Source: Anaerolineales bacterium
GTDB lineage: Bacteria; Chloroflexota; Anaerolineae; Anaerolineales; Villigracilaceae
Assembly (NCBI GenBank): GCA_014860745.1
Contig: JACZJC010000027.1
Coordinates: forward strand, 1-64,000
DNA: 64,000 nt
Direction: 5' to 3'
In this document: positions 1 to 64,000 of the stretch, piece after piece
Layout of the letters: each line of letters starts with the position of its first letter
Numbering within the stretch: the stretch's first letter is position 1
Program-made: the position numbers and the translations under genes
Notes under the pieces: model-generated
The model's input: only the letters and a program-made list of their open reading frames with translations
The model's database searches: none
What the model was told of the DNA's origin: nothing

Positions 1-1
1 C

Positions 2-730
2 ATCGCCCGCATCAAGGTGGATAACTTCGATGTGCCCAATAAATTCGACGGCATGATCCCCACCCAGGCCGTCGAGGAAATGCTCGTCCTGCTCAATGAG
101 CAGCGCGTCCTCTTTGAACCCTACCAGCATCTCGATGCGAAAAAACTGAAGCTCTCCGATGAAGAGGAAAAGGGCGACCGCCCTGTGCAGGGCATTGCCA
201 AGATCCGCAAGAAGGCGCTCGACAATGCCTGGGCATATTATCGGCTGGCCGTCCAGTGGCTGGAACTCGAGTCCAATCTTCAGAATGCCGAGGTGCGGCT
301 TGCGGCTGCCCAGCGCGATTACGATGCCCTGCAAGACCCGTCCTTCTCGGAAGATACGGCCGGCACTCGCGCCGCTTTGGCGAATGCGGAAGTCCGCGCG
401 CCTTTCTCCGGTGTGATCACGAATTTGGACCTCAAGGTCGGGGAATTCGCCTCGTCCGGTCAATCGCTGGTGACGATCGCGGATATGTCGAGCTGGATCG
501 TCAAAACCACCGAGCTGACCGAGATCGATGTGGTGGACATCGAGGAAGGGCAGCCGGTCACGATCAAATTGGATGCGCTGCCCGGTATGGAATTCAAGGG
601 CAATGTGCTGTCCATCGCCGAGGATTACACCATCAACCAGGGTGATGTGGTCTATGAGGTCGTCATCCTGCTGACAGATATGGATGCCGCCATGCGCTGG
701 GGCATGACCGCCGTCGTGACGTTCAAATAA
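2..730 (+). CDS. HlyD/MacA-type periplasmic adaptor subunit, 3' part
   Basis: C-terminal part of a membrane-fusion (adaptor) protein; the reading frame is open to the left edge, so the true start lies outside the window. The visible 240 or so residues hold a helical hairpin region (roughly residues 60-115), then the second half of a biotinyl/lipoyl-like domain (VRAPFSGVITNLDLKVGE) and the beta-barrel that follows (VVDIEEGQPVTIKLDALPG). In this family the adaptor links an inner-membrane ABC transporter to export across the envelope. The next two genes, a MacB-type ATPase and an FtsX-like permease, complete a tripartite-like ABC exporter, with about 130 bases between adaptor and ATPase. The substrate cannot be read from the sequence. 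Confidence 0.85.
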   Translation: MARIKVDNFDVPNKFDGMIPTQAVEEMLVLLNEQRVLFEPYQHLDAKKLKLSDEEEKGDRPVQGIAKIRKKALDNAWAYYRLAVQWLELESNLQNAEVRLAAAQRDYDALQDPSFSEDTAGTRAALANAEVRAPFSGVITNLDLKVGEFASSGQSLVTIADMSSWIVKTTELTEIDVVDIEEGQPVTIKLDALPGMEFKGNVLSIAEDYTINQGDVVYEVVILLTDMDAAMRWGMTAVVTFK

Positions 731-861
731 AAAAGCAGCTTACCGTACCGCAAGATTCTTGCCCTGACTGCCCGACAGGGCGTATCGAAGGGTATCTTGT
801 GAGTAACAATTTTTCGCCCAAAATGCAAGCAACATGAAAGTTGCAGTACAGGACTTTACTA

Positions 862-2004
862 ATGGCTATTTCATTTTTCAAACAAAAGAACAACGATGTG
901 CAGTTGGATGGCCGTCCCATCATCGACCTGCGCGAAGTTAATAAATATTACAAGACCGCTGTCGGCGATTACCATGCGCTCGAGAATGTGGATTTGCAGA
1001 TCAACGCCGGAGAATTTGTCAGCATCATCGGCAAATCGGGCAGCGGCAAAACCACCCTGCTCAACATGATCACCGGTATCGACCGGCCCACAACAGGAGA
1101 GGTCTGGGTCAACAGCACCGGCGTGCATGAATTGAACGAAAATAAAATGGCGCGCTGGCGCGGCAGGAATCTCGGCATCGTCTTTCAATTTTTTCAATTG
1201 CTCCCGATGATCTCCGTCATCGAGAACATCATGCTGCCCATGGACTTCTGCCGCACCTACCCGATCCACGAACGCCGCAAACGCGCCATGGAATTATTGG
1301 AGCTTGTCGAGCTTGCAGACCACGCACACAAACTCCCCACTGCTTTATCCGGTGGACAACAGCAGCGTGTGGCTATAGCCCGCGCCCTCGCCAATGACCC
1401 GCCGGTGGTGATTGCCGACGAGCCGACTGGAAATTTAGATTCTAAGACTGCCGAATCCGTTTTTGCATTGTTCAACGATCTGGTCGCAAAAGGCAAGACC
1501 ATCATCATTGTCACCCACGACAGCGGGCTGGCAAAACGCACGCATCGCACAGCCCTGATCGCGGACGGCGAGATTGTCAACGAATATGTGGCGAAGGTTA
1601 TGCCAACCCTCACGCCGAGTCAATTATTGCAGGCCACAAAAACCGCAAAGCAGCATACCTACGAAGCGGGCGCGATGATCCTCTCTGAAGGCACCAACGC
1701 AGATACGTTTTACATCGTCTCGAAAGGGACGGTGGAGGTGATTCTGCCGCGCCCGAATCAATCAGACGTGATCGCGCTTCAACTCGGGCCTGGAAAATGC
1801 TTCGGCGAGTTGGAATTTTTCCACGAGAAGAAGCATCGCGCCTCCATCCGCGCCTCGGAAGCGGGACCCGTGGAGGTGCTGGCCATCGGCTATGACCAGC
1901 TTTCAGGATTACTGGAGCAGTCTGAGGCGACGCAGGAAGCGCTGCGTCAGATGGCAAATAAACACAACGGTGAGAATCTATCCTGGCGGGGAGTCTCCTC
2001 ATGA
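862..2004 (+). CDS. MacB-type ABC ATPase fused to a cyclic-nucleotide-binding domain
   Basis: ATPase of a MacB/LolD-type exporter. It shows a Walker A (GKSGSGKTT), Q-loop (VFQFFQLLPM), signature (LSGGQQQR), Walker B (VVIADEPTGNLD) and H-loop (IIIVTHD). The ATPase ends near residue 235; family members normally stop there. Here about 120 residues follow that read as a cNMP-binding/CRP-like beta-barrel (FYIVSKGTVEVILPRP, then GKCFGELEFF, the phosphate-binding-cassette region). The fusion suggests ligand control of transport, an inference. ATG 862 is preferred over an in-frame TTG at 841 because an AGGA lies upstream and the protein then starts MAISFFKQ. The stop overlaps the permease start (ATGA). 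Confidence 0.9.
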   Translation: MAISFFKQKNNDVQLDGRPIIDLREVNKYYKTAVGDYHALENVDLQINAGEFVSIIGKSGSGKTTLLNMITGIDRPTTGEVWVNSTGVHELNENKMARWRGRNLGIVFQFFQLLPMISVIENIMLPMDFCRTYPIHERRKRAMELLELVELADHAHKLPTALSGGQQQRVAIARALANDPPVVIADEPTGNLDSKTAESVFALFNDLVAKGKTIIIVTHDSGLAKRTHRTALIADGEIVNEYVAKVMPTLTPSQLLQATKTAKQHTYEAGAMILSEGTNADTFYIVSKGTVEVILPRPNQSDVIALQLGPGKCFGELEFFHEKKHRASIRASEAGPVEVLAIGYDQLSGLLEQSEATQEALRQMANKHNGENLSWRGVSS

Positions 2005-4394
2005 TCGGCAGCCGCTGGAAAAAAGTCTGGGCTGATTTTTGGGGCAACCGCGGACGGACTTTCCTCACCATCATGACGATCGCTGTGGGCACATTCGCTG
2101 TTGGGTTCAACAGCAACATGAGCCTGTATATGAACGAAAGCATGGACGGCGACTATCTTTCCGCAAACCCTTCCGAAGCGCAGGTATATGCGGCGCCTCT
2201 CACCGATGACATGGTGAAGATCGCGCGGACCATTCCCGGTGTGGATACGGTGGAAGGCTTTTCTTCCGTGGGCGCGCGCCTCGTCCGCGCGGATGGGACC
2301 TTTGTGGATATTAATTTCACCGCGGTTGACGACCCTGCCAGCCTGAATTTGAATCAACTCAAACCTGCGGCAGGCGAAACGAATATTCCCGGATACGGCG
2401 ACAAGGAAACCATCCTGGATGCGAGCGCCTTATCACTGGGGTACGAACCCGGCGATAGGATCCTGGTGGAGTTGGCCGATGGAAAACGACTCGAGATCAT
2501 ATTGACGGGCTACATCCACGATGTAACCGGATTTCCCTACAATCTGGCGAACCGTGTAAACGCCTATGTCACCACGGATACATTGGAGTGGCTCGGCGGC
2601 GACACATCGACCTATGAACAATTGGCGGTCAGTGTTGCTGAAAAACAAACCGACCCGGATCATGTGACTGAAGTGGCGCAGGCTGTGGCAGACCGCATGG
2701 AACGTGCAGGCGCGACGGTCTACTTTGTAAGTGTGTACCAGCCCGGCCATCATTTTGCGTGGAGCATTACCCAGGGTATCTTCTTTGTGCTTGGAGTGCT
2801 TGGGTATCTCACCGTTCTATTAAGCGGCTTCCTGATCGTCAACACCATCACCGCGTTGATGACCCAGCAAACGCGGCAGATCGGCATCATGAAGGCCGTC
2901 GGCGGGGGCACGCTTCAGCTTGCGGGTATGTATGTGGTTTTGATTTTGGGATTTGGCCTCGGAGCGTTACTGATCGCGATCCCGCTCGCGAACATGGCGG
3001 CGCAAAATATCGGCGGGGGCATGGCACAATGGCTGAACTTTCAGGCTGCCCCGTATCATGGATATTCCGCCACGCTCATCCAGCAGGTTATTGTGGCTTT
3101 GGTCGTGCCATTGCTCGCCGCCATCTTCCCGGTCTACAACAGCGTGCGGGTGACGGTGCGTGAGGCCGTCAGCGATTATGGGCTGGGCGGCAATGCCCGC
3201 CCCAAAGCGGACTCGGTCAATCGATCCTCGCTTCTGATTCCCCGCCCGATTCGCATTTCGATCCGCAACACCTTCCGCCGCAAGGCAAGGCTGGGGATCA
3301 CGTTGTTCACCCTGGTGTTGGCGGGGGCGGTCTTCATTGCCGTCTACAATTTGTGGGCATCCTTCGACAAAGTGATCGAAGACATTCAAGGGTACTTCCT
3401 TGCAGATATCAACATTTCCTTCGACCGCGGCTATCGCTACGATAAAGTGGCCTCCATCGCGAACAACTTCCCAGGTGTGGATGGAGCCGAAGGCTGGCTT
3501 GAATATACCGGCACATTGAATATGGGAGAGGATGACGCGGGCACACAAATCCTGTTCGTAGCCCCGCCTTCCACATCCATATTGATCGACCCGATCATCA
3601 CCTCCGGCCGCTGGCTGGAGCCCGGAGATGAGAACGCCATTGTCATCGGGAACCACCTGCTGCAGGTCTACCCGGATTTGAAGGTCGGCGATTGGCTCAC
3701 CATCGAAACCAACGGCAGGGAAACAGACTGGCACATCGTTGGCGTTTACAGCATCACGGGCAACGTCAGCCCGCCGTTGTTGTACGTCAATTATGAATAT
3801 CTCAGCGTTTTGGTCGGCGAACCGGAGATGGCGTATTCACTGCGCATCATCACTTCGGAACACGACTCGCTCACCCAGCGCCGAATCAACGACCAGATCC
3901 AGGCGGCCTTTGTGGAACGCGGCATCAACATCCGCTCCACGCAGCTCGGCGCGGACTTCATCCGCGACCAGAAGGCGCAGACGGATATTCTCGTCTACTT
4001 TATGCTTGTCATGGCGAGCCTGATCGCGGTCGTCGGCGGACTGGGCCTGATGGGCACCATGAGCATCAACGTGCTGGAACGCACCCGCGAGATCGGCGTA
4101 ATGCGCGCCATTGGCGCAAGCAATGGCGATATCCAGGCTATTGTCATCACCGAAGGCATGGTGATCGGCGTCATTAGCTGGCTTATCAGCATCTTCATCG
4201 CCATTCCGATCACGAATGTGCTCTGCTATGGTGTCGGCATGGCCATCCTCACAGCGCCGATGCCGCCCGTCTTCGGTGTAAGCGGAGTCATTGCCTGGCT
4301 GATCTTCACTCTTGTCCTTGGCACACTGGCCAGCGCCCTGCCCGCAAGAAGGGCATCCCGCTTGACGGTAAGGGATACACTGGCCTATGAGTAG
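2001..4394 (+). CDS. ABC transporter permease, FtsX/MacB-like, 797 aa
   Basis: Membrane partner of the preceding ATPase, translationally coupled by the ATGA overlap. An N-terminal membrane segment (about residues 15-35) is followed by a large extracytoplasmic MacB-type domain, three central membrane segments (about 255-375), a second extracytoplasmic domain, and three C-terminal segments (about 660-790). This is the duplicated FtsX layout of long LolE/MacB-like permeases. The FtsX-type motifs preceding each membrane block (TRQIGIMKAVGG and TREIGVMRAIGAS) are clear. Family members export lipoproteins, peptides or drugs; the substrate here is unknown. Confidence 0.9.
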   Translation: MIGSRWKKVWADFWGNRGRTFLTIMTIAVGTFAVGFNSNMSLYMNESMDGDYLSANPSEAQVYAAPLTDDMVKIARTIPGVDTVEGFSSVGARLVRADGTFVDINFTAVDDPASLNLNQLKPAAGETNIPGYGDKETILDASALSLGYEPGDRILVELADGKRLEIILTGYIHDVTGFPYNLANRVNAYVTTDTLEWLGGDTSTYEQLAVSVAEKQTDPDHVTEVAQAVADRMERAGATVYFVSVYQPGHHFAWSITQGIFFVLGVLGYLTVLLSGFLIVNTITALMTQQTRQIGIMKAVGGGTLQLAGMYVVLILGFGLGALLIAIPLANMAAQNIGGGMAQWLNFQAAPYHGYSATLIQQVIVALVVPLLAAIFPVYNSVRVTVREAVSDYGLGGNARPKADSVNRSSLLIPRPIRISIRNTFRRKARLGITLFTLVLAGAVFIAVYNLWASFDKVIEDIQGYFLADINISFDRGYRYDKVASIANNFPGVDGAEGWLEYTGTLNMGEDDAGTQILFVAPPSTSILIDPIITSGRWLEPGDENAIVIGNHLLQVYPDLKVGDWLTIETNGRETDWHIVGVYSITGNVSPPLLYVNYEYLSVLVGEPEMAYSLRIITSEHDSLTQRRINDQIQAAFVERGINIRSTQLGADFIRDQKAQTDILVYFMLVMASLIAVVGGLGLMGTMSINVLERTREIGVMRAIGASNGDIQAIVITEGMVIGVISWLISIFIAIPITNVLCYGVGMAILTAPMPPVFGVSGVIAWLIFTLVLGTLASALPARRASRLTVRDTLAYE

Positions 4395-4434
4395 GTGATA
4401 ACGAATTACATATCAAAGCAGGGAAGATAAATAA

Positions 4435-4465
4435 AAAGACGCGCCCGATCAAAAGGCGCGTCTTT
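4435..4465. terminator. Bidirectional intrinsic terminator
   Basis: Perfect 11-bp inverted repeat (AAAGACGCGCC ... GGCGCGTCTTT) with a 9-nt loop, flanked by A-rich sequence on the left and T-rich on the right. It lies between the convergent permease and yigZ genes. Confidence 0.9.
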
Positions 4466-4504
4466 GTCTTGGTCGTTTTTCTTCCGCAATGATCCAGGGT
4501 AAAT

Positions 4505-5170
4505 TCAGGCTTTATAAACCGTTCCAGGGGGCGAATCAACGGCTGTGATGGTTTCCTTTGTTTCGATCACCTCCGCCTGCACCTTTCCCGCCGAAAGTTC
4601 ACGCAGGTCATTTTGGAAGGCGTCGTAGGTTTCCACAGGGATTTGAATAGTGACGGTGATATCGGCCGCAAATTCCTCTCCTAAAATTTCTCCCTGCAGG
4701 CGGGCTGCCGCAAGCCGCACGCGTTCCAATAAGTTGTAGGGGATCGCCAGCATCGCCACGTGGACCGGGATTCTCCGCCCGCGCCGTACCGCGCCGACGG
4801 CCATCTGCGCGGATTCGGTGTACGCCTTCACCAATCCGCCCGTGCCCAGCAATGTCCCGCCAAAATAGCGGGTGATGACCAGAACCACATCGCCCAGTCC
4901 GCTGCCGCGCAGGACGGCCAGCGCGGGTTTGCCCGCCGTGCCGCCCGGTTCGCCGTCGTCTGAAAAATATTCAGTGACCTTATTCCCGCCGCCGATGATG
5001 TAGACAGGCACGTTATGAGTCGCGCCTGCGAATTCTTTTTTGATCTTCGTCATGAATGCCCGCGCTTCTTCTATTGAAAAAGCAGGCGCGAGCGTGGCGA
5101 TGAAGCGCGAGTTGGCAACCGCCTGCTCGCGGCGGATTTCATTGAGCGGGACGAGGTAAGGGTTGGGCAT
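4505..5170 (-). CDS. yigZ: YigZ family protein (IMPACT/UPF0029 fold)
   Basis: A 221-residue protein of the usual YigZ length. The N-terminal UPF0029 domain (about residues 15-130) has the family hallmarks SDDGEPGGTAGKP and ITRYFGGTLLGTGGLVKAY; the C-terminal DUF1949-like domain follows. The E. coli member has a described structure resembling IMPACT/elongation-factor domain V folds, but its physiological role is not settled, so no function is claimed. It is transcribed alone, convergent to the ABC exporter, and marks the left border of the AT-rich module that follows. Confidence 0.9.
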   Translation of the reverse strand: MPNPYLVPLNEIRREQAVANSRFIATLAPAFSIEEARAFMTKIKKEFAGATHNVPVYIIGGGNKVTEYFSDDGEPGGTAGKPALAVLRGSGLGDVVLVITRYFGGTLLGTGGLVKAYTESAQMAVGAVRRGRRIPVHVAMLAIPYNLLERVRLAAARLQGEILGEEFAADITVTIQIPVETYDAFQNDLRELSAGKVQAEVIETKETITAVDSPPGTVYKA

Positions 5171-5280
5171 GTGGAGGATTTTACTTGAAGAACCACCCTG
5201 CCTCTCAAATTCCGATCATACTTCATCAATACCGAAGGGTAAATTGCCCTATAAGATGCTTCGCGCAGCGACGGAGGCGG

Positions 5281-5286
5281 TATAAT
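5281..5286 (+). promoter_or_regulatory. Possible -10 element (TATAAT)
   Basis: TATAAT 27 bases before an ATG that has a strong AAGGAGA ribosome site. No good -35 is visible 17 bases upstream. It could serve the short ORF at 5308 and, by read-through, the three-gene module from 5396. Confidence 0.35.
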
Positions 5287-5307
5287 CCCCGCCAAGGAGA
5301 CTTGCAC

Positions 5308-5370
5308 ATGGGAAGGATCGAGAAGACCGTTTTCAGCAGTTGCTTGAAAAGAAAATCTAACTTACAATAA
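5308..5370 (+). pseudogene. 20-codon ORF, possible 5' relic of a lost gene
   Basis: ATG preceded by AAGGAGA at ideal spacing, then only 20 codons (MGRIEKTVFSSC...) before TAA. Such a strong start on so short an ORF suggests the 5' end of a gene whose remainder was lost. The first nine residues resemble the start of TIR-domain proteins, which often read KTVFISYRR near the N-terminus; this is from memory and weak. It could instead be a leader peptide or chance. Confidence 0.25.
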
Positions 5371-5395
5371 CGACATCGCATTTCTAGTAGGTGGC

Positions 5396-5734
5396 GTGAC
5401 GGAACATTCTATGCAATTCTTAGCAGAAAATTGGAAATTAATTATCCTCATCAGTATTGCATTGACAATATTGATTGTTTTGCTTTGGCGAAATTATGAT
5501 ATTGACGAGATTACGCCCGCTCCGCCATTCGTCAAATTCAAGCGCAAATCTTCATCAACAAATAGCTCACAACAAGCCTCGATCAACATTAAAGGAAATA
5601 AAATGTGGGGCAAAAACAAAATAGGCGTTCGACGCGAGAGTACCAATGTCTCAGACAACAAAATGATAGGTAAGAATGAAATCGAGGTAGGCGCTAAGCC
5701 AGGTCGGAAATCGAAGGGGGTTAAGAAGAAATAA
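5396..5734 (+). CDS. Small membrane protein with two copies of a GKN motif
   Basis: Product of 112 residues, not recognised as a known family. One membrane segment (about residues 14-31, KLIILISIALTILIVLLW) is followed by a basic, Ser-rich tail. The tail holds two 16-residue repeats with a 20-residue period: INIKGNKMWGKNKIGV (63-78) and TNVSDNKMIGKNEIEV (83-98). A third copy lies inside the neighbouring ATPase (IDIKSNLMLGKNQIDA). Start is GTG 5396; no strong ribosome site is seen and an ATG at 5411 is an alternative. The stop overlaps the ATPase start by one base (TAATG), so the two are translationally coupled. The alternating pattern resembles amyloid-type signalling motifs shared between STAND proteins and their effectors; this is an inference. 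Confidence 0.6.
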   Translation: MTEHSMQFLAENWKLIILISIALTILIVLLWRNYDIDEITPAPPFVKFKRKSSSTNSSQQASINIKGNKMWGKNKIGVRRESTNVSDNKMIGKNEIEVGAKPGRKSKGVKKK

Positions 5735-6492
5735 TGACGCGGGAAATTCCTGTCGATCGCGAAGATGAGATTAAAGATTTCATTGAGATACTCTCTGGAA
5801 AGAAAGAAGAGCGCATTTTGCTTATTGAAGCCCAAAGCGGGATGGGGAAAACTATTCTTCTCGGAGAGTTTGGTCATCATAAGCCCAAGAAAATTGCTTT
5901 TGCAAAAATTGACTTTAAGAGTGGCGGCACAAGCATTGCTGAACTATTTTCACGTCTCAGAGACAAATTAGGCGGCAACGCCAAATTCCCTAACCTAGGC
6001 AAAGAGCTTAAAAGCATTCTCAATCCATCAATAGATATTAAAAGCAACCTGATGTTGGGCAAAAACCAGATTGATGCCTATCTCAGTGGGCGGGACGAGC
6101 AGGAACGTGAAGTGCGTTTATCAGCTCTGACAGATGCCCTTTTTGCCGACATACGCACTTTTGGAAAACTTCTGATTATTTTTGACACCTTCGAAAGAAG
6201 TGATGATTTTGTAAAAAAATGGCTTGCAGATTCGTTTCTTTCCCGCGTTCAAAACTCACCTAATATTTTTATTGTCATTGGTGGACAGGAAGTTCCCGAA
6301 GACAATTTTGAGTGGGAGTGCATCAGGCGACCACTTGAAGGTATCCCACCCGAACATTGGAATAAGTACGCTAAAAGCAAAGGAATGAAGGTTCACGATG
6401 AATACATTCGAGCTTGTTGCAATATATTTGGAGGTCATCCGCTGAAAGTAAAAACCCACCTTGATGGTTATAGAGTGGGGGGCACGAAATGA
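5734..6492 (+). CDS. STAND-like P-loop ATPase, separate ORF
   Basis: 252-residue nucleotide-binding protein. An N-terminal DREDEIKDF resembles the start of NACHT/NB-ARC-like modules, followed by Walker A (EAQSGMGKT, 32-40) and Walker B (LLIIFDTFE, 146-154). Between them (100-115) lies a copy of the GKN motif found twice in the preceding membrane protein. The protein ends after a GGHPLKVK segment typical of the winged-helix boundary, and the next ORF starts with the winged-helix and TPR part. A STAND protein therefore appears split into two coupled genes (ATGA overlap). The DNA is clearly more AT-rich than the flanks. Likely a sensor switch in a defence or cell-death-like module; no target is known. 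Confidence 0.7.
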   Translation: MTREIPVDREDEIKDFIEILSGKKEERILLIEAQSGMGKTILLGEFGHHKPKKIAFAKIDFKSGGTSIAELFSRLRDKLGGNAKFPNLGKELKSILNPSIDIKSNLMLGKNQIDAYLSGRDEQEREVRLSALTDALFADIRTFGKLLIIFDTFERSDDFVKKWLADSFLSRVQNSPNIFIVIGGQEVPEDNFEWECIRRPLEGIPPEHWNKYAKSKGMKVHDEYIRACCNIFGGHPLKVKTHLDGYRVGGTK

Positions 6493-8018
6493 AGAATTCA
6501 GAACATGACTTTCTCCATAAGTTGTCAGGCGCGAAAACCGAAGACGAGAAAACCTGGTTGACCACCAAGCGCCTCATCGATTCTCTACCAGACGATCTGC
6601 AAACCCTGGTTTACTCTGCGGCAATTCCGCATTGGTTCGATGCACGAACACTTCGTGTGTTAAATCCAGAATTGGGTCGAAGAATCAATGGTCTCTATTC
6701 AAAATTACAGAAGTTGCCGTTTGTCGAACCATTCGAAGGTCGTGGACATAATATTCACGAGTTAACACGTCGATTAATACTGGATTATTTGTGGAAGAAA
6801 CAAAGGCGTTTATATCGTTCTGAGTCCCAAGTCTTAGCCAAGTTCTACGATGATTCGTCAAGGTTGGCACGAAAGAAAATTGCCAGAAAAATAAAGGAAC
6901 TGGAGAAAATAAAAGATAAAAAGAAATCGAGGAGAGAAATTCAGCAATGGGCTAAGAAGAACCCAGAAATATTAAATGCTGTCAGCTCGGATTTTCAAAT
7001 CGAATATGCTTATCACTTGGTAATCGCTCAACCGAAGGGAGGCGCGGACAATATTCGAGATATGGGCTGGAGGTGGCACGACAAATTTGATTATTCATTC
7101 GCAGAGTTAAATGCATTATTTGACTCGATAGGCGAGCATATTATTGCTGGCAGGACCAAAGGGCGAGTTATTGGATGGGAAAAGTTCTTCAGAGGTTTGC
7201 TTTGTTCCTATCGATATGATTATATTAATGCAACGACATATTTTTTAGATGTAATCAGCGAAAACTATCCTGATCAGAAGCTAAATGCGGATGTCCGATT
7301 TAGACTTGGCGACGTGCACATACGTTTATCCGAACTGCCCGAAGCACGCGCACGCTACGAAGAAGCCCTGCCCCTCTATCGCGCTATTAGCAACAAACTC
7401 GGCGAAGCCAATTGCATCAGCTCGCTTGGCGACGTGCACATGCGTTTATCCGAACTGCCCGAAGCACGAGCACACTACGAAGAAGCCGAAGCCGCTTATC
7501 GCAAAGCCATCGAACTCAATCCATCCGACGACATAGCCTACTCCAACCTGGGTTTACTTTTGCATGAAAACCTGAAACGCTACGATGAAGCCGAAGCCGC
7601 TTATCGCAAAGCCATCGAACTCAATCCCTCCTACGCCAAAGCCTACAATAATCTTGTCATCCTACTAAGATTAATAGGCAGAGAAAAAGAAACCATCCCG
7701 TTGCTTGAAAAAATCATCAAAATTTCCCCGGAAGATTTTAACCCGTATCTTGCTCTCGCTTCCATGGAGAAACAGGCTGGAAGGAAAGTTTCAAAGGAGT
7801 ATGCGGAGAAAGCGCGTCAATTCCTGCCGGAAGATGACTTGTATAACCGCGCCTGTTTGGAAAGTGTTTGTGATAACTTTGATCTGGCTTTTGAATATCT
7901 TGAAAAAGCCGCGCAGCTCGAAAGATTCAATCCTTCCTGGGCATGGGAAGATCCCGATTTGCAATGGATAAGGAATGACCCAAGGTTTACAAAAATCGTG
8001 GGTGCAAAACCTAAATGA
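6489..8018 (+). CDS. Winged-helix and TPR sensor protein, STAND partner
   Basis: 509 residues. The N-terminus (about 15-110) reads like the winged-helix part that follows a STAND nucleotide-binding domain (TLVYSAAIPHWFDARTLRVL). A charged helical stretch (about 110-165) follows, then at least four tetratricopeptide repeats (about 255-440; for example RFRLGDVHIRLSELPEARARYEEA and EAEAAYRKAIELNP). The C-terminus (FNPSWAWEDPDLQWIRNDPRF) is common at the end of Chloroflexota and cyanobacterial TPR proteins. It overlaps the ATPase gene by ATGA. TPRs usually bind protein ligands, so this is the likely recognition half. The TPR part is less AT-rich than the first half and contains near-identical DNA repeats. 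Confidence 0.75.
   Translation: MKNSEHDFLHKLSGAKTEDEKTWLTTKRLIDSLPDDLQTLVYSAAIPHWFDARTLRVLNPELGRRINGLYSKLQKLPFVEPFEGRGHNIHELTRRLILDYLWKKQRRLYRSESQVLAKFYDDSSRLARKKIARKIKELEKIKDKKKSRREIQQWAKKNPEILNAVSSDFQIEYAYHLVIAQPKGGADNIRDMGWRWHDKFDYSFAELNALFDSIGEHIIAGRTKGRVIGWEKFFRGLLCSYRYDYINATTYFLDVISENYPDQKLNADVRFRLGDVHIRLSELPEARARYEEALPLYRAISNKLGEANCISSLGDVHMRLSELPEARAHYEEAEAAYRKAIELNPSDDIAYSNLGLLLHENLKRYDEAEAAYRKAIELNPSYAKAYNNLVILLRLIGREKETIPLLEKIIKISPEDFNPYLALASMEKQAGRKVSKEYAEKARQFLPEDDLYNRACLESVCDNFDLAFEYLEKAAQLERFNPSWAWEDPDLQWIRNDPRFTKIVGAKPK
7305..7487 (+). repeat. Tandem near-identical TPR-coding repeat (120-base period)
   Basis: 63 bases at 7305-7367 recur at 7425-7487 with three mismatches, encoding LGDVHxRLSELPEARAxYEEA twice. 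Near identity at DNA level points to a recent duplication. Confidence 0.9.
7482..7627 (+). repeat. Second TPR-coding repeat pair (105-base period)
   Basis: 41 identical bases at 7482-7522 and 7587-7627, encoding EAEAAYRKAIELNP twice, 35 residues apart. Confidence 0.9.
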
Positions 8019-8028
8019 CACAAAATAA

Positions 8029-8069
8029 AGGCCTCGGAGATCTGCAAAATCTCCGAGGCCTAATTTTTT
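8029..8069. terminator. Bidirectional intrinsic terminator
   Basis: Perfect 13-bp stem (AGGCCTCGGAGAT with its complement at 8049-8061), 7-nt loop, T-run to the right and A-rich to the left. It separates the TPR gene from the convergent formate dehydrogenase operon. Confidence 0.92.
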
Positions 8070-10278
8070 AGTATCTGCCTCTCGCCACCACATTCTCTGG
8101 GTTTGGCAAATCACTTTCCCTGGCCGGGAAGACCTGCACCGCGCAGGCCTTGAACTCGGGGATCAGCGCCTGCGGGTCGAGCGCGTCGTTGGTGAGTAAA
8201 TTCGCGGCGGCTTCGGCGAAGTGCCACGGCAGAAAGACCACACCGACCGAAGTCTTTTCTGTGATCGTCGCGCGGACGATGATCTCGCCGCGCCGGCTTT
8301 GCACTTTCACCGCGTCGCCATGGCGGATGCCGTGAATCTCGGCATCAGCGGGGTGGATTTCCACGCGGGCTTCGGGATAGGTCTCGTTGAGCGCCGAGTT
8401 GCGGGTCATCGTGCCGCCATGCCAATGTTCGAGCAATCGACCCGTGGTGAGGATGAAGGGATATTCGTCATCCGCTTCTTCGCGCACCGGGACGTAATCC
8501 AGGCTGTGAAATTTTCCCCGTCCGCGCGGGAAATCTTCTGTGAACAATGTGGGTGTACCAGGGTGATCGAGGGTGGGCACTGGATAGATCAAACCGACTT
8601 CGTCGATGCGCTTGTAGGTGATGCCGGCATAATCCGAGTTGACACTGCCCATCTCGCGCAGGATCTCTTCGGGGTTGGCATAGGTCCATTTTGCGGTGGG
8701 CAGGCCGAGGCGCGCTTCGATGCGCAGGGCCAGGTCGCAGATGATTTGCCAGTCGGGCCGGGCTTGTCCGCGCGGCGGGTGCGCCATCCGCACGCGTTGC
8801 ACGCGGCGGTCCGTGTTCGAGAAAGTTCCATCTTTTTCGGCGAAGGGTGTCGCGGGCAGGAACACATCCGCGAACGCGCCGCTCTCGTTGATGAAAATAT
8901 CCTGCGCCACAAGAAATTCAAGCTGCTGCATGTGCTTGCGGGTCTCGTTGAGATTCGGCTCGGACATCATCGGGTTCTCGCCCATGATGAACAACGCGCG
9001 GACGCCGCCTTCGTGGGCATGGCTGAGAATTTCAGTGGTGGTGAGTCCCAGCTTGAGGCTTAATCCGCCATCTTCGACATTCCAGGCCTTTTCCCATTTT
9101 GCTCGGTTCTCGGGCTCATCCACGCGCATGTAGCCGGGATAATGGAAGGGCATCGCGCCCATGTCACTGGCGCCCTGCACGTTGTTTTGTCCGCGCAGTG
9201 GGTTCAAGCCTGTGCCGTCGCGGCCAATGTGACCTGTGAGAAATGCCAGGTGGATGAGCGCCAGCGCGGAAGCCGTGCCGTGCGAAAGCTGGGAAATGCC
9301 CATGCCCCAATAGATCGCGCCGTTCTTTGCGCCCGCATACAGCCGCGCGGCTTTGCGGATATCTTCAGCAGGCACGCCGGAAAGTTCCTCGGCATATTCG
9401 GGGGTGAATTTTTCGAGCGACTCAAGGTATTCGTTGAAGCCTTCGGTGCGCGAATTTACGAAATCCCAATTGACCAGGTTTTCCTTCACGATCACATGCG
9501 CCATCGCCGAAAAGACGGGCACATTGGTGCCGGGTTTGAGCTGCAGCCACAATTCCGCCATATCCACCAGGTCGATGCGGCGCGGGTCCACCACGATCAT
9601 CCTGGCCTTGTTCTTCATCACGGCTTCCTTCATTTGAAGCGCGATGATGGGATGGTTTTCACTGGTATTGGAACCCGTCACGATGAAGACGTCGTTCAGC
9701 ATCACTTGCGAGGCGGTGTTGCTCATGGCGGAGGAACCCACCGCCTGTTGCAGCGCGACGACGGAGCCGGCATGACAGAGCCGCGTGCAATGGTCCACGT
9801 TGTTCGTGCGGAACAACGCGCGGTACATTTTTTGTAAAAGGTAATTATCTTCGTTCGTGGCTTTGGCGCAGCAATAGACCGCCAGCGCATCCGAGCCGTC
9901 GCGCTTGTAGATCCGCACGAGGTTGTCGGCGGTGAAGTTCAGCGCCGTATCCCAATCGGTTTCGACCCAGTCCCAAGGAGAGCCGGTATTCGATAATTCG
10001 AAATTCGATACTCGAAGTTCGTCCGCCGAAGGTCGAATATCGAATATCGTTTTTCCTTCGAGCAAATATCTCCGCACCAGGGGAGTGGTCACTCGTTTGG
10101 GGTGATAGATAAAATCGTAGCCGAAGCGTCCCTTCACACATAAGTTGCCGTGGTTTACAGGCGAATCGAACGGGCTGGTCACTTTGTAAATGAAATCATC
10201 TTTCACGTGCAATTGCAAAGTACAGCCCACGCCGCAGTAGGGGCAGGTGGTGGTGGTGATACGATCAGGTTTAATCAT
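8068..10278 (-). CDS. fdhA: Formate dehydrogenase alpha subunit, molybdopterin type
   Basis: 736-residue catalytic subunit oxidising formate to CO2. An N-terminal [4Fe-4S] motif (CPYCGVGC, 12-19, with C47) precedes the molybdopterin domains and a C-terminal dinucleotide-binding domain ([20 protein letters not shown]). The metal ligand is Cys168 in [10 protein letters not shown], where some relatives have selenocysteine. It is the last gene of a three-gene operon with an iron-sulfur subunit and a NuoEF-like subunit, which together indicate a cytoplasmic NAD(P)-linked enzyme. A ribosome site (AAGGAGAT) supports the ATG at 10278. Residues about 77-100 ([20 protein letters not shown]) look foreign and coincide with a palindromic repeat in the DNA. 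moeA nearby fits a molybdenum enzyme. Confidence 0.92.
9987..10050. repeat. TTCGA-rich palindromic element inside fdhA
   Basis: AT-rich block of repeated TTCGAnATTCGA-type half-sites in both orientations (GATAATTCGAAATTCGATA on the left; TCGAATATCGAATATCG on the right) inside the coding frame of fdhA. A related string, GGTATTTGATAATTCAATC, is found in the spacer at about 10309-10327. Confidence 0.6.
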
Positions 10279-10338
10279 GAGTATCTCCTTGTGGGTAACT
10301 GGAGATTGGTATTTGATAATTCAATCTCTAATCTCCAA

Positions 10339-11031
10339 TTACTTTCTTTTCTTTCGCCCCGTATTCATCACACTAATTTCGCTTGGGCTTACACCCTGCT
10401 CCAATAAGAATTCACGTTTCGGTTTCAATGCGCCCGTCGGGCAAACGCCCACGCATTGTCCGCACAGCACACAGGAAGTTTCTGGGATCGCCTTGTCGAA
10501 AAAAGTGCCGATCTGCGTTTCAAATCCGCGGCCGCTGAAGTTGATGGCAAAGGTGTATTGCGCATCCTCCGCGCAGACCTGCACGCAGCGCCAGCACAAC
10601 AGGCACTTCGAGTAATCGCGCACATACATCGGGTTGTCATCCTTCACATCCATTTCGCGGCGTTCGGCATCCGGGAAGCGGCTGGTGGATGCGCCGTATT
10701 CGTACATCATCTTTTGGATCTCGGGCGAGTCGGATAAATCCATCGTGGATGCGAGCATTTCCAAAATGGTCCGCCGCGCACGCACAACCTTCTCGCTTCG
10801 GGTCTGGACCTTCATGCCTGCTCCTGCCTTGACGATGCAAGCCGGCTGGAGCACTCTCTGCCCCTCCACTTCCACCACGCAGATTCTGCAAAGGGCATTG
10901 GCCGTCGTCGCTTCGTGAAAGCAGATGGTGGGGATGTCCGCACCCATCTCATGGGCAGCATCGAGCAAAGTATTGCCTGCCTCGGTTGTAACTTCCCGTC
11001 CGTCGATCGTTAAATTAATCGTCTCGGTCAT
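10339..11031 (-). CDS. Iron-sulfur subunit of the formate dehydrogenase complex
   Basis: 230 residues. A plant-type [2Fe-2S] ferredoxin domain comes first ([21 protein letters not shown], then PACIV), as in the N-terminus of NuoG or HoxU. Two [4Fe-4S] motifs follow ([11 protein letters not shown] and [11 protein letters not shown]). It would carry electrons between the molybdenum subunit and the FMN/NAD subunit encoded just upstream (14 bases away). The start is supported by GTGAGG six bases before the ATG. The basic C-terminus (TGRKKRK) is short and unremarkable. The HoxU/NuoG-like identity is clear; assignment to formate dehydrogenase comes from the operon. Confidence 0.88.
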
Positions 11032-11045
11032 TTTGCCTCACGCGC

Positions 11046-12914
11046 CTAGCGCTTCTTCACGGATTTGTTTGCTGCGGATTTCTTCACGGTGGTTTTCTTC
11101 GCTTTTGTTTTTGGTCTTGCAGGCTTGCCGGTCTTTTTCACGGTTTTCTTCAATACCGATTTCTTTGCGGCGTTTTTCGTTTTACTCTTTACGCTCGCTT
11201 TTTTCTTTCTTCTTTCCTCTTTCTTCACCTCGCCCCTTTCCACTTTTCCACTTTCCATAAACAACTCCGGCCAAATTTTCATCGCCGAAAGCACAGCGCT
11301 CGCCGCCGTTTGACCGAGTCCGCACAGGCTGGCATCCGTCATCGTCCAGCCGACATCCTGCAATCGGACAAAATCCTCGGAAAGTGTTTTGCCTTTAGCC
11401 GCGCGCTCCAAAATTTCCAACTGACGCTGGGTTCCCATCTGGCACGGATAGCATTTGCCGCAGGATTCATGCGCGAAGAATTTCCCAAGCCGCTTCAACA
11501 CATCGCGCATATCGCGTGTCTCGTCGAAGACCATCACCACGCCGGAGCCCAGCGGCAGGCCAACAGCGCGTAGATCTTCGAAGGTCATCTTCACATCGAG
11601 ATGATCGGACGTGGCAAACGCGCCCGCTGCGCCGCCGAACAGGACGGATTTTAGGTTCTTCTTTTTTGCCACCCCGCCGGCCATATCCAGCAGTTCACGC
11701 AGGGTTACGCCGAAGGGGATTTCGTACAAACCTGGTTTGACGACATCGCCAGATACGCAGAATAGTTTCAGCCCCGGTGATTTCTCCGTGCCGATCTTGC
11801 GAAATTCCAGACTGCCTTTGGATATGATGAGCGGGACATTGCAAAGCGTTTCCACATTATTGATCACGGTCGGCTTATCGAACAATCCGTTCGTCGTCGG
11901 GAAGGGCGGCTTCACGCGCGGGAAACCGCGCTTCCCTTCGATCGATTCGAACAACGCGGTCTCCTCGCCGCAAATATAGGCACCGGCGCCGACGCGAATT
12001 TCAATATCGAACAATTCACCCAGATATCCCGCACCTCTCGCCTCGTTCAGGGCGGTTTCGAGGACGGGCACAATGTACGGATATTCCCCGCGGATATAAA
12101 TATATCCCTTGTTCGCTCCAATGGCATAGGCCGCAATGCACATTCCTTCGATGGTTTGATGGGGATCGTCCAGCAACAGGATACGGTCTTTAAAAGTTCC
12201 CGGTTCCGATTCGTCCGCATTGCAAATGACGTATTTTTGGTCCGCTTGCGCCCTGGCAGCCCCTTCCCATTTAATACCAGTTGGGAAGGCAGCGCCGCCG
12301 CGTCCCACCAGGCCGGAAGCCTGAATCTCCGCAACCACATCCTCGGGTTTCATCCGCAATGCTTTTTGCAGGGCAGTGTACTCCCCGTATTTTTTTAAGG
12401 AGGTGGTGGTGCTTCCACAATTTTTCGTCAACTCGCGGGTTTTGCCAAAGACCATCGACCGTGGACGGTCTGTTTCCTCCACCCCATTCCCTACGCTCGC
12501 TTGTCCATTGTCCATCGTCCATACGGCGGGAGCCAGTTCGCACATGCCAAGGCATGGGCTTGGCTCAATGGTTAGATTCAACTTTGAGTGAGTCTGATGC
12601 GGTTCCACATCATATTGTTTGCATAATTTCCGAAGCAGTCCATCTGAATTCTTCAAGGCGCAGGCCTGATCGGTGCAGACTCGAATGATTTTCCTTCCGA
12701 CCGGTTCGTTGTAATACAGGGAATAGAACTCGATTACGCCATGCACATCCGCGAGCGGAGTGCGCATCAGCTTTCCCACCTCAGCGGCAACTTCCTGCGG
12801 AAGCCAGCCGTAAATTTTTTGCGCCTCGTGCAGGGCGGGCAGCAGCCCCGAGCGGCCCAGTGGAATATACGCTTCGATGGCGGGTTTCAGTGGCGCGAGG
12901 TCAATTTCAGACAT
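11046..12914 (-). CDS. NuoE-NuoF fusion, NAD(P)/FMN subunit of formate dehydrogenase
   Basis: 622 residues, first gene of the operon. Residues 1-130 form a NuoE-like thioredoxin-fold [2Fe-2S] domain with C80, C85, C121 and C125. From about 190 a NuoF-like domain follows: [16 protein letters not shown] for FMN/NAD binding and [19 protein letters not shown] for the [4Fe-4S] cluster. The linker (about 132-167) is unusual and overlaps a GTCCAT-type repeat. The last 60 or so residues are a lysine/serine-rich tail ([21 protein letters not shown] and on) not found in ordinary NuoF. The ATG at 12914 has a GGAG nearby; an upstream in-frame extension to 12998 is less likely. It would pass electrons from formate to NAD(P)+. 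Confidence 0.88.
12447..12524. repeat. GTCCAT/GACCGTGGAC-type repeat inside the NuoEF fusion
   Basis: Contains a short dyad (AGACCATCGACCGTGGACGG) and a run of direct GTCCATnGTCCATnGTCCAT steps. It lies exactly in the linker between the NuoE and NuoF domains and keeps the frame open. Confidence 0.5.
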
Positions 12915-12972
12915 GAATGCTCCAATATGATGAGTATACCCTACGGGCACAATGCAACCGATGACATTTTTC

Positions 12973-12986
12973 GTGACACGAGTCAC
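12973..12986. promoter_or_regulatory. Inverted repeat GTGAC-N4-GTCAC upstream of gntR
   Basis: GTGAC ACGA GTCAC in the spacer between the divergent formate dehydrogenase operon and gntR. Position and symmetry fit a regulator site. Confidence 0.45.
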
Positions 12987-13002
12987 TTCCGAATTCAAGG
13001 AT

Positions 13003-13023
13003 GATTATATATAATATATAATC
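13003..13023 (+). promoter_or_regulatory. Perfect 21-bp palindrome abutting the gntR start codon
   Basis: GATTATATAT, a central A, then the exact reverse complement, ending one base before the ATG. It contains TATAAT twice (13010 and 13017), so it probably combines the -10 region with an operator; transcription would begin at or next to the start codon. Confidence 0.65.
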
Positions 13024-13767
13024 ATGACGTCAATGGCAGAAAAAGAACTCACCCACAAACCGCTGAAAGATGAGATTTACGATGCGCTGCACCGCCAGAT
13101 CATCGCGGGGAAATATGCGCCCGGCGACTGGCTGCGTCAGGAGGAGATTGCCGGCCAAATGGGCGTGAGCATGACCCCTGTACGCGAAGCGCTGGATCTG
13201 CTGGTTGCAAAAGGGCTTGCCGAGCGGGTTCCGTATCGTGGTGTGCGGGTGCGGGAAATATCCGCGAAAGACATTGTGGAAGCCTACGGGCTGCGGCTTA
13301 TGTTGGAAGCGATGATCGCCCGTGAAGCCGCGCGGTACATTACCCCGCAGCAGGTCGCCGCACTGCAGGCGATCATGGATGAGATGGACCGGCATGTTGA
13401 GCTGCACGAGATGCCGCAGGAGAGACAACTCAGCCGCGAATTTCATGCGGCCATTGCGGAAGCATCCCGCAATTCGCTGCTCATTCAGTTATACACCATC
13501 GTCTCGAACGCATTCCCGGATTGGCTGCTGTACGAGGCGCTTTATCGAAAACCCGAACTGGTTTCCGCCAGCGTGACGCAGACTCATGATGAACATACCG
13601 CGATTCTGGAGGCGCTCAAAAAAGGGGATGCCGACCAGGCAGTAAAAGTATCGCTGGACCATGTGATGGAATCGGGCAGGTGGCTGGAAATGTATCGCGA
13701 GATCCCGTCCAACCTGCTGCGAGAGCAGGAAAAACAAGTGACCCACTTGATGAAAAAATCGAAGTAA
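13024..13767 (+). CDS. GntR-family regulator, FadR/FCD subfamily
   Basis: 247 residues. An N-terminal winged helix-turn-helix (about 13-80: DEIYDALHRQIIAGKYAPGDWLRQEEIAGQMGVSMTPVREALDLL) is typical of GntR proteins, and the C-terminal all-helical FCD ligand-binding domain (about 90-230) places it in the FadR branch. FCD domains usually bind small organic acids. It is the first gene before the corrinoid/methyltransferase cluster and divergent to formate dehydrogenase, so it may control both. A perfect palindrome ends at its ATG, predicting self-repression. No ribosome site is visible upstream because the palindrome occupies that place. Confidence 0.88.
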   Translation: MTSMAEKELTHKPLKDEIYDALHRQIIAGKYAPGDWLRQEEIAGQMGVSMTPVREALDLLVAKGLAERVPYRGVRVREISAKDIVEAYGLRLMLEAMIAREAARYITPQQVAALQAIMDEMDRHVELHEMPQERQLSREFHAAIAEASRNSLLIQLYTIVSNAFPDWLLYEALYRKPELVSASVTQTHDEHTAILEALKKGDADQAVKVSLDHVMESGRWLEMYREIPSNLLREQEKQVTHLMKKSK

Positions 13768-13779
13768 CCAGGAGGCAGT

Positions 13780-14436
13780 ATGTCGGAAGAATTATTCAAA
13801 CAGATGGCGCAAAGCATCATTGAAGGGGACTCGGACCTTTCAGTCGAGCTTGCAAAAAAGGCCATCGAAATCAACATGCACCCGCTTGAGGCGATCACAA
13901 AAGGATTCGTGGTGGGCGTGAATTACATCGGCGACCAATTCGGTTTGGGCGAGGCGTTCCTACCGGAACTGGTGATGGCCGGCGAAGCCATGAAAGCCGC
14001 CGTGGCAACCCTTGAACCGGAACTAATCAAACTCGGTTCCGCCCGCGAGACTATGGGACGGGTCGTTCTTGCAACCGTCGAAGGTGACATCCACGAGATC
14101 GGCAAGACGCTTGTCGGCACCATGTTAAGCGCCTCAGGCTTCGAGGTCACCGACCTCGGGGTGGACCAGCCCGCCGACAAGATCATCGGCAAGGCGCTCG
14201 AAATCGACGCGCAGATCATCGGCATGAGCGCACTGCTCACCACCACGATGGTTCGCCAGCGTGAAGTGATCGAAGAATTGGATAAAGAAGGCCTGCGCCC
14301 GCGGATCAAAGTGATGGTCGGCGGCGCTCCCATTACCCGCGACTGGTTTCAAAAGATCAAAGCAGACGGCTACTCTGAGGATGCTGTTGGCGCGGTGAAG
14401 GTGGCAAAGGAATTGGTTGGCAAGGCGAATCAGTAA
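13780..14436 (+). CDS. mttC: Methyltransferase corrinoid protein (MttC/MtbC-like)
   Basis: 218 residues. The N-terminal helical cap (about 1-88) and C-terminal B12-binding Rossmann domain (about 92-215) have the cobalt-binding signature EGDIHEIGKT (Asp103, His105, Gly108), followed by SALLTT and GGAP. It carries the methyl group on cobalamin between an MttB-family methyltransferase and a second methyltransferase that passes it to tetrahydrofolate (gene at 23899). A GGAGG ribosome site precedes the ATG. It is the only corrinoid protein in the cluster, so the four MttB homologues probably share it. Confidence 0.93.
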   Translation: MSEELFKQMAQSIIEGDSDLSVELAKKAIEINMHPLEAITKGFVVGVNYIGDQFGLGEAFLPELVMAGEAMKAAVATLEPELIKLGSARETMGRVVLATVEGDIHEIGKTLVGTMLSASGFEVTDLGVDQPADKIIGKALEIDAQIIGMSALLTTTMVRQREVIEELDKEGLRPRIKVMVGGAPITRDWFQKIKADGYSEDAVGAVKVAKELVGKANQ

Positions 14437-14439
14437 TCA

Positions 14440-14487
14440 TGTCATTGCGAGACTCAGAGAGAGTAGAGAGACATCCTTGCCTCGGGA
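14440..14487. repeat. Partial GTCATTGCGAG-type repeat
   Basis: TGTCATTGCGAGACTCAGAG matches the left end of the repeat family seen intact at 42415-42510, but the right half is missing. It supplies the sequence just before the mttB ribosome site. Confidence 0.5.
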
Positions 14488-14494
14488 GGGCCTT

Positions 14495-15946
14495 ATGTCT
14501 CATAAAAATATCAAAACCATCAGCAACCCAAAGCTGAAACTTGAAATCTTAACAAGCGAAGACGTTCAAAAAATCCACGAAGCCACGCTGCGCATCATTG
14601 AAAAGGTGGGCGTGAGATTCCCCTCCAAACGCGCGCTGGAAATTTGGGAAGCGCATGGAGCGGACGTGAATCACGAGAAGAAGATCGTGCGCGTCAAGCC
14701 GCAGATTATTGAAGAGGCATTGAAGAAAGCGCCGCCTTCTTACAAGCTTGCGGCGCGTGATCCGCAGCAGGATCTGCAATTGGATGGCAACCATGTCCAC
14801 CTCGGCACGGACGGCTGCGGTGTGGAAGTCATCGATATTGAAACCATGGAAAAGCGCACCTCCTGCCTGCAGGACGTGCGCGATATCGCCCGCATCGCAG
14901 ATGCAACCGAAGAAGTTGCTTTCCATTGGGTGCCGGTATCCGCGCAGGATACACCCGTCGAAGCGCGCGGGCTGCATGAAGTCAAAGCGGTTTGGGAAAA
15001 CTCCACCAAACACGTACAGACCGAATCCATTTACAACGTGGACGAAGCCAAAGCCGCGATCGAAATGGCGGCGCTTCTTGCAGGCGGGAAGGACAAACTC
15101 CGCGAGCGGCCTGTCCTTTCGCTGATGCAGTGCACCGCTCCTCCGCTTGGTCACGATGGCGGAAGTTTGGATGCCGCATTATTAGCCGCAGAAGTCGGCA
15201 TCCCGACCGGGTTTATGACCATGTCCGCGTGTCTGACTACCGGTCCTGCCACCATGGCCGGCACACTGGCAGTCGGCAACGCAGAAGTGATCGCAGCCAC
15301 GGCTCTTTTACAACTGGCTTATCCCGGCACGCCGGTCTTTTATGCTGCGGCACAGACCGCCTCCGACCTCCGCACCGGCGCATACACAGGCGGCGGCCCG
15401 GAAGACTTCCTTTTCGGCGCGGCTACGAATGTGCTGGCGGACTTTTACAACATTCCCCTTTCCATGGGCGCGTTTGCCACAGGCGCGAAGGAACCGAACT
15501 GGCAGGCAGGGCTGGAAGGCGCACTCTCCAGTTTCATGGCCAGCGTGGTTATGTCGGATATGCTGCTGGGCTGTGGATTTCTGCATGGCAGCCGCATCTG
15601 GTCGTATGCGGAAATGATGATGGACTGTGAGATCTTCTCCATTATTCACAAGATGATGGGCGGCATCGAAGTCAACGAAGAAACGCTGGCGTTCGAGGCC
15701 ATCGCCAATGTCGGCCCCGGCGGCCACTACCTTGCGCAGAAGCACACCAAGAATCACATGCGTGAATTGTTTATCCCGCAGTTCCTCGACCGTCGTCCCT
15801 ATTCTGCATGGGAGGCCAAAAAAGACGACGCGCGAGACTGGGCGACAGCCAAGGCCCGAAAAATTTTAAAGGAACATCAACCCGACCCGATCGATGAAAA
15901 GATCAGCAGGGAAATGGACACGATCATTAAATCGGTTGAGAAATAG
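14495..15946 (+). CDS. MttB-family methyltransferase, non-pyrrolysine, copy 1
   Basis: 483 residues. Homologue of trimethylamine methyltransferase MttB, a TIM-barrel enzyme that moves a methyl group from a methylated amine to the corrinoid protein. There is no in-frame amber codon, so this is the pyrrolysine-free branch, which includes glycine betaine, proline betaine and carnitine demethylases. Typical blocks are present: EDVQKIHEATLRIIEKVGVRFPS at the start, TGPATMAGTLAVGNAEVIAA in the middle and NVGPGGHYLAQKHTKNHMRE near the end. The ATG at 14495 has GGGAGG seven bases upstream; an in-frame extension to 14417 would overlap the corrinoid gene and is rejected. Substrate unknown. Confidence 0.9.
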   Translation: MSHKNIKTISNPKLKLEILTSEDVQKIHEATLRIIEKVGVRFPSKRALEIWEAHGADVNHEKKIVRVKPQIIEEALKKAPPSYKLAARDPQQDLQLDGNHVHLGTDGCGVEVIDIETMEKRTSCLQDVRDIARIADATEEVAFHWVPVSAQDTPVEARGLHEVKAVWENSTKHVQTESIYNVDEAKAAIEMAALLAGGKDKLRERPVLSLMQCTAPPLGHDGGSLDAALLAAEVGIPTGFMTMSACLTTGPATMAGTLAVGNAEVIAATALLQLAYPGTPVFYAAAQTASDLRTGAYTGGGPEDFLFGAATNVLADFYNIPLSMGAFATGAKEPNWQAGLEGALSSFMASVVMSDMLLGCGFLHGSRIWSYAEMMMDCEIFSIIHKMMGGIEVNEETLAFEAIANVGPGGHYLAQKHTKNHMRELFIPQFLDRRPYSAWEAKKDDARDWATAKARKILKEHQPDPIDEKISREMDTIIKSVEK

Positions 15947-15964
15947 AAATATTCTATCTGTACC

Positions 15965-16038
15965 GTTGGTCGAGTAGGCGGCGGAGACAACTCAGCCATA
16001 CAAAGTGTACTCATCTCCGCAGCCGTATCGAGACCAAC
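15965..16038. repeat. Hairpin repeat with TTGGTCGAGTA ends
   Basis: Left end GTTGGTCGAGTAGG and right end CGTATCGAGACCAAC form an imperfect stem. It lies in the 235-base gap between two methyltransferase genes. Confidence 0.7.
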
Positions 16039-16072
16039 AAGTTTCGTAAAAACCAAAATTACCTGGAAATGT

Positions 16073-16123
16073 GGTGGTCTCGATACGCCCTTCGCAAAAA
16101 CAGCTCAGGGCTACTCGACCACC
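16073..16123. repeat. Second hairpin repeat of the same family, opposite orientation
   Basis: Left end GGTGGTCTCGATACG and right end TACTCGACCACC. Same TGGTCGAGTA / TATCGAGACCA ends as the element 35 bases upstream, inverted. Confidence 0.7.
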
Positions 16124-16181
16124 AGGCGTCATCTAATATCTCTTTCACCAAAGAGAAAATAACCCCACTTAGAGGTGTCGT

Positions 16182-17660
16182 ATGCAACCGAAACTCACAT
16201 TGTTAAGTGATGAGATCATCGCCCGTATTTTGGCTGAAGCGTATGAGCTTCTTCTTAAGCCTGGCATCAAAGTCCAGAATGAAGAGGCGCGTGAACTGCT
16301 TGCAAAAGCCGGCGCGGTAATCGATCCTGAAACTCATGTCGCGCAGATTCCTGCTGCCCTTGTCCACAAGGCGCTCGAGAGCGTGCCGCGCGAGTTTTTC
16401 CTGTACGATTATCACGGCAATCCCGCCGTCCACTACGGCGGCGACAATGTCCACTTTGACCCGGGTTCTTCGGGTATCACCATGCTCAACCCCGAAACCC
16501 TCGAGCATGAGACCACGGAAACGGAACATCTCATCCGCTTGTTGAAAGTGGCGGAGCAGATTCCACAATATGACGCACAATCCACCGCCGTCATCTGTCA
16601 TGATGTGCCAAGAGAGATACAAGACTCGTATCGGTTATACCTTGCCCTGCTGTATTCAAAGAAGCCGATCGTCACAGGCGCATTCACGAACAAGACCGTG
16701 CAGGAAATGATCGACATGCTGGCGCTCTTTGCAGGCAGCAAAGAGGCCGCTCGCGAAAAACCGCGCGCCATCTTCGATGTCTGCCCTGCCCCGCCCTTGA
16801 TCTGGTCGAACTTCGGTTCCGGCAACCTGATTGCCTTGTCGCGGGCGGGCATCCCGGCAGAGATTGTCTCTGTGCCTCTTGCAGGCGCAGCCGCTCCAGT
16901 GACCATGCTCGGCACGGTTACCCAGCACACAGCGGAATGCTTTGCGGGCATCGTCATTCATCAACTCGCACATGCGGGTTCGCCCGTTGTTTGGGGCGGC
17001 GCGGCGGCGATCTTCGACATGCGCAAAGGCGCAACTCCCATGGGCGCTGTTGAAACCGCCATGCTTGATTGCTCTTATGCTCAAGTTGCAAAGACGCTCA
17101 ACATGCCCACACATACTTATCTCGGCGCAACAGACTCAAAACTCGTTGACGCACAAGCGGGTCTTGAAAGCGGAATCTCAGCCATGGTCGGCGCGTTGAG
17201 CGGTATTAATATGATCTCTGGCTCGGGCATGCTCGATTTCCTCGCCTGCCACAGCGCGGAAAAACTCGTCGTGGACGCGGAAGGCATCGCCATGGCGAAG
17301 CGCATGATCGGCGGCGTAAAACTCCACACTGATACTCTTGCCACAGGTTTTTTCGATCACAACATTAATTTCAAAGGCGGCGATTTTCTCAAGCAGAAAG
17401 CCACCATGCAGCTTTTTAGAGAGGAGCAGCACCTGCCCGGCAACGTGATCGATCGAAGTTCATCCCGTGTCTGGAAGGAAGCAGGCTCTTTGGATGCCTT
17501 CGGCAGGGCAAGGATCCGTGTGAAGGAATTGCTCGCTTCCTACCAGCGACCTGAAATTGATTCTGCCCAAATAGAAAGACTCCACGTCTTTATGACCGGC
17601 CTCGCCAAAAAGGCGGGCCTCGAACAATTGCCCAGTCTGGAAGATTACCAACCTGCGTAA
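16182..17660 (+). CDS. MttB-family methyltransferase, copy 2
   Basis: 492 residues, non-pyrrolysine MttB homologue. It opens with MQPKLTLLSDEIIARILAEAYELLLKPGIKVQ and carries blocks such as PLIWSNFGSGNLIALSRAG, GAAAPVTMLGTVTQHTAECF and VDAEGIAMAKRMIGG. By eye it is about 70% identical over its length to the next gene, so the two look like a tandem duplication, whereas the copies at 14495 and 21082 are much more distant. It would demethylate a methylated amine onto the corrinoid protein of the cluster. The ribosome site is weak (AGAGGTG before the ATG). Substrate unknown. Confidence 0.9.
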   Translation: MQPKLTLLSDEIIARILAEAYELLLKPGIKVQNEEARELLAKAGAVIDPETHVAQIPAALVHKALESVPREFFLYDYHGNPAVHYGGDNVHFDPGSSGITMLNPETLEHETTETEHLIRLLKVAEQIPQYDAQSTAVICHDVPREIQDSYRLYLALLYSKKPIVTGAFTNKTVQEMIDMLALFAGSKEAAREKPRAIFDVCPAPPLIWSNFGSGNLIALSRAGIPAEIVSVPLAGAAAPVTMLGTVTQHTAECFAGIVIHQLAHAGSPVVWGGAAAIFDMRKGATPMGAVETAMLDCSYAQVAKTLNMPTHTYLGATDSKLVDAQAGLESGISAMVGALSGINMISGSGMLDFLACHSAEKLVVDAEGIAMAKRMIGGVKLHTDTLATGFFDHNINFKGGDFLKQKATMQLFREEQHLPGNVIDRSSSRVWKEAGSLDAFGRARIRVKELLASYQRPEIDSAQIERLHVFMTGLAKKAGLEQLPSLEDYQPA

Positions 17661-17765
17661 TTCGCTCCTCCTGGGTTTTGCAGTAACCAGCTGCGAGGTA
17701 TGAGTAACGGACAAAAACCTTGTTCTTCGCACCTCATCTCTCGTCATATACTCAGGAGGCGCATT

Positions 17766-19241
17766 ATGCAACCCAAATTGTCCCTGCTCGATGAAGCGTT
17801 GATCGCGCGCATTGTCGAGGAAGCGTACCAGCTTATGCTCAAACCCGGCATCAAAGTGCAGAATGCCGAAGCAAGACAGCTGCTCGCGGAAGCCGGCGCG
17901 CAGGTGGATGAAGAAACAATGGTCGTCCGCATCCCCGAGCAGATCGTCCGCAAGGCGCTCGAAACGGTCCCTCGCCAGTTCCAACTCTATGATTACGAGG
18001 ACAATCCCAAGGTCCAGTACGGAGGCGATGCAATTCACTTCGATCCCGGCTCCTCCGGTATTTCCGTCCTCATCCCGGAAACGCTAGAACACAAAACCGC
18101 CGAATCCGCGGACTTGATTCGCGTCATCAAAATTGCGGAAAGCATCCCCCAGTACGATGCGCAATCCACAGCGGTTGTATGCCATGATGTGCCGAGAGAA
18201 ATACACGACTTGTATCGCTTATATCTGGTCATGTTGTTTTCAAAGAAGCCAATCGTCACCGGCGCATTTACCAACGCCACCGTGCATCACATGATCGATA
18301 TGCTCGCCATCTTTGCGGGCGGGCGCGAAAATTTACGCGAACATCCACGCGCTGTGTTTGACGCATGCCCCTCCCCGCCGTTGATCTGGTCGAACTTTGG
18401 CGCGGGCAACTTGATTACCCTGGCTCACGCGGGCGTGCCTGCTGAAATCGTATCGATGCCCCTGGCGGGCGCGGCGGCCCCGGTCACATTGCTGGGCGCG
18501 GTCACACAACATGCCGCGGAATGTCTCTCGGGAATCACCATTCACCAACTTGCGCACGCGGGTTCCCCGATTGTTTGGGGCGGCGCGCCGTCCATATTCG
18601 ACATGCGTAAAGGCGGCACGCCGTTTGGTTCGGTGGAAACCGCAATGATCGATTCGTCCTACGCGCAGGTTGGCAAATCCCTGGGCCTGCCAACCCATGC
18701 CTATCTCGGTGTAACTGAATCGAAAATTCCCGATATGCAGGCGGGTCTCGAAAGCGGCATGGGCGCATTGGTCGGCGCGTTAAGCGGCATTAACATGATC
18801 TCCGGTTCGGGCATGTTGGATTCGCTGCTTTGCCAGAGCCCGGAAAAACTCGTTGTGGATGCGGAAGGCATCGCCATGGCAAAGCGCATGATCGCCGGCA
18901 TGAAAATCCAGACCGAAACGCTCGCCACAGGTTTTTATGAAGGCGTCAACTTTAAAGGCGGCGACTTTCTCAAACAACGCATCACCATGCAGCTCTTCCA
19001 GAAGGAACAGCACCTGCCGGGCAAGGTGATCGACCGCGACTCGATGCGCGGCTGGAAAGAATCAGGTTCAATGGATACATTCACCCGCGCAAGGAATCGC
19101 GTGAAGGAACTGCTCGCTTCTTACCAGCGACCTGAAATTGATCCTGCCAAAGAGGCGGAACTCCACGCTTATGTTTTGGACCTCGCCAAAAAAGCAGGCC
19201 TTGAACATCTCCCCCTTATTGAAGATTTTCAACCCGCATAA
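17766..19241 (+). CDS. MttB-family methyltransferase, copy 3
   Basis: 491 residues, close paralogue of the preceding gene (MQPKLSLLDEALIARIVEEAYQLMLKPG). The sequence has the same blocks (PLIWSNFGAGNL, GAAAPVTLLGAVTQHAAECLS, VDAEGIAMAKRMIAG, LLASYQRPEIDPA). ATG 17766 is chosen over an in-frame upstream ATG at 17700 because AGGAGG lies just before it and the N-terminus then aligns with copy 2. Its stop is two bases before the peptidase start, so they form one transcript. Divergence between the two copies may mean different methylamine substrates; that is an inference. Confidence 0.9.
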   Translation: MQPKLSLLDEALIARIVEEAYQLMLKPGIKVQNAEARQLLAEAGAQVDEETMVVRIPEQIVRKALETVPRQFQLYDYEDNPKVQYGGDAIHFDPGSSGISVLIPETLEHKTAESADLIRVIKIAESIPQYDAQSTAVVCHDVPREIHDLYRLYLVMLFSKKPIVTGAFTNATVHHMIDMLAIFAGGRENLREHPRAVFDACPSPPLIWSNFGAGNLITLAHAGVPAEIVSMPLAGAAAPVTLLGAVTQHAAECLSGITIHQLAHAGSPIVWGGAPSIFDMRKGGTPFGSVETAMIDSSYAQVGKSLGLPTHAYLGVTESKIPDMQAGLESGMGALVGALSGINMISGSGMLDSLLCQSPEKLVVDAEGIAMAKRMIAGMKIQTETLATGFYEGVNFKGGDFLKQRITMQLFQKEQHLPGKVIDRDSMRGWKESGSMDTFTRARNRVKELLASYQRPEIDPAKEAELHAYVLDLAKKAGLEHLPLIEDFQPA

Positions 19242-19243
19242 CT

Positions 19244-21052
19244 ATGCTCACTCTCCCCCGCCTTCTGCAAATTCCCAATGTGGACACCAGCTTGCGCTTT
19301 GACATCTCCCCCGATGAAAAGCGGATCGTCTTTTCGTGGAATAAAACAGGAACGTGGGAGTTGTACCGCATGTCATTGCGAGTGCGACAGCCCGAAGCAA
19401 TCTCCCATTCTGAAGAGATTGCTTCATTTCAACAAACGCTCCTCGCAATGACGGAACTCGGCGCCAAGTTTGCCCCAAAGTCTTCACCCGACGGATCAAT
19501 GCTCGCCTTCGCATTGGATTTGGATGGCAGCGAGTCCTATCACATCGTCATCCATGATTTCAAGACAAACACCACAACAGACATAACCCCCCAAATTGCC
19601 TACGCGCACCAGCCAAATATTGCTTGGTCGCCGGATGGGAAAATGCTGGCGGTGCTTTCCGACGCCAAGGGACAATTTGCCTTATATCTCCTCCCCATAG
19701 ATGGCAGCCCGGCCCGCTTGTTGAAAAATATTTTTCATCCCTGCTGGGATGTGGCCTGGTCGCCGGATGGCCGCTGGATCGCGGTCGAGTCAGAATCAGT
19801 TGCGAGTGATCGAAGTATCCATCTTGTGCCGGTCAATCGTCCGCGCAAGGGCTTGAGGCCAAATACGATTCAATTGAAATTGGACGGCCGCATTCTAAAC
19901 GCACAGCAGCCTGCCTGGTCGCCTGATTCAAAATTCCTTGCCTTCTCTGCGGAGGTGGACGAATGGCACGACATCGGGTTGTTCAATGTCGAAAGCGAAG
20001 AGATTACCTGGGTCCATCAATCTGTTGGGGATGACACACAGCCTGCGTGGTCGCGGGACGGGGAATTGATCGGGTGGATCCATGCTGAAGGCGCGGGCAG
20101 CAGTTTCCAGTTTAAGAGAAGAGGCGGTGCGATTGAGCAGGTCAGGGTCGGGAGTGGCGTCCATGCCTTTCCGCAATTCCTGGGCGGGGATATTGTCCTT
20201 CTCTATGAAGATGTAAATCATCCCGCGGATTTGTGGCTGGTTCATCTTGATGGCGGCTCAAGGATTCAATTAACCAAATCACTGGACGAAGAATTGGATT
20301 TCGTTCAGCCCAGGGAAATTTGGGTCGGAGATGTGCCTGCATTGTTGTATGAGGCAAAAGGCAGCAGGCGTGCTGTGTTGGATATTCATGGAGGGCCAAA
20401 TTGGAATTTGCAGTTTTCGTGGAATCCCGTGTTGAGCTATATGACTTCGCAAGGCTGGACGGTGATCGCGCCGAATTATCGCGGTTCCACAGGATATGGA
20501 AAAAAGTGGCAGAACGCAAGCCGTTTTGATATGGGCGGCGTGGATGCGGAGGATTGTGCGGCCGCCGCGAAATATTTGCTGGAAAATGGAATTGAAAAAA
20601 TTGCAGTGACGGGACGCAGCCACGGCGGATTTTTGACAATGTGCTGTTTGACGATGTTTCCTGAACTGTTTGCGGGCGGTTCGGCAGTAGTCCCTTTTTT
20701 GAATTGGTTCAAATCGCATCACGAGTCGCGCGAGGATTTGCAGCATTGGAATATCGAAAACATGGGCGACCCGCAAGAGAACGAAGAGATCTGGCATTCG
20801 CATTCCCCCTATTTTTTTCTGGATAAAATAAAAGCGCCCGTGCAAATGATATGCGGAGAGAACGATCCGCGCTGTCCTGCTTCCGATTCCATCGAAGCGC
20901 ATGATAAACTGGTTGCATTGGGCAGGGAAGTGGAACTTCATTTGTACAAAGGGGAAGGCCATTCATTTTTGAAGATCGAAAATGTGATCGACGCGGAAGT
21001 AAAGCGCATTGAATTTTTGAAAAACTTACTGGCAAGGGATGACGGACGCTAA
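19244..21052 (+). CDS. S9 (prolyl oligopeptidase) family peptidase
   Basis: 602 residues. An N-terminal WD40/TolB-like beta-propeller (about 10-340, with repeated AWSPDGKML, AWSPDGRWI, AWSPDSKFL) precedes an alpha/beta-hydrolase domain. The nucleophile elbow is GRSHGG (Ser in TGRSHGGFLTM), with an acid in CGENDPRCP and His in GEGHSFLK. No signal peptide, so it is cytoplasmic. It sits inside the methyltransferase operon and might release methylated amino acids or proline-type substrates from peptides; this is an inference. Residues about 43-70 are encoded by an intact hairpin repeat inserted in frame in a propeller loop. The start overlaps no gene and follows copy 3 by two bases. Confidence 0.9.
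   Translation: MLTLPRLLQIPNVDTSLRFDISPDEKRIVFSWNKTGTWELYRMSLRVRQPEAISHSEEIASFQQTLLAMTELGAKFAPKSSPDGSMLAFALDLDGSESYHIVIHDFKTNTTTDITPQIAYAHQPNIAWSPDGKMLAVLSDAKGQFALYLLPIDGSPARLLKNIFHPCWDVAWSPDGRWIAVESESVASDRSIHLVPVNRPRKGLRPNTIQLKLDGRILNAQQPAWSPDSKFLAFSAEVDEWHDIGLFNVESEEITWVHQSVGDDTQPAWSRDGELIGWIHAEGAGSSFQFKRRGGAIEQVRVGSGVHAFPQFLGGDIVLLYEDVNHPADLWLVHLDGGSRIQLTKSLDEELDFVQPREIWVGDVPALLYEAKGSRRAVLDIHGGPNWNLQFSWNPVLSYMTSQGWTVIAPNYRGSTGYGKKWQNASRFDMGGVDAEDCAAAAKYLLENGIEKIAVTGRSHGGFLTMCCLTMFPELFAGGSAVVPFLNWFKSHHESREDLQHWNIENMGDPQENEEIWHSHSPYFFLDKIKAPVQMICGENDPRCPASDSIEAHDKLVALGREVELHLYKGEGHSFLKIENVIDAEVKRIEFLKNLLARDDGR
19371..19452. repeat. GTCATTGCGAG hairpin repeat inside the peptidase gene
   Basis: Complete element: left end TGTCATTGCGAG, right end CTCGCAATGAC, with inner arms GAAGCAATCTC and GAGATTGCTTC. 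82 bases long, wholly within the coding frame without introducing a stop. Confidence 0.9.
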
Positions 21053-21081
21053 CCCCGCAACGTATCGGCGACGAGGAGATT

Positions 21082-22500
21082 ATGGAGCGATTGAAGTTTT
21101 TATCGGACGAAGAAGTAAAAGCCATGCACGAAGCCACACTTCACATCATGAGCGAAGTGGGGCTGATTTGGTCTCACAAACCAAGCCTGGATATTCTGCT
21201 CGGCGCCGGATGTACATTGAAGGGAAACCGCGTCTGCATGCCTGCCGACCTTGTGATGGATTGTATTTCAAAGGCCGACAAGCGCCCCAAAATTCGCGGG
21301 CGCAATGGAACGGTCAACGAATTGGGCGGAGGAAATTTATATTTTCATAACCTCGGCGGCGCGCGCGACGTCTTCGATGCCCGGACCGCCACAAGGCGGG
21401 TTGCGACCGATGAAGATGTGGTCAATGCCACCCGCGTATTGGACGCCCTTCCAAACTGTCATACGGTCACGCCGTTCTTCACACCACAGGACGTACCGGG
21501 TGAATTGATGTCTTTATATATGTATCGTCATTGTTTGCCGTACACCACCAAACCCATCCAGGGACCCGGCATTCAATTTGCGGAGGAAGTAAAATTCGCA
21601 GTGGAAATGGCGCAGGTGCTAGGGACACCCCCTCAGGAATTGACGCTTTCACTGTCCCCGGTCAGCCCGCTGACGATTCACGACCCCGCCGCGGCGGCCA
21701 TTGTTGAAATGGCGAAGGCGGGCGTGATCTGTGCCAACCTCCCAGCCCCCACCGGCGGAGCCACATCTCCGATGACGATCACTGGCAGTCTTGTGCAGCA
21801 AAGCGCGGAGACTCTCGCCCTTTTGGTGCTTGCACAAATCGTCAACCCCGGCTGTGGTGTGGTTTATTGCGGCAGACTTGGGATGCTGGAGCCCCGCACG
21901 GGTTTGATCTGGGGCGGTGTGGAGCTTGGCTTGTCTTCGGCAGGTACGGTTCAGCTCGGACATTATTACGGGTTCAGTGTCAATGTGTATGGGTTTTCAA
22001 CAAACGCGCACACCCTCGATGCCCAAAATGCCTTCGAACGAGGCTTGAACGCCACCATCCCTGCATTGGCCGGCGCGGACGAACTCTCCGGCATCGGCGA
22101 GATGGAAGCGGGCGTGATGGGTTCGTTCGCGCAAATGGTTTTGGATAACGAACTGGTCGGCAGTGTCATGCGCCTGCGCGGCGGACTCTCTGCGGATGTG
22201 GAACACCTGGCGGTGGAGATCATCGGTAATGTTATGAATGGCACGCGCAATTTTCTCGGCCAAAAACACACACTCAAACATCTTCGTGCCGGTGAACTCG
22301 CATTGACAAAACTCGCCGAACGAAACTCCTGGGAAACCTGGGAGGATAAGTTACAGAAAAAGCAAATGGCCGATCACGCCGCCGATGAGGCAGAGCGAAT
22401 TTTGCGCGAACACCAGGTCCCCCCGCTCGATCCCCAGCAGGAAAGGGAACTTGATAGAATTATGGCGGCGGCTGAGAAAGAAATGACTAGAAAGAAGTAG
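21082..22500 (+). CDS. MttB-family methyltransferase, copy 4
   Basis: 472 residues, the fourth non-pyrrolysine MttB homologue. It begins MERLKFLSDEEVKAMHEATLHIMSEVG, contains TGGATSPMTITGSLVQQSAETLALL and NVMNGTRNFLGQKHTLKHLR, and is distinct from copies 2 and 3; it looks nearer to copy 1 in motif layout. A GAGGAG ribosome site lies before the ATG. It lies 29 bases after the peptidase gene and is likely in the same operon. No substrate can be assigned from sequence alone. Confidence 0.9.
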   Translation: MERLKFLSDEEVKAMHEATLHIMSEVGLIWSHKPSLDILLGAGCTLKGNRVCMPADLVMDCISKADKRPKIRGRNGTVNELGGGNLYFHNLGGARDVFDARTATRRVATDEDVVNATRVLDALPNCHTVTPFFTPQDVPGELMSLYMYRHCLPYTTKPIQGPGIQFAEEVKFAVEMAQVLGTPPQELTLSLSPVSPLTIHDPAAAAIVEMAKAGVICANLPAPTGGATSPMTITGSLVQQSAETLALLVLAQIVNPGCGVVYCGRLGMLEPRTGLIWGGVELGLSSAGTVQLGHYYGFSVNVYGFSTNAHTLDAQNAFERGLNATIPALAGADELSGIGEMEAGVMGSFAQMVLDNELVGSVMRLRGGLSADVEHLAVEIIGNVMNGTRNFLGQKHTLKHLRAGELALTKLAERNSWETWEDKLQKKQMADHAADEAERILREHQVPPLDPQQERELDRIMAAAEKEMTRKK

Positions 22501-22502
22501 CA

Positions 22503-22610
22503 TCATTGCGAGGCGCTCTTCCCTGCACCGAACGCAGGACGGTGTGCCGACGCAGTCTTCACGTCATTGAAGATTGCGTCGTCGGGAAAATCAACCTCCC
22601 CGCAATGACA
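22503..22610. repeat. GTCATTGCGAG-type hairpin repeat
   Basis: Left end TCATTGCGAGG and right end CCCGCAATGACA with inner arms around AAGATTGCGTCG. It fills the gap between copy 4 and the amidohydrolase and ends 11 bases before its ribosome site. Confidence 0.8.
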
Positions 22611-22629
22611 CAATATTTTGGAGGTACAT

Positions 22630-23787
22630 ATGTTTAAACAGGCACACGCAATTTCGGAAGAGCTGATCGAATGGCGGCGCGATTTCCACATGCACCCGGA
22701 AACAGGTTTCGATGTCCACCGCACGGCGGGAATCGTGGCGGCCGAATTGGAGAAGATGGGATACAAGGTCAAACGCGGCGTCGGTAAAACTGGCGTTGTG
22801 GCGGAGATCGGCGAAGGTGGAAAAATGGTCGCCATCCGCGCGGATATGGACGCGTTGCCATTGCAGGAGTTGAATGAGTCCGAGTTCAAATCCACAGTGG
22901 AGAATAAAATGCACGCCTGCGGGCACGACTCGCACACTGCCATGGCGCTCGGCGCAGCGCGCATCCTCGCAAAGGAAAAATTGAACGGGCGCATCCGTTT
23001 CCTCTTCCAACCCTGCGAAGAAAGCGCGGACGAGGAAGGAAAAAGCGGTGCGGTGCGCATGTCGGAGGAAGGCGCGATGGAAGGCGTGGATTATGTCATT
23101 GCGCAGCATGTGGACCCAACCCAGCCGGTCGGCACGATCGCGATCAATGCCGGTCCCTGCTCGGGCGGGGTGGATTCCTGGTTCGCGACCATCAAAGGCA
23201 AGGGCGGTCACGGGGCATACCCGCATACAACCGTAGACCCCTTCTTTCTCCTGGCACATATCATCATCGCTTTGAATGGCATCGTCTCCCGCAGGTTGGA
23301 TCCTTTCGCTCCTGCCGTGGTCAGTATCGGTTCCGTCAATGGCGGCTTCACGGAAAATGTCATTCCGGACAGCATTCGAATTACGGGGACTCTGCGCTTC
23401 ACGACTCCCGAGGCTCAGAAACAGATACACGAGGAGATTAAACGCGCCTTCGAGGTTGCCAAAGCGCTCGGCGGTGATTACGAGCTCAAACTCGAAATAG
23501 GTTCGCCGCCAATGATCAACGATGAGCGGGTGTCGAAGGTGATGGAAGATGTGGGCAAAGATTTATTAGGCGCGGATAACGTGCAGGAGATGCACAAGAC
23601 CCTCGGCGCAGAGGATTTTGGTTCTTTCATGGAACATGCTCCCGGGGCGATGTACACCATCGGCGTGCAAAAGAAGGGACATGAAGATTACCTGCTCCAC
23701 CACCCCAAATTTGACCTTGACGAGCGGGCGCTGCCGATTGGCACGGCAATGCTGGCAGAGACGGCGATGAGATTTTTGAAGGAGTAA
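22630..23787 (+). CDS. M20-family amidohydrolase (hippurate hydrolase-like)
   Basis: 385 residues. The M20D/amidohydrolase pattern is clear: WRRDFHMHPETGFD near the start, AIRADMDALPL, MHACGHDSHTAMALGAA (metal-binding Cys-Gly-His-Asp), QPCEES, and a dimerisation domain (about 180-290). Members hydrolyse N-acyl amino acids or similar amides with a di-metal centre. ATG 22630 has GGAGG before it; a TTG at 22618 would place the ribosome site inside the gene. Within a methyltransferase operon it may free an amino acid-type methylated substrate from an acyl conjugate; this is an inference from context only. Confidence 0.9.
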   Translation: MFKQAHAISEELIEWRRDFHMHPETGFDVHRTAGIVAAELEKMGYKVKRGVGKTGVVAEIGEGGKMVAIRADMDALPLQELNESEFKSTVENKMHACGHDSHTAMALGAARILAKEKLNGRIRFLFQPCEESADEEGKSGAVRMSEEGAMEGVDYVIAQHVDPTQPVGTIAINAGPCSGGVDSWFATIKGKGGHGAYPHTTVDPFFLLAHIIIALNGIVSRRLDPFAPAVVSIGSVNGGFTENVIPDSIRITGTLRFTTPEAQKQIHEEIKRAFEVAKALGGDYELKLEIGSPPMINDERVSKVMEDVGKDLLGADNVQEMHKTLGAEDFGSFMEHAPGAMYTIGVQKKGHEDYLLHHPKFDLDERALPIGTAMLAETAMRFLKE

Positions 23788-23797
23788 ATACGGTTTC

Positions 23798-23877
23798 AAA
23801 CACAAAGGCACAAAGGTCACGAAGGAAAACCCTGGTTTTCTTCCTTCCCCTTTGTGTACCTCGTGTCCTTTGTGTTT
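23798..23877. repeat. CACAAAGG-type hairpin repeat
   Basis: AAACACAAAGGCACAAAGG on the left is mirrored by CCTTTGTGTACCTCGTGTCC and TTTGTGTTT on the right, around a GGAAAACCCTGGTTTTCC centre. It ends 22 bases before the next start codon. Confidence 0.8.
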
Positions 23878-23898
23878 ATTTTTTTAATCGGAGGGCAC

Positions 23899-24771
23899 AT
23901 GCATACCATACTTAAGTCAAACAGCAGGGAAGTGGTCATTGGCATCGACAAGCCGTTCGTGATCATCGGTGAAAAGATCAACCCGACTGGCATCAAAAAA
24001 TTGGGGCAGGCGCTGGTCGACAAAAACATGGAGTACGTCAAACAGCTTGCCAAACGGCAGGTGGATTGGGGCGCGGACGTGCTGGATGTGAACGTGGGTC
24101 ATCCGCAGATCGATGAAGCGGAGATCATCCCGATGGTGGTGGAGGCGGTTAAGGCGGCGGTGGATGTACCACTTTGCATTGATTCGAACGAACCGAAAAT
24201 TTTGGAAGCGGGATTGAAGGTTGCACCGGGCAAACCGCTGGTGAATTCTGTCAACGGGGAGGAAAAGCAGTTGGCGGGAGTCCTGCCCATCGTCAAGGAC
24301 TTAGGCGCGGCGGTCATCGGGTTGACGATAGCCGACGAAGGCATTCCGCCCACGGCGGAGTTGCGTCTCGCCGCCGCTGGTAAGATCATCGAACGGGCGG
24401 TAAAAATGGGCATCCCGATCGAAGATATTATTATCGACCCGCTGGTGATGACCGTCGGCCATGATTTCAAAGCGGCGACCGTTACGCTGAAAACCATTGA
24501 GCTGATAAAAAAAGAATACGGCGTAAATATGAGCTTGGGCGCCAGCAACGTTTCGTTCGGCCTGCCCGACCGGCATTCGGTGAACGCGGCCTTTCTTTCC
24601 CTGGCGATACTGGCAGGCGCAACCTGCTCCATCACTGACCCGATCAAGCTGGGCAGCGCCATCCGCGCCACAGATTTACTGCTCGGGAAGGATGCGAACT
24701 CGATGCGCTATTTGAAATACTTCCGCGCGACGGAAAAATTAAAAGAAGCGGAAGCGGCGGCCAAGTCATAA
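23899..24771 (+). CDS. Methyltetrahydrofolate:corrinoid methyltransferase (MtgA/AcsE-like)
   Basis: 290 residues with a pterin-binding TIM-barrel fold: FVIIGEKINPTG at the start, DVLDVNVGHP, LCIDSNEPKILEAGL, LVNSVNGEEKQ, and SLGASNVSFGLPDRHSVNAAFL near the end. Relatives (MtgA, AcsE, MtrH-like) move a methyl group between corrinoid protein and tetrahydrofolate. Here it is the expected second half of the MttB/corrinoid system, giving methyl-H4folate. ATG 23899 has CGGAGGG before it; the in-frame ATG at 23854 lies inside a repeat and is rejected. A strong terminator follows, closing the operon. Confidence 0.9.
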   Translation: MHTILKSNSREVVIGIDKPFVIIGEKINPTGIKKLGQALVDKNMEYVKQLAKRQVDWGADVLDVNVGHPQIDEAEIIPMVVEAVKAAVDVPLCIDSNEPKILEAGLKVAPGKPLVNSVNGEEKQLAGVLPIVKDLGAAVIGLTIADEGIPPTAELRLAAAGKIIERAVKMGIPIEDIIIDPLVMTVGHDFKAATVTLKTIELIKKEYGVNMSLGASNVSFGLPDRHSVNAAFLSLAILAGATCSITDPIKLGSAIRATDLLLGKDANSMRYLKYFRATEKLKEAEAAAKS

Positions 24772-24834
24772 TGGTCAAGAAGCAGGTTAAATAAAAAGCA
24801 GTCACGGAATCAGAAGATTGGGAATCGGTGAGTT

Positions 24835-24876
24835 AAACGACAGGAGGCGGTAATAAACTGCCTCCTGTCGTTTTCT
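24835..24876 (+). terminator. Intrinsic terminator of the methyltransferase operon
   Basis: Perfect 14-bp stem (AAACGACAGGAGGC and its complement at 24860-24873), 11-nt loop, then TTTT. Confidence 0.92.
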
Positions 24877-24897
24877 TAATGGGTAAGGAGCTTTGAG

Positions 24898-25974
24898 ATG
24901 AAAAAGATATTATTGGTTTTCGTATTCATCATGGTCATCGCCACAGCGTGCGCTCCACAGACAGCCTCAGCGCCGACTCTCTCAATTCCAATTTTGGAAA
25001 CAGAGATCGTTACAAAAACCCCTACCCCGGCACCCGCCTTAACATTAACACCACTGCCCACCGCAACTCCTGTCCCCCACCCTATGAGCATTATTTCCTT
25101 AAGGGCGGATGATTACCTCGGTAGTGATGTCACCATCGTCAAGGAATTGGACCGCGGATTGAACTACCGCCGCTATTATTCGTATTATCTCTCGGAAGGG
25201 TTGAAAATCTACGCCCTGCTTACCGTTCCCAACGGCGCACCTCCCGAAGGCGGTTGGCCGGCGATTGTTTTTAATCACGGTTACATTCCCCCGCATGTAT
25301 ATCGCACAACCGAAAGGTATGTGCATTACGTGGATGAAATTGCAAAAGCAGGGTACGTTGTTTTTCGCATCGACTATCGCGGCCACGACCAATCGGAAGG
25401 CGAAGCAACCGGCGCATATGGGAATCCCGGTTATCAGATCGATGTGTTGAATGCGGTTGCATCCATTAAAAAATTTCCCGGTGTGAATCCGGAAAAGATC
25501 GGCATGTGGGGGCATTCGATGGGCGGGTATCTCACCCTGCGTGCCATGGTCATTTCCCAGGATGTAAAAGTGGGTGTGATTTGGGCAGGCGTGGTCGCCT
25601 CGTATACGGACCTGCTTTACAACTGGCGGCGGACGGGTTCCTTCACCCCTTCGCCCAGTTCTCGGGGAATCGGCTGGCGTACTTCATGGATCGAAGCCTA
25701 TGGCATGCCGGAACAAAATCCTGTTTTTTGGGATTCTGTCTCCGCCACAAGCTACCTTGCGGACCTTTCCGGACCGTTGCAGCTGCATCATGGAACTGAC
25801 GATGAAGACGTCCCTTTGGAATTCTCCATCCGCCTCGCCGAGCAGGCGCGCGCTGCAGAGCAGGTTGCAGACCTGTATACCTATGAAGGAGACAACCATA
25901 ACATCGCCACGAATTTTTACACCGCCATGGACCGAACGATCAATTTCTTTGATTTCATTTTGAAACAGAAATAA
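24898..25974 (+). CDS. Lipoprotein alpha/beta hydrolase
   Basis: 358 residues. A lipoprotein signal peptide (MKKILLVFVFIMVIATAC, Cys18) is followed by a Thr/Pro linker (about 38-60) and an alpha/beta-hydrolase domain of the prolyl-oligopeptidase/dienelactone hydrolase type. FNHGYIPP is an oxyanion-hole-like turn, GHSMGG holds the nucleophile Ser, GTDDEDVP the acid, and GDNHNI the His. It is anchored outside the cytoplasmic membrane. It follows the terminator of the methyltransferase operon, so it is a separate unit. Substrate unknown; esterase or peptidase are both possible. Confidence 0.85.
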   Translation: MKKILLVFVFIMVIATACAPQTASAPTLSIPILETEIVTKTPTPAPALTLTPLPTATPVPHPMSIISLRADDYLGSDVTIVKELDRGLNYRRYYSYYLSEGLKIYALLTVPNGAPPEGGWPAIVFNHGYIPPHVYRTTERYVHYVDEIAKAGYVVFRIDYRGHDQSEGEATGAYGNPGYQIDVLNAVASIKKFPGVNPEKIGMWGHSMGGYLTLRAMVISQDVKVGVIWAGVVASYTDLLYNWRRTGSFTPSPSSRGIGWRTSWIEAYGMPEQNPVFWDSVSATSYLADLSGPLQLHHGTDDEDVPLEFSIRLAEQARAAEQVADLYTYEGDNHNIATNFYTAMDRTINFFDFILKQK

Positions 25975-26000
25975 ACATAATTGTCCCCAAATTTAATTTA

Positions 26001-26059
26001 GGCGGAGATAAACGCTGATTTTCACTGACAAAAAGAAATATCTGCGTTATTCAGCGTCC
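26001..26059. repeat. GCGGAGATAAACGCTGA-type hairpin repeat
   Basis: GGCGGAGATAAACGCTGA is mirrored by ATCTGCGTTATTCAGCG at the right. One copy in the 144-base gap before the convergent antiporter gene. Confidence 0.5.
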
Positions 26060-26080
26060 CCTTTTACCTTATAAAAACAA

Positions 26081-26113
26081 ACTCACCCATGAAAGATTAA
26101 TTTCGGGGTGAGT
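26081..26113. terminator. Stem-loop, probable terminator
   Basis: ACTCACCC and GGGTGAGT separated by 17 bases, A-rich to the left, so it probably ends transcription of the minus-strand antiporter gene. Confidence 0.65.
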
Positions 26114-26118
26114 CATGT

Positions 26119-28086
26119 TTATTTATCAAAATGCAGGATGGCCAGGTTGCCTTCGAAGATGCTTGCGATCTGTTCCGGGATGTTCCCAAGGGTATCAACA
26201 ACACGTTTGCGGGAGCCGAAGCCGGGCAGGATAATAAAGTCGCTTACGGCTTCATGCTCAAGTCTCTCCGGCCTGAGTTGATCCTTGAGTACCTCGAGCT
26301 CAACAGGCTGATCTGCGCTGCAGGAAACAAGCAGGGCTTCGAGGGTTTGGATGTAGCTGGCGTCCGCGCGGATGAGAAGTGGAACATTCAATGCCTTGGC
26401 AAAGGCCAGGTTGGCTTCCAGCATGCGCCGCAAGGCGATCGGCGGGACGGATTTGGATGGAACGATAAAGATCACGCGCTGCATGCTGTTCAGGGGCAGG
26501 GGCAATTTTCCGGCCAGTACCGGGGTGTCTGATCCCCAAACGACTTCATCCAAAACTGAGCCAAGGATATTCTCACGGAAGGTACGCTTGCCGCGCCAGC
26601 CCATGACGATCAGCGATGCATTCTCTTCTTGCGCTGTGTGCAAAATTCCGTGGGCGTGAGTCAGTGCCATGCGGGGAATTAGTTCGATCTCCGTATCAGG
26701 ATCCTGCATTGCATCTTGAATGCGCCCCAACATTTCCTTATGCATCAAAAAACTATTTTCCCTGCCGGGGCCGGCATCCTTTGCCACACTGACAGCAAGT
26801 ACTTTGCCCTTCGAAGTACCTGCAAGCAGGCTGGCCAGCGAAACAAGTCCTTCGGATTGTTTTAGGTCGGATACCGGCACCAGCACCCTGCCAAATAGTG
26901 GAACTTGCTCTTCGTCCAAGGAGAGAGTTTTCAGGTCAGGAGCGAAGCGCTGGACGATTAAGGGGGACGTGATCGAGGTGAGGAGAATCATCAGGATGGC
27001 GGCATTGAAGAGTGTGGCGTCGAACAGCCCGGTTTCCAATCCGATTACAAGAGTGGGAATCGTCACGGCGGCTTGCGCATGGGAAAGTCCGTAAACCGTT
27101 AAAAATTCCGATCTGGTGTATTTGTAAATCTTTGCAGTGATCCAGGCTGCGATCAGTTTGGAAACATAGGCCACGACCGTCACACCCAACGCAACGATTA
27201 TGGTTTGGGGAGTCTTCAGGAAGGTCAATGGGTCGGTGATCAACCCGCTGTAGAGCAAAAACACCGGAATAAAAAATGATTCGCCAATGAAAAGCACATG
27301 CCCGGCAACCGGGCTATGCCGCGGCAGCATGGAGTTGACGGCAAGCCCGGCGAGAAACGCGCCGACCACTTCATGAACACCGATGAGCTCGGCTGTGAAT
27401 GCGGCAATGAATAGTGCAACGATGACGAATTGAAATTCGACCGCGCGGCTGTGAACTGTTTTAAAGATCAATTTTCCCACGCGCGGCAGTCCGAATATGA
27501 TCGCTGCCGTGAGCGCTGCGAGCATGGCCAACAGTTTGGCAAAGTAGAAAAAGTCGACGCCGCCCTTGTTGGCCCCCAGCACAACGGCGAGAACAATAAA
27601 TGCACCGATATCGGTCAGGACTGTTGCGCCAGTGGTGACGGCGATCGCTTCATTGCGCGTGACGCCGAATTTTGTGAGAATGGGAAATGCGATCAGGGTG
27701 TGAGAAGCAAAGGCCGAGCCCAGCAGGATCATCCCCAGCCAATCGAGGCCGAGAATGTAACCAAGGCCCATGCCCATTAATTGAGGAAAAATAAAAGTGA
27801 TGATGCCAAAAACCAGTGCGCGCGTGCGCACCTTCATAAACTGATTGATGTCCACTTCCAGACCGGCGCTGAACATAAGATATACAAGCCCGATGGTGGA
27901 AAGGAACTGGATGCGGTCCCCGTCTTCCAGCAGGCCAAATCCATGCGGGCCGATGAGCATGCCGCCAATGATGATACCGATGATACCCGGCAGTTTTAAC
28001 CGCTCTGAAAGCAGCGGAGTGATGAGAATGATCGCCATGACGATCAGGAAGAATCCGACTGGTTTTGCAAAAAGTTCGAGGAGCAT
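26119..28086 (-). CDS. CPA2-type cation/proton antiporter with universal-stress-like tail
   Basis: 655 residues. The first 390 hold about 12 membrane segments of the Na+/H+ exchanger (CPA2, KefB/NapA-like) fold; characteristic stretches are GLVYLMFSAGLEVD and ATVLTDIGAFIVL (the acidic ion-binding region). There is no TrkA-N domain. Instead the C-terminal 250 residues read as universal stress protein-type domains (VLVPVSDLKQSEGLVSLAS, then SLIVMGWRGKRTFRENILGSV). Such fusions occur in Chloroflexota and cyanobacteria and imply nucleotide or stress input. Probably the last gene of a minus-strand run starting at the aminotransferase. Confidence 0.88.
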   Translation of the reverse strand: MLLELFAKPVGFFLIVMAIILITPLLSERLKLPGIIGIIIGGMLIGPHGFGLLEDGDRIQFLSTIGLVYLMFSAGLEVDINQFMKVRTRALVFGIITFIFPQLMGMGLGYILGLDWLGMILLGSAFASHTLIAFPILTKFGVTRNEAIAVTTGATVLTDIGAFIVLAVVLGANKGGVDFFYFAKLLAMLAALTAAIIFGLPRVGKLIFKTVHSRAVEFQFVIVALFIAAFTAELIGVHEVVGAFLAGLAVNSMLPRHSPVAGHVLFIGESFFIPVFLLYSGLITDPLTFLKTPQTIIVALGVTVVAYVSKLIAAWITAKIYKYTRSEFLTVYGLSHAQAAVTIPTLVIGLETGLFDATLFNAAILMILLTSITSPLIVQRFAPDLKTLSLDEEQVPLFGRVLVPVSDLKQSEGLVSLASLLAGTSKGKVLAVSVAKDAGPGRENSFLMHKEMLGRIQDAMQDPDTEIELIPRMALTHAHGILHTAQEENASLIVMGWRGKRTFRENILGSVLDEVVWGSDTPVLAGKLPLPLNSMQRVIFIVPSKSVPPIALRRMLEANLAFAKALNVPLLIRADASYIQTLEALLVSCSADQPVELEVLKDQLRPERLEHEAVSDFIILPGFGSRKRVVDTLGNIPEQIASIFEGNLAILHFDK

Positions 28087-28111
28087 GAAAGACAGGCCTT
28101 CTACAAAGGGA

Positions 28112-28546
28112 TTATGCGGTGTTGTCGAACTTTTCCATCCAGCGCGCTGGATCGGAGAGTTCGGAAAAACCGAATTGACGGTACAGGCTGTGCGCGTCGC
28201 GGGTGAGCAGGCACCAGCGGCGAAATCCCTGCAATTCGGGATGAGACAGGATGCATTTCATCATCCATTTGCCAAGGGATTGCCCGCGGTAATCCTCATG
28301 GATGAAGACATCGCAGAGATATGCAAAGACAGCATGGTCGCTCACCACGCGCGCAAAACCGAATTGCCGTTTACCGTCGAAGACACCAAAATTCAACGAA
28401 TGCTTGATCGATATTTCGAACACACTCCGGGGACGGGTGTCTGCCCAATAGGCGCGGGAGAGGAAATCACAGACCACATCTATGTCGAGACGGGAAGGAT
28501 CGTCTGAAATCGTAAAATTGCCGCGGCTATATTCCATATTTTTCAC
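28112..28546 (-). CDS. GNAT-family N-acetyltransferase
   Basis: 144 residues, GNAT fold with an acetyl-CoA-binding motif around DVFIHEDYRGQSLGKWMMKCIL and a C-terminal strand (LYRQFGFSEL). Close in style to small single-domain GNATs such as the YjdJ/PhnO-like group. The GTG start at 28546 or the ATG at 28537 are both possible, differing by three residues. It lies eight bases after moeA, in the same direction. Substrate unknown. Confidence 0.85.
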   Translation of the reverse strand: MKNMEYSRGNFTISDDPSRLDIDVVCDFLSRAYWADTRPRSVFEISIKHSLNFGVFDGKRQFGFARVVSDHAVFAYLCDVFIHEDYRGQSLGKWMMKCILSHPELQGFRRWCLLTRDAHSLYRQFGFSELSDPARWMEKFDNTA

Positions 28547-28554
28547 CGATACAT

Positions 28555-29805
28555 TCAGAACAAATAAACTTCAACCATCTCCCCCGCACTTAACCCGGTA
28601 GCATCTGCCTGGATTTTCAACAAACCGTCTGCCGATGCAAGCGTAAAGATCAGGTTTGATTTTCCAAAAATGGGCTCTGCAGAAAATCCCTCAACCCGTC
28701 CTCCCCCGGAAGAAGAGGGCAGGAGGCGCACCGGCCACCAATCCTCTCGGCCGGCCTGGGACGGGAGATTCACCGATAGCCTTGCCTGTCTTATCGCTTT
28801 CGGTTTTGGTAAAGCCTCCAATAGTTTTTCGATGACCGGCGCAACGAACAAATATCCATTCACCAGAGCGCTGACCGGGTTGCCGGGCAGGCCGATGACT
28901 GCCTTGCCGTTGCACACGCCCAAAATCGTCGGTTTGCCGGGGCGCGTGTTAATGCCATGCACAAGCACGCCCGGCTCGCCCAATTGGCGGATGACTTCAG
29001 CGGTCATGTCTCTTGTGGATGCGGATGACCCGGCGGTGATGATGACAACGTCACATTCGAGCAACGCTTTTACCGCCGCATCTCTCAACGCCGGTAACTG
29101 GTCGGCGATGATCCCATATTTTTTAGCCGCACCTCCGCTTTTTTCGATCAATGCCGCGAGTGTGTACGAATTGATATCGCGGACCTGTCCCGGGCGCGGG
29201 TGTTGACTCGGTTCGATGACTTCATCTCCGGTTGAAATCAACCCCACCGTTACCAATCTGGCTACGCGCAAAGTTGTGATTCCCAACGCCATCAATCCGC
29301 CGATCTCAGCGGGGCGCAGGACCGTCCCTTTGGGAATGACCACCTGACCTTTCGCAACATCTTCGCCAATGCGAATGATATTTTCCCCTTCCGCGAGAGA
29401 TTTGAATATCTCGATTTCATTTCGTTGTGCGCTTTGTGTGTACTCCAGCATCACAACCGCATCCGCGCCTTTGGGGAGCATCCCGCCGGTGTGGATCAAT
29501 GCACATTGACCGGTATCGATCTCAAACGAAGGGGCATCCCCCATTGGCACTTCGCCAATCAGATTGAGATAAGCGGGCAGGGAATCTGATGCACCGAAGG
29601 TGTCTTTTGCACGGACGGCGTACCCGTCCACGGTGGTTCGCTGGAATTCAGGGAGCGGATGGGGAGCGGCGATATCCTCAGCAGTGACTCTGCCCAAAGC
29701 GGAATCAACTGCCAGTTGTTCTGGGTCAACCCTCCGCGGGGAAAGATGCGAAAAGAGTTTTTCACGCGCTTCGTCGGGCGGGAGAAGGGTCAGGAATTCA
29801 GGCAT
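28555..29805 (-). CDS. moeA: Molybdopterin molybdenumtransferase
   Basis: 416 residues, full-length MoeA. It inserts molybdenum into adenylylated molybdopterin, the last common step of cofactor synthesis. Family motifs seen: FQRTTVDGYAVRA (substrate binding), STGDEVIEP, ITAGSSASTRDMTAEVIRQLG (the MoCF-binding core) and VIGLPGNPVSALVNGYLF. The cofactor is needed by the formate dehydrogenase encoded 18 kb away. The gene lies between a UbiA-like gene and a GNAT gene; no strong ribosome site is visible before the ATG. Confidence 0.93.
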   Translation of the reverse strand: MPEFLTLLPPDEAREKLFSHLSPRRVDPEQLAVDSALGRVTAEDIAAPHPLPEFQRTTVDGYAVRAKDTFGASDSLPAYLNLIGEVPMGDAPSFEIDTGQCALIHTGGMLPKGADAVVMLEYTQSAQRNEIEIFKSLAEGENIIRIGEDVAKGQVVIPKGTVLRPAEIGGLMALGITTLRVARLVTVGLISTGDEVIEPSQHPRPGQVRDINSYTLAALIEKSGGAAKKYGIIADQLPALRDAAVKALLECDVVIITAGSSASTRDMTAEVIRQLGEPGVLVHGINTRPGKPTILGVCNGKAVIGLPGNPVSALVNGYLFVAPVIEKLLEALPKPKAIRQARLSVNLPSQAGREDWWPVRLLPSSSGGGRVEGFSAEPIFGKSNLIFTLASADGLLKIQADATGLSAGEMVEVYLF

Positions 29806-29822
29806 GTTTTTTTGTCAACGGT

Positions 29823-30686
29823 TTAGCGAAGCCAGAAGGTTAAGGTCAGGAAGTAAGTTGTTAATCCAAAGACGGCGAGGGCAGTGGAGGTGAGGAGTCT
29901 CCAGTTCGGCGGGCTGCCGTTGGCAATGGCGCGGATCTGGAAGATTTGAAAGATGGCAAAGGGCAGGGTGAGGAATGCCGGGGCAACGAGTTTGACGGAA
30001 TAACCGAAAAGCGGCACCAGGGCGAACATCAGGTAAGCAAAGGCGACGAGGCTGTGATGAAGTGGAACAGCGCGTTCCCAGGTTAAGAGGCGAAGAAGAG
30101 TCCCGCGCTCATATTTTTGATCATTTGAAAAGGTGACGAAGTTGGCAACGAGGAAATATACCAGCGCCAGAGCGGTGAGCGGAATCAGGAGAAGGGTCAG
30201 CAGGCGGGAGTTTTCCCCTGTTTGAAATAGATAACCAATGGATGGAATTACATAAGCGACATGCAAGGCAAGGGCAAGTTCACCGAAGCCACGATTAATG
30301 AGGCGAAAGGGAGGGATGGCGTATACGAGAATAAGAATGATCGAGGTGAGTAGAAAATAGAACGTCGGAAGGGTAAGGGCAAAGTTGAGGTGGGCAATGA
30401 AAGCAATGATCGCATCGGTGGCAAGCATGCCAATGGAAAGAATCATCATGTTGTTGCGGAGGGTCTCTTTTTGTTTGGGTGTCTCGCCTTCGATGAGCGG
30501 TTCATTATGCGGACGGAAAACCTCGCCCAGCAACGCCATGCCCGCCTGCGCCAGCAGAACACCGGCAAGGCCGAGGGCAAAGGTCACCGGCTGGAAGGGT
30601 CTGCCCAAATAGGCAGGGATGCTCGCGCCGAGGAGATAGGTCAGCGCGGCGAAGAGGAGGTGGAGAGGACGGGAGAATTTTAGCAA
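29823..30686 (-). CDS. UbiA-like prenyltransferase family membrane protein
   Basis: 287 residues with about eight or nine membrane segments. The layout, and NDQKYERGTLLRLLTWERA in the second half, resemble the second Asp motif and following helix of MenA/UbiA prenyltransferases. The first Asp motif (NDxxDxxxD), expected near residue 60, is not recognisable: the matching loop reads EVFRPHNEPLIEGETP. It may be a divergent or inactive member. The start is TTG 30686, one base after the aminotransferase stop, with GGAAA upstream; no better start exists. Confidence 0.6.
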   Translation of the reverse strand: MLKFSRPLHLLFAALTYLLGASIPAYLGRPFQPVTFALGLAGVLLAQAGMALLGEVFRPHNEPLIEGETPKQKETLRNNMMILSIGMLATDAIIAFIAHLNFALTLPTFYFLLTSIILILVYAIPPFRLINRGFGELALALHVAYVIPSIGYLFQTGENSRLLTLLLIPLTALALVYFLVANFVTFSNDQKYERGTLLRLLTWERAVPLHHSLVAFAYLMFALVPLFGYSVKLVAPAFLTLPFAIFQIFQIRAIANGSPPNWRLLTSTALAVFGLTTYFLTLTFWLR

Positions 30687-30687
30687 T

Positions 30688-31818
30688 TTACGATTTCCGA
30701 TTTACAAGCAGGGTATTTGAAAGATAAGCATCCAGCCGCTCTATTGCCTGCGGAAGATTTTTTCGTCCCAGCCCCAAACGGAAGTGGTTGTGGGCGTCGT
30801 CATAGACGGAACCGGGAAGCAGGAGCACGCCCGCTTTTTTGACGAGGTCATCACAGAAGGATTCGACGTCACCGCTTAAGAGTTTTGGGAAACCCATCGA
30901 ACCTGCCTTGGGACACTGCCATGAAAAAAGATGGGAATGACGCGTGAAGAGATCGTCAATGACTGCAAGATTGTGTTTGATGATTCCCAGGTTTCTCTCG
31001 GCAAGTTTTGCGCGGTGACGCATGGCCACTTCTGCGAGGAATTCACTGGGCGCTGAGTTGCAAATGGTGGTGTAGTCTTTGAGGGAGGCCATCTTTTCAT
31101 ACACGTCCCGATTTTTGGTGGCAATCCAGCCAATGCGCAACCCTGCAAGCCCATAGGTTTTGGAGGTGACTCCCAGTGAAATGGCATGATCACCACAATC
31201 CACTGCGGCGGGAAGGCGAAGGGACGGGTCATACTCAGATTCACGGTACACCTCGTCCGAAAACAGAAGCAAATTATTTTCCAGAGTGAAGCGATTGAGT
31301 CCTTCAAAATCTGCGCGGGACATGAGGTAGCCGGTCGGGTTGTGCGGTGTATTGACGATGACTGCCTTCGTGGATGGACTCAGGAGGCCGCGTAGTTCGT
31401 CCAAATCCAATGCCCAGCCGTTCTCCTCACGAGCGTGCCACAAACTGACGCTGCATCCGATTCCTCTTGCCGCTTCGCTGAGGGATTGGTAATGCGGCGA
31501 GTGGACGATGATGTGATCATTCTCTTTTAGAGCAGCCATCATAAAAAGATAAATGGCTTCACCCGCACCTGAAAATACCAGGATATCTTTCGGCTGCGCG
31601 GTGGCGTACATGCCCGCTATCTCTTTCCGCAAAGACGGGCTGCCAAGGGATTCTGTATACCCAAGCCATGTGTTTTGGAATTTGTCGGCTGCGCCTTTTT
31701 CGAAAGCCAATAAATCCGCGATGGACATGGCTTCACAGTCCGAGGAACAGAGGAGGAACTCGGTGTTGAATTCGTATTTGGCAAAGTAGCGTTCGAGTTT
31801 GAAGGGAGGGAGTTGCAT
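30688..31818 (-). CDS. PLP-dependent aminotransferase, class I/II
   Basis: 376 residues. The fold-type I pattern is clear: VFSGAGEAIYLFM, NTPHNPTGYL, DEVYRESEYD, and the Lys that binds pyridoxal phosphate in TSKTYGLAGLRIGW. It resembles the group with capreomycidine synthase and similar enzymes rather than classical AspC; the substrate is unknown. ATG 31818 (MQLPPFKLERYF) is preferred to an in-frame ATG at 31863, since the extra 15 residues overlap a hairpin repeat at the upstream edge. It heads a run of five minus-strand genes. Confidence 0.88.
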   Translation of the reverse strand: MQLPPFKLERYFAKYEFNTEFLLCSSDCEAMSIADLLAFEKGAADKFQNTWLGYTESLGSPSLRKEIAGMYATAQPKDILVFSGAGEAIYLFMMAALKENDHIIVHSPHYQSLSEAARGIGCSVSLWHAREENGWALDLDELRGLLSPSTKAVIVNTPHNPTGYLMSRADFEGLNRFTLENNLLLFSDEVYRESEYDPSLRLPAAVDCGDHAISLGVTSKTYGLAGLRIGWIATKNRDVYEKMASLKDYTTICNSAPSEFLAEVAMRHRAKLAERNLGIIKHNLAVIDDLFTRHSHLFSWQCPKAGSMGFPKLLSGDVESFCDDLVKKAGVLLLPGSVYDDAHNHFRLGLGRKNLPQAIERLDAYLSNTLLVNRKS

Positions 31819-31861
31819 TTCGGTTTCCAGTGAACGGTAATCAGTGAGTTGTTTTTCACGC

Positions 31862-31899
31862 ATTACGGATTGCGTAATACGTGATGCGTGATTCGTAAT
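31862..31899. repeat. ATTACGnATTGCG-type hairpin repeat
   Basis: ATTACGGATTGCGTAATACG and TGATTCGTAAT form overlapping dyads between two minus-strand genes. Confidence 0.55.
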
Positions 31900-31903
31900 T
31901 CTT

Positions 31904-32374
31904 CTACTTCAGTGCCCGTTTAACATCACGATAATGAATTTGATTATGAATGTACAACATCTTCACCATTTCGCGAATCACCGTTTCTCCCAAAAACGGA
32001 TGACGGCCTTTGATCTCGAGTTCTTCATCTTTCAAGCCAGCCACCCACTGTACGGACTCGGCGCGGATTTTTTTGTATTGCTCCAGCAATTCAAGAGGTG
32101 CGAGGTCTTTTGTTTTTTCCTGCTGCGCCGCATTATAACGGTCAATCGAAAAATCCTCTGCTGAGCCTTCGCCTGTGGCGCGGATGCGTTCGAAGAGTTT
32201 GACCAATCCCCGCTCGGAAGTAACGAAATGCGCCAAAACATTGCGGATGCTCCAGGTCGTTCCTTCGGTATAAACCTCGTTCTGCCATTGGTCGTCAGAT
32301 AATTCGGAAAAGAACGCCGCCACGCGCTCCCCTTCGGCTTTAAGTTTCTCCGCAAGTTCAGTAATTTCGGGCAT
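31904..32374 (-). CDS. DinB-like protein
   Basis: 156 residues. Four-helix DinB/YfiT-like fold: TTWSIRNVLAHFVTSERGL near the middle and MLYIHNQIHYRDVKRALK at the end give the usual pattern of His residues for a metal site. The second ATG (32374) is taken because AGGAG sits six bases before it, whereas it directly abuts the first ATG (32380). Such proteins include thiol-dependent metalloenzymes, but no reaction can be assigned. Confidence 0.8.
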   Translation of the reverse strand: MPEITELAEKLKAEGERVAAFFSELSDDQWQNEVYTEGTTWSIRNVLAHFVTSERGLVKLFERIRATGEGSAEDFSIDRYNAAQQEKTKDLAPLELLEQYKKIRAESVQWVAGLKDEELEIKGRHPFLGETVIREMVKMLYIHNQIHYRDVKRALK

Positions 32375-32454
32375 GGTCATCTCCTAAAGGTTTATTTATC
32401 GCAAACAACGTGAAGACCGTAAAGCTAATAAGAATTTTCCTGGCAGTTCAAAAT

Positions 32455-34083
32455 TCACGGTTCGGAAAAGCCTGCATAATTGATCGAGCGTTTGCCAGTC
32501 GTCGGGTAGAAATAATCTTGAAACTCTGAGATGCGTTCGACCAGGTTTGCGCTGTCTTCAAAATCGGGGCGGACGTAAAAGTAATGCGTATCGTAGGGGC
32601 TGTCGCCAAAGACCGCTGCAAGCACATAGCCGTTTTCTTCCGCATAGGTTTTCAACGTAATCGTCATGCTAAACCAGCGCTGGGCAAGGTTGGCTTCGGT
32701 CAACTTTGGCGGGACCAGCGGCGAATAGTAATCATGGAACATGATAATGTGCGGTTTGTACAGGTCAAGGTATTCCACTGTGATCGAGCCATTGTGTGCA
32801 ATAAACTGGTCGTTCAAACCCCAGGTGTCAATCGCGTCCCAACCCGAATAATACGGGATCAATCCCGCCTCGGTCGTCGCAATCACATAACCCTTGCCGC
32901 GATAATCCGCCAGCATTTGCGCCATCCCCAAACGACCATCGCGCTCATAGGGACGGTCACAGGATTGTTGATACAAGGCCAGGAAGCAATTTTGGAACCA
33001 GGAATAATAGACGAGACCCGCAAGCAATGCGACTCCCGCAACAAGGTATGCGCCTCTTTCTTTAACCGACAGTTGATTCAGCCAGTCGAATTTGATTCCA
33101 CTCGAAAGCGGAATCCACGACATGAGCGCGATGGGCACGACCGCATATTGGAAGCGCGCGCCATAGTTCATTTCATCGGAGATCATACCGAATGCAACGG
33201 TAAAACCCAGGACGGGAATGAGATACGCAATTGTAGTCTTTACCGTCTCCTTCGAGCGGAAGCCGAGGATGAAGGCAAAGACCATCGGCAGGCATAAACG
33301 CAGGGAATTCAACATGGAATGCTGGAAGGAATCCCACTTCCAACCTTCGTCGCCTTTTTTGTAAAACGGATTCGGTAATGGATAACCAAAATAATTCCAA
33401 CGCCAAAGGAAGTATGCGCCGCCGAGAATAAGGAAGACCGCGCCGAAGATGAAAATAATTGAAACCGAGTTCTTGAGCCCGCGCATGAAGATGACAGCAA
33501 GGAGCATCAAGGCAGCGAGGATGACTCCCTCGGGGCGGATCAATCCAGTGACGAGTCCGCTCAGGGCGAAGGCGAGGGAAAGCCAGAAGCGTGGATTCCC
33601 TTCCTTCATCAGAAGCAGGCCGAAGGTCCAGGTGGAGGCGGCGGCAAGGGCAAAGAACGGCGTCCCGAAGTAGGCGGATACGTAGGACAGGCCAGTTCCA
33701 ACGGCGAGATAAAGTCCGCTTAAAATAGAGAAGGGAATATTGCCATTGTGGATGCGCCGGTTAGTCCAATAAACCAACAATACAATGAGGAGATGAGAGG
33801 CAAATCCAATCCCGCGCACCGATTGGCCGACGGTGAAGCCAAGTTTGATGAGTGCGGCTGATGCGACCATGAAGAGAAAGTCGGTGGCACCGTCTACAGG
33901 TTTTTCGCCGATATTCCAGACAATGCCGTGTCCGCCCGCAAGGTGCTGGGCATAACGCATGAGCATGGCCGCATCTTCAAATGGCGGGATGGTGAAATCG
34001 ATGAATGTGAAAGCGTAATAGAGGGTGAAGAGCAGCAGGAGGAGAGAGACGAGGATATCGGGGAGGGTTTTTTTGGAGGTCAT
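32455..34083 (-). CDS. GT-C-type membrane glycosyltransferase-like protein
   Basis: 542 residues, about 10-11 membrane segments in the first two thirds and a soluble C-terminal domain (from about 390). The loop after the first membrane segment has FEDAAMLMRYAQHLAGGHG, with acidic residues placed as in GT-C enzymes, and YFGYPLPNPFYKK is a frequent motif of this group. These use polyprenyl-linked sugars. The acceptor is unknown. It is a single gene between a DinB-like and an SDR gene, on the same strand. Confidence 0.7.
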   Translation of the reverse strand: MTSKKTLPDILVSLLLLLFTLYYAFTFIDFTIPPFEDAAMLMRYAQHLAGGHGIVWNIGEKPVDGATDFLFMVASAALIKLGFTVGQSVRGIGFASHLLIVLLVYWTNRRIHNGNIPFSILSGLYLAVGTGLSYVSAYFGTPFFALAAASTWTFGLLLMKEGNPRFWLSLAFALSGLVTGLIRPEGVILAALMLLAVIFMRGLKNSVSIIFIFGAVFLILGGAYFLWRWNYFGYPLPNPFYKKGDEGWKWDSFQHSMLNSLRLCLPMVFAFILGFRSKETVKTTIAYLIPVLGFTVAFGMISDEMNYGARFQYAVVPIALMSWIPLSSGIKFDWLNQLSVKERGAYLVAGVALLAGLVYYSWFQNCFLALYQQSCDRPYERDGRLGMAQMLADYRGKGYVIATTEAGLIPYYSGWDAIDTWGLNDQFIAHNGSITVEYLDLYKPHIIMFHDYYSPLVPPKLTEANLAQRWFSMTITLKTYAEENGYVLAAVFGDSPYDTHYFYVRPDFEDSANLVERISEFQDYFYPTTGKRSINYAGFSEP

Positions 34084-34090
34084 GAGTGTG

Positions 34091-34165
34091 AGAAATAAGT
34101 AACGAGGAACGAGTAACGAGTTTTTAGCTCTTCCACGTTACTTATCCCTTATTACTCGTTACTTT
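34091..34165. repeat. GTAACGAG-type hairpin repeat
   Basis: AATAAGTAACGAGGAACGAG on the left and CGTTACTTATCCC plus ATTACTCGTTAC on the right. It fills the gap between the GT-C and SDR genes. Confidence 0.6.
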
Positions 34166-34899
34166 CATATCAGAGAATACCCACCATCTACAACGATGGT
34201 TTGGCCTGTAATATACTCGTTTTTGATGAGAAATTCGAGGGCGGATGTGACCTCATCCACGCGGGCGACGCGCTTGAGAGGAATGCGCTCGACAAGCTTA
34301 CTCCACTCTTCCTCCGTCATTACATCCGAGGGAAGCACCAGTCCCGGCGCAATGGCATTGACGCGGATCTTCGGCGCGAGAGCCCGGGCAAGCAACCTGG
34401 TCAGTGATTCCAAACCCGCCTTGCTGACAGTGTACGATGGGTAGCGGCTCCATGCTTTTTGCGCGCCAATATCGGTAATGTTGACGATCAACCCGCCGTC
34501 GGTCATTCGTTTGGCGGCTTGTTGAGCAACAAGAAACGGCGCGCGGAGGTTGAGGTCGAGCGCGGAATCCCAATCTACTAGTTCGAGATCGCGGGGGCTG
34601 CCAACGGGCATCACGGCTGCCGAATTTATAACAGCAGAGAGGGTGAAAGTAGAAGGAGGAAAGTAAGTGTCGAGTTTCTCAAATAGCTTTTGGATTTGAA
34701 CCGGGTCCATCAAGTCGGCCTGGAGAAGGAGGGCTTGCACTCCAAGAGATTCGATTTCGGTTTTGGTCTTTTGCGCTTCATCCACCGAGCCATGATAGTG
34801 CAGCGCAACGAAATAACCCATGCGGGCAAGGGAAAGGGCAAAGGCTTTGCCAAGGCGGTGAGCGGAACCAGTTACGAGGGCGAAGGAGGAATTAGGCAT
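34165..34899 (-). CDS. SDR-family reductase, pteridine reductase-like
   Basis: 244 residues. Rossmann motif TGSAHRLGKAFA, catalytic Tyr/Lys in YPSYTVSKAG, and INSAAVMP match classical short-chain reductases. The TGSAHRLG form, with Arg after the turn, is typical of pteridine reductases (PTR1/FolM-like) that use NADPH. ATG 34899 (MPNSSFALVTGS) gives the expected N-terminus; the extension to 34956 adds 19 residues unlike the family. A pteridine substrate would fit folate metabolism, but other substrates are possible. Confidence 0.85.
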   Translation of the reverse strand: MPNSSFALVTGSAHRLGKAFALSLARMGYFVALHYHGSVDEAQKTKTEIESLGVQALLLQADLMDPVQIQKLFEKLDTYFPPSTFTLSAVINSAAVMPVGSPRDLELVDWDSALDLNLRAPFLVAQQAAKRMTDGGLIVNITDIGAQKAWSRYPSYTVSKAGLESLTRLLARALAPKIRVNAIAPGLVLPSDVMTEEEWSKLVERIPLKRVARVDEVTSALEFLIKNEYITGQTIVVDGGYSLI

Positions 34900-34974
34900 G
34901 GGAAATCTTGAGGCAGGTATAATCTGCTTTTTGAATTTTAACTCATCGAAACCCATATTAGGAGTTATGATTTT

Positions 34975-35346
34975 ATGGCAGAAAACAAGAACTCTGGTCC
35001 GCGATTGAAATTATTGATAATTGGGCTTGCCGCTGTTCAATTACTCGACATCATCATCCATGCAGCAACTGACCAACTGGAGGTGCTCCGCGTTTCTTCA
35101 AACGCGGTGATCTTCATTTGGTTGGCGGTGGCTGCCCCAGGTAAACAAAAAACAAATCCCCTGTCAACAGCCGTCGGTTCGATTGGAATGTATCTCGTCC
35201 TTAACTTTATTTTCCTCGCCCGCGAGGGGGTGACGAATGCTGATCAGGGCGGGGAATTGAGAGGGATGCTTTTCGTTTTATTGTTCCTGACTTTGTCATT
35301 ATCCATAATCTTGACATATAATCTCAGAACCACCCTCGCAAAATAA
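34975..35346 (+). CDS. Small membrane protein of unknown function
   Basis: 123 residues with about four hydrophobic segments (about 12-30, 42-54, 65-82, 96-116) and a charged N-terminus. I do not recognise the family. AGGAG lies ten bases before the ATG, and a TATAAT at 34919-34924 may be its -10. Divergent from the SDR gene and followed by a strong terminator, so it is a single-gene unit. Confidence 0.75.
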   Translation: MAENKNSGPRLKLLIIGLAAVQLLDIIIHAATDQLEVLRVSSNAVIFIWLAVAAPGKQKTNPLSTAVGSIGMYLVLNFIFLAREGVTNADQGGELRGMLFVLLFLTLSLSIILTYNLRTTLAK

Positions 35347-35352
35347 TAGGAG

Positions 35353-35397
35353 AAACAAACTCATCCTTGTGAAATTAATTAAAGGATGAGTTTGTTT
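35353..35397. terminator. Bidirectional intrinsic terminator
   Basis: Perfect 16-bp stem (AAACAAACTCATCCTT and complement), 13-nt loop, A-rich left and T-rich right. It lies between the small membrane protein and convergent malQ. Confidence 0.92.
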
Positions 35398-35434
35398 AAT
35401 TCCATAAAATGGTGACTGGAATTTTTACGGGCTG

Positions 35435-36946
35435 TCAGGAAGACCTGTTCGTCATCCAGTTTAGGTCTCTTAACCCAGCGGCCTGATCCTCGCGCAGGTC
35501 GTTTTCGTTCATCCGCCATTCCCAATTGCCGCCCAGTTTGCTTGGAAAGTTCATCCTTGCCTCCCCGCCAAGGCCAAGCACATCCTGCATGGGGGCAATG
35601 GCGAAGACTGCCACAGATTTCCAGACCGCGCGGATCAAATCCCAGGCAAAGTCACTGCCATCCACGCCAAGATATCGTTTTGCAAACTCGCGTTCGTGAT
35701 CGGGTGCAGAAGCGAACCAGCCGACTGCCGTGTCATTGTCATGCGTGCCTGTGTAGGCTACACAATTCGGAATGTAATTATGCGGGAGGAAGGGGTTCTC
35801 CGGTCCGGTAAAGGCAAATTGTAGGACTCGCATGCCGGGCAGATCAAATGCTTCCAACAATTCAATTACGTCCGGTGTAATAAGCCCAAGGTCTTCCGCA
35901 ATGATCGGCAGGCCGGTGCCGGGTGTGATTAGGCCATCGCCGAGATATTTATCCACTGCGCGGAAAAAGTCTTTGCCGGGGCCGGGAACCCAGCGGCCGT
36001 GTTCAGCGGTCGGCTCACCGGCGGGTATCTCATAATATCCGGCGAAACCGCGGAAATGGTCGAAACGCAAAATATCCATGAATTGCAAGGATGCGCGCAC
36101 CCGCGAAAGCCACCAGGCGTACCCTTCCTTTTTATGCACTTCCCAATTGTAGAGCGGGTTTCCCCACAATTGACCGGTTGTGGAAAACAGATCCGGTGGA
36201 ACGCCGGCAACAACGGTCGGGCTGCCGCTTTCATCAAGAAAGAATAAATCGGGATTTGCCCAAACATCCGCGGAGTCGAATGCGACAAAAATCGGAATAT
36301 CGCCGACGATCTGAATCCCTTTGTCATTCGCATATTTGCGGACCTTGTGCCATTGCCTGTAAAAAAGGAATTGGAAGAAGGAATGCTTGATGATACTATC
36401 CACCAACTCTTTACGGGCTTTGGCTAACGCAGTTTTTCTTCTGGAACGCAGCGCCTCAGGCCACCCGTTCCATGCTCCACCGCCATTGGCATCTTTCAAC
36501 GCCATGAAAAGGGCAAAGTCATCCAGCCAGAAGGCGTTCTCGGCGCAGAAGTAATCGAAGGATTCACGCAAATGCTCAGGAGATGACTGGAAGCGGGAAA
36601 ATGCCTTTTGCAGGAGGGTCACTTTTTTTGGAATGAGCAGGCCAAAGTCCACGCGGGAAGCGGGAAGAGTTTTCAATTCGTCCAAATCGTTTTGAGTCAA
36701 AAGCCCGTCGGCAAGCATCTCTTCGGGGCTGAGCAAATATGGATTGCCCGCAAACGCCGAAAAGCATTGATAGGGCGAATCGCCGTAGCCTGTGGGGCCA
36801 AGCGGCAGGATCTGCCAGAGCTTGCAGCCAGTGGATGCGAGCCAGTCGACGAATCGGTATGATTGCGGACCCAGGTCGCCGATGCCGTAAGGGCCGGGCA
36901 GACTGGAAGGGTGGAGAAGAATGCCTGAAGATCGTTTGAATGCCAT
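35435..36946 (-). CDS. malQ: 4-alpha-glucanotransferase
   Basis: 503 residues, full-length GH77 enzyme that transfers alpha-1,4-glucan segments. Hallmarks: HPSSLPGPYGIGDLG at the start, GDIPIFVAFDSADVW, RFDHFRGFAGYYEIP with the nucleophile Asp, PIIAEDLGLITPDV with the acid/base Glu region, and AYTGTHDNDTAVGW. AGGTGA two to eight bases before the ATG at 36946 supports that start over an upstream extension. It follows glgA by 47 bases on the same strand, so the pair probably works in glycogen turnover. Confidence 0.95.
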   Translation of the reverse strand: MAFKRSSGILLHPSSLPGPYGIGDLGPQSYRFVDWLASTGCKLWQILPLGPTGYGDSPYQCFSAFAGNPYLLSPEEMLADGLLTQNDLDELKTLPASRVDFGLLIPKKVTLLQKAFSRFQSSPEHLRESFDYFCAENAFWLDDFALFMALKDANGGGAWNGWPEALRSRRKTALAKARKELVDSIIKHSFFQFLFYRQWHKVRKYANDKGIQIVGDIPIFVAFDSADVWANPDLFFLDESGSPTVVAGVPPDLFSTTGQLWGNPLYNWEVHKKEGYAWWLSRVRASLQFMDILRFDHFRGFAGYYEIPAGEPTAEHGRWVPGPGKDFFRAVDKYLGDGLITPGTGLPIIAEDLGLITPDVIELLEAFDLPGMRVLQFAFTGPENPFLPHNYIPNCVAYTGTHDNDTAVGWFASAPDHEREFAKRYLGVDGSDFAWDLIRAVWKSVAVFAIAPMQDVLGLGGEARMNFPSKLGGNWEWRMNENDLREDQAAGLRDLNWMTNRSS

Positions 36947-36993
36947 GATCACCTGAATTTTACGGAAACAACCCCGCAAAAGTTATTTTTTTT

Positions 36994-38415
36994 TCATTTC
37001 ACCAAAGACTGATATATCTCGAGATATTTTCGCGCCGAGTTTTCCCAGGAAAAATCTTGCAGCATGCCTGCTTGCTGAAGTTTCTTCCATTTTTCTTTAT
37101 CCTGGAACACCTTAATTCCCGCTTTGGCAGCCGCCATCAAGGACATGGGATGCGGCTTCTCGAAAACAAAACCTGTTTCTTTATGCTTTACCGTGTCGTT
37201 CAATCCGCCCGCCGCCCGCACAATGGGCACACATCCGTAACGCATCGCGATCATTTGCGAAAGTCCGCAGGGTTCATAACGCGACGGCATCAGAAGCATA
37301 TCCGATCCGGCGTAAATCTGTCGGGCAAGTCCCGCATCGTAACGCAGTTCCACCTTGATTTTTTCGGGAAATAAATCACTTAATTTGCGCGCGGCTTCCT
37401 CAAGTTTTGGGTCGCCGGTGCCAAGGATGACCGCCTGAAAATTAACCGACTTCATGCTTTTAAGCGCCGTGAAGGCAAGGTCGACACCTTTTTGCACATC
37501 CATGCGCGATACGATGGCAAGCAGTGGGATTTCCGCATCTGTCCGCAAGCCGAGGCGGCTTTGCAGCAGGTTTTTGTTTGCAGCACGTTTTTCAAGTGAA
37601 TTAATATCGAAGTTCACGCCCAGGGCTGAATCATGCGCGGGATTGAAGGAGGTGACGTCGATCCCGTTCAATACGCCGTGAGTCGTTTCACGGCGGGTCT
37701 GTAAAAATCCATCGAGTCCACATCCATATTCCGGGGTGAGGATTTCTTTTGCGTACGTTGGAGAAACGGCAACGATGGCATCGGATGCCCACAGGCCCAA
37801 TGGCAAAGGCATTACGCGCGCCCATTCCGGCAGATCGGTCTGCGCCAGTTTCACTCCATATCCTTCTAAAATGCTGCCGACATTCGGCCCCATGAACGGC
37901 AGGTTATGAAGTGTGATCACACCGGCAACATGTTTTGCGCCTTCCTCCCAGCGCTTTGTCAACGAGCCATACACACTGACAGCGGTGTGCCAGTCGTTCG
38001 CATGCACGACGTCCGCATGCCAATTGATCTGCCGCTGCAAGGCCAGCGCGGCGAGCGAAAAAAATGTATATTTCTCCGCATCCAATTTTGCATCGAGAGA
38101 GTAGACGGACCCATTCGCGCGAATCGGATCACCGTCGATGAAATATACGGGCATCCCATCCAAAACCGATTCAAACGCCTCCACCCCGACCTCGGACTCG
38201 CCGCGCGGAATCGAGAACATTCCCAAAGGTTTGAGGTCGTCTGCTTTTACAACAGGATGATATGGCAAAACAAGCCGCACATCGAGTTTCACATCCTCGT
38301 CCGCCAGCGCCCGCAATGCACGCGGCAGGGACCCTGCAACGTCGCCGAGCCCGCCAACTTTCACAAAAGGGTCGGCTTCCGCCGCAAGGAAAAGTACATT
38401 TATGGTTTTAGGCAT
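36994..38415 (-). CDS. glgA: Glycogen synthase (GT5)
   Basis: 473 residues. Starch/glycogen synthase with the N-terminal sugar-nucleotide motif KVGGLGDVAGSLPRAL, HANDWHTA, and the C-terminal SRYEPCGLSQMIAMRYG with the conserved Glu. It uses ADP- or UDP-glucose to extend alpha-1,4-glucan. ATG 38415 gives a normal N-terminus (MPKTINVLFLAAEADPFVK); the in-frame extension to 38529 is rejected. Likely co-transcribed with malQ. Confidence 0.95.
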   Translation of the reverse strand: MPKTINVLFLAAEADPFVKVGGLGDVAGSLPRALRALADEDVKLDVRLVLPYHPVVKADDLKPLGMFSIPRGESEVGVEAFESVLDGMPVYFIDGDPIRANGSVYSLDAKLDAEKYTFFSLAALALQRQINWHADVVHANDWHTAVSVYGSLTKRWEEGAKHVAGVITLHNLPFMGPNVGSILEGYGVKLAQTDLPEWARVMPLPLGLWASDAIVAVSPTYAKEILTPEYGCGLDGFLQTRRETTHGVLNGIDVTSFNPAHDSALGVNFDINSLEKRAANKNLLQSRLGLRTDAEIPLLAIVSRMDVQKGVDLAFTALKSMKSVNFQAVILGTGDPKLEEAARKLSDLFPEKIKVELRYDAGLARQIYAGSDMLLMPSRYEPCGLSQMIAMRYGCVPIVRAAGGLNDTVKHKETGFVFEKPHPMSLMAAAKAGIKVFQDKEKWKKLQQAGMLQDFSWENSARKYLEIYQSLVK

Positions 38416-38510
38416 GGGGGCTATTTTACATGAAAACAGCGTATCTGACTGTAGTCTATGAAAAACATCCAACTCAGAAATTGATTTTCGATTTATTAAG
38501 GTCGCAATGG

Positions 38511-38566
38511 TTGACTTTGCCCCCCTCAACTCAGTAAACTAATAGAAATTTCCGTGTGACGGAAAT
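38511..38566 (+). promoter_or_regulatory. Sigma-70-like promoter with palindrome downstream
   Basis: TTGACT (38511), an 18-base spacer and TAAACT (38535), followed by the inverted repeat ATTTCCGT-N3-ACGGAAAT (38548-38566) around the expected transcription start. The palindrome is a candidate operator for the BNR-repeat protein gene. Confidence 0.6.
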
Positions 38567-38587
38567 ATCAACCAGAGGAGAGATATT

Positions 38588-40003
38588 ATGTCTGTTCGCG
38601 TTTTCCAAACCAAACAATTCGCCCTTCTCGTCCTGCTCGCCATTGCCGCCTTGCTGGCGGCGAATTTCACGGCGCTGACAACTACAAAGGAGGAGGAGCC
38701 TGCCAAAGCCAAACGAAAAACTGTCGGACCCCTGGCATCTGTGATTGCAGCTCCCATCCCCTCCGGAGTTTTTGCGCCTCCCGCCCCACCCGCTGGGTTT
38801 TCCTCCCAAGTACGGTTGGGCTTTTTTGACGGTGACCAATGGGAACCTGCGATTGCCTCTGACCGTTTTGGCCATGTATACATCCTGTACGCGCAATATT
38901 ATGGTGTGCCAGGGTGTGAGATTTGCGGCAATCCGACCCAGATTCTCCAGATCAGTAATGACCACGGTGCAACCTGGGGGTCTCCCATCCCAATTTACAC
39001 CGCCGGCGACAATACAGGGCAATGGGATTCACAGATCATGGTTGACCCTAATGATGGCAGCACAGTCTATGCATCCTGGATGGAAGCGAATAAGAGCGAC
39101 ATCGTTGTAGCGAAATCCACAGACTTTGGAGTCACCTGGACTCACGTGATTGCCGACGCCACCAATGCCGCTGTGGATAAACCCATCCTCACCGTCCGCG
39201 GGCAGGATGTCTACGTATCCTATACCCACACGCAAAAATTATATGCCGCATCCTCCCACGATGGCGGGCAAACCTTTACCCAAACCGAAGTGAAGTTCAC
39301 AGGGAAACTGGGCTGGGCAATGGCCGGGGGAGGCTACGTTGCCCCCAATGGCACTGCTTACATGTCCTGGGCTGGTTATGAGCAAAATGGAGGAGCAAAA
39401 GGCAAGGTCAACCTTGTCATCAGCAAGTCTACAAATGGCGGCGCAACCTGGACAAGCAAAGTTGTAGATGTTTCCCGCGCGCCCGAAAAATGCCCGGCAG
39501 ATTATCTTTGTGGATGGGCATATCTCGGAGCACAGATCGTCATGGCTGGAGACGAAGCAGGTAATGTGTACGCCCTATCGAACGCCAGCAACGTAGATTT
39601 TGGCCCGGCGCGCACCTACTTTTACAAATCCACGGATGGCGGCACAACCTGGAGTTCCCGTGTGGATGTTTCGACTGCCGGCCCCAACATATCGCATAAT
39701 TTTCCAGCCATCGCGGCGACAGGGAACGGCGATGTCCGTATTTCGTGGATGGACGAACGCACGAACGGCTGGTGGAATACCTATTACCGCAGTTCCACCA
39801 ACGGCGGCGCAACCTGGGCAGCCGAGAAGGATGTTTCCGATTATGTAAGCGGCTACACCTATATCACCACCGACGGCTTCCGCTTCCCCTTCGGCGATTA
39901 CTACGAAATGGACATTGATGAAGAAGGCAGAACCCACATCATTATGGGCGAAGGTTGGAGTTACGACTCGCCCGGCGCAATCTGGTACGTGAGGGGAAAA
40001 TAA
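38588..40003 (+). CDS. BNR/Asp-box repeat exported protein (sialidase-like)
   Basis: 471 residues. An N-terminal hydrophobic segment (about 13-32) serves as signal or anchor. The rest holds at least six Asp-box motifs: NDHGATW, STDFGVTW, SHDGGQTF, STNGGATW, STDGGTTW and STNGGATW. These mark a sialidase-type beta-propeller. The catalytic residues of true sialidases cannot be confirmed, so an enzyme function is not claimed. AGAGGAG precedes the ATG. Strong terminator downstream. Confidence 0.8.
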   Translation: MSVRVFQTKQFALLVLLAIAALLAANFTALTTTKEEEPAKAKRKTVGPLASVIAAPIPSGVFAPPAPPAGFSSQVRLGFFDGDQWEPAIASDRFGHVYILYAQYYGVPGCEICGNPTQILQISNDHGATWGSPIPIYTAGDNTGQWDSQIMVDPNDGSTVYASWMEANKSDIVVAKSTDFGVTWTHVIADATNAAVDKPILTVRGQDVYVSYTHTQKLYAASSHDGGQTFTQTEVKFTGKLGWAMAGGGYVAPNGTAYMSWAGYEQNGGAKGKVNLVISKSTNGGATWTSKVVDVSRAPEKCPADYLCGWAYLGAQIVMAGDEAGNVYALSNASNVDFGPARTYFYKSTDGGTTWSSRVDVSTAGPNISHNFPAIAATGNGDVRISWMDERTNGWWNTYYRSSTNGGATWAAEKDVSDYVSGYTYITTDGFRFPFGDYYEMDIDEEGRTHIIMGEGWSYDSPGAIWYVRGK

Positions 40004-40013
40004 AATAACATAG

Positions 40014-40056
40014 AAAACGCCCTAAAGGTTTTGGAAACCTTTAGGGCGTTTTTTTG
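40014..40056 (+). terminator. Strong intrinsic terminator
   Basis: 18-bp stem (AAAACGCCCTAAAGGTTT and complement at 40035-40052) with a 3-nt loop and T-run. The T-run meets the 3' end of the tRNA gene on the other strand. Confidence 0.92.
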
Positions 40057-40130
40057 GGGTGCCTGAAGGGTTTCGAACCCTCAACATCTACAGCCACAGT
40101 GTAGCGCTCTGCCATTGAGCTACAGGCACC
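40055..40130 (-). tRNA. tRNA-His (GTG)
   Basis: On the minus strand it begins GGTGCCTGTAGCTCAATGG. The anticodon arm CTACA-CTGTGGC-TGTAG gives anticodon GTG; the T-arm is GAGGG-TTCGAAA-CCCTT. The first G is the extra G-1 of tRNA-His, opposite C73, and CCA is encoded. It follows hisS by 32 bases on the same strand. Confidence 0.96.
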
Positions 40131-40162
40131 GTATTGCGGGCAATATTTTACCATGGATTGAC

Positions 40163-41434
40163 TTAATCAATCAACTTTTTTACGATGTCAAAAACTGCTT
40201 CACGCTTAACTGTTACCTGCTCGCCATTTACGAGATTCTTGACCGCCACCTCATCCCTTGCCGCCTCGTCCGGGCCAACCGTCAGCGCGATCTTGATTTT
40301 CATTTTGTCTGCAAATTTGAATTGCTTTTGCAGTTTGACGGGTTCGGGATAGACCATCACATTCAGGCCGGCATTCCGCAATTGCGCCGCCAGCTCAAAT
40401 GATTTCACCAGCATGGTTTCATCAAAAACAGTGACCATCACCGAAGCAGGCGTCGGGATAAATTCAGGCAGGAGTCCATTTTCCTGCAAGATGATCCCAA
40501 TCACCACGTCGCCCATTGCAAACCCGACTGCGGGGAGAGGCTGCCCGCCCACATCAGCGAGCAGGTTGTCATAACGCCCGCCGCCAAGGATGGCCCGCTT
40601 CAGGGAGCCGCTCGTCTCGAACGCCTCAAAAACCGTGCTGGTGTAATACAAGAGTCCGCGCATGATGTTCGGGTCAAATTTGACATAGTCACTTACGCCC
40701 AACGCATCCAACGCGGCAAAGAGACGCGTCAACTCAGCGCTTTTCTTCCACAAATCGAAATCGCCAAGAGTATTTTTCAAACCATCCACTTGAGATTGAG
40801 TCAAACCAACCTCAATCGCATACGCCTCCCACTTTGCTGGCTCCATCTTGGATCGACGGTCTACAAGGTTGGAGACATCAACTCTTTTTTCGGAAGCAAT
40901 GCCCAACGCATCGAACTCGGATTCCATCAGGCGGCGGTTATTTACATAGATGGCTGCCAGCTGCGGGTTAAGTCCGACCGAGCGCAGGAATGTCGCCGCA
41001 ACTGCGATCAATTCCGCATCCGCTTCGGGTGAATCCACTCCCAACAGGTCGATATTCCATTGAAAGAATTCGCGCGAGCGTCCTTTTTGCGGCTGTTCGT
41101 ACCGCCAAAACGGACCGAACGACCACCAGCGCACAGGGAAAGTCAACTCACCCTGCTTTGCCGCGATCATGCGCGCAAGGCTTGGTGTAAGTTCAGGACG
41201 TAGGGTCACGAAATCACCGCCGCGATCCTGGAATGTAAAAGATTGCTTCTTTACCAATTCCTCGCCAGACTTCGCCGCATAAAGATCGATCGTTTCGATG
41301 AAAGGCGCCTCCCACTCCTGATACCCAAATGCCTGAGATGCCGCGCGCACTTTTTCATTAATAAAATTGCGCAGCGACATTTGCTCAGGATAGAATTCAC
41401 GCGTACCTTTTACAGATTGTATTTTGCCAGCCAT
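40163..41434 (-). CDS. hisS: Histidyl-tRNA synthetase
   Basis: 423 residues, class II synthetase. Motif 1 region GTREFYPEQMSLRNFI, motif 2 FWRYEQPQKGRSREFFQWNIDLLG, motif 3 region ILGGGRYDNLLADVGG, plus the C-terminal anticodon-binding domain (about 330-423). GGAG lies before the ATG. The tRNA it charges, tRNA-His, is encoded directly downstream on the same strand, so both may be on one transcript. Confidence 0.95.
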   Translation of the reverse strand: MAGKIQSVKGTREFYPEQMSLRNFINEKVRAASQAFGYQEWEAPFIETIDLYAAKSGEELVKKQSFTFQDRGGDFVTLRPELTPSLARMIAAKQGELTFPVRWWSFGPFWRYEQPQKGRSREFFQWNIDLLGVDSPEADAELIAVAATFLRSVGLNPQLAAIYVNNRRLMESEFDALGIASEKRVDVSNLVDRRSKMEPAKWEAYAIEVGLTQSQVDGLKNTLGDFDLWKKSAELTRLFAALDALGVSDYVKFDPNIMRGLLYYTSTVFEAFETSGSLKRAILGGGRYDNLLADVGGQPLPAVGFAMGDVVIGIILQENGLLPEFIPTPASVMVTVFDETMLVKSFELAAQLRNAGLNVMVYPEPVKLQKQFKFADKMKIKIALTVGPDEAARDEVAVKNLVNGEQVTVKREAVFDIVKKLID

Positions 41435-41515
41435 AATGACTCCAGTGCGCGAATTTTATCATGGGATTGAGCAAGGCCATCAAAATTCAACAGGTGAATT
41501 TTGATTTGATTTTGG

Positions 41516-41521
41516 TATAAT
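41516..41521 (+). promoter_or_regulatory. Extended -10 promoter element
   Basis: TTTGGTATAAT: TATAAT with the TGn extension, upstream of the methyltransferase gene at 41605. The -35 is weak. Confidence 0.5.
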
Positions 41522-41544
41522 CAAAAAAATCACTTTTCATAGTT

Positions 41545-41584
41545 GCGACTTCAGTCGCCTATGATGCAGACGATTGAAATCGTC
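41545..41584 (+). repeat. Two tandem hairpins in the methyltransferase leader
   Basis: GCGACTTCAGTCGC (41545-41558) and GACGATTGAAATCGTC (41569-41584) are each self-complementary; they lie in the predicted 5' leader. Confidence 0.65.
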
Positions 41585-41604
41585 ACTACTTACAGGAGAA
41601 ACAA

Positions 41605-42405
41605 ATGAAAATTGATTATCAGGAACCCAGCAAAGACTTGTTGATGCGAATCGACATTCATGAAAAATACGGCTCGGCAAATATCGATGTTTGGACGAAT
41701 GACCTGCTCAAACCCCAGGCAGGGATGAAAATTTTGGATGTCGGCTGCGGCGCCGGCAAGCTGAGTTTTCTTTTTAATGAATATACAAAAGGCGGCGCAC
41801 AAATTACTGGCGGTGATTTTTCTGAAGAGCTTCTCGACAAGGCCCGTGTAAAAAACAAGGAAGTCGGCGCCAAGATCGATTTTCAGTTCCTGGATTTTAA
41901 CCAGCCTTTCAAATTCGAAGATAACCTCTTCGACTTGTGCACCAGCGCCTTCGCCATCTACTACGCCTCCGATCTGGACTTTACATTTGGTGAGGCCCAT
42001 CGGGTGTTGAAGCCCGGCGGACGGCTCTTCGTCTCGGGTCCATTGCCCGAAAACAAGCAGATGTTCTACGACATCATCAAGGAAGCCACCGGCGCGGCCA
42101 TCCCGCCCATGCCGGGTTCCTCGCGCTTCAAAGGCGACATCTTCAACACCATTGACAAAATCTTCGCCAAAACCGAATTGCACAAATTCGAGAACCATCT
42201 CACTTTCCCCGAAGTTGCGCCCTTCATCGATTACGTCCGTGCTTCGTTGAGCGAAGACCGAAAGTTATGGACTTCGATGTTCAACGGCAAAGACGAATAC
42301 GAAGCCTTGATCGGCAAGATCGAGGCCGTGGCGAAGAAATGGCTCGAACGAGACGGCAAACTGGTGATGACCAAAGTCGTCGGTGGAATTCTGGCTACAA
42401 AATAA
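41605..42405 (+). CDS. Class I SAM-dependent methyltransferase
   Basis: 266 residues. SAM-binding motif I is ILDVGCGAGKLSFLF (about 43-57); the acidic motif II region is around GGDFSEELLDKARV, and VLKPGGRLFVSGPLP is the motif after strand 5. It looks like the UbiE/Methyltransf_11 group. ACAGGAG precedes the ATG. Substrate not determinable; the flanking genes (hisS, PIG-L) give no clear hint. Confidence 0.85.
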   Translation: MKIDYQEPSKDLLMRIDIHEKYGSANIDVWTNDLLKPQAGMKILDVGCGAGKLSFLFNEYTKGGAQITGGDFSEELLDKARVKNKEVGAKIDFQFLDFNQPFKFEDNLFDLCTSAFAIYYASDLDFTFGEAHRVLKPGGRLFVSGPLPENKQMFYDIIKEATGAAIPPMPGSSRFKGDIFNTIDKIFAKTELHKFENHLTFPEVAPFIDYVRASLSEDRKLWTSMFNGKDEYEALIGKIEAVAKKWLERDGKLVMTKVVGGILATK

Positions 42406-42414
42406 AACATGGCA

Positions 42415-42510
42415 TGTCGTTGCGAGGAGGATGTTCTTCCCGACGAAGCAATCTCCTGATTTATATGAAGATTGCTTCGGGCAAAAACAAGAACGCCCTC
42501 GCAATGACAT
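42415..42510. repeat. GTCATTGCGAG-type hairpin repeat, intact copy
   Basis: Left end TGTCGTTGCGAGG, right end CCTCGCAATGACA, inner arms GAAGCAATCTC and AGATTGCTTCG. It fills the gap between two plus-strand genes. Confidence 0.9.
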
Positions 42511-42519
42511 AATCACATT

Positions 42520-43152
42520 ATGAACTTCTTCGGTAAACGAGTCCTCTTTTTAGGCGCACATCCTGATGACATTGAATTAGGATGCGGCGCTTTAATACAT
42601 CAAATCGCCAAAAAGACGCAAATTTTATGTGTGACGCTTTCAGACAACCAGAAAAACCCTGATCTGAAAAACGTACGGGACGAACACCTGCGCTCCATGA
42701 ATATTTTAGGCGTGCCGGAAGAAAAGATCATGTTTGGGCCGTTCAGCACACGCGTGTTTCCAAACTCACGGCAGGATATTCTCGAATATTTCCTCAAGCT
42801 CCGCAAAGACTTCAAACCTGATTTGATCTTCACGCATTCAAAGCAGGATGTTCACCAGGACCACAACACGATGACCGACGAAGCGCTGCGTGCGTTTCGA
42901 GGTATCACAGTATTGGGTTTTGACGTTGTCCGTTCCTCGTACGGTTTCTTTCCACATTTTCTAGTGGAAGTCACTGAAGAAGATGTAATTAAAAAGGTGG
43001 AAGCCCTGGCAGAATATAAAACCTACCGTGACAGGTACTATTTCAACAGCGAACTGACGCGCTCCATCATGGTGCGGCATGGCGCGCTGGCGGAACGTCC
43101 TTTTGCAGAGGGGTTCGATATATTGAGAATTGTCGGGAGTTTCGGAGATTAG
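42520..43152 (+). CDS. PIG-L family (LmbE-like) deacetylase
   Basis: 210 residues. Zn-binding motif FLGAHPDDIELGCGALI at the N-terminus and HSKQDVHQDHNT later are the family hallmarks. Members remove N-acetyl from GlcNAc-linked substrates, for example in lipid or thiol synthesis. The gene starts directly after a hairpin repeat; no strong ribosome site is visible. Confidence 0.88.
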   Translation: MNFFGKRVLFLGAHPDDIELGCGALIHQIAKKTQILCVTLSDNQKNPDLKNVRDEHLRSMNILGVPEEKIMFGPFSTRVFPNSRQDILEYFLKLRKDFKPDLIFTHSKQDVHQDHNTMTDEALRAFRGITVLGFDVVRSSYGFFPHFLVEVTEEDVIKKVEALAEYKTYRDRYYFNSELTRSIMVRHGALAERPFAEGFDILRIVGSFGD

Positions 43153-43174
43153 GTTTTAGTGATTGGAGACTGAA

Positions 43175-43684
43175 ATGGAATTCCAAACGCTTTATCAGGA
43201 ACTTTCTCAAAGCACAGAAATGATCCGGGCTTTGCTGGCAGGCATCAGTGAGGAAGAGGCGAAGATTCGATCTGCGGCAGAGTCGTGGTCCATCCTTGAA
43301 GTCGTCTGCCATTTGTATGATGAAGAGCGGGAGGATTTCCGCGAGCATTTGGATTTCATCTTAAATCGTCAAACCGAAGAATGGCACCGAATTGACCCCC
43401 AGGGCTGGGTGACAGAACGGAAATATAATGAGCGGAATTTTATGGAAATGCAGGGAAAATTCTTTGAGGAGAGAAAGAAATCCATGGAATGGCTGACGTC
43501 CATTTCCAATGCAGATTTGGAGACGACCTACACCTCAGAATTTGGTTCCATGAAAGCTGGTGACATGTTCGCCTGTTGGGCCGCGCATGATAATTTGCAC
43601 ATCCGCCAACTTGTAGAGTTAAGACGAAAACATATTGAAAGAATGGCTGGATCGTATGACATCCAGTATGCTGGCGATTGGTAA
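43175..43684 (+). CDS. DinB-family protein
   Basis: 169 residues, four-helix DinB fold. SWSILEVVCHLYDEERED supplies a metal-site His and WAAHDNLHIRQLVELRR the C-terminal His pair. ATG 43175 is chosen because GGAG lies six bases upstream; an in-frame TTG at 43163 would include the ribosome site. A second, distant DinB-like gene lies at 31904. Reaction unknown. Confidence 0.82.
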   Translation: MEFQTLYQELSQSTEMIRALLAGISEEEAKIRSAAESWSILEVVCHLYDEEREDFREHLDFILNRQTEEWHRIDPQGWVTERKYNERNFMEMQGKFFEERKKSMEWLTSISNADLETTYTSEFGSMKAGDMFACWAAHDNLHIRQLVELRRKHIERMAGSYDIQYAGDW

Positions 43685-43696
43685 ATAACAAGGACA

Positions 43697-43726
43697 GAAA
43701 AACTTCAGCTTGCGCTGAAGTTTTTC
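43697..43726. terminator. Bidirectional terminator
   Basis: Perfect 13-bp stem GAAAAACTTCAGC with complement GCTGAAGTTTTTC and 4-nt loop TTGC. It separates the DinB gene from the convergent suf operon end. Confidence 0.9.
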
Positions 43727-43728
43727 GT

Positions 43729-44076
43729 TCACTCTTTCGGAACACCCATAAAAATCACCCCATCACGAACTTGGACAGGGTAGGCGGGAATATCCACCAC
43801 AGCAGGCATTTGCACGACCTTCCCTGTACGGACATCGAACTCCGCGCCATGCCGTGGACAGACTATATTGAAACCTTCCACGATTCCATCCCCCAGCGGA
43901 CCGTCATCATGCGTGCAAACGTCCCCAATCGCGAAGAATTGACCTGCAATATTGAAAATAACAATCGGCTTATCGCCGAGGTCAACAAATAATCGTTCGC
44001 CATTTGGAAGTTCAGAGGCGGGAGCGATTTCTACAAATTCAATTTTCGATTCATCAATTACTGCATAATTAAACAT
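43729..44076 (-). CDS. Rieske-type [2Fe-2S] ferredoxin
   Basis: 115 residues, single Rieske domain. Cluster ligands are in CTHDDGPLGDG (Cys-X-His) and CPRHGAEFDVRTG (Cys-X-X-His), as in the ferredoxin subunits of aromatic-ring dioxygenases and in NirD-like proteins. It is the last gene of the suf operon, 33 bases after sufU, so it may be an electron donor or a test client of the assembly machine. No oxygenase is nearby. Confidence 0.88.
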   Translation of the reverse strand: MFNYAVIDESKIEFVEIAPASELPNGERLFVDLGDKPIVIFNIAGQFFAIGDVCTHDDGPLGDGIVEGFNIVCPRHGAEFDVRTGKVVQMPAVVDIPAYPVQVRDGVIFMGVPKE

Positions 44077-44109
44077 ATTTGCATTTTTACCTGTCTACTA
44101 TTTATTATC

Positions 44110-44505
44110 TCATTCCACCAAATCGTCACTGGCTTCCCCTAACCCATACACACCTGCCTTCAATACCTTCAATGAAAGCAGGGCGCATTTTAAGCGCACG
44201 GGGCCAAGGTCGATGCCGAGCATTTCAAGGATAGACTCCTTGTTTAGTTTTTTCACTTCTTCCAGCGGCTTGCCAATGATCGATTCGATCAACAAATCTG
44301 CGGAGGCCTGAGAGATGGCGCAGCCATGACCATCAAAGCGGGCATCGGTGATAAGACCATCTGTGCCTACGCGCAAGTCGATTTGGATGTGGTCGCCGCA
44401 AAGCGGGTTATTATCCGCAAAAGAAATATCGTGCGGGTCGAGCTTTCCGCGATGAGAGGGATTCTTATAATGTTCGATGATGATTTCACGATACAGATCG
44501 TCCAT
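44110..44505 (-). CDS. sufU: SufU iron-sulfur scaffold / sulfur-transfer protein
   Basis: 131 residues. NifU/IscU-like fold with the three Cys expected in SufU: NNPLCGDHI, GHGCAISQAS and VRLKCALLSLKVL, and Asp after the first Cys. SufU accepts sulfur from SufS and passes it on to SufBCD. Located two bases after the sufS stop. Confidence 0.93.
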   Translation of the reverse strand: MDDLYREIIIEHYKNPSHRGKLDPHDISFADNNPLCGDHIQIDLRVGTDGLITDARFDGHGCAISQASADLLIESIIGKPLEEVKKLNKESILEMLGIDLGPVRLKCALLSLKVLKAGVYGLGEASDDLVE

Positions 44506-44507
44506 GG

Positions 44508-45734
44508 TTATCCAAACATTTCCTTCACTTTGTAGATCCCGTTCACCAGAAGGTCCACCTCTTGCATTGTGTTATACAAATAGAAGGATGCGCGACTTGT
44601 GGCCGGGATGCCGAATTTTTCATGCAGCGGTTGGGCACAGTGATGACCCGCTCGAACGGCGATCCCATCCCGGTCTAAAATCTGCGCCACGTCATGCGGA
44701 TGCACACCTTCAAGCGTGAACGCGGCCACTCCGCCTTTTTTATCAGCCGAAGGACCAAACAATTTCACACCGGGGATCTCTTCGAGCCGGTCTAGGGCAT
44801 ACTCTATGATCTCATGTTCGTGCGCGGCGATTCTTTCCATGCCGACAGCTGAGAGGTAATCGACAGCAACGCCAAACCCGACGGCTTCTGCAATAGCCGG
44901 CGTGCCTGCCTCGAATTTATGCGGCAGGGTGTTCGGCCGAAAGGAGCGCAATTTCACTTCCTTGATCATATCCCCCCCACCCAAAAACGGCGGCATGGAT
45001 TCAAGAAGCGTTGATTTTCCATATAACACGCCAATGCCCGTAGGCCCGCACATTTTGTGGGCGGAGAACGCGTAAAAATCTGCATCCAAAGCCTGAACAT
45101 CCACTTTCAAATGCGGCACGGACTGAGCGCCATCCACCAACACGACCGCTCCCGCATCATGACCTAAACGAATGATCTCCGCGGCCGGGTTGACCGTGCC
45201 GAGGACGTTGGACATGTGCGTAAACGAGATCAACTTCGGGCGGCGGTCAAGAAGCGATTTATAAGTCTCAAGATCGAGCAATCCTTCTTCCGTCACCGGG
45301 ATGAAATCCAACTCGATCCCTCGTTCCATTTGCAGCATATGCCAGGGAACCAGGTTGCTATGATGTTCCATCTCGGTCAGGATGACAAGATCGCCTGTTT
45401 TTAATTTTGCACGCGCCCAGGCATATGCCACCAGATTGATCGACTCGGTGGTATTCCGTGTATATATAACTTCCCGCGAAGAAGCGGCATTGATAAACTT
45501 TGCGATTTTTTCACGCGCGCCTTCATACATGGAAGTGGCTTCCTCGGCAAGGGTATGCACGCCGCGATGGATGTTGGCATTCGAACGGCGATAATAATCG
45601 TTCATCGCTTCGATCACTTGTACAGGTTTTTGCGAGGTTGCTGTTGAATCCAAATACGTCACCCGGACGCCTGGGCGTGTTTCGCGTTCCAGTATTGGAA
45701 AATCTTTGCGGATTTGTTCTACATCAAGGGTCAT
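44508..45734 (-). CDS. sufS: Cysteine desulfurase SufS
   Basis: 408 residues, group II cysteine desulfurase. The PLP lysine is in FSAHKMCGPTGIGVLYGK and the catalytic Cys in RAGHHCAQPLHEKFG. It mobilises sulfur from cysteine for cluster assembly, with SufU as partner. The ribosome site before the ATG is weak (CTTTCCC has no SD). Confidence 0.95.
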   Translation of the reverse strand: MTLDVEQIRKDFPILERETRPGVRVTYLDSTATSQKPVQVIEAMNDYYRRSNANIHRGVHTLAEEATSMYEGAREKIAKFINAASSREVIYTRNTTESINLVAYAWARAKLKTGDLVILTEMEHHSNLVPWHMLQMERGIELDFIPVTEEGLLDLETYKSLLDRRPKLISFTHMSNVLGTVNPAAEIIRLGHDAGAVVLVDGAQSVPHLKVDVQALDADFYAFSAHKMCGPTGIGVLYGKSTLLESMPPFLGGGDMIKEVKLRSFRPNTLPHKFEAGTPAIAEAVGFGVAVDYLSAVGMERIAAHEHEIIEYALDRLEEIPGVKLFGPSADKKGGVAAFTLEGVHPHDVAQILDRDGIAVRAGHHCAQPLHEKFGIPATSRASFYLYNTMQEVDLLVNGIYKVKEMFG

Positions 45735-45810
45735 GGGAAAGGCAGACGGGGCGGACAGGCAAACAAGTCAATAAGCAGATACGTTTTTACTCGCTTGCCT
45801 GTTTCCGTTC

Positions 45811-46497
45811 CTAATACTCGGGGATAAATTCTTTTTTTGCAACAGGCTTCTTGCCGGGCACTTCGCGGATATGTTCAGACGTCAATGGATACCAAAGAAT
45901 GCGGTCCGGTACCATCCAGCCGTCCGTGAGGTACACGTTCGAGCGGAACTGCACCGCCACCATCTTGTTATCCACCTGTACCACAATGCCCTTGATCCAT
46001 CCGCGCACACGCTCGCGGCTTTTTTCATGGTCGCAAAAAACCTCCACACTATCGCCCACTTCAAACGCATGTTCGATACCGGGCGCTTTCATAAAAGTAT
46101 ATTGATTTACGCGCAGCGAACGCTTGATCGGTTTATGCCGGTCGACCAACGGTGTCAACGTCCGCTTCACGACCGTCGGCATGGGTTTCACCGGCATAAC
46201 CGCGATCATCGTGGCGGGAATTCCAACCGCTGTCTTCTTTTTCGGCTCACTTTTCGGGCGGGCTTTTGCGACGGATTTCATAACCTTTGCCGGTTTCATT
46301 TTCAGAGTCACGGATTTTCCTTTTGTTTTGGATATCGGCTTGCGGGTTGCTTTTAATTTCACTGCCTGCCTCGATTTGATCTTCGGCTTTGCTTTTCCTG
46401 CCACCCTGGATTTAATTGCAGCCTTCACTTTTGTTTTGACTTTTGCTTTTGCTTTGACTTTTGACTTTGGCTTTTGTTTCGCATTCAATTTCGCCAT
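45811..46497 (-). CDS. Lysine-rich protein with C-terminal SH3-like domain
   Basis: 228 residues, not recognised. Residues 1-90 are low-complexity, very Lys/Ala-rich (for example VKAKAKVKTKVKAAIKS), like histone H1-type tails. Residues about 135-205 (GDSVEVFCDHEKSRERVRGWIKGIVVQVDNKMVAVQF) resemble a small beta-barrel of the SH3/Tudor/Agenet kind. It would be strongly basic and could bind nucleic acid; this is an inference. It lies between sufD and sufS in the suf operon with 140- and 76-base spacers, so it may have its own regulation. The ribosome site GGAAGTGAG precedes the ATG. Confidence 0.65.
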   Translation of the reverse strand: MAKLNAKQKPKSKVKAKAKVKTKVKAAIKSRVAGKAKPKIKSRQAVKLKATRKPISKTKGKSVTLKMKPAKVMKSVAKARPKSEPKKKTAVGIPATMIAVMPVKPMPTVVKRTLTPLVDRHKPIKRSLRVNQYTFMKAPGIEHAFEVGDSVEVFCDHEKSRERVRGWIKGIVVQVDNKMVAVQFRSNVYLTDGWMVPDRILWYPLTSEHIREVPGKKPVAKKEFIPEY

Positions 46498-46637
46498 TTT
46501 GACTCACTTCCTGTTTGTTAATTGAGACGCCCTCCGCCTCATTTTTTTCGGGACGATTGGCCGGCCGCCCTAGACATCATCCTCACTGAGATTTTTCAAT
46601 ACCAGGCGAGTCTAAGAGACCCATCTGGTCTGGTTGC

Positions 46638-47975
46638 CTACTTCGATAATTTTTCCTGAATTGCCTGCTGGAACCGTTCGCGCACGCCTTCGAACGGAAT
46701 ACGCTGCATGATCGGGTCGAAGAATCCTTCCACAACCAATTGCTCGGCTTCGCGCTGGGGGATTCCGCGTGATTTCAAATAGAAGAGCGGTTCCTGCTCC
46801 AGTTTACCAACCGTTGCCCCGTGTGTGCAACGGACATCGTCTGCAAGGATTTCAAGGCCAGGGATTGAGTCCGCGCGGGCCTGCTCATCGAGAACAAGAT
46901 TGCGATTGGCCTGGTAACCGTCCGTTTTTTGCGCGCCAGGAGCAACGTAGATCATACCCTGCCAGACGGAGCGGCTTTTTCCTTTTAATGCACCTTTGAA
47001 GAGCAGGTCACTGGTGGTATGTGGAGCGAGATGGTTCTGTTGAGTATCGTGATCGAGGTGTTGAGTCCCGTCTGTAAAATAAAAACCGGACATGCGCCCG
47101 ACAGATCCCTCGCCAGCAAGGTCAAGATCAGAGAAGTTTTTGGTGAGTCTGGAGCCGACTGCACCGAAGATCCAATCGAGGTTGCCACCGCGTTCCACAC
47201 GAGCACGCTCGTGCGAAAAATTCCACACGTGACGTCCCCAGGACTGTAATTCAACAAAACGCAGGTTGGCATCTTTGCCAACGTAAATTTCGACAACGCC
47301 TGCATGCATGGCGTGACCCACTTCATCTGGTGATGCAGCTTCGTGGACGTAGGTGACAGACGCGCCATCTTCCACATAAACGATCAAGTGGGAGAAATGC
47401 GCAAGGTCAGTACCTGGCCCCCACAGAACAGAATGAAGGGGATACTCCACCTGTACATTCTTGGGAACATAAAGCAAGACGCCATTCTGAGCCAGAGCAG
47501 ATGCCAGAGCGGCAAACTTGCCATCATCAGGCTTGACTATCTGGCCGATCAACTTTGCGAGCAGGTCGGCGTGATTCTTTTCAGCAGTGCGGAAGTCCGT
47601 AAAGACGACACCTTTTTTTGCAAGTGATTCATCCAATTGAATTTGGGAACCGCCGGGAAGCAAGGTGATTTGTCCGCCGTGCTGTTCGCCTGTGAGAGGT
47701 TTGAGCAATTCCTCGGGAACAACCGGCATATCTTCAAATGCGCCAGCTTTGGGAAGTTTGAAATCCGATGCGGGCAACAGGCGCAAATCCGTGCGGCGCC
47801 AGGCTTCGTCTGTTGTGATAGGGAGAGAAAACTTCTGGAAGGAGTCCCAGGCTGAGGCGCGGAAAGAAGCGAGACCAGTGCTTGAAGCAGGAATATCCGC
47901 CTGAGTGAATGTGAATTCCTTTGCGGCTGATTCGCGTCGTGTTCTACTTACTGATACTTTTGGTTTCTCTTGCAT
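46638..47975 (-). CDS. sufD: SufD, Fe-S cluster assembly scaffold subunit
   Basis: 445 residues. SufD/SufB beta-helix core (VVEIYVGKDANLRFVELQSWG, HLDHDTQQNHLAPHTTSDLLFKG) and the C-terminal helical region with LLFYLKSRGIPQREAEQLVVEGF. SufD pairs with SufB and SufC. ATG 47975 is taken, two bases after the sufB stop with GGAAGGATCG upstream; a TTG at 47984 is less likely. Confidence 0.94.
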   Translation of the reverse strand: MQEKPKVSVSRTRRESAAKEFTFTQADIPASSTGLASFRASAWDSFQKFSLPITTDEAWRRTDLRLLPASDFKLPKAGAFEDMPVVPEELLKPLTGEQHGGQITLLPGGSQIQLDESLAKKGVVFTDFRTAEKNHADLLAKLIGQIVKPDDGKFAALASALAQNGVLLYVPKNVQVEYPLHSVLWGPGTDLAHFSHLIVYVEDGASVTYVHEAASPDEVGHAMHAGVVEIYVGKDANLRFVELQSWGRHVWNFSHERARVERGGNLDWIFGAVGSRLTKNFSDLDLAGEGSVGRMSGFYFTDGTQHLDHDTQQNHLAPHTTSDLLFKGALKGKSRSVWQGMIYVAPGAQKTDGYQANRNLVLDEQARADSIPGLEILADDVRCTHGATVGKLEQEPLFYLKSRGIPQREAEQLVVEGFFDPIMQRIPFEGVRERFQQAIQEKLSK

Positions 47976-47976
47976 A

Positions 47977-49401
47977 TTAGCCAATCGATCCTTCCATTTG
48001 AAGTTGGATCAAGCGGTTCATTTCAACTGCGTATTCCATGGGTAATTCCTTGACGAGCGGCTCGATGAAGCCGGAGACCACCATGGTAGTAGCTTCTTCT
48101 TCGCTGAGGCCGCGGGACATTAAATAGAAGAGCTGCTCCTCGCCCACTTTGCTGACGGAGGCTTCGTGACCGATGGTCACATCGTCTTCGTCAATTTCAA
48201 TGGTGGGATATGTATCAGAGCGGGACTTGGGGTCGAGCAAAAGCGCATCGCAAACCACGTTGGATTTGACACCCTTCGAGCCTTTGTAGACCTTGACCAT
48301 GCCGCGATAGGAAGCGCGACCGCCGCCCTTGCTGATGGATTTGGAAACGATCTTGCTGGTGGTGTTGGGTGCGAAGTGCATCATCTTTGAGCCTGCATCC
48401 TGGGTTTGGCCGGGGCCAGCAAATGCCATGGAAAGCATTTCGCCGTGGGCACCGGGCTCCATCAAATAACAGGATGGATATTTCATCGTGAGTTTCGAAC
48501 CGAGGTTTGCATCCACCCATTCATGGGAGGCGTTCGCAAAAACCTGGGCACGCTGTGTGACAAGGTTGAAGACGTTGGTGGACCAGTTTTGAATGGTGGA
48601 ATAGCGGGAACGCGCGCCTTTCTTGACGACGATCTCGATCACGCCACTATGGAAGGAGTTGGTGGTGTACTGCGGAGCGGTACAACCTTCCACATAATGT
48701 ACGGATGCGCCTTCATCCACAATGATGAGGGTGCGTTCGAACTGGCCAACGTTGGCGGTGTTCAAACGGAAATACGCCTGCAGGGGCAAATCCACTGTTA
48801 CACCTTTGGGGACGTAAACGAATGAACCGCCAGACCAAACAGCTGAGTTTAGTGCCGCAAATTTGTTATCCTCAATTGGAATTACTGTTCCAAAATATTC
48901 CTTGAAAAGATCCGGGTATTGTTTGAGGCCATCCTCAATGGACAGGAAGATGACGCCCTGCTTTTCGAGATGCTCCAGAATGGAGTGATACACCATCTCG
49001 GATTCATACTGCGCACCCACGCCAGCCAAAAATTTCTGCTCGGCTTCAGGGATGCCCAGTTTATTAAAGGTATTCTTGATGTCGTCGGGTACGTTGTCCC
49101 AGTTTTTCTCGCTCTTCTCGGTCGGCTTGACGTAGTAGAAAATGTTGTCGAAGTCGATCTCGTCGAGTGTAGGTCCCCAGTTCGGCATGGGACGATTGAT
49201 GTAATGCTCATACGCCTTGAGACGGAAATCCAGCATCCATTGAGGTTCGTTCTTCATGCGTGAAATGTTTTCGACGACTTCGCGGGTTAATCCGCGTTCG
49301 GATTTGAACACGTAATTATCATCGCGGTCATGAAACCCGTATTTGTAATCGCCAATCTCTTCGAGGATCTTGGTGTCGTCTGTTTTGATTTCTTCGGTCA
49401 T
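47977..49401 (-). CDS. sufB: SufB, Fe-S cluster assembly scaffold
   Basis: 474 residues. Full-length SufB: N-terminal [16 protein letters not shown], the core with [44 protein letters not shown]-like region and C-terminal [23 protein letters not shown]. Assembles clusters on the SufBC2D complex. AGGAT precedes the ATG. A hairpin repeat separates it from sufC. Confidence 0.95.
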
Positions 49402-49423
49402 GGGGTTATCCTATCAATAAGTA

Positions 49424-49467
49424 GATTGCTTCGTCATTGCGCTGAAGCGCAACTCCTCGCAACGACA
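49424..49467. repeat. Short GTCATTGCG-type repeat between sufC and sufB
   Basis: GATTGCTTCGTCATTGCG and CTCCTCGCAACGACA; the right end meets the sufC stop codon. Confidence 0.7.
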
Positions 49468-50238
49468 TTATGCGACTTCCTCGTACTTCTCGCGCACCCA
49501 ATCGTAGCCCTGGTCTTCGAGATGCAAGGCAAGGTCGGCTCCGCCCGATTCCACAATGCGGCCATCCAACATGATGTGGACGAAGTTCGGTTTGATGTAA
49601 TTCAACAGGCGTTGATAATGCGTGATGACCAGCACACCAAGCTCGGGACCGGAAAGAGCGTTGACGCCTTCTGCAACGATACGCAGCGCATCGATGTCCA
49701 GGCCTGAATCGGTTTCGTCCAAAATGGCGATCTCCGGCTTGAGGGTTGCCATCTGCAAAATCTCGGCACGCTTCTTTTCGCCGCCGGAGAAACCGTCATT
49801 GAGATAGCGTCCCGCGAAGGCGTGATCCATCTTGAGCGTGTCCATCTTTTCCTTGAGCATCTTGCGGAATTCAGGGATGGGCATGCCCTTGTCTTCGGGG
49901 TTTTCGGCGCGGCGGCGGGAGTTGATGGCAGTGCGCAGGAAGTTAGCCACGGTCACACCAGGGATGGCGACCGGGTATTGAAACGCAAGGAAAATACCAG
50001 CGCGGGAACGTTCGTCAGGTTCCAGCTCGAGAACGTTCTTTCCTTTGAAAACAATCTCGCCCTCTGTGACGGTGTAGTTGGGGTGCCCCATCAATGTGTA
50101 AGCCAGTGTAGATTTACCCGTGCCGTTCGGCCCCATTATTGCGTGAATTTCGCCCTGTTTGATCGTGAGTGAAAGTCCTTTTAGAATTTCCTTATCTTCG
50201 ATGCTTACATGCAGATTCTTGATTTCAAGTTGCGACAT
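49468..50238 (-). CDS. sufC: SufC, Fe-S assembly ATPase
   Basis: 256 residues, ABC-type ATPase without membrane partner. Walker [10 protein letters not shown], signature [12 protein letters not shown], Walker [16 protein letters not shown]. Drives conformational change in SufBCD. AGGAGC precedes the ATG. First gene of the operon, with a consensus promoter 57 bases upstream. Confidence 0.95.
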
Positions 50239-50294
50239 ACGGGATTTGCTCCTGGAGTGAAAGCCATTGCTGGCGTTTTTACTGATTTCGAGGC

Positions 50295-50323
50295 ATTATA
50301 GCAGGGCTGAGGGGATTTGTCAA
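50295..50323 (-). promoter_or_regulatory. Consensus promoter of the suf operon
   Basis: On the minus strand TTGACA (50323-50318), a 17-base spacer and TATAAT (50300-50295), matching the sigma-70 consensus at all 12 positions. Confidence 0.9.
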
Positions 50324-50350
50324 TATTTATGATATTTTTCTAGTATATTC
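50322..50350. promoter_or_regulatory. 29-base element shared with the sufR promoter
   Basis: Begins AATATTTATGATA and continues TTTTTCTAGTATATTC; 25 of 29 bases match 53570-53598. It abuts and slightly overlaps the -35 of the suf promoter. Candidate repressor or activator site. Confidence 0.7.
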
Positions 50351-50428
50351 ATTCATCAAAAAGCTTACAAATTGCCTCTCATCCATATTAACTTCATTCC
50401 ACAGACCGAAACAACAACTTAATATACC

Positions 50429-50434
50429 TATAAT
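50429..50434 (+). promoter_or_regulatory. -10 element (TATAAT) of the phosphoesterase gene
   Basis: TATAAT 29 bases before GTG 50463; no clear -35. It argues against the ATG at 50439, which would leave almost no leader. Confidence 0.55.
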
Positions 50435-50462
50435 AGGCATGTTCAAACCTGCGGAGAAAATT

Positions 50463-53400
50463 GTGAAGTCTCAGCTAATAGTAATTGTTGTCCTGTTTGG
50501 ATTTATTCTTGCAACTAATCACCAGCACACGGCCCTGGCCCAGAGTGACAAAATTACCTTTGCCGTCATCGGGGATTACGGGATTGCCGGCCAAAACGAA
50601 GCGGACGTGGCAAATTTGGTCAAAAGCTGGAACCCGGACTTCATCGTCACCACCGGGGACAACAATTACCCGGATGGAGCCCCATCGACAATTGACCAAA
50701 ATATCGGGCAGTATTATCACGATTATATTTATCCGTATGACGGAAAATACGGAAACGGCGCTGCTTCAAAGAGATTTTTCCCTTCCCTGGGAAATCATGA
50801 TTGGGGAGTAAATTCCGGCAGGGCCTATTTCGATTATTTTGGCTTCCGTAACCAGCAATCCTATTACGATTTTATTCAGGGCTCTGTTCACTTTTTTGTT
50901 ATTAACAGCAACCGGGAAGAACCGGACGGAGTCAGTTCCACATCGACACAGGCAAAGTGGCTGAAGAAAAGCCTGGCCGCTTCCACCTCCGTTTTCAATA
51001 TCGTGGTTTTTCACCATCCACCTTATTCTTCCGGCAGGCATGGCTCGAACGCTTACATGCAATGGCCGTTCAAAGATTGGGGCGCAGACGCAGTACTTTC
51101 AGGGCATGACCATACGTATGAAAGACTTCTCGTTAATGGGATACCCTATTTCGTAAATGGAATCGGCGGCGCAGAATTGTATTATTTCAACGCCGCCCTG
51201 CCGGAAAGCCAGGTTCGCTTCAACCAGGATTTTGGGGCAATGCGCGTGGAAGGGTCTAACACATACTTGAAATTCCAAACGTTTACCCGCACAGGCGTGC
51301 TGGTGGATGAATATGTGATCGGCCAAAGCAACCCTGGCGTCACATCGATCACAACAAGCAGCCCATCCCCAACCAATGCAGGTATCTTGAATTTTCAAGT
51401 CACTTTTTCAGAAGCAGTAACCGGCGTGGATATGTTTGACTTCACCCTCTCGACCGATCTCAACGGTGCGGTGATTGAAAACGTGAGCGGCGCCGGGAAT
51501 GTTTATACGGTTACTATAAATTCAGGCAGCGGGGATGGGACCCTTCGCCTCGACCTCACCGACAACGACTCCATTACGAACAGCCTGGGCAACAGCCTCG
51601 GCGGTTTGGGTCTCGAAAACGGATCATTCACCAGCGGACAGTCTTACACTGTGGATAAAACCGCCCCAAGCATTGTCTCCATTGCACGCGCAAACCAAAA
51701 TCCGACAAATGCCGCTGGTGTTGATTTTTCGGTAACTTTCTCCGAAGCTGTGACCGGCGTGGATCTCGCTGACTTTGGCTTGGCAACCAGCGCGGGTGCA
51801 TATCTCAGCAACATCACAGGTTCTGGAAATTCTTATCTCGTCTCGGTGACAACAGCTTCAGGCGAAGATAACCTGCGCCTTGATTTCGTAAACAATGGCA
51901 GCGTGATTGATCTTGCAGTCAATACTACAATCCAGGGTTTTTCCAGCGGCGAGTCCTACACGGTTGATCGAAACCCGCCTTTTGTAACATCCATTGTCAA
52001 CGCGAATACAGGCAACACTTTCAGCATGGAATTCACCGTCAGTTTTTCTGAACCAGTGAACGGCGTAGATGGAGGCGATTTTCTTCTCTCCACCTCAAAT
52101 GGAGCCGTCATCGCAAGCGTCAGCGGATCGAGCAACACCTATAGCGTTTCAATTTCCACGCGACCAGGGAACGACAGCATCAGGCTGGACTTGATCGATG
52201 ACGACAGTATTTTCGACAACATCGGAAATCGGCTTGGAGATACAGGGCCTGGGAATGGAAATTTTACAAACGGAGAAATGGTTACTATCAGCCGGGATGT
52301 TCCAAATGTAACATCGATCCTGCGCGCCAGCCCCAACCCCACAAATGCAGCGACTGCCGATTTTATTGTTACGTTTTCCGAGCTGGTGGACGGGGTAGAC
52401 CCCACGGACTTTGCAGTCACCGGGAATGCAGATGGACTCATTCTCAACATCAAAAATGTAAATCCCTTTTATGTCGTCACTGTAAACACTGGTTCCAGCG
52501 AAGGCGAATTGAAATTGGATTTGATCGACAACGACAGCATTTTGAACGCGAGGAGAGTTCCATTGGGCGGCGACGGAGCAGGAAATGCAAATTTCACGAA
52601 CGGTGAAGTTTTCACAATTGACAGAATGCCGCCGCGAGTCACATCCATCGTCCGCGCAGGCAGCAGCCCGACCATTAATCCCAGCGTGGATTTCATTGTC
52701 ACGTTTTCCGAGCCGGTTCACGGCGTGGATGCATTCGATTTTGTTGTTTCAACGACGAACCTTAATTCCGCAGTCGCAAACATCCAAAACGCAAATCCCT
52801 TCTTTGTGGTTTCGGTGAACTCCGGCGCAGGTTCAGGCAATATCCGACTCGATCTGATCGACAATTTCAGCATCACCGATCTTGCTGGGAATAATTTAAA
52901 CAACGGCACTGGCAATGGAAATTTCGCAACGGGTGAATCATTTGCAATCGCAAAGATCCCCGTCAACTTCACAGCGCCAAATATTTTAAATTCAACCCGC
53001 AATAGCCTTCTTAATATTTCAAGACCTAATTTTTCCTGGAGTTCCGTGCGCTACGCCCGTGCGTATGAATTTTTCCTTGCAACAGACCCAAGCTTTACCC
53101 AAACCGTTTTGACTCAAACCGTCGACGCCACAAACTTCACGCCAATTTCCCCTCTCACGGATGGGACTTATTATCTGCGGGTGCGCGCATATAACTCCGA
53201 CCTCAATCCCGGGAAGTTCAGCAAGACGTACAGCTTTACGATAGACACCACGCCTCCTCCCCCGCCGACGCTGGTCAGCCCGCCCGATCAATCGAACACG
53301 CCGAATCGACCTCTTCTGCAATGGGCTCCTGCCAATGGCAGTATGCAATACCAAATCGAACTCGACAACAACTCGGACTTTTCCAGTCCCGAGTTTTCAA

Positions 53401-53534
53401 GCGCCACCTCAAAGACCTCGATCCGAAGCAGGCTTCTTTCCAAGGGAACCACCTACTATTGGCATGTGCGCGCGAAGGATAAGGCTGGGAATTGGAGTGA
53501 CTGGTCTGCTAGCTTTGTGTTCTGGGTGCCGTGA
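50463..53534 (+). CDS. Secreted metallophosphoesterase with Ig-like repeats
   Basis: 1023 residues. A signal peptide (about 1-27) is followed by a calcineurin-like phosphoesterase domain (about 30-280) of the acid phosphatase type, with FAVIGDYG, TTGDNNY, LGNHDWG, VVFHHPPYS and SGHDHTYERL as metal ligands. Five repeats of about 105 residues follow (each with a VTSI...TFSE.V.GVD..DF pattern), then two fibronectin III-like domains. The repeats probably display the enzyme on the surface. GTG 50463 has GGAGA seven bases upstream and gives a clean signal peptide; ATG 50439 lacks a ribosome site. The gene sits between suf and sufR without obvious link. Confidence 0.88.
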   Translation: MKSQLIVIVVLFGFILATNHQHTALAQSDKITFAVIGDYGIAGQNEADVANLVKSWNPDFIVTTGDNNYPDGAPSTIDQNIGQYYHDYIYPYDGKYGNGAASKRFFPSLGNHDWGVNSGRAYFDYFGFRNQQSYYDFIQGSVHFFVINSNREEPDGVSSTSTQAKWLKKSLAASTSVFNIVVFHHPPYSSGRHGSNAYMQWPFKDWGADAVLSGHDHTYERLLVNGIPYFVNGIGGAELYYFNAALPESQVRFNQDFGAMRVEGSNTYLKFQTFTRTGVLVDEYVIGQSNPGVTSITTSSPSPTNAGILNFQVTFSEAVTGVDMFDFTLSTDLNGAVIENVSGAGNVYTVTINSGSGDGTLRLDLTDNDSITNSLGNSLGGLGLENGSFTSGQSYTVDKTAPSIVSIARANQNPTNAAGVDFSVTFSEAVTGVDLADFGLATSAGAYLSNITGSGNSYLVSVTTASGEDNLRLDFVNNGSVIDLAVNTTIQGFSSGESYTVDRNPPFVTSIVNANTGNTFSMEFTVSFSEPVNGVDGGDFLLSTSNGAVIASVSGSSNTYSVSISTRPGNDSIRLDLIDDDSIFDNIGNRLGDTGPGNGNFTNGEMVTISRDVPNVTSILRASPNPTNAATADFIVTFSELVDGVDPTDFAVTGNADGLILNIKNVNPFYVVTVNTGSSEGELKLDLIDNDSILNARRVPLGGDGAGNANFTNGEVFTIDRMPPRVTSIVRAGSSPTINPSVDFIVTFSEPVHGVDAFDFVVSTTNLNSAVANIQNANPFFVVSVNSGAGSGNIRLDLIDNFSITDLAGNNLNNGTGNGNFATGESFAIAKIPVNFTAPNILNSTRNSLLNISRPNFSWSSVRYARAYEFFLATDPSFTQTVLTQTVDATNFTPISPLTDGTYYLRVRAYNSDLNPGKFSKTYSFTIDTTPPPPPTLVSPPDQSNTPNRPLLQWAPANGSMQYQIELDNNSDFSSPEFSSATSKTSIRSRLLSKGTTYYWHVRAKDKAGNWSDWSASFVFWVP

Positions 53535-53569
53535 AACATAGTTACGACTAAAATGGTGAAATAACAATA

Positions 53570-53598
53570 AATATTTATGATAATTATCTAATATATTG
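53570..53598. promoter_or_regulatory. 29-base near-palindromic element upstream of sufR
   Basis: Contains the perfect core GATAATTATC; 22 of 28 positions are symmetric. Matches 50322-50350 at 25 of 29 positions and overlaps the -35 of the sufR promoter. Confidence 0.7.
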
Positions 53599-53631
53599 AC
53601 AAGAACATATTGGGCAGGTATACTGCCCAAT
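53596..53631 (+). promoter_or_regulatory. sufR promoter with operator palindrome
   Basis: TTGACA (53596), 17-base spacer, TATACT (53619). The perfect inverted repeat ATTGGGCAG-N5-CTGCCCAAT (53609-53631) covers the -10 and ends at the ATG. The start point would be at or within a base or two of the ATG, so the mRNA is predicted leaderless. Confidence 0.8.
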
Positions 53632-54258
53632 ATGAAATCTACGCGCGACAAAATATTACAGACCTTATTGCGAAAGCCCCGCTCCACCATTAACGATCTC
53701 GCTGAAGCAGTCGGTATTAATCCTATTTCGGTACGCCACCATCTAACCAACCTCCAAATGGAGGGGCTTGTGGAAGGACAGGAGGAGCGTCACGGAGTGG
53801 GACGTCCGCGCCTCGTGTATGTGCTCACCGATGAGGGAATGGAGCATTTCCCAACACGGTACATGAAATTGACTACACGCCTGCTTTCTCAAATGAAAGA
53901 GACCATGCCTGGGCCGGTTGTCGCAAAGTTGTTTAATCAAATTGCTGAAGACCTTGCCAGTGAATATACCGAAGATATGAAAAACTTGGGAATGGAAGAC
54001 CGCCTGGACTTCGTCAAGGATATGCTGGCGCAGGAAGGCTTTACCGTGGAATGGGAAAAGAAAGACGGGCAATATCAGATCCACGAAATATCCTGCCCGT
54101 ATTACCAAATTGGAATTGCCCATCCTGAAGTTTGCACTGTGGACCAGACCCTGATCTCAAAGATGCTCGCCTTGCCAGCAAACAAAGTCCAGTGTATTTT
54201 GGACGGCGACTCGCATTGCACCTACGTTGTCCAGCCTGCGGAAGTCAAGAGCAAGTAA
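53632..54258 (+). CDS. sufR: SufR-like transcriptional regulator
   Basis: 208 residues. N-terminal winged helix (about 1-70: STINDLAEAVGINPISVRHHLTNLQMEGLV) and a C-terminal domain with Cys at 155, 168, 188 and 196 (first two spaced Cys-X12-Cys). This fits the SufR/ArsR-DeoR type repressor that carries an Fe-S cluster. ATG 53632 is preferred over an in-frame TTG at 53596, which coincides with the -35 hexamer. A suf operon 3 kb away shares an element with its promoter, and a sufT gene follows by 24 bases. The Cys spacing is not identical to the cyanobacterial SufR, so the cluster is inferred. Confidence 0.8.
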   Translation: MKSTRDKILQTLLRKPRSTINDLAEAVGINPISVRHHLTNLQMEGLVEGQEERHGVGRPRLVYVLTDEGMEHFPTRYMKLTTRLLSQMKETMPGPVVAKLFNQIAEDLASEYTEDMKNLGMEDRLDFVKDMLAQEGFTVEWEKKDGQYQIHEISCPYYQIGIAHPEVCTVDQTLISKMLALPANKVQCILDGDSHCTYVVQPAEVKSK

Positions 54259-54282
54259 CTATCAATAAAAAATAGAGGAACT

Positions 54283-54627
54283 ATGAGCGAAGAAATCAAG
54301 GAAATCCAGTGGACCATCCATACTACCCACCCCGAGACAGTACAAAAGGCACGGGCGAGTTTATCCGAGGTGATCGACCCGGAAATTGGCATGAGTATCA
54401 TCCAGTTGGGACTTGTGCGCGACATTGAAATTGACAACAATATTGCCCGTCTAAAAATGATCCTCACAACACCTTTTTGCCCTTATGGCCCCGCCATGAT
54501 CGAAATGACCAAGGCAAAAGCCACGGAGGGATTGAACATGCCTGTTACTATCGAAATGGGCATGGAAATGTGGGATTTTTCCATGATGGAAGACCCATCC
54601 GCGCTCGATTGGGGAATGTACGCATAG
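54283..54627 (+). CDS. sufT: SufT / MIP18-type (DUF59) Fe-S assembly protein
   Basis: 114 residues. DUF59 domain: SEVIDPEIGMSIIQLGLVRDIEID, then LTTPFCPYGPAMIEMTKAKA with the conserved Cys. Members help mature Fe-S proteins. It follows sufR and is probably co-transcribed with it. A hairpin and terminator lie downstream. Confidence 0.9.
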   Translation: MSEEIKEIQWTIHTTHPETVQKARASLSEVIDPEIGMSIIQLGLVRDIEIDNNIARLKMILTTPFCPYGPAMIEMTKAKATEGLNMPVTIEMGMEMWDFSMMEDPSALDWGMYA

Positions 54628-54648
54628 CGGGTTTGTTAGTCACTCATC

Positions 54649-54720
54649 TTACGCAGAACGTCCCGAAGGTTCTCGAAAATCAAGCCAATTTTTCAGCCAA
54701 ACCTTCGGGACGGTGCGTAA
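54649..54720. repeat. TTACGCA/TCCCGAAGG hairpin
   Basis: TTACGCAGAACGTCCCGAAG with AACCTTCGGGACGGTGCGTA forms a stem of more than 18 pairs around a 28-base loop between convergent genes. Confidence 0.75.
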
Positions 54721-54747
54721 CATCAGTTAGTCAAAAGAATAAGAATC

Positions 54748-54785
54748 AAAAAGACGCCGACAAAAAGTCTGGCGTCTTTTTGATT
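54748..54785. terminator. Bidirectional terminator
   Basis: AAAAAGACGCC and GGCGTCTTTTT with a 12-base loop, between sufT and the convergent XRE-cupin gene. Confidence 0.9.
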
Positions 54786-54802
54786 ACCCGGCTTCCTTTT
54801 CT

Positions 54803-55414
54803 TCAAACCCCTTTTTTCCAATGCATGGCATGCGGCTGTTCGCCTTCTGCAAAACCCGAAATGATGATCAGAGCATTGGTGACATTGTTGCCCGGGTTGC
54901 GCCAGCGATGACTTAATTTTGATGCGAATAATAGACTGTCACCCGCATCCAGATGGAAAAGGTCCTTTTCCACAAAATAATCCAGCTGGCCGCGCAGGCA
55001 AAATACGAACTCGTGTCCGGAATGCACCATGCCGTGCGGACCGCAAGACGCGCCGCTTTCCAACGTCAGCATAAATGGCTCTACCCGGCCCACAAACTGT
55101 TCCCCGCCTAATGCCTCGAATACTCCCCGCGTAAATGGCATGCGGGTTCGTTCGTCATGTTTCAAATATACAATTTGCTTTTTTTCGGTTTCCACGCCGA
55201 AAAAGGCGGTGATCGATACCCCAAGCGCATCGGCAAGCTTATAAAGTGTACTCACGGATGGCGAAGTCTTACTCCTTTCGATCATCGAAAGCGCATTTGC
55301 AGATAATCCGCTCTTGGTGGCGAGTGTCCGCATGGATATTCCCCTCGCCTCGCGCAGTTCACGCAACCGCGACGCCACATCCACGGATAGTGCCTCCCTT
55401 TGAAACGATTCCAT
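54803..55414 (-). CDS. XRE-family regulator with cupin domain
   Basis: 203 residues. Helix-turn-helix (about 12-70: LRELREARGISMRTLATKSGLSANALSMIERSKTSPSVSTLYKLADALG) and a C-terminal cupin (about 100-195: HSGHEFVFCLRGQLDYFVEKDLFHLDAGDSLLF). Cupin-type XRE regulators often respond to amino acid-like or sulfur compounds. AGGAGG precedes ATG 55414; the upstream extension to 55486 is rejected. Divergent from the arsR-cytochrome operon, so it may control it. Confidence 0.88.
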   Translation of the reverse strand: MESFQREALSVDVASRLRELREARGISMRTLATKSGLSANALSMIERSKTSPSVSTLYKLADALGVSITAFFGVETEKKQIVYLKHDERTRMPFTRGVFEALGGEQFVGRVEPFMLTLESGASCGPHGMVHSGHEFVFCLRGQLDYFVEKDLFHLDAGDSLLFASKLSHRWRNPGNNVTNALIIISGFAEGEQPHAMHWKKGV

Positions 55415-55576
55415 TTGAACCTCCTGCCTGCAAGAATTTTCCGAAAAATCCTGTAATTCCAACCAAACCTCTCGAATTATACCCAACTTTTATGTGACAT
55501 TAGACAAAACTTAATATGACACATTCCACTATTGTACATTATGTCACAATATTATGATGAGGGTGCAAACATTCGT

Positions 55577-55590
55577 TTATATGCATATAA
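55577..55590. promoter_or_regulatory. Palindrome TTATATGCATATAA, candidate ArsR operator
   Basis: Perfect 14-base palindrome ten bases before ATG 55601. Typical position for an ArsR-type self-repression site. Confidence 0.55.
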
Positions 55591-55600
55591 GCAGGTAATT

Positions 55601-55948
55601 ATGGTCACACCCAACCTAAAACAGGAAATCACCCAGCTTGAAGCCAATTTTTGTGCTGCGCTTTCAGACCCCAACCGCCTTCTCATTTTATATGCCCTCA
55701 GCGAAGGCGCTCGCAATGTGACCGAACTGGCGAATGAACTCGGGCTGAACCAGCCAACTACGTCGCGCCATCTCAAAGTCCTGAGAGAGCGAGGGCTGGT
55801 CTACACCGTGCGGACCGGCACAATCATCACCTATCACCTTTCCGATCCAAGACTCATTCAGGCACTTGATTTACTGCGAAATGCAATGCGAGACAGACTC
55901 GCTCACCAGGCAAACCTGGTCAACGAAGTATCACAGGAGAATGTATGA
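55601..55948 (+). CDS. ArsR-family transcriptional regulator
   Basis: 115 residues (138 if the ATG at 55532 is used). Winged helix: NFCAALSDPNRLLILYALSEGARNVTELANELGLNQPTTSRHLKVLRERGLV. The Cys in NFCAALSDPNR is the only one, so this is not a classical two-Cys metal sensor. ATG 55601 leaves a palindrome ten bases upstream and is preferred. The stop overlaps the octaheme cytochrome start by ATGA, so it heads that operon. Sulfur-responsive ArsR proteins of similar size (SqrR/BigR) use two Cys, so the signal is unclear. Confidence 0.82.
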   Translation: MVTPNLKQEITQLEANFCAALSDPNRLLILYALSEGARNVTELANELGLNQPTTSRHLKVLRERGLVYTVRTGTIITYHLSDPRLIQALDLLRNAMRDRLAHQANLVNEVSQENV

Positions 55949-57378
55949 AAAAACGCTTCCCTTTCTGGACCGTTGGACTGCTCGGCATCCTTTTGCTGAT
56001 TCTCGTCCCGGTCCTTTACTTCCTCCCCCGCCCCCAATCGAAAACGAACCCAGCGGATTTCATCCCCGAAAAACCCGTACATGTCGATCACAAAGACATC
56101 ATCAATGGCGAATTTAAAACGGGCCCGGATGTCACGCGTGCCTGTCTCGAATGCCATGAAGACGCGGCAGCGCAAGTGATGAAGACCACGCACTGGACTT
56201 GGGAATCGAAGGAATTCGACGTCCCCTGGCGCGACGAACCCGTCACCATCGGGAAAGCCAACCAGATCAACAACTTTTGCATCAGTGCGCAAGGCAACCA
56301 GAAAAAATGCATGTCCTGCCATGCAGGTTATGGGTGGGAGGAAAATAAGGCCTACGACTATACCAAAGCTGAAAACGTGGACTGCCTTGCATGCCATGCC
56401 GATATGGGTACTTACGGCAAAGGGAACTATGGCAATCCTGCCGAAGGTGTGGACCTGCTCGCCTCAGCCCAGAGTGTTCGAGCGCCCAACCGTGAGAACT
56501 GCGGCAAGTGCCACTTTGACGGCGGCGGCGGCAATGGTGTAAAACATGGCGATCTCGATGAGGGCTTGTACTTCCCGCAGGAAAACCTCGATATTCATAT
56601 GGGCGGCGAAAAAAACATGCAATGCATCGACTGTCACTGGACAAAAGACCACCAGGTTTTAGGCCGCATGCTGGCTGACAACTACACCATTGACCCCAAA
56701 GAACAGGTTTCATGCGAACAATGCCACATCGACCAGCAACACAAGGATGAGCGCGTCAATACGCACCTCTCCGCGGTCGCCTGCCAGACCTGCCATGTCC
56801 CCGCTCTCGCGCTCGAAGACCCGACCAAGGTTTATTGGGACTGGTCACAAGCGGGTCAGGAAGGACGCGAAGACGATCACTTCACCTACCTGAAGATAAA
56901 AGGTGAATTCGTCTACGAGAAGAACTTCGCGCCTACCTATCTCTGGTTCAACGGCAACAATGAATATCGCTACATTCTCGGCGACCCGCTCGGCGAGGAT
57001 GGGATCACATACATCAACAAACCTGCTGGCAGCATGGAAGATAAAACCGCAAAAATATTCCCCTTCAAATTGCACGTTGCGAAACAGCCATACGATGTAG
57101 GAAATAATTACCTGCTTGCGCCCATTACAGCAGGCGAGGACGGGTACTGGACGATCTTCAACTGGGACACTGCTTTTGAATTGGCACAAACGCGCATGGG
57201 TTTGGCCTATAGCGGTCAATACGACTTCACCACCACTTATATGTACTGGCCCACCACTCACATGGTACAGCCCGCCGATAACGCCTTGCAATGCGACTCC
57301 TGTCATGGAGAAAATGGCCGCATGGATTGGGAAGCTCTTGGTTATCCCGGCGACCCGATCAAATGGGGCGGGAGATAA
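55945..57378 (+). CDS. Octaheme c-type cytochrome, OTR-like
   Basis: 477 residues with an N-terminal membrane anchor (about 8-26), then eight CXXCH haem sites: C67, C122, C147, C186, C227, C257, C280 and the last near C453 (QCDSCHGENG). The KCMSCHAGYGWEENKAYDY stretch after the second site is the hallmark of octaheme tetrathionate reductase-like proteins. Those reduce tetrathionate, nitrite or hydroxylamine in vitro. The protein faces outward. It overlaps arsR and precedes a cytochrome-membrane fusion by five bases. AGGAG supports the ATG. Physiological substrate unknown; gene context suggests a sulfur compound. Confidence 0.88.
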   Translation: MKKRFPFWTVGLLGILLLILVPVLYFLPRPQSKTNPADFIPEKPVHVDHKDIINGEFKTGPDVTRACLECHEDAAAQVMKTTHWTWESKEFDVPWRDEPVTIGKANQINNFCISAQGNQKKCMSCHAGYGWEENKAYDYTKAENVDCLACHADMGTYGKGNYGNPAEGVDLLASAQSVRAPNRENCGKCHFDGGGGNGVKHGDLDEGLYFPQENLDIHMGGEKNMQCIDCHWTKDHQVLGRMLADNYTIDPKEQVSCEQCHIDQQHKDERVNTHLSAVACQTCHVPALALEDPTKVYWDWSQAGQEGREDDHFTYLKIKGEFVYEKNFAPTYLWFNGNNEYRYILGDPLGEDGITYINKPAGSMEDKTAKIFPFKLHVAKQPYDVGNNYLLAPITAGEDGYWTIFNWDTAFELAQTRMGLAYSGQYDFTTTYMYWPTTHMVQPADNALQCDSCHGENGRMDWEALGYPGDPIKWGGR

Positions 57379-57383
57379 AAATC

Positions 57384-60077
57384 ATGAAACGATACTCTTT
57401 TTTCCTCTTGCTCGGATTGTTCATACTGACACTTGCCATCGGATTTGGATCGGTTCTTGCCTCGCCTGTGCCTGCTCCTGATCAACAAATATCCGTTCTT
57501 CACCCTAACTTTATCCTGCTCGATGCAGACGGCGTGAATGTGCTGGATAGCGGCAAGTCCGTCTCCACCATGCGAACTTGCGGTCAATGCCATAACACCG
57601 AGTTCATCGCCTCGCATGCCTTTCATTCTGATCTTGGTCTTTCTGATTACGAAATTTCCACCGAATCGTGGAATTCGAGCCGCGGCCTCTTTGGTGAATG
57701 GGAACCGCTCACCTATCGGTTCCTCACCCAGAATGGCGATGAGCGCCTCGATTTGAGCACTGCCGAATGGCTCATGCTCTACGGTGACCGGGTTGTCGGC
57801 GGCGGACCTGCCACCACTTCCCGCGATGGCAAGGCGCTCACCGACCTGCCGATGAGCAGGAATAATCCCGAAACAGCTCTCCTTAACGAAGACGGTTCAG
57901 CATCCATTTGGGACTGGAACAAATCAGGCACAATGGAAATGAACTGCTTCCTCTGCCATCTCGAAACACCAAATACAAGAGCGCGGTATGAAGCGATTCG
58001 CGCCGGCCAATTTGGCAGCGCAAATACAGCCACATTGCTGGGTTTAAATATTGTTTCCAAATCCAGTGAAGGGTGGGTTTGGAATACATCGGCCTTCAAT
58101 GAGAATGACGAGCTTAAAAGCGAGATCATTGGAATTCAAGACCCTACCAACGCCAACTGCGCAACCTGCCACGGTGAAGTCCATTCCGATTCAGAGCAGG
58201 CGCTCACCGTCAATGCTTGCGATTTGAATTACCCCCAGACCGCCACAACCGGCCAGGTAATTGCCGCGCAAAAGATCAACGAATCCGGCATAAATCTTAG
58301 CGATAAACAAACGCTAAATCGATCGTGGGATGTCCATGCCGAGCGGCAACTTCAATGCACCGACTGTCACTTCTCGCCCAATAATCCTGCGCACGCACTC
58401 GAAATCCAGGGATCGAGTCCAAGCCATCTGCTGTACGATCCGCGCAAATTGAATATCAACGAGTATCTTGAGCGTCCCGACCATAACTTCGCACGCGGCG
58501 CCAGCGCGCAATTTAATGTAGCCCCCGAATTCAAAAGCACCATGCGGCGCTGCGAATCCTGTCACGACACCAATAAATCACATGCGGGCTGGCTCCCCTA
58601 TAACGATCGTCACATGCAGGTTATTGCCTGCGAGACCTGTCACATCCCTAAAATGTTTGCGCCAGCCTATTCCACCATGGATTGGACGGTTTTACAACTC
58701 GATGGATCCGCCCGTACGGAATGCCGCGGCATCGAAGGTGATAACACCACCACTGACCTCGTAACTGGCTTCCAACCTGTGCTGATGCAACGCACCGACA
58801 TCGTGGATGGCAAAACCCTGCTTGCTCCATACAATCTGATCACGTCATTCTTCTGGGTGTACGAAGATGGATTTGGAAACCTGCGGCCGATTCGACATGC
58901 CGACCTGGAGGCTGTTTACCTCGACAACGATGGCTACGCCGCTGATATCCTTTCCGCCTTCGATACAGACAGCAACGGGAAGCTCACCGAAAATGAACTA
59001 GTGCTCGACACCGCTGCCAAGCAGGATCTCATTGCAGGAAAATTTAAAGCCCTTGGTTTGAAAAATGTCCGCATCTACGGACAGGTGCAGCCCTATTCGA
59101 TCAACCACAACGTGGTGGACAACAAATACGCCACACGCGATTGCGAGGTCTGCCATAACTCCGAGTCGCGGGTCACAACCCCCCTCCTCTTATCCGACTC
59201 TGCCCCCCTGGGAATAACGCCTGAATTTGTGGCAGGCGTCAATGTGACCGCAACGGGAGGCATAATCAACAAGGATGGTTCGCTATACTACAATCCCGTC
59301 AATGAAAATGATAAAACCTACATCTTTGGGCATAACCGTAACGCATGGATTGACTGGTTTGGAGCTCTGCTATTCCTCGGCACGATCGTAGGCGTGGCCG
59401 GACACGGCACGGTGAGATACATAACAGCACGCAGGCAGCGCGGGCGTGCTGTCGAAACAAAATCCGTTTATATGTACGAAGCCTATGAACGCTTCTGGCA
59501 TTGGCTGCAAACCATTGCCATCGTCGTACTGCTCTTAACGGGACTCGTCATACATCGCCCCGACCTGTTCAGCGCCTTCTCCTTCCGCAATATTGTCGTC
59601 ATCCACAATGTGCTGGCAGCCCTGCTCGCTATCAACGCCCTGATCTCGATCCTTTGGCACGTTATCAGCGGTGAGATCCAACAGTACATTCCGCATCCCT
59701 ACGGCTTCATAGACCAGATGATCGCCCAGGCCAAATATTACATTCAAGGTATCTTCAATCACCAACCTCACCCGTTCCATAAATCCAAGGAACGCAAGTT
59801 CAATCCCCTGCAAATGGTTACTTACATTGGTCTGCTGGGTGTCCTGCTTCCCTTACAGGGAATCACCGGCATGATGATGTGGCTGGTTCAAAAGGTTCCC
59901 TCCATTCAGACCTGGTTTGGCGGGCTGCCCTTCCTTGCTCCAATGCATACGTTGATGGCCTGGCTATTCGCCTCCTTCATCGTTGGGCATGTTTATCTCA
60001 CCACAACCGGCGCAACCCCGCTCGAAGCCATCCGCGGTATGGTGACTGGTTATGAAGAAGTGGAAGTGCATGAATAA
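57384..60077 (+). CDS. Heptaheme cytochrome c fused to a cytochrome b membrane domain
   Basis: 897 residues. A signal anchor (about 5-25) is followed by seven CXXCH sites (TCGQCH, NCFLCH, NCATCH, QCTDCH, RCESCH, ACETCH, DCEVCH) over about 590 residues. A membrane segment near 650 leads into a cytochrome b561/formate dehydrogenase gamma-like domain (about 690-880: RFWHWLQTIAIVVLLLTGLVIH, IVVIHNVLAALLAINAL, and MHTLMAWLFASFIVGHVYL) with His for haem b. This can connect the quinone pool to the outside haem chain. Its multiheme part resembles the preceding octaheme protein. ATG 57384 lies six bases after that gene's stop; an extension to 57291 overlaps it and is rejected. Confidence 0.85.
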   Translation: MKRYSFFLLLGLFILTLAIGFGSVLASPVPAPDQQISVLHPNFILLDADGVNVLDSGKSVSTMRTCGQCHNTEFIASHAFHSDLGLSDYEISTESWNSSRGLFGEWEPLTYRFLTQNGDERLDLSTAEWLMLYGDRVVGGGPATTSRDGKALTDLPMSRNNPETALLNEDGSASIWDWNKSGTMEMNCFLCHLETPNTRARYEAIRAGQFGSANTATLLGLNIVSKSSEGWVWNTSAFNENDELKSEIIGIQDPTNANCATCHGEVHSDSEQALTVNACDLNYPQTATTGQVIAAQKINESGINLSDKQTLNRSWDVHAERQLQCTDCHFSPNNPAHALEIQGSSPSHLLYDPRKLNINEYLERPDHNFARGASAQFNVAPEFKSTMRRCESCHDTNKSHAGWLPYNDRHMQVIACETCHIPKMFAPAYSTMDWTVLQLDGSARTECRGIEGDNTTTDLVTGFQPVLMQRTDIVDGKTLLAPYNLITSFFWVYEDGFGNLRPIRHADLEAVYLDNDGYAADILSAFDTDSNGKLTENELVLDTAAKQDLIAGKFKALGLKNVRIYGQVQPYSINHNVVDNKYATRDCEVCHNSESRVTTPLLLSDSAPLGITPEFVAGVNVTATGGIINKDGSLYYNPVNENDKTYIFGHNRNAWIDWFGALLFLGTIVGVAGHGTVRYITARRQRGRAVETKSVYMYEAYERFWHWLQTIAIVVLLLTGLVIHRPDLFSAFSFRNIVVIHNVLAALLAINALISILWHVISGEIQQYIPHPYGFIDQMIAQAKYYIQGIFNHQPHPFHKSKERKFNPLQMVTYIGLLGVLLPLQGITGMMMWLVQKVPSIQTWFGGLPFLAPMHTLMAWLFASFIVGHVYLTTTGATPLEAIRGMVTGYEEVEVHE

Positions 60078-60148
60078 AAGGATGAAGGATAAAAGATGAA
60101 GGATGAAACTGGTCAGGTGCTTTTAGCAATGTCACGCCGACCGATTTC

Positions 60149-60182
60149 AACACCTTTGTGCCCTTTGTGTCCTTCGTGTTTA
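60149..60182 (+). repeat. CACAAAGG-type repeat fragment
   Basis: AACACCTTTGTGCCCTTTGTG then TCCTTCGTGTTTA; same family as 23798-23877 and again just before a ribosome site. Confidence 0.7.
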
Positions 60183-60199
60183 GAAAAGGAGTATCTCAA

Positions 60200-60745
60200 A
60201 TGACTGCTCAAGCAAAAAAATCAATTTTCAACCGTCCAGAAAAACCCTATGTGCATCCGTACTTCGGCGGCGTTGTGCTCGGAATTGTCCTGTTCCTTGC
60301 TTTTTTCCTCACAGGCAATGGACTCGGCTCCTCCGGCGCAACCAGCCGCATTGATGCTGCGATTGTGGATGCGGTCTCCCCCTCTCATGTGGACAACAAT
60401 CCTTATTTATTGAAAATGGCAGGCGGAGATAAAAACCCGCTGGATGATTGGATCGTGCCGGTCTTCTTTGGCGCTCTCATCGGTGGCTTTACATCGGGTT
60501 TGTTCAATGGTCGGTTGAAATTCATAACCACCAAAGGACCCAATATTTCCAATCGTACCCGCTGGTTGATGGCTTTCCTTGGCGGCGTGCTTTTCCTGTA
60601 TGGAGCGCGAATGGCGCGTGGATGCACATCCGGCCAGGCTCTTTCCGGCGGCGCCACTCTCTCCGCCGGCTCATGGCTTGTTATGTTCGCCATATTCGGC
60701 GGTGCGTACGGACTTGCATACTTTGTACGGAAGTTGTGGAATTAG
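60200..60745 (+). CDS. YeeE/YedE-type sulfur transporter, short subunit
   Basis: 181 residues with about four membrane segments. The motif GARMARGCTSGQALSGGATLSAGSW, with a conserved Cys, is the YeeE/YedE signature; in TsuA this family moves thiosulfate-type sulfur. ATG 60200 has AAGGAG seven bases before it; the ORF extension to 60158 lies in a repeat. It is followed by a second YeeE-type gene after 13 bases, and both together could form the full transporter. Confidence 0.9.
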   Translation: MTAQAKKSIFNRPEKPYVHPYFGGVVLGIVLFLAFFLTGNGLGSSGATSRIDAAIVDAVSPSHVDNNPYLLKMAGGDKNPLDDWIVPVFFGALIGGFTSGLFNGRLKFITTKGPNISNRTRWLMAFLGGVLFLYGARMARGCTSGQALSGGATLSAGSWLVMFAIFGGAYGLAYFVRKLWN

Positions 60746-60758
60746 AAGGAGCAATAGA

Positions 60759-62060
60759 ATGAACTTTCCCCTCCCTGAATTCATCGTAGTGAGCGCAAGC
60801 AATCCGTGGACCTATATTCTCTTTGGTGTGATCGGTTTTGCATTCGGCTACGTACTCGAAATGTCGGGCTTTGGCGATTCGCGCAAACTGGCCGCGCAGT
60901 TCTACTTCACCGAATTAACCGTGCTCAAGGTCATGTTCACCGCCATCGTTGTGGCGATGGTATTAACCTTCGGCGCAGTCGGGCTTGGGCTTCTTGATTT
61001 CAGCCAGGTCTGGGTCAACCCGACCTATCTTTGGTCAGGCATCCTCGGTGGTCTGATCATGGGCGTCGGTTTCATCGTCGGCGGCTTCTGCCCAACTACC
61101 TCACTCGCATCCGCTTCGACCGGCAAGATCGACGGTATGTTCTTCATGCTTGGCGGTTTCGTCGGCGCCGCGATCTTTGCTGAAACCGAAAAATTCTTCA
61201 CCCACTGGTACAACAATGCCGGATATTACGGACGGCTGACCCTCGACCAGGTCTTCAACCTGCCAATCGGGGTTGTCGTCCTGCTCGTTGTATTGATGGC
61301 GCTCTTTATGTTCTGGGGCGCGGAGCAACTCGAGCGCATCGTTGGCAAAAAAGATATGAGCAGGGAACCCAAACTCCGCATTGCTGGGGCAGGCGCTTTG
61401 GTCGTTCTCGCATTCGCAGTCGTTTTCATCGGTTCGCCTTCAATCGAAGAAAAATACAACAACCTGACTTTCACGCGCACTGAAACCATTCAACTCGAAG
61501 GTCAGGAGCCCATCGTCAACACGATCACCTACTCTGCCGACCAAATGCTTGCGAACCGGCTGGTCTTTGTCACTCCTGCTGAAGCGTTCAAAGCAAAATA
61601 CAATCAGGGTATGAAACCCATTTATCTCGATGTACGCGCCGAAGCGGACTACAATCTTTACCATATAGAAAATGCAGTTAATGTCCCACTCGACCGCATC
61701 CTCGAAATTGTACCTGTCCTCTTGAGCGAACCGCCTGCGAACTCGGTTTTCATTTTGATAAGTAACGACGAAACCGCAGCTGTCAGCGCCTGGAAACTAT
61801 TGGTTGGCTCGAGCGTCCAAAATGTGTATATTCTGGAAGGCGGAGTAAACAACTGGATCGCCTTCTTCGGCAGTGACGACAAAACGCTTCGTCCCAACCC
61901 GACAGCTGGGGACGACCAATTAGGCTATCTCTTCCCTGCCGCATTGGGCAGCCGTTATGAGTCATGCTCACCGGACCCAGTCGAGTATGAAAAACTGGAA
62001 TTCGAGCAGAAGATCATATTGCAATTGAAACGAGACAAGAGCGGTGGAGGGTGCGGGTAA
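60759..62060 (+). CDS. YeeE/YedE-type transporter fused to a Cys-less rhodanese domain
   Basis: 433 residues. The first 225 have six or so membrane segments with GFIVGGFCPTTSLASASTGKIDG (Cys111), the YeeE motif. The last segment (206-225) has KKDMSREPK just before it, so by the positive-inside rule the rest is outside the cell membrane. Residues 270-375 form a rhodanese domain (IYLDVRAEADYNLYHIENAVNVPLD, VYILEGGVNNWIAF). The usual active-site Cys is replaced: ILISNDETAAVSAW has Ser335 there. The C-terminus is GGGCG (429-433), like the SoxY carrier end. AGAAGGAG precedes the ATG. Likely handles an extracytoplasmic sulfur species for the cytochromes upstream; inference. Confidence 0.88.
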   Translation: MNFPLPEFIVVSASNPWTYILFGVIGFAFGYVLEMSGFGDSRKLAAQFYFTELTVLKVMFTAIVVAMVLTFGAVGLGLLDFSQVWVNPTYLWSGILGGLIMGVGFIVGGFCPTTSLASASTGKIDGMFFMLGGFVGAAIFAETEKFFTHWYNNAGYYGRLTLDQVFNLPIGVVVLLVVLMALFMFWGAEQLERIVGKKDMSREPKLRIAGAGALVVLAFAVVFIGSPSIEEKYNNLTFTRTETIQLEGQEPIVNTITYSADQMLANRLVFVTPAEAFKAKYNQGMKPIYLDVRAEADYNLYHIENAVNVPLDRILEIVPVLLSEPPANSVFILISNDETAAVSAWKLLVGSSVQNVYILEGGVNNWIAFFGSDDKTLRPNPTAGDDQLGYLFPAALGSRYESCSPDPVEYEKLEFEQKIILQLKRDKSGGGCG

Positions 62061-62078
62061 ACGGTCGTTGCAGCTAGT

Positions 62079-62118
62079 GAAAAAACTTCCGAGGTTTCGA
62101 CTTTAGAAGTTTTTTTCA
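62079..62118 (+). terminator. Intrinsic terminator of the cytochrome-YeeE operon
   Basis: GAAAAAACTTC and GAAGTTTTTTC (11 pairs) around a 16-base loop, with T-run. Confidence 0.8.
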
Positions 62119-62180
62119 TTTCGCCTGCCCGATATAGTTTATACTTAAGTGCGGACCACAAAAATACCAAGAGGTAAATC

Positions 62181-62642
62181 ATGAAGAAACACCTTTTCCT
62201 GTTGATAATTTTGACCATACCCACACTCCTCTCCGCCTGTGCACCGGCCACACCCACCCAGCCTCCTGTGGACACAATTGGAACGCGGGCTGCAGAGTTG
62301 GCATCCCTTATGTTGACCCAGACCGTGGCGGCATATTCCCCCACCCCGCCGCCAACCTTCACCCCTGCGCCGACCGCCACTGAAATCATCTTACCAACCC
62401 CGGAACCGATTCATGAACCCATGGTTAGGAATGGCCCGGCACCATGTTATTTAAAACCTGACCCCTCGTCAGTGCTTTCCAGCAATATTTCAGATTTTGA
62501 GATCGTGGAATTGCTCGCCATCAGCTCCATCCCAGGCTGGTATAAAATTACGAATCCGTACTTCAACACCCCCTGCTGGATATATGAAGATTATATCGAT
62601 ATCGACGGAAAAATGGATTTATCTCGTTTTCCAATCGAGTAA
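62181..62642 (+). CDS. Small lipoprotein with SH3-like end
   Basis: 153 residues. Lipoprotein signal (MKKHLFLLIILTIPTLLSAC, Cys20) and a Thr/Pro linker (about 53-75), then a C-terminal domain (about 85-150: NGPAPCYLKPDPSSVLSSNISDFEIVELLAIS) resembling a bacterial SH3 domain with two Cys. Function unknown. AGAGG lies before the ATG. It is a single-gene unit between two terminators. Confidence 0.78.
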   Translation: MKKHLFLLIILTIPTLLSACAPATPTQPPVDTIGTRAAELASLMLTQTVAAYSPTPPPTFTPAPTATEIILPTPEPIHEPMVRNGPAPCYLKPDPSSVLSSNISDFEIVELLAISSIPGWYKITNPYFNTPCWIYEDYIDIDGKMDLSRFPIE

Positions 62643-62662
62643 TTTTAAGTTTCAAAAACCTG

Positions 62663-62704
62663 AAAAAGGCACCCGGAGGAGACTATTCCGGGTGCCTTTT
62701 TTTC
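62663..62704 (+). terminator. Strong intrinsic terminator
   Basis: 15-bp stem (AAAAAGGCACCCGGA and complement at 62687-62701), 9-nt loop, T-run. Confidence 0.92.
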
Positions 62705-62763
62705 AATTTTTTCGTAATTCTTTCACAACGCTTTTTTCTGAATTAAGGGCTAAAATAAATATT

Positions 62764-63393
62764 ATGAAAAAAGATAAAGGTTACCTGATGGTCGTTGAGG
62801 ATGTACCCGATATCCTCACCCTGCTCGACACCACGTTGAAATTCAAGGGGTATCGCGTGGTTACGGCGCGGAATGGGCAGGAAGCGTTCGAAATCATCAA
62901 GAAGGACAAACCCGCTCTGGTTATCACTGACATCCTGATGCCTAAAATGGACGGATTCAGCCTGGTGCACCGCCTGCGGGTGGACCTTGAGACACGGAAC
63001 ATTCCAGTGATTTTCCTTTCCGCAACCTACGTCGCCCCTGAAGACGTTTCCTTTGCCCTCACCATCGGCGCAACCCGGTTCTTAGAAAAACCTGTAAATC
63101 TTTCTGAATTCCTGCCGATGATCGAAGAGCTTTTGAGCACTCCCCAAAAGGTTTCAACAGAACCTCTCAGTGAAATTGAGTTTTACAAAGGTTATCGAAA
63201 AAGGCTGGAGATCAAACTGGCCGAAAAGAACGCCCGCATCATTCGCGGCGAAGGTTTCCTCCACAATCTTACAAAAGCTGAAAAGGAAACTCTTACCGTA
63301 TCGCTCCAGCAGGCCATCGAGGAGCGAAAGGAAATTTTGCGGCTGCTCAATCAGCTCAACGTGCTCATGGAAAAGGCCGGCAACGCCGAATAA
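62764..63393 (+). CDS. Response regulator, receiver domain plus coiled coil
   Basis: 209 residues. CheY-like receiver (about 8-125): acidic pair in VVEDVPD, phosphorylation Asp in VITDILMPKMDG, Thr/Ser in FLSATY and Lys in FLEKPV. The C-terminal 80 residues are helical and charged with no DNA-binding domain, so the output is probably protein interaction. ATG 62764 is chosen since the ORF upstream runs back over the terminator. No sensor kinase in the window. Confidence 0.88.
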   Translation: MKKDKGYLMVVEDVPDILTLLDTTLKFKGYRVVTARNGQEAFEIIKKDKPALVITDILMPKMDGFSLVHRLRVDLETRNIPVIFLSATYVAPEDVSFALTIGATRFLEKPVNLSEFLPMIEELLSTPQKVSTEPLSEIEFYKGYRKRLEIKLAEKNARIIRGEGFLHNLTKAEKETLTVSLQQAIEERKEILRLLNQLNVLMEKAGNAE

Positions 63394-63426
63394 ACGGACA
63401 CACACTGGACCCGGAGGCTCGACCCG

Positions 63427-63654
63427 ATGAATTCACTCGAAGAAATGATCTTGCAGGAAATTTCGACCCTTCCCGAAATGCGCCTGATCGATGTGCTTGG
63501 TTTCATCCGTTATATAAAATCGGAAAAATCGGAAAAACCAATATGGATCGAGGAATGGTTCGAGACAGTGTTACAGACTGTACATCGGCGAGAGGCGGAA
63601 TTAAACATCACAAAAGCCGATATTGAAGCGCAGATCAAAAAGATGCGCACCTAA
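63427..63654 (+). CDS. Small helical protein of unknown function
   Basis: 75 residues (MNSLEEMILQEISTLPEMRLIDVLGFIRYIKSEK...). The start resembles the DUF2281-like small proteins that are sometimes antitoxin-related (LPE...VLDFIxYL), but no toxin partner lies next to it. CCGGAGG precedes the ATG at a good distance. Follows the response regulator by 33 bases and may be co-transcribed. Confidence 0.6.
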   Translation: MNSLEEMILQEISTLPEMRLIDVLGFIRYIKSEKSEKPIWIEEWFETVLQTVHRREAELNITKADIEAQIKKMRT

Positions 63655-63809
63655 AAATATTCTGCGAACCGCTCCGGGGAAATAGGAAGCGTACACAGAG
63701 ACAACCTTTCAATTTTGCCAGTATCCATTCAATAAATCAAAAAATAGTCCAAATGGGTGAAAATCCACTTTGGGGCGAGTGATAGAATCTTAGATAATAC
63801 AGGCCTCCA

Positions 63810-64000
63810 ATGACCACGATCCGCACCCCCGCAAAAATCATTCCTCGCGCTTTCCCAGGCATCAAGCCGGACGAAGTGCAGGAGATCATTATGAACAGCC
63901 GCATCATGACGTATCCTGCGGACACGGTAGTTTGCCGCGAGGATGCCGTGGAGACTACCTTCTACATGATTCTCGAAGGGGACTTTGAAGTCACCAAGCT
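63810..64000 (+). CDS. Cyclic-nucleotide-binding-domain protein, 5' part
   Basis: The gene runs off the right edge; 63 codons are visible. MTTIRTPAKIIPRAFPGIKPDEVQEII is followed by TYPADTVVCREDAVETTFYMILEGDFEVTK, the start of a cNMP-binding beta-barrel. This resembles the barrel attached to the ABC ATPase at the left of the window. AGGCC before the ATG is a weak ribosome site. The rest of the protein, and so its output, is outside the window. Confidence 0.75.
   Translation, partial: MTTIRTPAKIIPRAFPGIKPDEVQEIIMNSRIMTYPADTVVCREDAVETTFYMILEGDFEVTK

Follow-up and report, generated by a model that had tools for sequence, protein, structure and literature searches.

A conserved Chloroflexota gene set combining an octaheme cytochrome, a quinone-linked cytochrome and a split sulfur transporter with an invariant C-terminal cysteine tail

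The 64,000-nucleotide stretch of Anaerolineales DNA analysed here (the window) carries a conserved five-gene predicted operon of Chloroflexota in which an octaheme cytochrome is accompanied by a second, quinone-linked cytochrome and by a sulfur transporter split into two genes. The SoxY-like Cys arm at the end of the transporter suggests that sulfur held there undergoes redox chemistry outside the membrane. The genes of the operon and its flanks are as follows.

55601..55948, + strand: ArsR/SmtB-type regulator, the first gene, with a match to the ArsR HTH profile
55945..57378, + strand: OTR, octaheme c-type cytochrome of the tetrathionate reductase family (TIGR04315, 8 CXXCH)
57384..60077, + strand: HCB, a single protein with a heptaheme c domain, a TM helix and a b561 (PhsC-like) domain
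60200..60745, + strand: YeeS, predicted C-terminal half of a YeeE/TsuA-type channel (PF04143)
60759..62060, + strand: YeeR, predicted N-terminal half of a YeeE/TsuA-type channel with a Cys-less rhodanese fold and a GGCG-COOH tail
62049..62057, + strand: terminal Gly-Cys-Gly codons of YeeR (Cys432)
54803..55486, - strand: divergent XRE-cupin regulator, a marker of the conserved chromosomal slot, module membership not implied
53596..54627, + strand: SufR-like regulator and PF01883 (SufT/MIP18-type) protein, flanking the slot

The five genes, their boundaries, spacers and single direction are those given in a preliminary description made from the nucleotide sequence: ArsR and OTR overlap by ATGA, and the spacers are 5 bases (OTR/HCB), 122 bases (HCB/YeeS) and 13 bases (YeeS/YeeR). 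The 122-base spacer contains no promoter-like match, and the scan for promoters and terminators as a whole gave no excess over shuffled sequences. The order and strand of OTR, HCB, YeeS and YeeR are kept in all 35 usable loci, including the window (34 were counted by script and one, L094, in which the OTR open frame begins before ArsR, by eye), and ArsR lies immediately upstream of the four genes in 33 of these. YeeR ends at the contig edge in L086, YeeS consists of two pieces in L066, and the reading frame of YeeR is interrupted in L080, where TGA stands in frame in place of the channel Cys codon. Among 400 genomes of the phylum, 16 encode an OTR above the cutoff, and the set is complete in each. 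The co-occurrence that had been proposed as a check is thus borne out: the four-gene order recurs in every locus with enough sequence, and the gene set is not a chance arrangement.

The octaheme protein scores 547.7 bits against TIGR04315 (cutoff 375), carries the eight CXXCH hemes of the family and has an N-terminal hydrophobic segment. Its only PDB match at E 0.1 is 1sp3, the Shewanella OTR, with no HAO, ONR or NrfA chain among the matches. Profile and PDB searches agree with the earlier identification of the protein as an OTR rather than a nitrogen enzyme and give no grouping with nitrogen-cycle enzymes (the tree includes no HAO or ONR). Cys112 and Lys200 align, as counted by hand, with C64 and K153 of 1sp3, and the equivalents of both are present in 40 of 40 and 81 of 81 aligned OTR rows. 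We take K153 to be the Lys ligand of heme 2 and C64 to be a nearby Cys, both with active-site roles. Activity of the family on tetrathionate in vitro is cited in the accessible parts of two papers (PMC11237559, PMC4911364), and the Shewanella enzyme reduces nitrite and hydroxylamine in vitro, according to the portions available of papers that cite that work.

HCB contains seven CXXCH hemes, and its C-terminal part matches Ni_hydr_CYTB with 84.6 bits (cutoff 30.1); together with the b561 homology, this match backs the initial prediction of a quinone-type b561 domain. The b561 part is closest to PhsC, with a PhsC score under the cutoff of that family. The b-type cytochromes that adjoin OTR at named loci are homologues of the HCB C-terminal domain.

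The preliminary description listed two YeeE transporters; the profile and TsuA matches instead indicate two halves of one. Both proteins match PF04143 (Sulf_transp; 75 bits for YeeS and 61.5 for YeeR, cutoff 27), over complementary spans of the profile (165-309 and 11-178, respectively), and both also align with complementary halves of TsuA, so that YeeS and YeeR are, judging from these alignments, the halves of a single YeeE/TsuA-type channel. The only Cys residues in the channel proteins of the window are Cys111, Cys403 and Cys432 of YeeR and Cys142 of YeeS. The latter (in GCTSG) aligns with TsuA Cys293 and is present in 35 of 36 rows, the exception being a piece from L066; the channel Cys of YeeR (Cys111) is found in 34 of 35 rows, the gap being L080 with its TGA codon. 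A third Cys of TsuA, at what we take to be position 22, has no counterpart in YeeS or YeeR. In the part available, the SoxT paper gives Cys22 merely as one of three Cys, and PmpA and PmpB have one Cys each, according to the accessible text of PMC11582611. The channel Cys codon is TGA, as if for selenocysteine, in one OTR cassette and in six of the molybdoenzyme (Mo) cassettes described below, which is in line with a reactive thiol; frame breaks as the cause of the split YeeR of L080 and of the split YeeR2 of Mo cassettes are ruled out by the position of the TGA. A GenBank-annotated TIGR04315 selenoprotein, listed without a residue position, and a YeeE/YedE selenoprotein appear in the same table of a review (PMC13188914, seen in part).

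The C-terminal region of YeeR matches the rhodanese profile (45.1 bits, cutoff 22.2), so the fold in the earlier name YeeE-rhodanese stands; the catalytic Cys does not, being replaced by Asn in all 34 YeeR rows that reach the site, which we placed in the rhodanese loop by motif, and the protein thus lacks the mark of an active rhodanese. The preliminary description overlooked the invariant end of YeeR, which is GGCG-COOH in 34 of 34 complete copies, down to ~40% identity. This terminal Cys arm is alike in form only to that of SoxY, the proteins being non-homologous. YeeR2 of the Mo cassette has neither rhodanese domain nor tail in any of the eight pieces that reach the C terminus. The loop before the last helix of YeeR contains, on average, 5.7 K+R, which, by the positive-inside rule only, places the C-terminal domain and tail probably outside the membrane. 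AF2 models from four-sequence alignments were poor for both YeeR (pLDDT 51.9) and HCB (pLDDT 39.4) and hence lend no structural support to the reach of the arm or the topology.

Terminal Cys residues recur near OTR genes elsewhere. In 80 named OTR loci, the pattern [GAS]GC[GA]0-2, chosen after the first examples had been seen, is found at the end of 25 of 408 complete genes lying no more than three genes from an OTR, compared with 0 of 535 located farther away (Fisher p 5e-10, a value inflated by kinship: 6 changes on the tree suffice to account for the partner types, and the association rests on ~4 to 6 independent events). These 25 neighbours comprise 17 DUF302-type proteins, 4 small secreted proteins, 3 YeeR and 1 SoxY. 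Most named OTR loci have no terminal-Cys protein; such a gene is missing from the positions directly beside OTR in 50 tree rows judged to have sufficient flank, and the named loci often pair OTR with b561 in the absence of any terminal-Cys neighbour. The alignment and tree cover all 80 named rows and the unnamed cassettes only in part, with L092 omitted from the partner-change tree; a motif filter had left 32 of the 80 out of the first tree. Sulfur-type neighbours at other OTR loci corroborate the sulfur link proposed at the outset. L133 (Rhodospirillales) encodes, as separate genes, OTR, b561, SoxY, SoxZ, a triple rhodanese, a one-heme protein and YeeE; L082 has Pyr_redox_2 (SQR-like by eye) and DsrE2 near OTR; and L109 has FAD/Fe-S proteins (Hdr-like by eye), DsrE-like proteins (by eye) and YeeE. 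The literature search did not find octaheme and DUF302 together and found octaheme tetrathionate reductase and YeeE co-mentioned in one paper.

The regulator has a single invariant Cys, residue 18, in 40 of 40 aligned ArsR-like rows. It is neither BigR (NF040642, 50.2 against a cutoff of 155), which presumably has two sensing Cys, a pair that is missing here, nor TsoR (NF045707, 63.5 against a cutoff of 115); Tso is a three-selenoprotein operon according to the available part of the review (PMC13188914). In the search for an ArsR operator, slots with OTR and slots with Mo cassettes were seen to have in common a partly palindromic, AT-rich stretch close to the start, but no one palindrome recurs at every locus. 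In four related genomes without OTR, the same ArsR slot is occupied by a PhsA/PsrA-like cassette that includes a pair of YeeE halves. Strict mutual exclusion of the two cassettes does not hold, as 6 genomes of the genus carry both. Within the family, the slot is flanked by SufC- and SufB-type genes and by the SufR-like and PF01883 genes, and no such flank was seen at cassette loci outside the family.

Consistent with the earlier view of a module without the usual sulfur genes, this genome has no match to SoxA or SoxY and no detected PF01077 siroheme reductase, four of its five PF00384 molybdoproteins were scanned and fall below the PhsA and TtrA cutoffs, and the five operon genes include no molybdopterin subunit. 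No SoxA was detected that could process a loaded arm in Sox fashion, an observation that counts against the arm model set out below. SoxA and SoxY were not found in five Chloroflexota genomes searched; in 10 proteobacterial genomes from tail-bearing OTR loci, each was detected in 9 (SoxA above cutoff). Across eleven genomes, a small sample, PF01077 is absent from all 6 with the cassette and present in 2 of the 5 without it. COX1 is present in all 11 genomes of the genus searched.

We give about an even chance that the operon encodes a membrane-bound oxidoreductase acting on sulfur, which brings along both a tethered arm for its substrate and a channel for sulfur. From the gene set, the channel halves, the tail and its invariance, the loss of the rhodanese Cys, the OTR residues and the b561 homology, all read from sequence, we infer a complex, a loaded arm on the outside and an electron path that might operate as follows. 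YeeS and YeeR would assemble into one YeeE/TsuA/PmpAB-type channel, with the Cys-less rhodanese-fold domain and the flexible -Gly-Gly-Cys-Gly tail on the outer face of YeeR. The tail Cys, as in SoxY, would carry a sulfur intermediate, e.g., a Cys S-thiosulfonate or persulfide, and the arm would offer it to the OTR active site, with its Lys-ligated heme and nearby invariant Cys, where the S-S bond to the arm would be formed or cleaved. Two electrons would reach the quinone pool via the c hemes of OTR and HCB and the b561 domain, and the YeeS/YeeR channel would let sulfane sulfur or thiosulfate through. Quinol-driven reduction is slightly favoured as the direction here, because a PhsA/PsrA-like cassette can take over the regulated slot of the module. 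Tentatively, OTR enzymes in general could be redox partners of sulfur holders with C-terminal Cys arms rather than reductases of free tetrathionate, that is, a Sox-like principle with an octaheme core, the Chloroflexota arm being fused to a channel half to give one machine for capture, redox and transport.

The arm mechanism could also run in the oxidative, Sox-like direction: OTR would conjugate either sulfide or thiosulfate oxidatively to the arm, the electrons would enter the quinone pool, and sulfane sulfur would be imported; this version, which overlaps with the preferred one, is a real possibility that we hold at less than even confidence. The neighbours in L082, L109 and L133, the Sox genes of the proteobacterial genomes and the presence of COX1 in every genome of the genus searched agree with it; the lack of SoxA and SoxY in the Chloroflexota genomes and the PhsA/PsrA-like slot alternative, from a family that is usually reductive, do not. 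The same slot alternative in four relatives fits a rather unlikely explanation, in which OTR is a plain respiratory reductase of free tetrathionate, thiosulfate or polysulfide, fed with quinol via HCB, YeeS/YeeR simply imports a product such as thiosulfate, and the rhodanese-GGCG tail has a gating or scaffolding role at the channel without ever holding substrate. The family name, the in vitro activity cited in the accessible parts of PMC11237559 and PMC4911364, and the many OTR-b561 loci lacking a terminal-Cys neighbour favour that explanation, which leaves unexplained the invariance of the GGCG end, its absence from YeeR2 and the origin of the terminal-Cys neighbours of OTR from four unrelated families.

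Sulfur assimilation appears improbable: reduced sulfur would be freed outside from oxidised or polymeric sulfur and imported by cells devoid of siroheme sulfite reductase, in keeping with the distribution of PF01077 and the SUF genes for iron-sulfur cluster assembly around the slot; however, a set of 15 c hemes plus a b561 domain would be a costly outlay, the SUF flank was seen at cassette loci only within the family, and the genome sample is small. A nitrogen role, with OTR reducing nitrite or hydroxylamine and the YeeE genes as unrelated passengers, is very improbable. It draws on the cited in vitro activities of the Shewanella enzyme and on an octaheme protein (OTR identity not established) that is upregulated in one sulfur disproportionator under ammonifying conditions, according to the available part of PMC12142623; the exclusive match to 1sp3, the presence of YeeS/YeeR after OTR-HCB at every usable locus and the sulfur-type neighbours at OTR loci speak against it.

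If the tethered-arm model is correct, it defines extramembrane sulfur handling for a Chloroflexota lineage in which searches detected neither Sox nor siroheme reductase. With Cys432 of YeeR, the arm offers a specific target for mutation in settling the in vivo role of OTR, and candidate partner proteins are at hand in the terminal-Cys DUF302-type proteins, SoxYZ and YeeR.

Among known systems, PmpA/PmpB, SoxT and TsuA resemble YeeS/YeeR, which are half-size proteins matching the halves of TsuA with one conserved channel Cys each, whereas YeeR has in addition an extra helix, the Cys-less rhodanese fold and the GGCG tail. PhsABC/PsrABC are linked to the module by the cassette in the same slot and by the PhsC-like b561 part of HCB; unlike them, the OTR module includes no molybdoenzyme, and its PhsC score is below the cutoff. 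In Sox, the carrier works with a heme enzyme. Its Cys sits on a Gly-rich C-terminal arm of SoxYZ, according to the accessible part of PMC11237559; here, the genome has no SoxA or SoxY, the putative arm and a channel half form one protein, and an octaheme protein would replace SoxXA. The overall interpretation in the preliminary description holds for conservation, OTR, b561 and the sulfur-type neighbours, and is not borne out as worded for the two transporters or for the statement that no system with this set had been described: OTR with an adjoining b-type cytochrome is a known pair, reported for Thermosulfurimonas (TDIS_1882/1883) and Ignavibacteriae Ch128a (PMC4911364, PMC7509429), and the remainder of the set appears to be new. 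These pairs share with the module the position of OTR next to a membrane cytochrome b, and the available portions of both papers make no mention of the heptaheme fusion, a split YeeE or a Cys arm. The otr-soxY-S3-soxZ locus of lucinid symbionts differs in being gammaproteobacterial, with separate SoxYZ and with HCB and YeeE unmentioned in the part seen of PMC11237559, but it places, as here, an OTR gene beside a gene for a SoxY-type arm protein.

The five genes of the operon and the spacers between them, re-read from the window sequence, are the same as in the preliminary description:

55601-55948, +, ArsR
55945-57378, +, octaheme tetrathionate reductase family protein (OTR)
57384-60077, +, heptaheme c and b561 protein (HCB)
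60200-60745, +, YeeE/TsuA-type protein (YeeS)
60759-62060, +, YeeE/TsuA-type protein with a rhodanese fold and a GGCG tail (YeeR)

The octaheme protein passes the OTR model with 547.7 bits (cutoff 375), and its sole PDB match at E <=0.1 is Shewanella OTR 1sp3 (E 1.2e-129), with no HAO, ONR or NrfA chain among the matches at this threshold. Residues C64 and K153 of 1sp3, of which we take K153 to be a heme ligand with C64 close by, correspond to C112 and K200 of the window OTR by hand count along the pairwise alignment. Both are kept in 40 of 40 OTR rows (the window and relatives, leaving out one non-OTR octaheme comparator) and in all 81 rows formed by the window and the best 80 of 566 loci, one of which (L101) duplicates the contig region of L078. 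In HCB, seven CXXCH motifs are followed by a transmembrane helix and a b561 domain (PF01292, 84.6 bits); the nearest NCBIfam model is PhsC (135.7 bits, under the cutoff of 204).

Among 400 genomes sampled from the phylum, 16 are above the OTR cutoff, of which 14 belong to the family of the window and 2 to other parts of the class; all 16 show the order OTR-HCB-YeeS-YeeR (the cassette), with YeeR cut at the contig end in one (L086). The order is the same in 35 of 35 loci with enough sequence, the window counted; 34 of these were read by script and L094, where the OTR open frame starts ahead of ArsR, by eye, leaving out the truncated L063 and L098 and the non-cassette L092, L093, L099 and L100. 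In 33 of the 35, ArsR is the gene just upstream; in L078 and L082 an ArsR sits at the opposite end of the cassette. Within the window's genus, an OTR match at >=77% identity occurs in 24 of 37 genomes (own genome and fragments counted). On a quick FastTree tree, the cassette OTRs form a single group of 22 rows (support 99).

YeeS and YeeR had been described as two transporters. They match complementary portions of PF04143 (positions 165-309 and 11-178, respectively) and would most simply be read as one transporter. A profile of YeeR aligns with TsuA 6-208 (E 0.00046), and YeeS matches TsuA 244-325 weakly (E 0.15), with Cys142 aligned on TsuA Cys293. The same split is described for PmpB and PmpA, for which a heterodimer is proposed (PMC11582611). 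The N-terminal half has TGA as the codon of its channel Cys in one OTR cassette and in six gene sets built around a PhsA/PsrA-like molybdoenzyme (Mo cassettes), suggesting selenocysteine at this site; PMC13188914 lists a selenoprotein of the YeeE/YedE family.

L080, about 5391-5404, -, YeeR of an OTR cassette
L192, L194, L195, L197, L202, L203, YeeR2 (N-terminal YeeE half) of Mo cassettes

In the genus, the OTR operon occupies a slot behind SufR-like, PF01883 and XRE-cupin genes and its own ArsR; XRE-cupin, ArsR and OTR are contiguous in 20 of 55 loci examined. Four genomes without an OTR match carry another cassette in this slot, behind a similar ArsR (72-83% identity). It encodes a triheme cytochrome, YeeS, a YeeE half, a molybdoenzyme nearest to PhsA (589.2 bits, under the cutoff of 694; nearest PDB entry 2vpw), an Fe-S protein and an NrfD-like protein. 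This PhsA/PsrA-like replacement is seen at L191, L192, L194 and L195. The molybdoenzyme occurs in 12 of the 37 genus genomes:

G013, G023, G027, G029: cassette in the slot, no OTR match
G008: contig cut
G006: adjoins an OTR fusion, outside the slot
six more: OTR operon present too

Flanks are readable in five of the six genomes with both, and in all five the Mo cassette lies outside the slot; no YeeE pair was detected in the Mo cassette of two of these (G007, G009). The XRE-cupin/ArsR intergenic region (window 55480-55600) contains conserved AT-rich repeats common to OTR and Mo slots, possible operators.

A search of the genome collection for OTR matched at least 591 stretches, 566 of which were confirmed; the best 80, by similarity to a Chloroflexota OTR fusion, are an uneven sample. 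A b561 cytochrome lies within five called genes of OTR in 52 of these 80 loci, and 50 such genes come directly after OTR (at least 900 downstream bases were available in 72 loci); OTR adjoining cytochrome b is already known (PMC4911364, PMC7509429). Directly before OTR, 18 of the 80 loci carry one gene family, DUF302 by its scanned member L106 (36.4 bits, cutoff 23), and all 18 members have a Gly-Cys end. Anaerolineales have a second OTR type, extended by fusion with seven more hemes to 15 in total, after which come genes for a Tat Fe-S-type and an NrfD-like protein:

L078, 10248-12563
L093, 4792-7050
L102, 5734-7947

Akin clusters with multi-rhodanese genes occur at L093, L080 and L105. One Anaerolineae contig (L109, 2450-19494) carries in a row FAD/Fe-S (Hdr-like) and DsrE-like proteins, both labelled by eye, a full-length YeeE, LysR, an OTR-b561 pair and, last, the whole five-gene cassette. 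The OTR of a MAG labelled Bordetella parapertussis (L118) groups with an uncultured Burkholderiales row, and the label is probably wrong.

Among 943 complete genes of at least 70 aa called with a simple custom gene caller in the best 80 of 566 loci, ends of the form [GAS]GC[GA]0-2, a pattern chosen once the first examples were known, occur in 25 of 408 genes within three genes of OTR vs 0 of 535 beyond that distance (Fisher 5e-10); for any C or C-X end, the counts are 35 of 408 and 9 of 535.

Terminal-cysteine genes near OTR (25)
17 DUF302-type (L131 ends DPGC, outside the pattern)
4 small secreted proteins (L126, L135, L141, L149; no Pfam family in the one scanned)
3 YeeR (L101, L102, L109)
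1 SoxY (L133)

Because the loci are kin and the OTR tree needs just 6 changes of partner type, the signal reflects about 4 to 6 independent events. A terminal-Cys partner is a tendency, not a rule: 50 tree rows with enough flank have none beside OTR.

The YeeR rhodanese has Asn at the position assigned by motif to the active Cys in 34 of 34 rows reaching that site. All 34 complete YeeR copies, homologues of about 40% identity among them, terminate in GGCG-COOH. Since Lys and Arg are concentrated in the loop ahead of the last helix (mean 5.7 vs 0.1 in the N-terminal segment), the positive-inside rule would place both the rhodanese fold and the tail on the outer side; the AF2 model is poor. YeeR2 lacks both in 8 of 8 pieces reaching the C terminus, so the tail goes with OTR, not with the channel. 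In SoxY, a conserved Cys on a swinging arm bears the sulfur (PMC11237559). No other single explanation accounts as well for the tail and its invariance, for the tailless Mo cassette and for the recurring terminal-Cys partners as an arm carrying the OTR substrate, a reading with about an even chance of being right.

Context gives good support for a sulfur function, for quinone coupling and for the genes working as a unit, and we regard these as highly probable. As to direction, the PhsA/PsrA-like cassette in the slot of relatives speaks for reduction, and SoxYZ, DsrE2 and, by eye, SQR- and Hdr-like neighbours for oxidation; the probabilities overlap because oxidation would use the same arm mechanism. 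A PF01077 protein is absent from 6 of 6 cassette genomes searched and present in 2 of 5 without the cassette. Neither SoxA nor SoxY was found in 5 Chloroflexota genomes searched; among 10 proteobacterial genomes picked from tail-bearing loci, each is above cutoff in 9. COX1 is present in 11 of 11 genus genomes searched. The window's own genome (G000) has five PF00384 proteins; of the four scanned (the TGA-interrupted fifth left out), a formate dehydrogenase and a NuoG are above cutoff, and a QrcB-like and a PhsA-nearest protein fall far under the cutoffs. The window encodes a formate dehydrogenase:

8068-12998, -, alpha subunit (762.2 bits, cutoff 666.25) with Fe-S and NuoF/NuoE-like partners

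These genes adjoin a regulator and, by eye, a corrinoid-protein-like gene. A molybdopterin protein (G000:C1:36218-37648 and relatives) has one in-frame TGA in several genus genomes, as would be expected of a selenocysteine formate dehydrogenase.

The Rhodospirillales MAG locus L133 encodes, in order, OTR, b561, a SoxY with a GAGGCG end, SoxZ, a triple-rhodanese protein, a small single-CXXCH protein and a member of the YeeE/YedE family. These separate genes are the same function set as the Chloroflexota operon, where YeeR is a fusion; in lucinid symbionts, otr is reported to adjoin soxY-S3 and soxZ (PMC11237559).
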